From the IMG/VR virus record IMGVR_UViG_3300021964_000465, positions 1 to 25,545 of that record: 25,545 nucleotides of DNA, one strand, 5' to 3'. Below the pieces are notes generated by a model, which saw only the letters and a program-made list of their open reading frames with translations, ran no database searches and had not been told where the DNA came from. The translations under genes and the position numbers were made by a program. This document shows positions 1 to 25,545 of this stretch, piece after piece. The DNA is from a virus. Positions within the stretch are counted from its first letter, which is position 1. Each line of letters begins with the position of its first letter.

Positions 1-1
1 G

Positions 2-1858
2 GTTAGTAATTATGGCTTGAATGTTGCAAGTTCTGATATAGACGACACAAGTTTTGGGGCGGCTATAAATGTATGTGATGAAAGTGTAACGCTGGCGGTT
101 GGCGGCACGCAGTCGAGATATACTTGCAACGGCAGTTTTTCGCTAGGACAACAGCCAAAAGATATTATCGATGGTTTGTTGCGTTCAATGGGCGGGATCT
201 TGTGGTACGCACAAGGTAAATGGCGCGTTAAGGCGGCAGAATATACAACGCCAGCAATATCATTTGATGAAGATGATTTGCGTAGCGGTTTAGCTATACA
301 AACGCGGCATAGTCGGCGGGATAATTTTAATATCGTGCGTGGTAAGTTTAGAGGCGCGGAAAGTAATTATCAGGTCAGCGACTTTCCAGAAATCAAATCA
401 TCAACGTTTATAACTGTAGATGGCGGCGAAGAAAGCGCGGTTGATTTAGATTTAACCTTTACTGATACGGCGTCAATGGCGCAACGGATCGCAAAGATAG
501 CTTTATATCGTAATCGCGAACAGCTGACTTTATCAGGTTCTTTTGGGCTAAAAGCATTGCAAGTTCAAGTCGGTGATATTGTATCGCTGACTAATACGCG
601 CATGGGGTTTTCTAGCAAACCTTTTGAAGTTTCAGAATGGTCTTTTAAGCCAACAGATAACGGCGATTTAGTTGTAGATATGACATTGCGTGAAATATCA
701 AGCGCGGTTTTTGATTGGAATGCAGAAGAAACAGCATTTGAACAGAATAATACAGTTTTACCAGACCCCTTTGATGTTCCAGCCGTCGGCATATCATTAT
801 CGCCAACAACACGAATTATTAATGAAGATTTAACGAACGTGGTTACTGTTGATGTTACCAGCGATTCGCCAGAACGCGTTGACCTTGTTGAAATCCAATA
901 TAAAAAAACAACAGACACGAATTATATTTCCAGCGGTTTTGGTGAATTAGGCGTTTTTGAGATTATAGATTTAGAAGATGCAAATTATGATATCCGCGCA
1001 AGGGCTATAAATACATTTGGTTTAAAAGGCGATTTCACAACCAGATTAGATTTCGCGGTTCAAGGTTTAGCCGACCCGCCAGCCAATGTTGCCAATTTCA
1101 GATTCGATGTAAATTCTGGTGGAATTGTTTTAGAATGGGACGCAGTGCCAGATTTGGATTTATCTTTCTATCGTTTGAGATACGCACAACAGGAATCAGG
1201 CGCGACGTTTGCAAACGCTACAACAGCAATAGATAAAGTTGCAAGACCAGCTAACAGCGTCACAGTGCCAGCGCGTTCAGGCACTTATCTAATCAAGGCG
1301 TATGATAAATCAGGCAACCAAAGTGTAGCCGCTTCTACTGTTGTCATTCGCGCAGAAGATTTAGCGGTTTTTACTAATAATTTAACGCAAGCTGAAGCCA
1401 CGACTTTTTCTGGGACTAAAACAGGTTGTTCGGTGGTTTCTAACCAGCTTAGAATTACTGACCCATCGTCTGCCCCATCGACAGCAACCTATGAATTTAG
1501 TAATTACATAGACACTGGCGCGGTTAGGCTTGTTAGAGCTACTATGAATATTGAGGTAGTGCGAATAAATGATGCGGCAACAGTTACTTTTGATACGCTA
1601 ACAGGCAACTTTGATTCGCTGGCTGGTAATTTTGACGACTTATCTGGCGGCAGTAGTTTTGCAGATACGGACGTTTTAATGTATATTGCAACCACGGATG
1701 ATGACCCCAGCGGAACGCCAACATGGTCAGATTTCAAAAGATTTAAAGCTGGTGACTTCAGTGGACGCGCATTCAAATTTAAGATAGAATTAAACAGCGA
1801 TTCCGATGATGTCACACCAGCCGTTGACACGCTAACAGCTAAAGTGAGTTATAACTAA
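2..1858 (+). CDS. Tail hub / host-specificity protein (gpJ-like), 5' truncated
   Basis: The frame is open to the left window edge, so this is the C-terminal part of a larger protein; the TTG at 17 is probably internal. The first ~230 visible residues look like a phage tail hub: a DIIDGLLRSMGGILWYAQGKW stretch and a later VGDIVSLTN segment are typical of the gpJ/Phage-tail_3 type. They are followed by Ig/fibronectin-III-like beta modules (around residues 355-440, with the LEWDAVPDLDLSFYRLRYA pattern) and a C-terminal beta-rich part. In lambda-like phages this protein forms the tail tip and contacts the receptor. It ends in a TAATG overlap with the next tail gene. The fold assignment is from family resemblance; the truncation is seen directly. 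Confidence 0.8.
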   Translation, partial: VSNYGLNVASSDIDDTSFGAAINVCDESVTLAVGGTQSRYTCNGSFSLGQQPKDIIDGLLRSMGGILWYAQGKWRVKAAEYTTPAISFDEDDLRSGLAIQTRHSRRDNFNIVRGKFRGAESNYQVSDFPEIKSSTFITVDGGEESAVDLDLTFTDTASMAQRIAKIALYRNREQLTLSGSFGLKALQVQVGDIVSLTNTRMGFSSKPFEVSEWSFKPTDNGDLVVDMTLREISSAVFDWNAEETAFEQNNTVLPDPFDVPAVGISLSPTTRIINEDLTNVVTVDVTSDSPERVDLVEIQYKKTTDTNYISSGFGELGVFEIIDLEDANYDIRARAINTFGLKGDFTTRLDFAVQGLADPPANVANFRFDVNSGGIVLEWDAVPDLDLSFYRLRYAQQESGATFANATTAIDKVARPANSVTVPARSGTYLIKAYDKSGNQSVAASTVVIRAEDLAVFTNNLTQAEATTFSGTKTGCSVVSNQLRITDPSSAPSTATYEFSNYIDTGAVRLVRATMNIEVVRINDAATVTFDTLTGNFDSLAGNFDDLSGGSSFADTDVLMYIATTDDDPSGTPTWSDFKRFKAGDFSGRAFKFKIELNSDSDDVTPAVDTLTAKVSYN

Positions 1859-2757
1859 TGGCGACCCATGATTATGTAATTGATGACCAGACGACCCCGC
1901 AATTTCGGTCAGATTTGAATAATGCTTTATCAGCTATTGTATCGAACAATAGTAGCGCAACCGAACCAGCGGACACATTTGCGAATATGTGGTGGGTTGA
2001 TACAGCTAATAATTATTTAAAGATACGCGATGAAAACGATGCGGCGTGGATTATTGTTGCTGAAATGGATGTGACCAATAGCAGAATCAAACATATTACA
2101 AATAGCATTACTGCGGCAACAGCGGCTGGCATAGACATATTTAATTCATCTGGAACTAAAATAATTGATTTGCAAGTGGCATCGCAAGCAACCGCCGAGG
2201 CTGGAACAAATAACACAGAACTAATGACACCGCTTAGAACAAAACAAGCGATAGCAACTAACCCATCATATCCATCCGACATTATAAGATTAGACCCAGC
2301 CGATACCAGTTATACTTTACCAGCGGGGACATCTGCTATTTTGATAAAAGCGTCAGGCGGTGGTGGTGGTGGTGCTAGGCGCGTTTATTCTGGAAATGCC
2401 GCTTATACTGGTTCTGATGGCGTAGATACCACAGTCACTTGCACTGCATTATCAATAGCTATAACTGCAAAACATGGTCGAAGGGGCATCAATTCAGGAA
2501 ACGGATTGCAACCAATAAACACAACTGATGTTGGCGGTGATTTCGTGCATCGTGGCGGTGGTGCAATAGGCGGGTTTTCTGATAATGATAACTGGGATGT
2601 TGCCGCTTTTGATGGCAAGCCAGCAAACCTTGTTGTCAAATATGTAACTGGTGATTTAGGAGGTGAGGTTTTGACCTTATCAATAGGTGCTGGCGGTGCT
2701 GGTGGTTCATCTGCCGAAGATGGTCAAGATGGTTATGTAGAATTGTGGATGTGGTAA
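1858..2757 (+). CDS. Tail fibre-like protein with glycine-rich C-terminus
   Basis: This 299-residue protein starts on the ATG of a TAATG overlap with the tail hub gene. The N-terminal ~65 residues (HDYVIDDQTTPQFRSDLNNAL, then a WWVDTANNYLKIRDENDAAW segment) match a module I recognise from tail fibres of marine phages, usually an attachment or trimerising part. The C-terminal half holds a GGGGGG run near residue 166 and further Gly-rich stretches (GGGAIGG, GAGGAGG), ending in YVELWMW, as in glycine-rich fibre tips. The role in adsorption is inferred from position and composition; the receptor cannot be read from sequence. Confidence 0.7.
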   Translation: MATHDYVIDDQTTPQFRSDLNNALSAIVSNNSSATEPADTFANMWWVDTANNYLKIRDENDAAWIIVAEMDVTNSRIKHITNSITAATAAGIDIFNSSGTKIIDLQVASQATAEAGTNNTELMTPLRTKQAIATNPSYPSDIIRLDPADTSYTLPAGTSAILIKASGGGGGGARRVYSGNAAYTGSDGVDTTVTCTALSIAITAKHGRRGINSGNGLQPINTTDVGGDFVHRGGGAIGGFSDNDNWDVAAFDGKPANLVVKYVTGDLGGEVLTLSIGAGGAGGSSAEDGQDGYVELWMW

Positions 2758-2758
2758 G

Positions 2759-3160
2759 ATGGCAGAAAGAAAGATATCAGAATTAACAGCTATAACGGCT
2801 GGTGAACTTGCAGATGATGATAATTTGTTGCTGGTTGATACTTCAGCGGCAGAAACAAAGAAACTAGCAAAAGGCGAATTAATTTCGTCTATTCAAGCAG
2901 AAGTAACATTTTCTTTAGATTCAATAGATCCATCTGGAATATTTACATCGACAGGAATTTTAGATGATGATGGGAATGTTGTAACAGCTACATTCCCAGA
3001 CGATGATGAGACTATCGCAACAACAGCCGCTTTAGATGATAGATATGCCTCTATCGCATCTGTTCCAACTGCAACGTCGGAATTAACAAACGATAGTGAT
3101 TTTATAACAACGTCTGGCGCAACATCAAAAGCCATAGCGTTTTCTTTTGTTTTTGGATAG
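2759..3160 (+). CDS. Small tail fibre-associated protein
   Basis: This 133-residue protein begins one base after the stop of the previous gene. The opening MAERKISELTAITAGELADD and the LLLVDTSAAETKKL segment form a short phage tail module seen at the start of many fibre proteins. The rest is acidic and Ser/Thr-rich (DDDGN, FPDDDETIATTAALDDRYAS), with a TSELTNDSDFITTS pattern typical of tail-fibre repeats. The protein is shorter than usual carriers of this module, so it may be a small structural adaptor between the hub and the large fibre. It has no enzymatic motif. Function is inferred only from family and location. Confidence 0.65.
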   Translation: MAERKISELTAITAGELADDDNLLLVDTSAAETKKLAKGELISSIQAEVTFSLDSIDPSGIFTSTGILDDDGNVVTATFPDDDETIATTAALDDRYASIASVPTATSELTNDSDFITTSGATSKAIAFSFVFG

Positions 3161-3171
3161 GAGTTTTTTAG

Positions 3172-3534
3172 ATGACCGCCCCGAATGTAGTTAATGTATC
3201 GACCATCACAGGTAAGTCTGTTGGCGCAGTTTTAACCACAACCACAACAACTGCTTTGCTAACAAATGCCGCGTCCAGCGGAAAAGTATTCAAAGTCAAT
3301 ACTGTTATAATATCTAATGTTGATGGCGCGGTAGATGCTGATGCCACGCTAGACTATTTTGACGGCACAAATGGTTATCGAATTATCAAGTCGGTTACAG
3401 TCCCCACAAACGCATCTGTTATTGTTTTAGATAAAAACACCAGCATCTATTTAGAAGAAGGCGACAGTCTGCGAGGCGGCGCGCTAACAGCAAGTGATTT
3501 AGAAATTGTTATTGCGTATGAAGAGATTAGCTAA
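3172..3534 (+). CDS. Predicted virion beta protein, unknown role
   Basis: This 120-residue protein starts at the ATG nine bases after a TAGGAG ribosome-binding site, which lies just past the stop of the previous gene. It is Thr/Val/Ala-rich with alternating hydrophobic strands (KVFKVNTVIISNVDG, TLDYFDGTNGYRII, SVIVLDKNTSIYLEEGDSL), consistent with a small beta sandwich. Similar proteins occur beside fibre genes in marine phages and are usually called structural. It ends in a TAATG overlap with the large fibre gene, so the two are probably co-translated. There is no signal peptide or membrane segment. The exact role is unknown. Confidence 0.6.
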   Translation: MTAPNVVNVSTITGKSVGAVLTTTTTTALLTNAASSGKVFKVNTVIISNVDGAVDADATLDYFDGTNGYRIIKSVTVPTNASVIVLDKNTSIYLEEGDSLRGGALTASDLEIVIAYEEIS

Positions 3535-6062
3535 TGGCATTGATTTCTGCAACACCACGCGCAGTGTCTAAAACATCTGCAAAAGGATTGTTTCGTTTAA
3601 ACGATATAGCGGAACATCAAGCGGCTGGTAATTTTCCATCGGATAAAATCCTAGATCTTAATTTCGTTAATAATGCGACTATTGGTTCTAATGCCGCCCC
3701 TGATGATGCGATTGATTTTAGTCGTGCATCTCAGGCTACCTTTACTGACAGCGATGGGCTTGTTAAGTACGCACCGCATAATCTCATACTACAGTCAGAA
3801 GATTTTAGTACGAGTTGGACGGCTACAAATTTAACCTTAACATCCAATAATGCTACAGCACCAGATGGAACGACAACTGCTGAAACACTAAAAGAAACTA
3901 CAACTAATAACCAACATTCTATAGCGCAAACTTTTAGTTTTTTATCTAGCACGGAATATGCTTTATCTATTTATGTAAAACCAGACGGCACTGATGAGGT
4001 TTTGTTTCAGATTGATAGTCTTGTAAAGACAAGCGGTGTTGTTAATAGATATAGAGCTTATTTTGACCTAGCAAACGGTGTTGCCCTAAGTGCAAATTCT
4101 GACACCCCCAATTTCATACAAGACGTTGGTAATGGTTGGTTTAGAATTGGCTTGTATGTTGATGACGCACATGGCGCTGGTAGTTTCAATTATAAATTAT
4201 ATTTATCTGACGGAAATCAAAATGTTACCTATGCTGGTAATGCGTCTAATGGTGTCTACGTATGGGGCGCACAGTTAAGCCAACACAAGTTTGTACCTGT
4301 TGGCAATCCCTACATTAAAACCACTACTGCGGCTGTTTATGGTGCAAGGCTCGACCATGAGGCTGGGTATTTCCTGAGTGCTGACCAAGCGCAGAATTTG
4401 GTTGAATATAGTGAGGACATATCTAGTGGATATTCTTTTATAAGCAGAGCAACAATAACATCAAATGACACAACTGCCCCTGATGGCACAACTACAGCCG
4501 ACAAATTTGTAGACAACACAGAAGATGATGAACATTATTTTAGGTATGTTTTTGAAAGTTTACCTAGTACAGATTACGTTGTTAGCTTTCATATAAAAGC
4601 TGATGAAATAAGCAGAGTTCATGTGGTTTTTGCTGGATCTTTAGGTTGGTCTAATAGCATTACAAGGCAAGTTAATTTAGATGATGAGACGTTAGATTCA
4701 ATTAGCGGTTCTGAAACTCATCTTAATTTTTCTAATTTAGAAGATGTTGGTAGCGGTTGGTTTAGAGCTTCATTTGGTTTAGAATCTAGTTCATCTGGGG
4801 GTGACACATCTTTTGACATAAGGCTTGCTAAAGAAGGCGAGGACGGGTTGGGTCAAACTTATGCTGGTAATGGCACAGATGGATTGCATATCTGGGGCAT
4901 ACAAGTTGAAGTAAATAGTACATCCGTTGGCACTTACGTCAAAACAGAAGGACTGCCATACTACGGTGGCGGTGCTACACAGAATGGTTTGCTGATTGAA
5001 GAGCAAAGGGTGAATATAAAAGATTATTCTGAAGATGGGGCGAATGGCTTAACAGAAAGAACCGACGGCAATTTGAGTTCAGTTTCTATTATCACGCCTG
5101 ATGGCAAAACAGGCGGCACTAAGTTTTTTATAAGCACTGGCGGCGATACTGGAAATTCTTCTACTGGTGCTTTTGTTTTTTCATCTTCTAGTTTAAATGC
5201 TGATAATACAACATTCACGCAATCGTTGTTTGTTAAAAATGCTGGGACTAATATTTTTAGATTACGCAGTAACGTAACTGGAACAGTTAGAGATTTTGAT
5301 TTAGGTGTATCAAAAGCATCACCAGCTGGTGACATAGAAGATACGACCATGACTGATTTTGGCAATGGTTGGTATCGCTTGAGCTGGACATTCACAACAG
5401 GTACTACTGCGCCATCGAATAGATTTGATCATTTTTCTTTAAAAACAGATACAGCAAATAGTTCTGATGGTGTGTACGTCTGGGGCGCACAGATGGAAGA
5501 AGGCGCATTCCCTACAAGCTACATACCAACTAGCGGCTCAACCGTAACACGTTCTGCTGACTTGGCTACTATGTCAACTGGCAGTCTGCCGTTCACTGGC
5601 TATAATCAATCTGAAGGGACTGTTGAGACAAAGTTTGAATTAGTTGGGGCTTCAATAGGATTTAGGAGAGTTTATCAATTTTCAAATAGTGATCAATCTG
5701 AAAGATGGGGCGTTAATGAATCAAACTCTTCAAACGCTATTTATGAATCGATGACAGATTCAGTAGCTGGTCAAACTCTTACTTTTAACGCTGTTGCGGC
5801 GGGATCAGGAGATATAAACACTCATTTATTTGCTTATAAACTCGATGACGTGGCGGTTAGGAGAGCTAGGGATGTTTCAGGAACTGTTGCACTAACAGGC
5901 TATGAAGATAGTGCCGTCACAGTGCCAGATACTATTGATAGACTTGGGATTGGTTGTCGCCCCGACGTTCAAACAAATATATCAAATATAATTTTTAAAT
6001 ACTTTAGATATTATCCACGCAGATTATCAAACGATACATTGTTTGCAATAAGAAGGGGTTAA
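3534..6062 (+). CDS. Large tail fibre / receptor-binding protein with three tandem modules
   Basis: This is an 842-residue protein. After an N-terminal attachment-like region (DFSRASQATFTDSDGLVKYA at about 61-80) come three copies of a ~170-residue beta module starting near residues 83, 287 and 492. Each carries an SED motif, an (A)PDG(T/K) motif, an NGWFR/SGWFR/NGWYR motif, and an YAGN..(D/N)G(V/L)(Y/H)(V/I)WG or DGVYVWGAQ ending. Such modules resemble carbohydrate-binding beta sandwiches in phage fibres. A GLLIEEQR segment precedes copy 3, and a LamG-like C-terminal domain follows from about 690. It probably binds surface glycans of the host. It ends two bases before the next ATG. Confidence 0.75.
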   Translation: MALISATPRAVSKTSAKGLFRLNDIAEHQAAGNFPSDKILDLNFVNNATIGSNAAPDDAIDFSRASQATFTDSDGLVKYAPHNLILQSEDFSTSWTATNLTLTSNNATAPDGTTTAETLKETTTNNQHSIAQTFSFLSSTEYALSIYVKPDGTDEVLFQIDSLVKTSGVVNRYRAYFDLANGVALSANSDTPNFIQDVGNGWFRIGLYVDDAHGAGSFNYKLYLSDGNQNVTYAGNASNGVYVWGAQLSQHKFVPVGNPYIKTTTAAVYGARLDHEAGYFLSADQAQNLVEYSEDISSGYSFISRATITSNDTTAPDGTTTADKFVDNTEDDEHYFRYVFESLPSTDYVVSFHIKADEISRVHVVFAGSLGWSNSITRQVNLDDETLDSISGSETHLNFSNLEDVGSGWFRASFGLESSSSGGDTSFDIRLAKEGEDGLGQTYAGNGTDGLHIWGIQVEVNSTSVGTYVKTEGLPYYGGGATQNGLLIEEQRVNIKDYSEDGANGLTERTDGNLSSVSIITPDGKTGGTKFFISTGGDTGNSSTGAFVFSSSSLNADNTTFTQSLFVKNAGTNIFRLRSNVTGTVRDFDLGVSKASPAGDIEDTTMTDFGNGWYRLSWTFTTGTTAPSNRFDHFSLKTDTANSSDGVYVWGAQMEEGAFPTSYIPTSGSTVTRSADLATMSTGSLPFTGYNQSEGTVETKFELVGASIGFRRVYQFSNSDQSERWGVNESNSSNAIYESMTDSVAGQTLTFNAVAAGSGDINTHLFAYKLDDVAVRRARDVSGTVALTGYEDSAVTVPDTIDRLGIGCRPDVQTNISNIIFKYFRYYPRRLSNDTLFAIRRG

Positions 6063-6063
6063 A

Positions 6064-6465
6064 ATGACTGATGAATTATTAAATGGTTTTTCTGCGGATG
6101 TTCAATTTGATGTGGCTGAAGAATCTATTGATATATTAAACGACTATTTCGTAAAAGCGGATGATAGAGACGCATTGCTAACTGCCTTAACTGGCACATC
6201 TATTTTGCATACGGATGAAGATGGCAATCAGTTTATAAGCGGTAATAAAGCTATTGGAGTTGATGAAGTTGGCACTATCTACGCCCCTACTGGAAATATG
6301 CTTGTTGATGATGAGGGGAACGAATATCCAGAAATAACAGCGGTCGATGGCTATCATTTAAATTTGCGTAAAATGCGAGATGAGGCAGATAGCGTTGTTC
6401 AGGTTTTAGAAGATGCCAATTTAATAATAGATCCACCAGCAACACCATCAAGAAAGTTTGCATAA
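6064..6465 (+). CDS. Hypothetical protein downstream of the tail fibre
   Basis: This 133-residue acidic protein has a good ribosome-binding site (AAGGGG) ahead of its ATG. I see ordered helix and strand segments (NDYFVKADDRDALLTAL; NMLVDDEGNEYPEI) and a C-terminal helix (LNLRKMRDEADSVVQVLED), but no catalytic motif, signal peptide or membrane span. Its place directly after the fibre gene suggests a fibre-assembly or virion accessory role; this is inference from position only. Its stop overlaps the ATG of the next small membrane protein gene by one base. Confidence 0.55.
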   Translation: MTDELLNGFSADVQFDVAEESIDILNDYFVKADDRDALLTALTGTSILHTDEDGNQFISGNKAIGVDEVGTIYAPTGNMLVDDEGNEYPEITAVDGYHLNLRKMRDEADSVVQVLEDANLIIDPPATPSRKFA

Positions 6466-6635
6466 TGTCTGACGATTTACACGCCCATGAAGAATTATGC
6501 TTAGAACGCTATCGCGGCATTCGCTTGCAATTAGATAATCTAGAAAAGCGGATGTGGCGTTTAGAGGGGCTAATTATGATTTCGACAATTACAGTTATCG
6601 GCGCGACAGTCGCTGTTATAACAATGGTGGTTTGA
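6465..6635 (+). CDS. Small coiled-coil / single-TM protein, lysis-associated
   Basis: This is a 56-residue protein on the ATG of a TAATG overlap, ending in a TGATGG overlap with the next gene. Residues 1-35 are charged and helical (EELCLERYRGIRLQLDNLEK), suitable for a coiled coil; residues ~37-56 are a single hydrophobic segment (LIMISTITVIGATVAVITMV) running to the C-terminus. This layout resembles XhlA-type lysis accessory proteins and other small holin partners. With the endolysin and 3-TM holin downstream, a role in membrane disruption is plausible but not proven. Confidence 0.6.
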   Translation: MSDDLHAHEELCLERYRGIRLQLDNLEKRMWRLEGLIMISTITVIGATVAVITMVV

Positions 6636-7093
6636 TGGTTGTTGCTGAAGCATTAGCGGGAATAGCTTTAGTCAAAGCTGGCGTTGATGGCATTAAGTCA
6701 GCTATCGCAACCGCTAATGATATCGGCGATATAGCTCATCATATTGATAGCCTGTTTAAAGGCGAACAGGAAATCCAAAAAAAGCGGAATAAAGCGCAAA
6801 AAGATCCATTTAGCGTTAATTCAGTTGCAGAAGAAACGATCAACGCAAAGCTGGCGCAAGAACATATGTCAGAAATGAAAAATCTGGTTAATATGCGTTT
6901 TGGGGCGGGTGTCTGGGAAGGTATTATCGCGGAACGTGCGAAACGGATCGCAGAAGCAAAAGAAGCTGAAAAAAAAGCGAGGGCGGCAAAGCTAAAAGCG
7001 CGCAAAGAACTAATCCACAATGCAGAAATATTTGGCGCGGTTATGCTAGGGGCTGTTGTATTAGTTGTGATGGCGTTTATTCTGGTTTTATGA
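6635..7093 (+). CDS. Conserved phage protein with C-terminal TM segment
   Basis: I chose the ATG at 6635 (152 residues) because it overlaps the stop of the preceding gene in the TGATGG style used elsewhere here; an upstream in-frame start exists but would run deep into that gene. The N-terminus (MVVAEALAGIALVKAGVDGI) is moderately hydrophobic, the middle is a long charged helix (KRIAEAKEAEKKARAAKLKA), and residues ~130-152 form a C-terminal membrane span. Similar proteins occur beside lysis or tail genes in marine phages without known function. It may be an internal virion or lysis-regulating membrane protein. Its last four bases overlap the next gene (ATGA). Confidence 0.65.
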   Translation: MVVAEALAGIALVKAGVDGIKSAIATANDIGDIAHHIDSLFKGEQEIQKKRNKAQKDPFSVNSVAEETINAKLAQEHMSEMKNLVNMRFGAGVWEGIIAERAKRIAEAKEAEKKARAAKLKARKELIHNAEIFGAVMLGAVVLVVMAFILVL

Positions 7094-7509
7094 CCAGCGC
7101 AACGAAAACAGGGCTGATTGGGGAACATATAGCTTTATCAAGCATTTTATTGATAGACGGATTCAGCGCGGCGCATACGCCGATGGATAAAGTAGATATT
7201 ATAGCGTGGGATAATATAGGCAGTTTAAGGATACAAGTTAAAGCCAGTTCTTTTAGGCTTGCAAAAAATAATTCTAGCCATAAACAGTTCTGTTATAATG
7301 TGGGGGTCGGCGGCAAAAAAAGAATGCCAACAAAAGAAGATTTTGACATATTAGCGTTTGTTGCAATCGATGAAAGAAAGTGTTTTTTTAGGTCGGTTCA
7401 ATGTTTAAAAAAAATCAGCTATAGAATAGATCGAGGGTTTTTTTATACGCCCGATATTGAATTTGAATCATGGCAAAAGGCAGTTTCTATTTTTAGAGGT
7501 GAAATATGA
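7090..7509 (+). CDS. PD-(D/E)XK nuclease-like protein
   Basis: This 139-residue protein overlaps its upstream neighbour by ATGA. It has the core pattern of small PD-(D/E)XK nucleases: Glu12 in GLIGEHIAL, Asp36 in KVDIIAW, and a Q49-V50-K51 strand motif (RIQVKAS), where Gln replaces the usual Glu. The overall size fits the minimal fold. It is unusual to find it between a membrane protein and an endolysin gene rather than with replication genes. It may degrade or nick host or competitor DNA, or be a relic. Activity is not certain because of the Gln in the catalytic triad, although Q variants exist in the superfamily. Confidence 0.6.
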   Translation: MTSATKTGLIGEHIALSSILLIDGFSAAHTPMDKVDIIAWDNIGSLRIQVKASSFRLAKNNSSHKQFCYNVGVGGKKRMPTKEDFDILAFVAIDERKCFFRSVQCLKKISYRIDRGFFYTPDIEFESWQKAVSIFRGEI

Positions 7510-7898
7510 TTGATTGGCTAAAATACGGATATTTTCAAGAATACGAGTTCAAATGTTCGCACACTGGCAAGGCTGATGTGAAGATTGAATTGTTGGATAA
7601 GTTATCAGAAGTCCGCACGATGTTAAATAAGCCGATGGTCATCACCAGCGGGTTTAGGGATATTACGCATCCGATTGAGGCGGCGAAAATTGAAGCTGGC
7701 AGACCGCGTGGCGTTCACACTATGGGGATAGCGGTTGATGTGGCTTGCAATGGACAGCTTTGTTATGAGATGATTAGGTATGCAACAATGGTTGGATTTA
7801 CTGGCATCGGGGTTAGTCAAAGCGGCAGTTCCAGATTTCTACATTTAGACTTACTGGAAGGGGCAAACACGCCCCGCCCGAACATATGGTCTTACTAA
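7506..7898 (+). CDS. M15-family peptidase endolysin
   Basis: This 130-residue protein has the zinc peptidase M15A signature: SGFR at 48-51, His71 in GVHTMGIAVD, Asp78, and His113 in FLHLDL. These match the His/Asp/His zinc ligands of D-Ala-D-Ala carboxypeptidase-like phage lysins, which cut peptide bonds in peptidoglycan. The length is normal for a single-domain lysin. There is no signal peptide, so export through the holin is expected. It overlaps the preceding gene (ATGA) and the following small membrane gene (TAATG), which places it in a compact lysis operon. Confidence 0.88.
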   Translation: MIDWLKYGYFQEYEFKCSHTGKADVKIELLDKLSEVRTMLNKPMVITSGFRDITHPIEAAKIEAGRPRGVHTMGIAVDVACNGQLCYEMIRYATMVGFTGIGVSQSGSSRFLHLDLLEGANTPRPNIWSY

Positions 7899-8017
7899 TG
7901 CCTGAATGGTGGGAAGCATTGCTAGTGGGGCTTATAGGGCTAAACACTGCGGTTAATTTATATAGATGGCGCGCTGATGTGGTGCGCCGAAAAAAGCAAT
8001 GTAGGTGCGGAAAATGA
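7898..8017 (+). CDS. 39-residue membrane peptide in the lysis operon
   Basis: This short gene sits exactly between the endolysin and the holin, with TAATG and ATGA overlaps on its two sides, which argues that it is real. The sequence starts MPEWWEALLVGLIGLNTAVN, giving one short hydrophobic helix at about 4-22, followed by a basic tail with two cysteines (RRKKQCRCGK). It could be a small holin/antiholin partner or a reduced spanin component. No family is recognised. Confidence 0.6.
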   Translation: MPEWWEALLVGLIGLNTAVNLYRWRADVVRRKKQCRCGK

Positions 8018-8400
8018 TTGCAAATTTATTGCCAATATTACAGCCAGCTTTAGGCAAAGTTTTGGATATGATCCCAGACCCCGAAGCTAAAGAAAAAGCC
8101 AGAAAACAGATTGAATTGGAAGTGCAAAACGCAGAAGGTAACTTCAGGGATTTTGTTGTGGCTTATGAGGGTCGCGGCGAAGATGTACATCCGATTATTC
8201 AGATACTTCGCGGATCTGTCAGACCAGTTCTAACTTATGCATTAGCTGGCGCGTTTATTTATGGATTTCTAACGCGCAACATTGATAAGGACGCGATGGA
8301 AATGTTGTGGCAGTTAAACCTGTTATCGCTGGGTTTTTGGTATGGTGAGCGCGCCTTAAAGAATTTGGGTCTGGACATGGGCAAAAAGAAAACAGACTAA
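8014..8400 (+). CDS. Holin, GTA-type 3-TM family
   Basis: I start at the ATG at 8014 (128 residues), which overlaps the previous stop as ATGA; a GTG three codons earlier is possible. The PDPEAKEKARKQIELEV segment (21-37) followed by an RPVLTYAL membrane segment (70-85) and a second hydrophobic stretch around 97-112 match the holin family found in gene-transfer agents and alphaproteobacterial phages (Holin_3TMs). It would permeabilise the inner membrane to release the M15 endolysin. The gene ends convergent with, and overlapping, the minus-strand operon. Confidence 0.8.
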   Translation: MIANLLPILQPALGKVLDMIPDPEAKEKARKQIELEVQNAEGNFRDFVVAYEGRGEDVHPIIQILRGSVRPVLTYALAGAFIYGFLTRNIDKDAMEMLWQLNLLSLGFWYGERALKNLGLDMGKKKTD

Positions 8401-8407
8401 TCGTCTG
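8383..8407 (-). terminator. Weak intrinsic terminator of the minus-strand operon
   Basis: A 5-bp inverted repeat CAGAC/GTCTG (8393-8407) with loop TAATC is followed, on the minus strand, by a TTTTCTTTTT tract (8392 down to 8383). The loop holds both stop codons: TAA of the holin and part of the TAG of the opposing gene. The T tract is only on the minus-strand side. The stem is short, so efficiency is uncertain. Confidence 0.45.
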
Positions 8408-8609
8408 ATATCCGCCAGATACGCCAGCCATTATCTTGTCTGCGGCACATAGGTTTCAAGCCACGATATCGCATAGCGTGGCGGATACTGTCTTTTTCCT
8501 GTTCATCTTCTACAAATATTGAATCGCCAACTTTCATATTTTGCAAGATGCTTCGTTTGCCATAAATCGTAAATTTTGGCATCGGGATGTTTTTTTCAAT
8601 CTTTACCAT
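8397..8609 (-). CDS. Small conserved phage protein (DUF7303-like)
   Basis: This 70-residue protein is the last gene of the minus-strand operon. The opening MVKIEKNIPMPKFTIYGKRS and the MKVGDSIFVEDEQ segment match a small conserved phage family (as I recall it, DUF7303) whose carriers often sit in replication or recombination clusters. The C-terminal half (IRHAMRYRGLKPMCRRQDNGWRIWRI, given here in part) is basic and aromatic, suggesting nucleic-acid contact. Its start overlaps the preceding gene by 14 bases, and its stop lies inside the convergent hairpin. Function is unknown. Confidence 0.7.
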   Translation of the reverse strand: MVKIEKNIPMPKFTIYGKRSILQNMKVGDSIFVEDEQEKDSIRHAMRYRGLKPMCRRQDNGWRIWRISDD

Positions 8610-8766
8610 TTTTTAATTTCCAGCGTTGATGAAAGCACTTGTCGTGCAATAACTTTCCGCCGCCATCTACAACATAATCATAGCCGTTTAGGTCTAGTTT
8701 GTTTTCACACCATACACAATTCGCCCATCGCGGTAGGATCGCGGCTTTAATCTTTTTTTTCGGCAT
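8596..8766 (-). CDS. Small putative zinc-binding protein
   Basis: This 56-residue protein is encoded between two better-supported minus-strand genes. It starts MPKKKIKAAILPRWANCVWC, giving a CVWC pair at 17-20, and has an HDKCFHQRW segment at 41-49, so one CxxC and one HxxC(x)H set could bind a single zinc ion. It overlaps the upstream 55-residue gene by 20 bases and the downstream gene by 14, as in a tight operon. It may be a small DNA-binding or regulatory protein. No family is recognised with confidence. Confidence 0.55.
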   Translation of the reverse strand: MPKKKIKAAILPRWANCVWCENKLDLNGYDYVVDGGGKLLHDKCFHQRWKLKNGKD

Positions 8767-8914
8767 CTTCTAGCGACCTTAATAGATGCATAGCCAGTTC
8801 ATGCTTTTCTTGGCGGCTAAAATCCACTTGGATCAGCTTTTCCCCGATAGCGACAACTAAGCCATCGCTATCGAGTGTCAATGCTATTTCTTCAAAATCA
8901 GAATGGAATTTCAT
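8747..8914 (-). CDS. Small hypothetical protein in the recombination operon
   Basis: This protein has 55 residues from the second of two adjacent ATGs (56 from the first, at 8917). It is acidic at the start (MKFHSDFEEIALTLDSDG), has a beta-like LVVAIGEKLIQVDF stretch and ends with a helix (RQEKHELAMHLLRSLEDAEK). Its ATG lies inside the coding end of the 79-residue gene, so translation is probably coupled. I recognise no domain. Confidence 0.5.
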   Translation of the reverse strand: MKFHSDFEEIALTLDSDGLVVAIGEKLIQVDFSRQEKHELAMHLLRSLEDAEKKD

Positions 8915-9137
8915 CATTTAATTTATTTACTGCTGGTTGAACTGTTGGCTGTTCTTCTTTTGGCTGAACAGATACGCTAAAATAATCGCCAGTTTTAGGG
9001 CTATTAGCATTCCAGATTGAAAGCCAATAATCCTTACCATCGACATTTAGATTGCCGCGAAAATCTGGTTGCGTATCTTTTTCTTTGCGATTGTTAAGAA
9101 ACGCCGCCCCGCGATTCGTATTATCATACTGTGACAT
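8898..9137 (-). CDS. Small SSB-like protein with DEIPF acidic tip (candidate)
   Basis: This is a 79-residue protein. The body (MSQYDNTNRGAAFLNNRKEK, then DFRGNLNVDGKDYWLSIWNA and a YFSVSVQP strand) belongs to a small conserved phage family of beta-rich proteins. The protein ends NKLNDEIPF, very like the D-D-D-I-P-F tip with which bacterial and phage SSB proteins recruit partners; a Pro/Gln/Glu linker (KEEQPTVQPAVNK) precedes it, as in SSBs. It lies directly after the ERF annealing protein gene (14-base overlap), the classic setting for a single-strand binding protein. No canonical SSB is present in the window. An SSB role is inferred, not proven; at 79 residues it is short for an OB fold. Confidence 0.6.
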   Translation of the reverse strand: MSQYDNTNRGAAFLNNRKEKDTQPDFRGNLNVDGKDYWLSIWNANSPKTGDYFSVSVQPKEEQPTVQPAVNKLNDEIPF

Positions 9138-9747
9138 TAGTTAATCCTTTCACTTTTTCTTTTTTCATTTTAAATAATTCAATTTGGTCGTCGGTTGGTT
9201 TGATGTTTTTGCTAGAAAATAGCCGTTTATAAACATCGTTTATTTCAGATTCAGTAGCACACGCAATCAACGCATCCGCTAATGTTTTATCAGTTACTTT
9301 TAGTGCGGGTGATGAGGTAGGGAGGGCAACCCCACCACCCGCTTTTTGCCTATCGCCGCTTGAAGGAGAGACAGCGCGACCAGCAAAACTTGTTGCAGAA
9401 TTAGCATCGTCGTCATCAGCATTTAGCCCGAACATGGTCATTAAACTTGCGCGGCGCAGATAAGTGACGCACGACATGAATGCTTGCGGTGTGTCTTTTT
9501 CAGGCTTTATTATTATGCGACTAGCAAATGATTCACCGCTTTCTAAATGCATTACATCAGTCACTAGCGCGTCATTATCAAAATACTGGTCAAATGTTAA
9601 ACCGTATTCATGGACGCCAGCCAGCGCGCTTAAAACGTCGCCTAGCGTGGTATATTCTGATCTAAACATCGGATTGCGCCCCGACTTTCCAACTGATGCT
9701 TCTGCGCGGAATTTGGATAAAGACCGCATTAAATTCACATTTCCCAT
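9124..9747 (-). CDS. erf: ERF-family single-strand annealing protein
   Basis: I start at the ATG at 9747 (207 residues), because a longer start at 9789 would overlap the exonuclease gene by 55 bases instead of 13. The pattern fits ERF: NPMFRSEYTTLGDVLSAL (25-42), HEYGL(T)FDQ, VMHLESGES, then CVTYLRRASLMTMFGLNADDD (93-113). ERF proteins anneal complementary single strands during phage recombination and genome circularisation. The C-terminal region has a low-complexity linker and a small helical domain (VTDKTLADALIACATESEIN). It pairs with the upstream exonuclease. Confidence 0.88.
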   Translation of the reverse strand: MGNVNLMRSLSKFRAEASVGKSGRNPMFRSEYTTLGDVLSALAGVHEYGLTFDQYFDNDALVTDVMHLESGESFASRIIIKPEKDTPQAFMSCVTYLRRASLMTMFGLNADDDDANSATSFAGRAVSPSSGDRQKAGGGVALPTSSPALKVTDKTLADALIACATESEINDVYKRLFSSKNIKPTDDQIELFKMKKEKVKGLTNVTV

Positions 9748-10592
9748 AGTTTTTTTGCTTTCTTTAAATATTCTGGTTGTAGTTTCCATTGATAATTATG
9801 TTGCCAATCTGGATCGGTGATAGATGCTAGGAATTTAACATCGCCAGATAAACAGACTAGATTCTGGCGTAATAAGGCGCGCTGACGCGCTTCATCGAGA
9901 TAATGCATCATCGCGTCATGTTTCAATTCATCGCAGTTGAAAGGCGTATATAGAACCGCATCATCGGATGATATGTAGCAGATAGATGGCGTGGTTTTCA
10001 GCGCGTGATAATATATGCTGGTCTGGATTAAATGGGCATGGTCTGGCTTTTTAGGCAAGGTAGCTTTTGCCCATCCCTGTTCGCCCGATTTTAGCACTTT
10101 AGTTTTCCGCGACGCTTTTGTTTTCATTTCGCAGAACATCGTATCGGGGACAACTAAATCGACATAGCCAATTACATCTATATGAATATCGGGAATGCGC
10201 GTTGATATCTTTTCTTCTGGCAGACCGCCAATAAAACCAGCTTCTGCTAATATTTGGACGCCGTTGTTTATAGCGTTGGGCAAATCATCTTTATATTTTG
10301 CCAGCGTTACATCATCAGGTTCTGGCACGTTCTGGAAAGCCAGATTAATCTGTTGCTGTTTAATTTCGTCAGCTATATCTGCGCCATTAGATATTATGTT
10401 TTGGATTCCAGTATGGGTTGCAGTTCCAAAATGGGCGTTATAACCAACTAGCAGATCTTGGCGTTCTTCACTGCTTAATAAACCATACTTAAATAGCCAA
10501 CTGCTAACTGTAGATGTTAGTCTGCTAGGGCTAATATAGGGCTGATTAAATCGTTTCCAAGCCGCTTCTATTTGTTCTATTGATAATTCCAT
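9735..10592 (-). CDS. RecB-like PD-(D/E)XK exonuclease
   Basis: This 285-residue protein is first in the minus-strand operon. It has GTATHTGIQ with His60, Asp145 in VIGYVDLVVPD, Glu155-Met-Lys157 in FCEMKTKA, and a QTSIY (190-194) QxxxY motif: the layout of RecB/Cas4/lambda-exonuclease-like nucleases. It probably resects DNA ends to give single strands for the ERF protein. A ribosome-binding AAGG lies six bases before the ATG on the minus strand. The N-terminal ~50 residues (YISPSRLTSTVSSWLFKYGL) are the usual entry helices of the PDDEXK_1 group. Confidence 0.88.
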   Translation of the reverse strand: MELSIEQIEAAWKRFNQPYISPSRLTSTVSSWLFKYGLLSSEERQDLLVGYNAHFGTATHTGIQNIISNGADIADEIKQQQINLAFQNVPEPDDVTLAKYKDDLPNAINNGVQILAEAGFIGGLPEEKISTRIPDIHIDVIGYVDLVVPDTMFCEMKTKASRKTKVLKSGEQGWAKATLPKKPDHAHLIQTSIYYHALKTTPSICYISSDDAVLYTPFNCDELKHDAMMHYLDEARQRALLRQNLVCLSGDVKFLASITDPDWQHNYQWKLQPEYLKKAKKLWEM

Positions 10593-10664
10593 AAAAAACC
10601 TTACAATTAAACTATTTGACTTTTCAACAATTATTTATCATGTTTTTAAAAAAAAGGAGTGCAG
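10593..10664. promoter_or_regulatory. Divergent control region between recombination and replication genes
   Basis: This 72-base A/T-rich gap separates two divergent operons. On the plus strand a TTGACT (10616-10621) resembles a -35 box; a TATCAT at 10636 is only 14 bases on, so the -10 is uncertain. TTGA...TCAA arms (10616-10627) form a small inverted repeat that a repressor could use. On the minus strand, TTGTTGAAAA lies ~30 bases from the exonuclease start. An AAGGAG (10654-10659) serves the plus-strand gene. Promoters are expected here on layout; exact boxes are a guess. Confidence 0.5.
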
Positions 10665-10970
10665 ATGCCAAATCGTCAGAAAGAAAAAGGATCGCGTTTT
10701 GAGCGTGAACTTGTTGAAACAGCCAAAAAACATGGGCTAGAAAGCTATCGAGTTCCGTTGTCTGGGGCGGGTTCTATAAAGAACGATGTTCATATAAAGG
10801 TTGGGCGCACACTTTGGGAAATTGAAGCTAAGAAACGCGCTAATGGATTTAAATTCATTTATGACAATATTGAGGGCGCGGACATATTGGTGATAGGGGC
10901 GGATCGTAAAAAACCGCTTGCGGTTTTGGATTATGAAGATTTATGCGATTTGCTGGCTGGTAAGATATGA
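10665..10970 (+). CDS. Hjc-like Holliday junction resolvase / PD-(D/E)XK nuclease
   Basis: I start at ATG 10665 (101 residues), five bases after a strong AAGGAG; an upstream GTG is less likely. The pattern KGSRFERELVE (Glu13), GSIKNDVHI (Asp41) and WEIEAKK (Glu54-Ala-Lys56) is the E...D...ExK core of archaeal-type Hjc resolvases and related small nucleases. The length is right for a one-domain Hjc. In phages such proteins resolve branched replication or recombination intermediates before packaging. It is first in the rightward early operon. Specificity for four-way junctions cannot be read from sequence. Confidence 0.75.
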   Translation: MPNRQKEKGSRFERELVETAKKHGLESYRVPLSGAGSIKNDVHIKVGRTLWEIEAKKRANGFKFIYDNIEGADILVIGADRKKPLAVLDYEDLCDLLAGKI

Positions 10971-11479
10971 AGATCACATTAAGCTATTCTGAAATAATAA
11001 ACTGTTTAACTATGGTTGCACAAACGCAAGTTTTTGTTATGAAAGAAAACCTTAAACCTACTTATGGGCAAGAAAGTAATTTTTTTGATATGCTTAATAT
11101 TGCTAGTTTTGGTTTCATGGGCGAATTGGTTGTTGCAAAATTTTTTAATAAATACTGGTTTGGAAATGTCGGTATAATAGGCGGCGACGATGTTGATAAT
11201 CTTCAAGTCCGCACAATAATAAACAAAAAACATTCTTTAATATTGCATAAAGAAGATAAAGATGAATCGAAATTTATTCTGGTCAGCTTGCATAATTTCC
11301 CCGAAGCTGAATTAGTTGGATGGGATTTTGCGGGCAATTTGAAAATACCTGAAAACTGGCAAACTTGGACAGGCAGACCATGTTATTTTATCAAACAGGA
11401 TAGGCTAAGACCTATCAGGGAACTATTGGATGAACAAATTTATAATAAAATATACGAGCCAAGATGCGCCAATTCCTGA
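10967..11479 (+). CDS. Putative PD-(D/E)XK-type nuclease-like protein
   Basis: This 170-residue protein overlaps the Hjc-like gene by ATGA. Around residues 49-83 there is GFMGELVVAKFFN (Glu53), then DDVDNLQVRT (Asp77; Q80-V-R82), which looks like a diverged PD-(D/E)XK core with Q/R in place of E/K. Similar proteins occur in phage replication regions; the C-terminal half has EAELVGWDFAGN and TGRPCYFIKQDRLRP patterns. The gene is A/T-rich (one sampled 60-base line is about 32% GC) compared with the head genes. The nuclease call is tentative; it could be a non-catalytic relative. Its end overlaps the next gene by 50 bases. Confidence 0.5.
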   Translation: MKITLSYSEIINCLTMVAQTQVFVMKENLKPTYGQESNFFDMLNIASFGFMGELVVAKFFNKYWFGNVGIIGGDDVDNLQVRTIINKKHSLILHKEDKDESKFILVSLHNFPEAELVGWDFAGNLKIPENWQTWTGRPCYFIKQDRLRPIRELLDEQIYNKIYEPRCANS

Positions 11480-11816
11480 TGGATGGCAATATCATCATTT
11501 TTATGGGCATCACGGCGCGAATGGTTACGGAATGAGGGTGAAAGAAGTGAAGGACGAATTTTTAGAAGAAATTGCGGAAATTACAAAAGAGAGGGGACAG
11601 GATTATGACACGCCTATTAAAAATCATGAACGAATTGCGGCTGGCTGGTCGCAGATTCTTGGAAAAGAAATATCGCCAGATCAAGTGGTTTTATGCATGG
11701 TCTGGACTAAAATCGCCAGACTTATCGCAACGCCCGATCATCAGGACAGCATCAAAGACATCGCTGGCTATGCGTGGTGTCTCGACCAGATCCGAAAATC
11801 AATGCAAGATATGTAA
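11430..11816 (+). CDS. DUF6378-like phage protein
   Basis: This 128-residue protein has a helical C-terminal domain with the pattern EEIAEITKERGQDYDTP, NHERIAAGWSQILG, MVWTKIARLIATPDHQDS and DIAGYAWCLDQI. I recognise this as the DUF6378-type domain common in phage early regions, sometimes thought related to nucleotide or MazG-like all-alpha proteins; the biochemical role is unknown. An N-terminal ~40-residue extension (PIPDGWQYHHFYGHHGANGY) precedes it. The start overlaps the previous gene by 50 bases, which is long for this genome, so a later start is possible, but the extension looks ordered. Confidence 0.7.
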   Translation: MNKFIIKYTSQDAPIPDGWQYHHFYGHHGANGYGMRVKEVKDEFLEEIAEITKERGQDYDTPIKNHERIAAGWSQILGKEISPDQVVLCMVWTKIARLIATPDHQDSIKDIAGYAWCLDQIRKSMQDM

Positions 11817-11907
11817 TGGCAAAGGGTTTGTTTATGTTCAAAGCTACACTGGCGGCGAGGGTGATGTAATGCCAGAAGATTGCTGGATGTGTAACGATGA
11901 GCGTTAA
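11770..11907 (+). CDS. Small zinc-finger protein with DnaJ-like CxxCxGxG
   Basis: I choose ATG 11770 (45 residues), inside the end of the DUF6378-like gene, because any longer start would lie wholly within that gene. The protein contains CKICNGKGF, the CxxCxGxG motif of DnaJ zinc centres, and a second CWMC pair near the end, so four cysteines can hold one zinc. Such mini zinc proteins are common in phage early operons, with unknown roles. Its stop overlaps the replication gene by 11 bases. Confidence 0.6.
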   Translation: MRGVSTRSENQCKICNGKGFVYVQSYTGGEGDVMPEDCWMCNDER

Positions 11908-12574
11908 GAAAGTCGCGGCGGTCTTGTATGACCTTAAAATAAAGGACGCATCTGCAAAGCTGGTTCTATTGGTACTAGCCGACCATTATAACGAATCGAC
12001 AGGCGATTGCTTTCCCAGCCAGCAACGGATTATGGATGCGACCAGTTTAAGCCGCGCTACAGTCATTAGAAAGCTAAAATGGCTAGAAGAAGCTGGGCTG
12101 ATATCCCGCGTCAAACGCTACAATAATTCGGATATTTATAGTCTTGTGTTTGAAAAGTCGCAGATTGAGACGTCTCAAATTGAGACTTTTGGGGTATCAC
12201 AGTGCGACACTAACCAGAAAGAACCATTACCTATAAATAAGAAAAAAAAATATTTGGTTGAAGATTTACAGCTAGATGATGAATTAATCCAATATGCAAA
12301 AGAAAAAGGCGTTGACCCTTACAAGCTATTAGAGACGCTACAACTATGGTCGGAACAGAACGGCGGCAAACGCTATCACAATCTAAAAGCATTCTTTAAG
12401 AACTGCGTTAGAAAAGAAGCTGACAATCCCAGAAAGCTTCAAAGCAAAACTGATTCGCTGGTAGGTGGCGGCAAGAAGATGCTAACGATGGATGATTGGA
12501 ACGCCCTATCAGACACCATGCGCGATTATTACAGAAGAATGCGCCCCGACGTTATCAGAAAACTAGGTCTGTAA
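11897..12574 (+). CDS. Replication initiator with winged-helix domain (lambda O-like role)
   Basis: This is a 225-residue protein. The N-terminal ~90 residues form a helix-turn-helix of the HTH_36 type (LVLLVLADHYNESTGDCFPS, RIMDATSLSRATVIRKLKWL, EEAGLISRVKR), as in many phage replication initiators. A Ser/Glu/Thr-rich linker (KSQIETSQIETFGVSQCD) then leads to a helical C-terminal domain (ELIQYAKEKGVDPYKLLETL) with an AFFKNCVRKEAD motif. It is likely to bind the origin and recruit host or phage helicase. No helicase or polymerase gene is in the window, so host replication enzymes are presumably used. The linker-coding DNA carries repeats that may be the origin. Confidence 0.75.
   Translation: MSVKKVAAVLYDLKIKDASAKLVLLVLADHYNESTGDCFPSQQRIMDATSLSRATVIRKLKWLEEAGLISRVKRYNNSDIYSLVFEKSQIETSQIETFGVSQCDTNQKEPLPINKKKKYLVEDLQLDDELIQYAKEKGVDPYKLLETLQLWSEQNGGKRYHNLKAFFKNCVRKEADNPRKLQSKTDSLVGGGKKMLTMDDWNALSDTMRDYYRRMRPDVIRKLGL
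12162..12255. other. Candidate replication origin inside the initiator gene
   Basis: The DNA holds a 14-base perfect palindrome TTGAGACGTCTCAA (12165-12178) and, one base later, another TTGAGAC (12180-12186), giving three copies of a heptamer. AGTG/CACT arms follow at 12201-12211. About 45 bases after the heptamers comes a 24-base tract (12232-12255) with 23 A/T. Repeats plus an A/T tract inside the initiator gene is the lambda O layout. This may also be only a protein-level repeat (QIETSQIET). Confidence 0.45.
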
Positions 12575-12668
12575 AAAAAGTTTAAAAAAAGTTAAATTAG
12601 TTGTTGACCCTATTATTATTATGGTGGTAGGGTGGGGGTGTACTACATTTTATTTAGGAGAGACTAAA
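12575..12668 (+). promoter_or_regulatory. Intergenic A/T-rich region with possible promoter
   Basis: This 94-base gap starts with A-tracts (GTAAAAAAAGTTTAAAAAAA), then TTGTTGACC (12601-12609; TTGACC is -35-like) and TATTATTATTATGG. A G-rich stretch (GGTAGGGTGGGGGTG) follows. The spacing between the -35-like and any -10-like element is not standard. TAGGAGAG before the ATG at 12669 is a good ribosome-binding site. It is one of the few real gaps, so a promoter for the accessory genes is likely here. Confidence 0.35.
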
Positions 12669-12935
12669 ATGGAAAACATGATCGAAGCAATCGAAGAACC
12701 AATGGCTACTTTAGTTTATTTAACATCAGCTTTCGCAGTCGCGTCAGAATTTTATTATGCACAGTGCAATAAATCATCAAAAGAATATGACCACGAACTT
12801 GCAAGCCATTTTTTAAGGCAAGCACAAAATTATTCACAACGTGCAATCGCAATCTGCAAGGAAAATGGTTTAGACCCAGAAAAAATCTGTATGAATTGCA
12901 TCGAATTTCAACAGCAATACAAGAGGGCGGTATAA
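12669..12935 (+). CDS. Hypothetical helical protein
   Basis: I start at ATG 12669 (88 residues), preceded by TAGGAGAG; a longer start at 12621 lacks a ribosome-binding site. The protein is alpha-helical (MATLVYLTSAFAVASEFYYA; HELASHFLRQAQNYSQRAIA) with three cysteines, two of them in KICMNC near the end. There is no transmembrane segment of normal length. It is the first of a run of short accessory genes; its stop codon sits in the loop of a GC-rich hairpin. No family is recognised. Confidence 0.6.
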   Translation: MENMIEAIEEPMATLVYLTSAFAVASEFYYAQCNKSSKEYDHELASHFLRQAQNYSQRAIAICKENGLDPEKICMNCIEFQQQYKRAV

Positions 12936-12950
12936 GCCGCCCCAGAAGGG
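12925..12950 (+). promoter_or_regulatory. GC-rich hairpin over a stop codon, copy 1
   Basis: GGGCGG (12925-12930) pairs with CCGCCC (12937-12942); a T-G wobble closes a four-base ATAA loop. The stop codon TAA of the upstream gene (12933-12935) lies in the loop. There is no T tract. The downstream AGAAGGGAG serves as ribosome-binding site for the next gene. A near-identical arrangement recurs at 13210. Confidence 0.6.
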
Positions 12951-12958
12951 AGAGTGAA

Positions 12959-13219
12959 ATGACATTAGAAGATAAAATAACATGGCACCTTCACAACGAA
13001 TGGGTAGCTGGCAATGAAGCAAAGCGCAAGGCTGTTGGGGTGGCGCAGGGGTACATGGAAAACATCTGGCAGACAATTTCGGAAAACCTAGATGAGGGGT
13101 TCACAGTAGAAGGTCTTATAAAAGGAGGTCTTGTTTCATATGTCGATGGGTATGCTAATGATTTAGAATTAACAAATGCTTTAGAAGGCATCATTAAAGC
13201 GCATGAGGTGGCGGCGTAA
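12959..13219 (+). CDS. Hypothetical protein
   Basis: I start at ATG 12959 (86 residues), eight bases after the GGGAG that follows the first hairpin. The protein is mostly helical (TLEDKITWHLHNEWVAGNEA; VEGLIKGGLVSYVDGYANDL), with no metal or catalytic motif and no membrane span. It is flanked by two copies of the same GC-rich stop-codon hairpin, suggesting that it is a discrete cassette. Function is unknown. Confidence 0.6.
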   Translation: MTLEDKITWHLHNEWVAGNEAKRKAVGVAQGYMENIWQTISENLDEGFTVEGLIKGGLVSYVDGYANDLELTNALEGIIKAHEVAA

Positions 13220-13234
13220 GCCGCCCCGAAGGGA
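13210..13234 (+). promoter_or_regulatory. GC-rich hairpin over a stop codon, copy 2
   Basis: GGCGGC (13210-13215) pairs with GCCGCC (13220-13225) around GTAA, which is a GNRA-type tetraloop. The TAA stop (13217-13219) forms the last three loop bases. It is followed by CCGAAGGGAG, as at copy 1, then the next gene's ATG at 13244. The missing T tract argues against a normal terminator. Confidence 0.6.
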
Positions 13235-13243
13235 GATAATAAA

Positions 13244-13462
13244 ATGTATCAATATTATATCGAATTAGAAGCGTTTAACCCAAGGTTTTACAGCTATGAA
13301 ATCGAGGCATCAGATTACAAGCCAACAAAGGTTGCGCTTTATGTAAATGCAGAATCAAAGGCGCAAGTTATGGAAATGATGCCAAACACACGCATCACTT
13401 CAATTGGATTGGTTAAAGACCGAAATGGCAAACCAATTAAGAAAAAAAAGGGTGCGGCGTAA
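13244..13462 (+). CDS. Hypothetical small protein with basic tail
   Basis: This 72-residue protein follows hairpin copy 2 with a GGGAG ribosome-binding site. It has a beta-rich start (MYQYYIELEAFNPRFYSYEI) with many tyrosines, a KVALYVNAESKAQVMEMMPN segment and a lysine-rich end (GKPIKKKKG). The tail suggests nucleic-acid or acidic-surface contact, but this is weak. Its stop overlaps the ATG of the HNH-like gene (TAATG). Confidence 0.55.
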   Translation: MYQYYIELEAFNPRFYSYEIEASDYKPTKVALYVNAESKAQVMEMMPNTRITSIGLVKDRNGKPIKKKKGAA

Positions 13463-13821
13463 TGAACGAGGCATCACAAGAAAAGATGGATGCGGTGGAT
13501 TTATATCTAGCAGAATGCCGCCGCGTCAAAGCAGAAAAAAAGCAAGCCAGATGGCGTAGGGCTAATGCTAAAAAAAGGGATAGGGTTAAACGTCGCCAGC
13601 GGCATCTAACAAGCTACAAGCTGGCAAAAGGTTGCCAGAGATGCGGCTATAACCAGCATCCTAGCGCGTTATATTTTTATCACGTTAATGGAAAAAACAT
13701 GAAGATTGCCAAAGCTATCGAATACAGCTTGTCAACTTTATTTAAGGAATTGCGTAAGACAATGGTGACTTGCGCTAACTGCACTGCGATTATTACAGCG
13801 GGAAGGAAAAAAGATGTTTGA
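13462..13821 (+). CDS. HNH-like zinc protein, catalytic residues probably lost
   Basis: This is a 119-residue protein. A very basic N-terminal helix (RRVKAEKKQARWRRANAKKR) precedes a zinc domain: CQRC in YKLAKGCQRCGYNQHPSALY, then FYHVNG, and CANC near the end. Phage HNH nucleases of this group usually read LDFDH...CANCHR. Here FDH is FYH and CANCHR is CANCTA, so the last metal-binding His is missing. The cysteine pairs that hold structural zinc are kept. It may be a non-cutting DNA binder, or a decayed endonuclease. Its end overlaps the SleB-like gene by eight bases. Confidence 0.65.
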   Translation: MNEASQEKMDAVDLYLAECRRVKAEKKQARWRRANAKKRDRVKRRQRHLTSYKLAKGCQRCGYNQHPSALYFYHVNGKNMKIAKAIEYSLSTLFKELRKTMVTCANCTAIITAGRKKDV

Positions 13822-14236
13822 AGCGGCATTAGTTTGTTTGGCGATGAATATATATCACGAAGCCAAAAATCAGCCACAAGTAGGTCAAATCGCTGTTGCA
13901 CAAGTGGTTATGAATCGCGTTATGGATAGCCGATATCCTGATGATGTTTGTTCTGTTGTAACGCAAGGGCAGACTTATTCATGGAATCCTAGCCAGCCCA
14001 TTCGTCATAAATGCCAGTTTAGCTGGTATTGTGACGGAAAGTCAGACCAGCCTAAAGATGGCGAAGCATGGCAGAACGCTATGCTTTTAGCTGGCGGGGT
14101 ATTGCTAGGGCGCATAGATGATATGGTTCAAGGTTCGACCCATTATCATGCAACCTATGTTCAGCCCGACTGGGCGCAAAGTAAAACCTACGTCGTTAGG
14201 ATAGAAGATCACATTTTTTATAGGTGGGAAAAATAA
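13814..14236 (+). CDS. SleB-type cell wall hydrolase (second lysin)
   Basis: This 140-residue protein matches the SleB/CwlJ Hydrolase_2 fold: NIYHEAKNQPQVGQIAVAQV with Glu16 as likely catalytic acid, VVMNRVMDSRYPDDVCSVV, and the CQFSW motif at 68-72, then THYHA. This family cleaves glycan strands (lytic transglycosylase type) in peptidoglycan. It differs from the M15 peptidase upstream, so the phage has two wall-cutting enzymes. A hydrophobic N-terminus (MFEAALVCLAMNIYHEA) is part of the fold and not a clear signal peptide. It ends in TAATG with the next gene. Confidence 0.85.
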   Translation: MFEAALVCLAMNIYHEAKNQPQVGQIAVAQVVMNRVMDSRYPDDVCSVVTQGQTYSWNPSQPIRHKCQFSWYCDGKSDQPKDGEAWQNAMLLAGGVLLGRIDDMVQGSTHYHATYVQPDWAQSKTYVVRIEDHIFYRWEK

Positions 14237-14400
14237 TGAAAGTCACAGAAATGTCCGTTGAGCAGTTTAAAGCAGAATTGCAAGAAATCAAAAGGCGTTC
14301 TTTACAAATTGAAAAACAAGATTGGTCAGGTAATAGAACTAAATCAACAAAATATGTGGGAAAGCAAAAGCCACTTAAAACGCATTGGAAAATGATATGA
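14236..14400 (+). CDS. Small basic hypothetical protein
   Basis: This 54-residue protein is encoded on the ATG of a TAATG overlap with the SleB-like gene; it ends ATATGA, overlapping the next start. It opens MKVTEMSVEQFKAELQEIKR, a helix, and then is basic and polar (NRTKSTKYVGKQKPLKTHWK). There is no membrane span or metal motif. The tight overlaps on both sides support translation. Function is unknown. Confidence 0.5.
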   Translation: MKVTEMSVEQFKAELQEIKRRSLQIEKQDWSGNRTKSTKYVGKQKPLKTHWKMI

Positions 14401-14540
14401 TTAGATTATTAGGTAATATGTTTATGTTTATTTTGCTGGGGCTGGTTGGTCTTAGCTTCATAGATTGGCTATGGATTATAGGCGTCCCAGATAGCCAGCA
14501 CTATACAGTCTGGGGCGCGATACAACATTTCGGGAGATAA
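14397..14540 (+). CDS. Small single-TM protein near the second lysin
   Basis: This 47-residue protein starts in a four-base overlap with the previous gene. Residues ~3-30 are strongly hydrophobic (LLGNMFMFILLGLVGLSFID, then WLWIIGV), followed by a polar tail (PDSQHYTVWGAIQHFGR). The size and layout fit a small holin-like or membrane-anchoring protein linked to the SleB lysin, but there is no recognised family. Its stop is two bases from the next ATG. Confidence 0.5.
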   Translation: MIRLLGNMFMFILLGLVGLSFIDWLWIIGVPDSQHYTVWGAIQHFGR

Positions 14541-14542
14541 GG

Positions 14543-15019
14543 ATGCGAAGATTAACTATAAACGAAAAGAAAGAAGTAAATAAAAAATTGAAATGTTTAT
14601 TTTTTGGTAAAGCAGAAAAAAAACGCCGCCAAATGTTTGAACAGATATATCAAAAAAATCAAGGATATTACCTTTGTGATGAACTTGAAATAATAATAGG
14701 TGATTATATCTGGTTAAAATATATGGATTGGCTTCTTAATGAATCAGGAGAAAAATATACTTTTGAAGAAGCATCAAAACAATCATATGATACCATCGAT
14801 TATCCTATTATCACGGGCGTTACTTATTATGATATCACTGAAGGGGAAAGTTATTTAGTTCCTTTTTTCCCAAGTATTGAAACAGACGAGTCAAGTTTTT
14901 TCTATCAAGATTATCTTCAAGATATAGCTTCTAATGCTGAAGATTTACTAGAATATGCAAGGAAAGCCAGTAACAAAAATTTTGCTAAAAAAAGGGAACA
15001 ATCAAAATGCGTTATTTAA
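14543..15019 (+). CDS. AT-rich hypothetical accessory protein
   Basis: This 158-residue protein has a GGGAG ribosome-binding site ten bases before its start. It opens with a lysine/arginine-rich segment (MRRLTINEKKEVNKKLKCLF), then a helical part (KKRRQMFEQIYQKNQGYYLC), and an aromatic, acidic C-terminal half (SSFFYQDYLQDIASNAEDLL). Sampled lines of this gene run near 29% GC, against over 50% in a sampled portal-gene line, so it may be a recent arrival. No domain is recognised. The last 13 bases overlap the lipoprotein gene. Confidence 0.55.
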   Translation: MRRLTINEKKEVNKKLKCLFFGKAEKKRRQMFEQIYQKNQGYYLCDELEIIIGDYIWLKYMDWLLNESGEKYTFEEASKQSYDTIDYPIITGVTYYDITEGESYLVPFFPSIETDESSFFYQDYLQDIASNAEDLLEYARKASNKNFAKKREQSKCVI

Positions 15020-15240
15020 TTATAGCAATAGCATTAACAGGATGCGCTAAGTTTGAACCTGTTGTTGATTTAAGAGCCAGCGAAGATAAGGCGCATTTAT
15101 ATCAGCGAGACTTAACAGAATGTCGGATGCTGGCATCGATGGCTAGGGGCTGGATAGATAAGGCATTGATAAGCGATAGCCCGATGGTTACTAAGTGTTT
15201 GGAAGGGCGAGGGCATAACGTATTGAATAATCCATCCTGA
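15007..15240 (+). CDS. Small lipoprotein, possible outer spanin-like protein
   Basis: This 77-residue protein has a short signal peptide and a lipobox: MRYLIIAIALTGC, with Cys13 as the lipid site. The mature part (DKAHLYQRDLTECRMLASMA; VTKCLEGRGHNVLNN) resembles small phage and alphaproteobacterial lipoproteins with two conserved cysteines. In a lysis set it could serve as an o-spanin that bridges the inner and outer membranes, but no matching inner-membrane spanin is clear; the alternative is a superinfection-exclusion lipoprotein. Confidence 0.65.
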   Translation: MRYLIIAIALTGCAKFEPVVDLRASEDKAHLYQRDLTECRMLASMARGWIDKALISDSPMVTKCLEGRGHNVLNNPS

Positions 15241-15257
15241 TATGTCATTGTCGCGAT

Positions 15258-15443
15258 ATGGAAGTAGAATTTTTTGAAGAAGATGTTGTCTGTCATCATT
15301 GCGAAGAACTTACACGCGGAATCGTGGAACAGCATTCAGCGCAGATCGTTTGTTCGGTTTGCGCTGATGTTATTTTCGATGCTAGGGGCATCGGCGGTGG
15401 CAGTGTCTTTATGCTAACCTTAGAAGATGAGATGATCCATTAA
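15258..15443 (+). CDS. Small zinc-ribbon-like protein
   Basis: This 61-residue acidic protein has CHHC (12-15) and CSVC (32-35) pairs, a minimal zinc ribbon. I see no clear ribosome-binding site before its ATG. It ends in a TAATG overlap with the gpZ-like gene. It may be a transcription or late-gene regulator, as small phage zinc ribbons often sit just before late operons, but there is no direct evidence. Confidence 0.55.
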   Translation: MEVEFFEEDVVCHHCEELTRGIVEQHSAQIVCSVCADVIFDARGIGGGSVFMLTLEDEMIH

Positions 15444-16090
15444 TGCAGATTAGTGTCACAAGTAATGCAAGCGCAGTTGCTAAAGCTATGGATGGGCTGG
15501 GTCGCAACCAGTTTCCATTCGCAATGTCAATGGCATTGAACGATGTGGCGCGTCAGGCTGGATCTAAAACGCTAAAAGAAAAAGCTGATGATGTGTTTGA
15601 GGGCGGTGCAGTACCATACACAAAAAGCGGATTTCGATATAAGAAAAGCAATAAGCGCAATTTAACAGCGGAAGTGTTTGTTGAACGCGGTCGCGCTGAT
15701 TATATGCGGTTACAGATATATGGCGGCATCAGAACGCCAAAAGATAAAAAGATATTGATCCCCACGCAACACACCAGACTAAATCGTTATGGCAATATCA
15801 CACGCGGCACTTATTCAAAGATAATAAACGATAGATCCAAATATTTTAGCGGCATTCCAAAAGGATTGAGCGGTGATCAGAACAGGGGAATCTGGGAGCG
15901 ATACGGACGCGCTACAAGGTCAGGCGGTCAGCGAATACGCAAGGTAGCAAACTTTAGAGACAGGGCAAACTATCAGGCATTGTTTCCATTTAGGAAAACA
16001 GTTGAGGGCGTGGTATTTGCAAGACGTACTGGCTTTGCTGATAGATTTCAGGTAAGGCTAAAAGAGGCGTTAAGGAATAAAAAACGATGA
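15443..16090 (+). CDS. Putative virion morphogenesis protein (tail completion, gpZ-like)
   Basis: This 215-residue basic protein has an N-terminal helix bundle (NQFPFAMSMALNDVARQAGS), a middle part with YTKSGFRYKKSNKRNLTAEV and repeated Arg/Lys, and a C-terminal helix (FADRFQVRLKEALRNKK). This resembles the lambda minor tail protein Z group that completes the tail's head-proximal end. In lambda Z lies after the head genes; here it comes before the methyltransferase and terminase, so the order differs. The call is moderate; another neck or virion protein is possible. Confidence 0.5.
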   Translation: MQISVTSNASAVAKAMDGLGRNQFPFAMSMALNDVARQAGSKTLKEKADDVFEGGAVPYTKSGFRYKKSNKRNLTAEVFVERGRADYMRLQIYGGIRTPKDKKILIPTQHTRLNRYGNITRGTYSKIINDRSKYFSGIPKGLSGDQNRGIWERYGRATRSGGQRIRKVANFRDRANYQALFPFRKTVEGVVFARRTGFADRFQVRLKEALRNKKR

Positions 16091-16190
16091 TTGCAAGTAA
16101 AAAGGTACTGTCTAGCTGTTTTCGTCATGGGTTGTTCGGCGGCGCAAAGTTTATTTAGCGATAGTATAAAAAGGGACGTTTCGTTTTATT

Positions 16191-17435
16191 ATGGAAATAC
16201 AAACAGTTGATATAGATAGCGTAATACCATACGCAAAAAATCCGCGAAATAATAAAGAGGCGGTGTCAAAAGTAGCGGCATCATTGAAAGAATTTGGGTT
16301 CAGACAGCCGATAGTTGTGGACGCGGAAATGGTTGTAATCGCTGGGCATACGCGCTTGGCGGCATCTTATAAAATAGGTTTGAAGCAAGTGCCGATTCAC
16401 ATTGCAACCGACCTTACAGAAAATCAGATAAAGGCGTATAGGATCGCAGACAACCGCGTTAGCCAAGAGGCGAAATGGGATGAAGATTTACTGGCGATTG
16501 AGTTAGGCGATTTAAAGCTAGATGATTATGACTTAACGCTAACAGGTTTTGATGATAATGAATTAGACGCGTTATTAGCTGAAGCCATAGAAGAAGGGCT
16601 GGTTGATGAAGATCAAGTGCCAGCCGAACCAGAACAGCCAGTTAGCGTTCTTGGTGATGTTTGGATATTAGACCAGCATCGCGTTATGTGCGGCGATAGC
16701 ACCAGCATCGATGCGGTTGATAAATTGATGGAAAACAAAAAGGCGGATATGGTTTTTACTGACCCGCCATATAATGCAGATTATTCATCGCGGGTGGACA
16801 AATCCCGCCGCAAGCCTTGGGGCGGGATTATGAACGATAAAATGACTCAAGTGGCGTTTAATGATTTTTTGATTGATATCAATTCAATGCTTTGGGAAGT
16901 AATTGTAGATGGCGGGTCAATATATGAGTGCATTGATTGGAAACGCTATCCACAAATGGCAAACGTGTTTGCTGATGCCTTTAATCAAAAAGCAATGATA
17001 ATTTGGAACAAAAACTATTTTGGTCTTGGCACTTATTATAGGACAAAGCACGAAATTATTTTGTTTGGCGTTAAAGGTGATAAACTTAACACTTGGAACG
17101 CAAATCACGATGAAATGGATGTTTGGGATATAAAAAGGGAAAAGGTAAGTAATTATCAGCACCCAACACAAAAGCCAGTTGAATTAATAGAACGCGCTTT
17201 AAATAATAGCAGTAAAGCTGGCGATGTAATTTTAGATGTTTTTGGCGGTTCTGGTTCTACGTTAATAGCTTGTGAAAAAAAGGGGCGTAGGGCTAGACTA
17301 ATGGAACTAGACCCTAAATATGTAGATGTAATAATTAAACGATGGCAAGATTTCACAGGCAGAAAAGCAACACACGCCGAATCTGGCAAAACATTTGATG
17401 AACTAGAAAATGTCAGCAACAACATTTCCGCTTGA
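16191..17435 (+). CDS. ParB-domain DNA methyltransferase (orphan)
   Basis: This 414-residue protein has a ParB/Srx-like domain at 1-~90 (SVIPYAKNPRNNKEAVSKVA; VVIAGHTRLAAS with GHTRLAAS at 52-59), followed by a DNA-methyltransferase domain with motif IV TDPPYNADY (DPPY at 191-194) and later motif I DVFGGSGSTLIA (FGGSG at 351-355), a beta-class N6/N4 order. No restriction enzyme is next to it. It may protect phage DNA or mark it for packaging, as it sits just before the terminase. The AAGGG site is ~15 bases from the ATG, an unusual spacing. Target sequence is unknown. Confidence 0.85.
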   Translation: MEIQTVDIDSVIPYAKNPRNNKEAVSKVAASLKEFGFRQPIVVDAEMVVIAGHTRLAASYKIGLKQVPIHIATDLTENQIKAYRIADNRVSQEAKWDEDLLAIELGDLKLDDYDLTLTGFDDNELDALLAEAIEEGLVDEDQVPAEPEQPVSVLGDVWILDQHRVMCGDSTSIDAVDKLMENKKADMVFTDPPYNADYSSRVDKSRRKPWGGIMNDKMTQVAFNDFLIDINSMLWEVIVDGGSIYECIDWKRYPQMANVFADAFNQKAMIIWNKNYFGLGTYYRTKHEIILFGVKGDKLNTWNANHDEMDVWDIKREKVSNYQHPTQKPVELIERALNNSSKAGDVILDVFGGSGSTLIACEKKGRRARLMELDPKYVDVIIKRWQDFTGRKATHAESGKTFDELENVSNNISA

Positions 17436-17964
17436 TACAATAGCAAAATTATTAGATTTGACCCCGCGTAGGGTTCAGCAACTATCGGCAGAGGGCGTTA
17501 TACCGAAAGCAGAGCGCGGTAGATATGAATTAGTGCCAGCCGTTCAGGGTTATGTTAAGTATCTTAAAGAAAGGTCAATCAGGGCTGATACATCTGGCGA
17601 TGATTATAACGCCCATAGAACGCGGCTAACTAAAGCTAAAGCAGACATGGCAGAAATGGAAAAGGCGCAAATAGAAGAACAGCTTATCCCAGCGAATGAT
17701 GTGGAAAAAGTATGGGTTGAGGTTAGCCAGAATATGCGTCAGAAATTATTGACCTTGCCACAACGAGCCGCCCCTGAAGTTTTTGCCGCAGAAAAATTAG
17801 TTGAAGTTAAATCGATTTTAAAAGAACAGGTTTATGATGCCTTACAAGAAATCGCGGAAATCGAAGTCAGAGTCAGTCAGCCTATCCGCGCATCCGACAG
17901 CGATACGGATAGCACAGGCAACGCTGAACACGATGAAGCCGCCAACCGACCTAAAGCTGGATGA
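17410..17964 (+). CDS. terS: Small terminase subunit (Nu1-like)
   Basis: This 184-residue protein has an N-terminal winged-helix DNA-binding motif (IAKLLDLTPRRVQQLSAEGV, then IPKAERGRYELVPAVQGYVK), as in lambda Nu1, and a helical oligomerisation region (RLTKAKADMAEMEKAQIEEQ). It would bind the packaging site and guide the large subunit. The first 26 bases overlap the methyltransferase gene, and its last 32 overlap the large terminase, consistent with coupled expression. Confidence 0.82.
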   Translation: MSATTFPLDTIAKLLDLTPRRVQQLSAEGVIPKAERGRYELVPAVQGYVKYLKERSIRADTSGDDYNAHRTRLTKAKADMAEMEKAQIEEQLIPANDVEKVWVEVSQNMRQKLLTLPQRAAPEVFAAEKLVEVKSILKEQVYDALQEIAEIEVRVSQPIRASDSDTDSTGNAEHDEAANRPKAG

Positions 17965-19717
17965 ATGGGCTGATAAATATAGGCGTTTATCAGCAGAATC
18001 ATCGGCAGAAGCTGGGATATGGAATACTAACCGCGCCGCATATCAGCGCGGGATGATGCAAGCAATATCTGACCCCACTATAGAAAACGTGGTTTTTATG
18101 ACAGGGGCGCAAGTTGGCAAAACAGAAATAATAAATAATGCTATCGGCTATTTTATACATAACCAGCCATCCCCGATGTTGGTGGTGCAACCAACTTTAG
18201 AAATGGCAAAAATGTGGTCTAATGATAGGCTTGCGCCTATGCTTAGAGACACGCCAGTTTTAAAAAACGCAGTTAAAGATGCGCGGTCTAGGGATTCAGG
18301 CAATACACTTTATCAGAAATCATTTAGCGGCGGTTATATAGCTATCGTCGGCGCAAATAGCGCGGCTGGGCTGGCTTCAAGACCAGTGCGGTGCGTTTTT
18401 CTAGATGAGGTTGATAGATACCCACATTCGGCGGGTTCAGAGGGCGATCCGATTGACTTGGCAAGGGCTAGGACTAAAACATTTAGCTATAATAGAAAGA
18501 TTGTAATGGTTTCGACGCCAACCAATAAAGGCGCGTCCAGAATTGAAGCCGCTTATGAAGAATCCGACCAGCGTATGTATTTTGTGCCATGCCCAGATTG
18601 CGACCATAAACAGACCTTGAAATGGTCGCAAGTTAAGTGGGAACAAGATAAACCTGAAACCGCGCATTATATTTGCGAAGAATGTGGCAGTGTATGGGAT
18701 GAAGCTAAGCGATTAAGGGCAATAAGATTTGGCGAGTGGCAAGCAACCGCCCCTTATACTGGCACGGCGGGGTTTCATCTTAATGGCATCTATAGCGTTT
18801 GGGTTGGTTTAGACAGGGCGGCGAAAGAATTTCTAGCCGCAAAAAAATTGCCTGATACATTGCGCGTTTTTATAAATACTTATCTCGCAGAATCCTATGA
18901 ACAAGAGGGCGAACGCGTGGATGATTATGCGGTTGCAGAACGCGCTGAAGTGTTTGGCGATAGGCTAGATAGCCGCATTCAAGTTATAACCGCTGGCATT
19001 GATACGCAAGACGACAGGCTGGCGATTGAGGTTGTAGGACATGGGCGCGATGAAGAAACGTGGAGTTTAAGCTATAAGGAACTATACGGCGACCCATCCA
19101 CGCCCCAATTATGGCAAGATTTAGACAACGAATTAAAAGCTACTTATATAACCGAAGATAATCGCAAGCTGGACATCCGCGCCGCCTGTATAGATTCGGG
19201 CGGTCACTATACGCAAGCCGTTTATAATTTCGTCAGAAGCCGCGAAGGTCGCCGCATTTTTGCCATAAAAGGGATGGCTGGGGAAAGCCGCCCGATTGTT
19301 TCCAGACCCAGCCGCAATAACATCGGCAAGATAAGACTGTTCACTTTGGGGGTTGACAACATCAAGGAATTGATTTTTTCGCGATTAAAGATTATAATTG
19401 AAGGGGCTGGATATTGTCATTTTCCAAATGACAGACCAGATGAATATTTTAAACAGCTTGCGGCATCCGAAAAGATTGTCACAAAGTTTCATAAAGGATT
19501 CCCACGGCGGGAATTTGTAAAAACTCGAACGCGGAATGAAGCATTAGACTGCCGCGTTTATGCAATAGGGGCTTTAGCTATTTTGAATCTTAATCTAAAT
19601 GCTTTAGCAGACCGAAATGAAAACCGTAAAGCTGACAATTCAGCCAGCGAACAACCGACAGTAAATAGACCAATGCGCCAGCCTAGATCTGGCGGTTTTG
19701 TTAATGGATGGCGTTAA
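17933..19717 (+). CDS. terL: Large terminase subunit (GpA family)
   Basis: I start at ATG 17933 (594 residues), 32 bases inside the small subunit gene; a longer start would overlap by 131 bases. The ATPase has Walker A TGAQVGKT (57-64) and Walker B VFLDE (155-159); CPDC and CEEC pairs follow in the middle, as in the lambda A/GpA group (PF05876). The C-terminal part holds the nuclease domain, with acidic residues such as TAGIDTQDDRL. It cuts concatemers and drives DNA into the prohead. The stop overlaps the next start (TAATG). Confidence 0.93.
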   Translation: MKPPTDLKLDEWADKYRRLSAESSAEAGIWNTNRAAYQRGMMQAISDPTIENVVFMTGAQVGKTEIINNAIGYFIHNQPSPMLVVQPTLEMAKMWSNDRLAPMLRDTPVLKNAVKDARSRDSGNTLYQKSFSGGYIAIVGANSAAGLASRPVRCVFLDEVDRYPHSAGSEGDPIDLARARTKTFSYNRKIVMVSTPTNKGASRIEAAYEESDQRMYFVPCPDCDHKQTLKWSQVKWEQDKPETAHYICEECGSVWDEAKRLRAIRFGEWQATAPYTGTAGFHLNGIYSVWVGLDRAAKEFLAAKKLPDTLRVFINTYLAESYEQEGERVDDYAVAERAEVFGDRLDSRIQVITAGIDTQDDRLAIEVVGHGRDEETWSLSYKELYGDPSTPQLWQDLDNELKATYITEDNRKLDIRAACIDSGGHYTQAVYNFVRSREGRRIFAIKGMAGESRPIVSRPSRNNIGKIRLFTLGVDNIKELIFSRLKIIIEGAGYCHFPNDRPDEYFKQLAASEKIVTKFHKGFPRREFVKTRTRNEALDCRVYAIGALAILNLNLNALADRNENRKADNSASEQPTVNRPMRQPRSGGFVNGWR

Positions 19718-20304
19718 TGACTAATTTGTTTGATACCGATAACGCACCAACTTTAGAACCAGACCAGCTTGTTGTTGGCGATAGAATTGTCTGGCGTAAA
19801 ACGAATTTAAACAGCGATTATCCATCTACTGAATATAGTGCCGCTTATGTTAGCCGCGTTTCGTCTGGTGGTGGAACGCATGAATTTACAGTTGCGGGCG
19901 TAGCAGATGGAAATGATTATTTATTTACTATTACATCAGTTGCAAGCGCAGATTTTGACACTGGACACCATCACTGGCAGTTAGAAATAACACGCACCAG
20001 TGATTCAGAACGTATTGTTATAGCAACTGGTAGCTGGGACATTATAACCGACTTAGATAACAACGTAGATCCCAGAAGCCATGCTGAAATCATGGTTGAT
20101 AAGATCGAAACTGTTTTGCAAGGGCGGGCTGACGCTGATGTTGCTAGTTATAGCATTCAAGGGCGGTCATTAACCAAGATTTCACCAGATGAATTAATTA
20201 AATGGCGCGATTATTATAAAGCTGAAATCGTTATGGAACATCGCAAAGACCATATTAAGAATGGACGCGCTACATCTGCAACCATTAAATATAGGTTTAT
20301 ATGA
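19717..20304 (+). CDS. Head-tail joining protein: beta domain fused to gpW-like C-terminus
   Basis: I start at ATG 19717 (195 residues) in a TAATG overlap with terL; an earlier ATG at 19708 is possible. Residues ~1-120 are beta-rich (SAAYVSRVSSGGGTHEFTVA; HHHWQLEITRTSDSERIVIA). The last ~70 residues (ETVLQGRADADVASYSIQGR; LTKISPDELIKWRDYYKAEI) resemble gpW, which lies between terminase and portal in lambda, exactly as here. gpW is normally ~68 residues; the N-terminal extension is unusual. Confidence 0.65.
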   Translation: MTNLFDTDNAPTLEPDQLVVGDRIVWRKTNLNSDYPSTEYSAAYVSRVSSGGGTHEFTVAGVADGNDYLFTITSVASADFDTGHHHWQLEITRTSDSERIVIATGSWDIITDLDNNVDPRSHAEIMVDKIETVLQGRADADVASYSIQGRSLTKISPDELIKWRDYYKAEIVMEHRKDHIKNGRATSATIKYRFI

Positions 20305-21788
20305 TGGGCATATTTGATTTATTTAAAAGACAACCGCAAGAACAGCCGAAATATAAAAAGCGGAATTATGCGGCGGCTAGGGGTGGCAGATTATTCGGTG
20401 ATTTTCTGGGGGCAGACAATTCAGCGGATGGCGAATTAAGGTTCAATCTGGAAACATTGCGTAATAGGTCGCGTGAATTAGTGCGCGATAATGAATTTGC
20501 GCGGCGTTACATGAATCTTTTAAAAACGAATGTGATAGGCGATACTGGATTTCATTTGCAAGTTAAAGCGCGGAACGAAGATGGCAAGCTAGATGGTGCT
20601 GGCAACAACCTTATAGAAAATGCGTGGAAACGCTGGGGGCGTTTAGGAACGCCAACAGTCGATGGGCGAATGTCGTGGTATGATTGCCAGCGATACGCGA
20701 TGGAAGCACTAGCGCGTGATGGTGAATGCTTTATTAAGATAGTCACTAACGCTAAATATCGCGATGGATTCGCGTTACAGTTTTTAGAAGCTGATTTAAT
20801 CGATGAAAAAAAGAATGATGTTTTAGCGAATGGCAATCAAATCCGCATGGGCATTGAAATGGATAAAGCGCACAAGCCAGTCGCGTATTATGTTTTAACC
20901 AGCCATCCGAATGATAAATATTATTTACAGCATACAGAAAGAAAGCATAATCGCGTCCCAGCCGAACAGATAATCCATCTTTATATGCCGACAAGAACGC
21001 ACCAATCTAGGGGCGAGCCATTTATGGTTTCGGCTATGTCAGCATTAAAGATGCTGGGGGCTTATCGTGAAGCTGAAGTTATCGCGGCACGCTTAGGCGC
21101 AAGCCAAATGGGAATGCTAACCACGCCGACAGGCGACGATTATATGGGCGATGGGCTGGAAAACGATTTTACACCAGTGATAAACGTAGAACCAGCGGCT
21201 ATTCACCAGTTGCCAGCGGGTTATGATTTCAAGATGTTTAGCCCTGAACATCCGAACACTGGCTATGCAGAATTTGAATCTGCAATGCTACGCGGCATTT
21301 CATCAGGTTTGGGCGTTTCTTATGCCAGCTTATCTAACGATTTATCCAGTGTAAATTATTCTAGTATTAGGCAAGGCGCGCTCGATGAACGCGATGGCTA
21401 TCGTTCACTGCATCAATTTATGATCCAGCATTTTTGTGAGCCTATTTTCAGACTTTGGTTGGAATCTGCTATGGATTTTGGCGGCATACCATTGCCAGCG
21501 ACAAAATATGACAAGTTTGCTGAAAATGCGATGTTTAGGGGTCGCGGTTGGAATTGGGTTGACCCGCTTAAAGAAATAAATGCGGCGGTTGTCGGTTTGA
21601 ATAACGGTATTATGTCAATGCAAGATGTCGCGGCGCATTATGGGCGCGATGTTGAAGAAACATTTAGCGCAATCAACCGCGATAAAGAACTAGCTGAACA
21701 GTTTGGTCTTTCAATGGCGTTTGAACCATTCGGCGCAAAGTTCCCAACAGATCCAGAAGTGACAGGGGGCGATGATGGCGACTTATAA
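20301..21788 (+). CDS. Portal protein (lambda gpB family)
   Basis: This 495-residue protein starts in an ATGA overlap with the previous gene. LRNRSRELVRDNEFARRYMN, LKTNVIGDTGFHLQV, and the ALARDGECFIKIV pattern are typical of the lambda portal family (PF05136). The later NVEPAAIHQLPAGYDFKMFS and SSGLGVSYASLSNDLSSVNY segments fit the wing and stem regions. The portal forms the dodecameric DNA gate at one capsid vertex. Its end overlaps the protease-capsid gene by 17 bases. Length is normal for the family. Confidence 0.93.
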   Translation: MMGIFDLFKRQPQEQPKYKKRNYAAARGGRLFGDFLGADNSADGELRFNLETLRNRSRELVRDNEFARRYMNLLKTNVIGDTGFHLQVKARNEDGKLDGAGNNLIENAWKRWGRLGTPTVDGRMSWYDCQRYAMEALARDGECFIKIVTNAKYRDGFALQFLEADLIDEKKNDVLANGNQIRMGIEMDKAHKPVAYYVLTSHPNDKYYLQHTERKHNRVPAEQIIHLYMPTRTHQSRGEPFMVSAMSALKMLGAYREAEVIAARLGASQMGMLTTPTGDDYMGDGLENDFTPVINVEPAAIHQLPAGYDFKMFSPEHPNTGYAEFESAMLRGISSGLGVSYASLSNDLSSVNYSSIRQGALDERDGYRSLHQFMIQHFCEPIFRLWLESAMDFGGIPLPATKYDKFAENAMFRGRGWNWVDPLKEINAAVVGLNNGIMSMQDVAAHYGRDVEETFSAINRDKELAEQFGLSMAFEPFGAKFPTDPEVTGGDDGDL

Positions 21789-24147
21789 GGGCGTTGACAT
21801 TGACTTAAAGCCAACTAAAGCGATGGCGCGTAATGCGGAACAAGGTCTGAAATGGCGTGCCGAATTTGGTCGCGGCGGCACAGAAGTTGGTGTTGCTAGG
21901 GCTAGGCAGTTAAAGAACAGGCAAGAATTATCCGCTGAAACAGTCAGGCGGATGCATAGCTATTTTAGTCGCCATGAAGTTGATAAAGAGGGCGAAGGGT
22001 TCACGCCAGATGAAGATGGATATCCAAGCGCAGGAAAAATCGCTTGGCTATTGTGGGGCGGTGACGAAGGACAAAGCTGGGCGCGAAATAAAGACCGACA
22101 GCTAGACAACATTGACGAAGAACGCGGAATATCAGATAATGTCGAAACACAAAAAATAGGTGATGAAATGGAAAAGCGGCATATTGTGGATGTGCAAGAA
22201 TTAGAAGATGCTTATGTCATCACTTTTGCAAAGCCACGCGAACAAGAATTAGAAACATCTGGAAACGATGAAATGGAATCTAGACCATATCACGATGAAG
22301 AAGAAGAACGCATTAGCCGCGCAGATCTAAACTTGCGCGCTATGGAACTTGAAGAAAAAACAATAGATATGGACAAAAGAACTGTTATGGTTGGCGTTTC
22401 ATCAGAAGCACCAGTTGAACGCAGTTTTGGGCAAGAGGTCATCGACCATTCCCGCGAAAATATGAACCTTGATTTTCTAAATTCAGGTCGTGCGCCATTA
22501 TTAATGAATCACGATATGGAACAGCAAATCGGGGTGGTTGAATCTGTTGAACTTGATGAAAATGCGCGTAGACTGCGCGCTAGGGTTCGCTTTGGAAAAG
22601 GCGAACGCGCTTCAGAAGTGTTTGACGATGTTGCCGATGGTATTCGGCAGAATATCAGCGTTGGTTATAGAATAGATAGCCGCGTTGAAAGAGAGGGCGA
22701 TCCAGAAGATTATTATCGGGTAGCCACAACCCCTATGGAAATAAGCATCGTTTCAATTCCCGCAGACCAGTCAAGTCAAGTCGGTGTTGGTCGTGAATAT
22801 TCCGAAACTTTAATATCAACCCCAATCGAAAGGAAATCTGAAATGTCAGAAAATATCGATTTAGAGGCAGTTAAAGCGGAAGCCGCCAAGACTGCACAAA
22901 GAAATGCAAAGGACATAATGACCCTTGCACGCAAACACAATAAGGCTGATCTGGGCGAAGAAGCACTTGGTCGCGGATTGTCAATAGACGAATTTCGCGG
23001 TGAATTGCTAGAATCAATCGGCAACCAGCCACTAGAAACACCAGCACACGTCGTTGATGCACCAGTCAAAGAACAGCGTTCTTATAGCTTGGCAAGCATG
23101 ATTCGCGCACAAGCAACTGGCGACTGGCGCGATGCTGGTTTAGAGCGTGAAATGCATGATGAAATCGTGCGTAGAACAGGCAAGCCATCTGAAGGAATGT
23201 ACGTTCCAGATTTCGCATGGCGCGCTGGCGTGATGACAACAGCGGCAACAGGCGCAATTGCTGGCGAAGCTGTCACAGATAATTTTGTTCCAACTATTCA
23301 GCGTGGTGATATGTTCATCGAAGCATTACGCGCTAAACAGGTTATGGCAAACTTAGGCGTGACATTCATCGGCGGATTAACTAACCGCGTTAGAATGCCA
23401 AAGTTTTCAACAGGCGCATCCGCTGGTTTCGTTGAAGAAGCTGGCGCAGTAGCAGATCAATCACCAGCCGACGCTGGTGTAACTTTACAGCCACGCACAC
23501 TTGGCGCACACGCACAAATTTCAAGATTATTAATGCTTGAAAGCGTACCAGCCATTGAGCAGGTTGTTCAGGATGATCTGTTGCGTTCTATTGCAGACCG
23601 CATTGAGTTCCATGCAATTCAGGGTTCAGGCGCATCTGGTCAGCCAACAGGCATCCTAAACGATGGTAATGTTGGAAACGTGGATATTTCTGCTGGAACT
23701 GATGTAGCGGCATTAACATGGGCTGATATTACAGACCTAGTTAAGACTGTTGAAGAAGCAAACGGCGTAGTTAATCAGGCAACTTTAGGCTGGTTATCAA
23801 ACGCAAAAGTGAAAGCTAAAATGGCTAACACTGTAAGGGTTGCATCTTCTGATTCAGTTATGTTGCTAAATGACCCATGGAATAGCTTGTATGGTTACAA
23901 AGCTGAATTTACAAGCAATGTTCCATCTAACCTAGATTCAGGCGATGGCGGTTCTGATGGATCAGCACTTATTTTTGGTGATTTCAGCCAGCTATTAGTT
24001 GGTTTATTCGGTTCACCATCAATCATTGTTGACCCATACACAAATAGCACATCAGGCGATGTTGTTATTTCAGTTATGCAGGAAGTAGATGTTGCGCTAC
24101 GCAATGCCGCTTCATTCGCAATCACTGACGAGGTTTCAACAGCCTAA
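21772..24147 (+). CDS. Prohead protease-major capsid fusion (HK97 type)
   Basis: This 791-residue protein has three parts. Residues ~1-115 form a conserved accessory domain (TEVGVARARQLKNRQELSAE; YPSAGKIAWLLWGGDEGQSW). Residues ~195-345 are an HK97-like protease with His247 (LMNHD), Ser296 (NISVGY) and Glu323 (PMEISIVS). From residue 358 the HK97 major capsid follows: a helical delta segment, then VTDNFVPTIQRGDMFIEALR and TLGAHAQISRLLMLES. There is no stop between protease and capsid. An internal AAAGGA plus ATG at 22843 may also give a free 434-residue capsid protein; ATG 22168 (after AGGTGA) is a weaker internal start. Confidence 0.9.
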   Translation: MMATYKGVDIDLKPTKAMARNAEQGLKWRAEFGRGGTEVGVARARQLKNRQELSAETVRRMHSYFSRHEVDKEGEGFTPDEDGYPSAGKIAWLLWGGDEGQSWARNKDRQLDNIDEERGISDNVETQKIGDEMEKRHIVDVQELEDAYVITFAKPREQELETSGNDEMESRPYHDEEEERISRADLNLRAMELEEKTIDMDKRTVMVGVSSEAPVERSFGQEVIDHSRENMNLDFLNSGRAPLLMNHDMEQQIGVVESVELDENARRLRARVRFGKGERASEVFDDVADGIRQNISVGYRIDSRVEREGDPEDYYRVATTPMEISIVSIPADQSSQVGVGREYSETLISTPIERKSEMSENIDLEAVKAEAAKTAQRNAKDIMTLARKHNKADLGEEALGRGLSIDEFRGELLESIGNQPLETPAHVVDAPVKEQRSYSLASMIRAQATGDWRDAGLEREMHDEIVRRTGKPSEGMYVPDFAWRAGVMTTAATGAIAGEAVTDNFVPTIQRGDMFIEALRAKQVMANLGVTFIGGLTNRVRMPKFSTGASAGFVEEAGAVADQSPADAGVTLQPRTLGAHAQISRLLMLESVPAIEQVVQDDLLRSIADRIEFHAIQGSGASGQPTGILNDGNVGNVDISAGTDVAALTWADITDLVKTVEEANGVVNQATLGWLSNAKVKAKMANTVRVASSDSVMLLNDPWNSLYGYKAEFTSNVPSNLDSGDGGSDGSALIFGDFSQLLVGLFGSPSIIVDPYTNSTSGDVVISVMQEVDVALRNAASFAITDEVSTA
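22829..22845 (+). promoter_or_regulatory. Internal ribosome-binding site and start at the protease/capsid junction
   Basis: AAAGGA (22829-22834) is followed after eight bases by an in-frame ATG (22843-22845), at residue 358 of the fusion. It is placed exactly where a separate capsid gene would begin (MSENIDLEAVKAEA). It would yield a 434-residue protein of normal HK97 capsid precursor size. Expression from it is inferred. Confidence 0.6.
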
Positions 24148-24161
24148 AGCACTTATAGCAA

Positions 24162-24183
24162 GGGGCGGTAATAACGCCGCCCC
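24162..24183 (+). terminator. GC-rich hairpin after the capsid gene, copy 3
   Basis: GGGGCGG (24162-24168) pairs with CCGCCCC (24177-24183) around TAATAACG, 14 bases after the capsid stop. It shares the GGCGG/CCGCC stem of the two hairpins at 12925 and 13210. No T run follows (ACGCGCTTTAAAAGAGG), so this may be a partial terminator, processing site or mRNA-stabilising element that raises capsid mRNA. Confidence 0.5.
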
Positions 24184-24205
24184 ACGCGCTTTAAAAGAGG
24201 TTTAA

Positions 24206-24397
24206 ATGAAAATACAAGTTTTAGAAAAATGCTACACGGGTTCGCATGGTAATTTATTCGCTGGCGAAACACATGAAATTGACGATTTAATTGCAGAAAA
24301 GTTGATTGCGCGGGGCTATGCTACGAAAGCAAAAGCAGAATCTAAAAAGAAATCTGATCGCGCAGTAAAAACATTATCAACACTAGAAGAAGAATAG
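24206..24397 (+). CDS. Small head-tail connector-region protein
   Basis: This 63-residue protein is preceded by AAAAGAGG, six bases from the ATG. It opens MKIQVLEKCYTGSHGNLFAG, then EIDDLIAEKLIARGYA, a pattern I recognise from small proteins after capsid genes, often without known role (some carry a DUF7302-like label). The tail is lysine-rich (KAKAESKKKSDRAVK). Its stop is directly followed by the ATG of the next gene. It may help head completion; this is inferred from position. Confidence 0.65.
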   Translation: MKIQVLEKCYTGSHGNLFAGETHEIDDLIAEKLIARGYATKAKAESKKKSDRAVKTLSTLEEE

Positions 24398-24709
24398 ATG
24401 GCAGTTGAATCCGCAATAGATAGGGCTATATTTGTTGATCCTGATGATTTCGGGGTTGCGGCAACTTATACGCCATCGGGCGGTTCAGCTACAACTGTTA
24501 ATGGAATATTTGATAATGAATTTATAGAAGTTGACGCTGGCGGCGGTGTTGGCGTGGCGTTACAGCAACCGCGCTTTTTATGCAGAAGCGCAGATATATC
24601 TGGGGCGGCAGAAGGCGACGCGCTGGTTGTTAATACTGTTAATTATACTATTCGCATAGTGCAAGCAGATGGAACTGGCATGACAACGCTAGTATTAGAA
24701 GAAGATTAG
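24398..24709 (+). CDS. Head-tail joining protein (gpFII-like)
   Basis: This 103-residue protein starts directly after the previous stop. It is beta-rich: AATYTPSGGSATTVNGIFDN, EVDAGGGVGVALQQPRFLCR, then GDALVVNTVNYTIRIVQADG and TTLVLEE. This fits the lambda gpFII head-tail joining family, which docks on the portal/gpW and provides the platform for the tail. Length is close to the 117 residues of lambda FII. The position before the gpU-like gene supports the call. It ends directly before the next ATG. Confidence 0.75.
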   Translation: MAVESAIDRAIFVDPDDFGVAATYTPSGGSATTVNGIFDNEFIEVDAGGGVGVALQQPRFLCRSADISGAAEGDALVVNTVNYTIRIVQADGTGMTTLVLEED

Positions 24710-25153
24710 ATGGCACACGTTCGCAAGCAAATCAGGGACGCTATAAAAACCGCCCTAACTGGTTTAGCAACTACTGGCGCGAACTGCTATCAAAGCCGCG
24801 TATTTCCTTTTGAATCGACAAAGTTGCCAGCTTTATTGATTTATACCAAATCGGAAACAACCGATTTTGACACGATATCATTACCACGCGATGTAATGCG
24901 CGTTTTAGAAATTAATGTTGAAGCATACGTTCAGGGGACGTCGAACTATGATAATACATTAGACCAGATTGCGGTTGAGGTTGAAGAAGCCATAGCCGCA
25001 GATGTGACGCTAGGCGGTTTGACAAAAGATTTGCAAACTGTTGCGTTTGAAGCCGATTTTAGTGGCGATGGTGAACAAACTGTTGCTATAGGTCGCTTCA
25101 CAATATCAGCAACCTATCGGACGCTGGAAAATGATGTAGAAACAGCCGCTTAG
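24710..25153 (+). CDS. Tail terminator protein (gpU-like)
   Basis: This 147-residue protein has the gpU-like layout: an N-terminal helix (HVRKQIRDAIKTALTGLATT), strands with CYQSRVFPFESTKLPALLIY, and a C-terminal strand set (GEQTVAIGRFTISATYRTLE). These proteins cap the tail tube and join it to the head. It lies between the FII-like and the tail tube gene, as expected. AGAAAGGAA between its stop and the next ATG is a good ribosome-binding site. Confidence 0.8.
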   Translation: MAHVRKQIRDAIKTALTGLATTGANCYQSRVFPFESTKLPALLIYTKSETTDFDTISLPRDVMRVLEINVEAYVQGTSNYDNTLDQIAVEVEEAIAADVTLGGLTKDLQTVAFEADFSGDGEQTVAIGRFTISATYRTLENDVETAA

Positions 25154-25166
25154 AAAGGAATTTATC

Positions 25167-25545
25167 ATGGCGACTTTTGCTGGAAAAGATGGGATTGTGA
25201 AAATTGGAAGCAATGCCATCGGTGAAATAAGATCTTATTCAATTGAACAAACTATGGACACCATAGAAGATTCAACAATGGGCGACACAGATAGAACCTA
25301 TGTTGCGTCGTTGAAGTCATTCAGCGGATCTATGGACGTTTATTTTGATGAAGCTGATGCTGGTCAATTAGATGTTCAAGTCGGCGACACTGGCACGATT
25401 AACGTGCAAATGGAAGGTGACACAACTGGCGACCATCAACTATCTGGGGCAATATTAGTAACAGGTAGAACAATCACAGCCGCGTTTGATGGAATGGTTG
25501 AGGCATCTCTAACATTTCAAGGAACAGGCGCACTAACTGAAGGTA
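25167..25545 (+). CDS. Major tail tube protein, 3' truncated
   Basis: The gene starts at ATG 25167, after AAAGGAA, and runs off the right window edge (126 codons seen). The pattern TFAGKDGIVKIGSNAIGEIR, YSIEQTMDTIEDSTMGD, and SLKSFSGSMDVYFDEADAG is typical of tail tube proteins (gpV/GTA tube type). It would polymerise to form the long tail tube. The missing 3' end and the expected chaperone and tape measure genes lie outside. Confidence 0.85.
   Translation, partial: MATFAGKDGIVKIGSNAIGEIRSYSIEQTMDTIEDSTMGDTDRTYVASLKSFSGSMDVYFDEADAGQLDVQVGDTGTINVQMEGDTTGDHQLSGAILVTGRTITAAFDGMVEASLTFQGTGALTEG

Follow-up and report, generated by a model that had tools for sequence, protein, structure and literature searches.

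A 79-residue putative single-stranded DNA-binding protein encoded beside an ERF annealase in a viral contig

A viral contig of 25,545 nucleotides, the whole of which is called the window here, encodes a very small protein directly behind an ERF annealase, and the protein ends in a tip resembling the C-terminus of bacterial SSBs. Does this protein act as an SSB, or does it borrow only the tip of one? The initial annotation left both possibilities standing. Translation of the ORF (Table 1) gives MSQYDNTNRGAAFLNNRKEKDTQPDFRGNLNVDGKDYWLSIWNANSPKTGDYFSVSVQPKEEQPTVQPAVNKLNDEIPF, confirming the 79 residues and the NDEIPF ending that had been read from it. A good ribosome-binding site, AAAGGA, lies 8 nt upstream of the ATG, and the first 14 nt of the gene are shared with the end of ERF. 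Set against two close relatives, the SSB-like gene carries 13 synonymous and 4 nonsynonymous changes in one case and 16 and 7 in the other, corresponding to dN/dS values of ~0.06 and ~0.12; it is a real coding sequence under purifying selection. EIPF is invariant in this comparison, and the nonsynonymous changes all fall in residues 61–74 with the sole exception of F26Y, so that the core and the EIPF tip are conserved and the linker changes. The same residues make up the Pro/Gln/Glu linker described earlier ahead of the tip.

The surroundings within the window likewise agree with the initial annotation, which had placed ERF and exonuclease genes upstream and had seen no other SSB. The ERF assignment is firm (PF04404, E 9e-12; phrog_2324, E 4e-21), and the exonuclease is called from a single profile, phrog_1706 (E 4e-9). 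PF00436 and phrog_44 each gave 0 matches elsewhere in the 25.5 kb record, a viral contig that may be a fragment. At window positions 10592 and 10659 lies a divergent pair, from which the exonuclease–ERF–SSB operon runs leftward and a resolvase-like gene annotated Hjc/RusA runs rightward; promoter-like sites were no commoner than in shuffles.

Table 1. Coordinates of the features discussed; positions without a locus handle are those of the window.
Feature	Position	Strand	Basis or remark
SSB-like protein, 79 aa (phrog_7364/phrog_18154 family)	8898..9137	(-)	ORF translation, PHROG matches
Core, residues 1–60	8958..9137	(-)	predicted strands 10–14, 26–32, 35–46, 50–59
Predicted disordered Pro/Gln/Glu-rich linker, residues 61–74	8916..8957	(-)	model and close-relative comparison
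Acidic-hydrophobic SSB-Ct-like C-terminal tip, residues 75–79 (DEIPF)	8901..8915	(-)	conservation in relatives
56-aa ORF, same operon	8747..8917	(-)	overlaps 3′ end of SSB-like gene by 20 nt
ERF single-strand annealing protein	9124..9789	(-)	PF04404, phrog_2324/155; true start may be internal
Probable PD-(D/E)XK exonuclease	9735..10592	(-)	phrog_1706, weak
MKIG family members	L154:6172-6465, L165:3057-3347, L168:6181-6471, L220:6543-6989, L223:6462-6797		
Apparent two-core proteins	L083:5001-5516, L100:5026-5415, L101:7983-8372, L102, L103		DDDIPF/DEIPF-type tip
Acidic-PF small ORFs	L195:1509-1745, L197:2775-3011, L200:2187-2423, L204:4608-4865, L187:4425-4670		

The protein had been described as belonging to a small phage family with no known role. 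This proved wrong, as two PHROG profiles that match residues 1–63, phrog_7364 (E 1.2e-13) and phrog_18154 (E 2.4e-13), carry the name ‘single strand DNA binding protein’, both are matched by all 32 of the 32 aligned family members, and many of the 131 phage records in GenBank that hold a relative carry an SSB annotation. By sequence, then, the window protein is a new member of an already named, putative SSB family. Profiles from Pfam, NCBIfam and PADLOC gave nothing above cut-off with the 79 residues, the bacterial SSB profile PF00436 included, and a sequence search of the PDB returned noise only (E 0.2). The database label may itself be an annotation transfer: the papers searched contained no biochemical study or ssDNA-binding assay of any family member, and in the ST32 paper the SSB is listed on the strength of its similarity to gp15 of phiEcoM-GJ1.

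The initial annotation had proposed aligning the family to see whether its C-terminus is conserved, and the tip is indeed kept. An acidic-x-PF ending is present in 69 of 85 distinct relatives, and nearly all the others carry variants of it: three end in DDIP(x)W, nine in Phe, mostly behind acidic residues, and in four the D-x-(I/V)PF motif lies internally, with further residues behind it (the script scored two of these four as ‘other’). Variant tips include DDDIPAW, EDDIPW, DDLDDFF and DLNEDF. By comparison, about 1 in 1,209–1,247 non-family ORFs of the same viral loci has a related ending, once two missed family members are taken out. Members in chromosomes and proviruses, ranging from Gammaproteobacteria to Gracilibacteria, retain a tip of similar kind, and the linkers ahead of it, rich in Ala, Pro and Gln, vary freely from a few to ~50 residues; the family thus carries the linker and acidic-(I/L)PF tip of a bacterial SSB. 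From these sequences the acidic tip is real and selected, beyond what chance would give. The free carboxylate of the C-terminal Phe is commonly described as the feature that SSB partners recognise. In L065, L068, L090 and L096 residues continue beyond D-x-(I/V)PF (in L065 and L096 these are APEWR), so that the Phe carboxylate is not free and partner docking may differ. Separately, small proteins encoded upstream of ERF in other loci end in SDEVPF, DELPF or DKELPF and are possible SSB-Ct mimics; the one that was scanned had no PHROG or Pfam match.

We then considered the core, in which G10, N15, P24, G28, G34 and W42 are conserved. Two AlphaFold2 models, built from 32 and 59 sequences, agree on the same four strands (Table 1), with core pLDDT of ~85–92 and low confidence over residues 61–79; both are monomers from modest alignments, with pTM 0.53–0.57. 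The protein is therefore predicted to be a four-stranded beta meander with a disordered tail. Structure prediction had been suggested as a check for an OB fold, and the models did not bear it out: Foldseek searches of the PDB with the two models gave nothing significant (the best match had E 0.7), the matches listed included no OB-type SSB, and with only four strands we reject an OB fold on present evidence. PC4/Sub1 and Pur-alpha, ssDNA-binding proteins built on four-stranded sheets, appeared in Foldseek only at E 2–3, too weakly for us to claim a relationship. Structure matches in BFVD were family members, among them the SSB of Vibrio phage JSF9 and one entry named DUF736.

Several relatives, namely phiVC8, Rhodobacterales L100 and L101, and the Burkholderiales plasmids L102 and L103, appear to carry two cores before a single tip, which suggests that the cores work in pairs. 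The core is rearranged in two near-identical relatives from distant MAGs, L098 (Gracilibacteria) and L099 (Saprospiraceae), where the K..PDF loop is shifted to the 3–4 hairpin; these may reflect a phage common to both or misbinning of the contigs.

Whether the family is placed in genomes as an SSB would be was addressed from its neighbours. The order exonuclease–ERF–SSB-like gene is common to the window, L139 and L140 (ERF 53–54% identical), and in L041, L048 and L075 ERF and a YqaJ-like exonuclease, recognised by eye, are followed by the SSB-like gene. Among 21 family records, ERF is present in 11, lying within ~1.5 kb of the gene in 10 of them, and other neighbours are Sak (2), a RecE/YqaJ-type or phrog_69 exonuclease (4) and DnaB (2). 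In records lacking ERF, the gene comes after Sak (L006, L038), a RecE/YqaJ-type exonuclease (L005, L065), a phrog_69 exonuclease (L064, L077) or a DnaB-like helicase (L007); in L016 a DnaB-like helicase adjoins it and ERF is more distant. Phages PMBT28, DMU1 and phiVC8 carry the gene near those for a PolA-family polymerase and a PurZ-like (adenylosuccinate-synthetase) protein or a helicase; PolA and PurZ-like genes together are the set found in 2-aminoadenine phages.

The view from ERF was obtained by gathering 80 viral loci with the ERF of L048, which itself adjoins a family member, as query, the SSB-like gene playing no other part in their choice. The slot beside ERF held the phrog_7364/18154 family in 44 loci, an OB-type SSB in 15, a third family (MKIG) in 13 and none in 8, counts that include close relatives and are not independent, and that we read as strong qualitative evidence rather than as a probability. 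No locus of the 80 held two SSB classes together, and in 5 of the 8 empty loci the contig runs out before the slot is reached. PF00436 was found in 5 of 50 contigs searched, all 5 without the family, and in 0 of 21 records chosen from the family itself. Phrog_44, which acts as the canonical SSB model in control genomes, matched 5 of 6 further OB-group proteins scanned, and L193 was put in that group by the iterated HMM alone; the OB-type SSB of L181 lies upstream on the opposite strand. Where phrog_44 matched family records (5 of 47), it was matching the family’s own linker and tip. Six loci that the iterated SSB HMM had labelled with both a canonical SSB and the family were rejected, the two labels falling on the same ORF through tail similarity. 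In the loci examined, therefore, the family takes the position of the SSB to the exclusion of any other. The MKIG family (MKIG..DVTKIDK..LDLTTFVD.., phrog_24909/36980) follows ERF and has DEDIPF-type tips, making it, from sequence, a candidate new SSB family.

Taken together, we think it quite probable (roughly 0.85) that the gene encodes a phage SSB made of an all-beta core, a disordered Pro/Gln linker and an SSB-Ct-like tip, and that it replaces an OB-type SSB in the recombination module. The core would coat ssDNA generated by the neighbouring exonuclease or present at replication forks and, if it oligomerises, would display the tip in several copies. Through the tip the protein would recruit ERF and/or the exonuclease encoded alongside as the likeliest partners, with host SSB-interacting proteins as possible further ones. 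Several points speak against this reading: with 60 residues the core is very small by SSB standards, it has almost no net charge (0 in the window protein, +1.5 on average in the family), the models show neither an OB fold nor a significant match to a solved structure, four relatives have residues beyond IPF/VPF, and the papers searched contained no ssDNA-binding assay of a member.

The small core and the lack of a recognised DNA-binding fold, together with the conserved tip, would suit a protein that does not coat DNA at all and whose tip competes for or diverts host SSB-interacting proteins such as RecO, ExoI and PriA, and related loci do encode other small non-SSB ORFs with acidic-PF ends, such as that of L195 (SDEVPF). 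We consider such a mimic improbable, because the family never accompanies a canonical SSB in the records tested but fills its slot, which favours a working SSB; moreover, the core is conserved at least as well as the tip, and in three phages PolA is adjacent, the position of a replication SSB. Of the two options in the initial annotation, the minimal SSB is thus well supported at the level of sequence, by the family name, the conserved tip, the position after annealase and exonuclease, the exchange with OB-type SSBs and the absence of another SSB, and the mimic is the less likely.

There is similarly a small chance that the protein is a recombination accessory, loading ERF or mediating its action by binding ERF or host SSB-coated ssDNA without being the main ssDNA coat. 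The translational overlap with ERF and the nearby exonuclease would fit such a role, but the family also occurs without ERF, beside Sak, exonucleases, DnaB or PolA, and it alternates with OB-type SSBs. A coincidental tip on an unrelated small phage protein, which a copied PHROG label of no experimental source that we found might have disguised, is highly improbable, as the tip is kept across 85 distinct relatives, the background being close to zero, and neither the linkage nor the slot exchange depends on that label.

The SSB reading gains a further dimension from DUF736 (PF05284), which is weakly matched by 15 of 32 family members (best E 0.0011); the window protein was not listed at E<=1, and the Pfam gathering score was not reached. 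A DUF736 HMM, for which genomes from the family of a Mesorhizobium were used, ranks 24 members of the SSB-like family above all 2,054 other ORFs, the reverse search agrees, and hhalign of the family against DUF736 gives a probability of 65% (P 8e-6). A relative on a Caballeronia plasmid carries the DUF736 annotation. The two share a K-rich loop, PD(F/Y), a strand ending in W and (Y/F)xS(V/L), and from these sequences the family core and DUF736 look distantly related by descent. DUF736 differs in being extended at the N-terminus and longer in its C-terminal portion, and the DUF736 proteins sampled, unlike the family, are without the acidic-PF tip. No DUF736 members were found in viral contigs. 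All Mesorhizobium ICEs and ICE-like plasmids surveyed carry DUF736 genes (PMC8627217). Because its core is distantly related to that of the SSB-like family, DUF736 may bind ssDNA in conjugative elements. A tentative extension, which we hold at less than even odds, is a superfamily of small non-OB ssDNA-binding proteins in which phages carry versions with an SSB-Ct tip and the tipless copies of conjugative elements handle transferred ssDNA; if true, DUF736 is a conjugation-linked ssDNA-binding protein.

For the window protein, the analysis sharpens a database label, pointing to what may be one of the smallest SSBs, with no recognisable OB fold. What makes it interesting is the connection to DUF736 and the exchange with OB-type SSBs: beside ERF, phages swap the family freely with canonical SSBs, and the results point to candidate functions both for DUF736 and for the MKIG family, unlabelled in the databases, that occupies the same slot. 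Two reports name phage SSBs as triggers of the bacterial defences AbpAB (PMC10732053) and Retron-Eco8 (PMC13158370), and a swap of SSB type could therefore alter recognition.

Among known systems, canonical bacterial SSBs (PF00436/phrog_44) share with the 79-residue protein the plan of core, disordered Pro/Gln linker and acidic-IPF tip as well as the genetic slot, but the protein has no PF00436 match, and its core of ~60 residues is predicted to be a four-strand meander, not an OB barrel. T7 gp2.5-type SSBs recall those relatives whose acidic-Phe ends lack IPF (DDLDDFF, DLNEDF), with no sequence relation detected. The SSB of HK620, the experimentally studied precedent that comes nearest, is also a small phage SSB that adjoins a single-strand annealing protein, and its last six residues, NDYPPF, are needed for Sak4 to bind coated ssDNA and for the stimulation of annealing and recombineering with Sak4 (PMC5928155); it is a DUF669 protein partnered with Sak4, whereas the window protein has no DUF669 match and its partner would be ERF. 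Closest are the phage SSBs of phrog_18154/7364, such as Vibrio phage phiVC8 p31, the Acinetobacter phage DMU1 ssDNA-binding protein and that of Salmonella phage PMBT28, which share the homologous core (residues 1–63) and a DDDIPF-type tip at 38–49% identity. These are longer, at 100–171 residues against 79, the phiVC8 protein having a second core copy that the window protein lacks, and they are encoded beside PolA/PurZ-like genes, whereas the window protein lies beside ERF.
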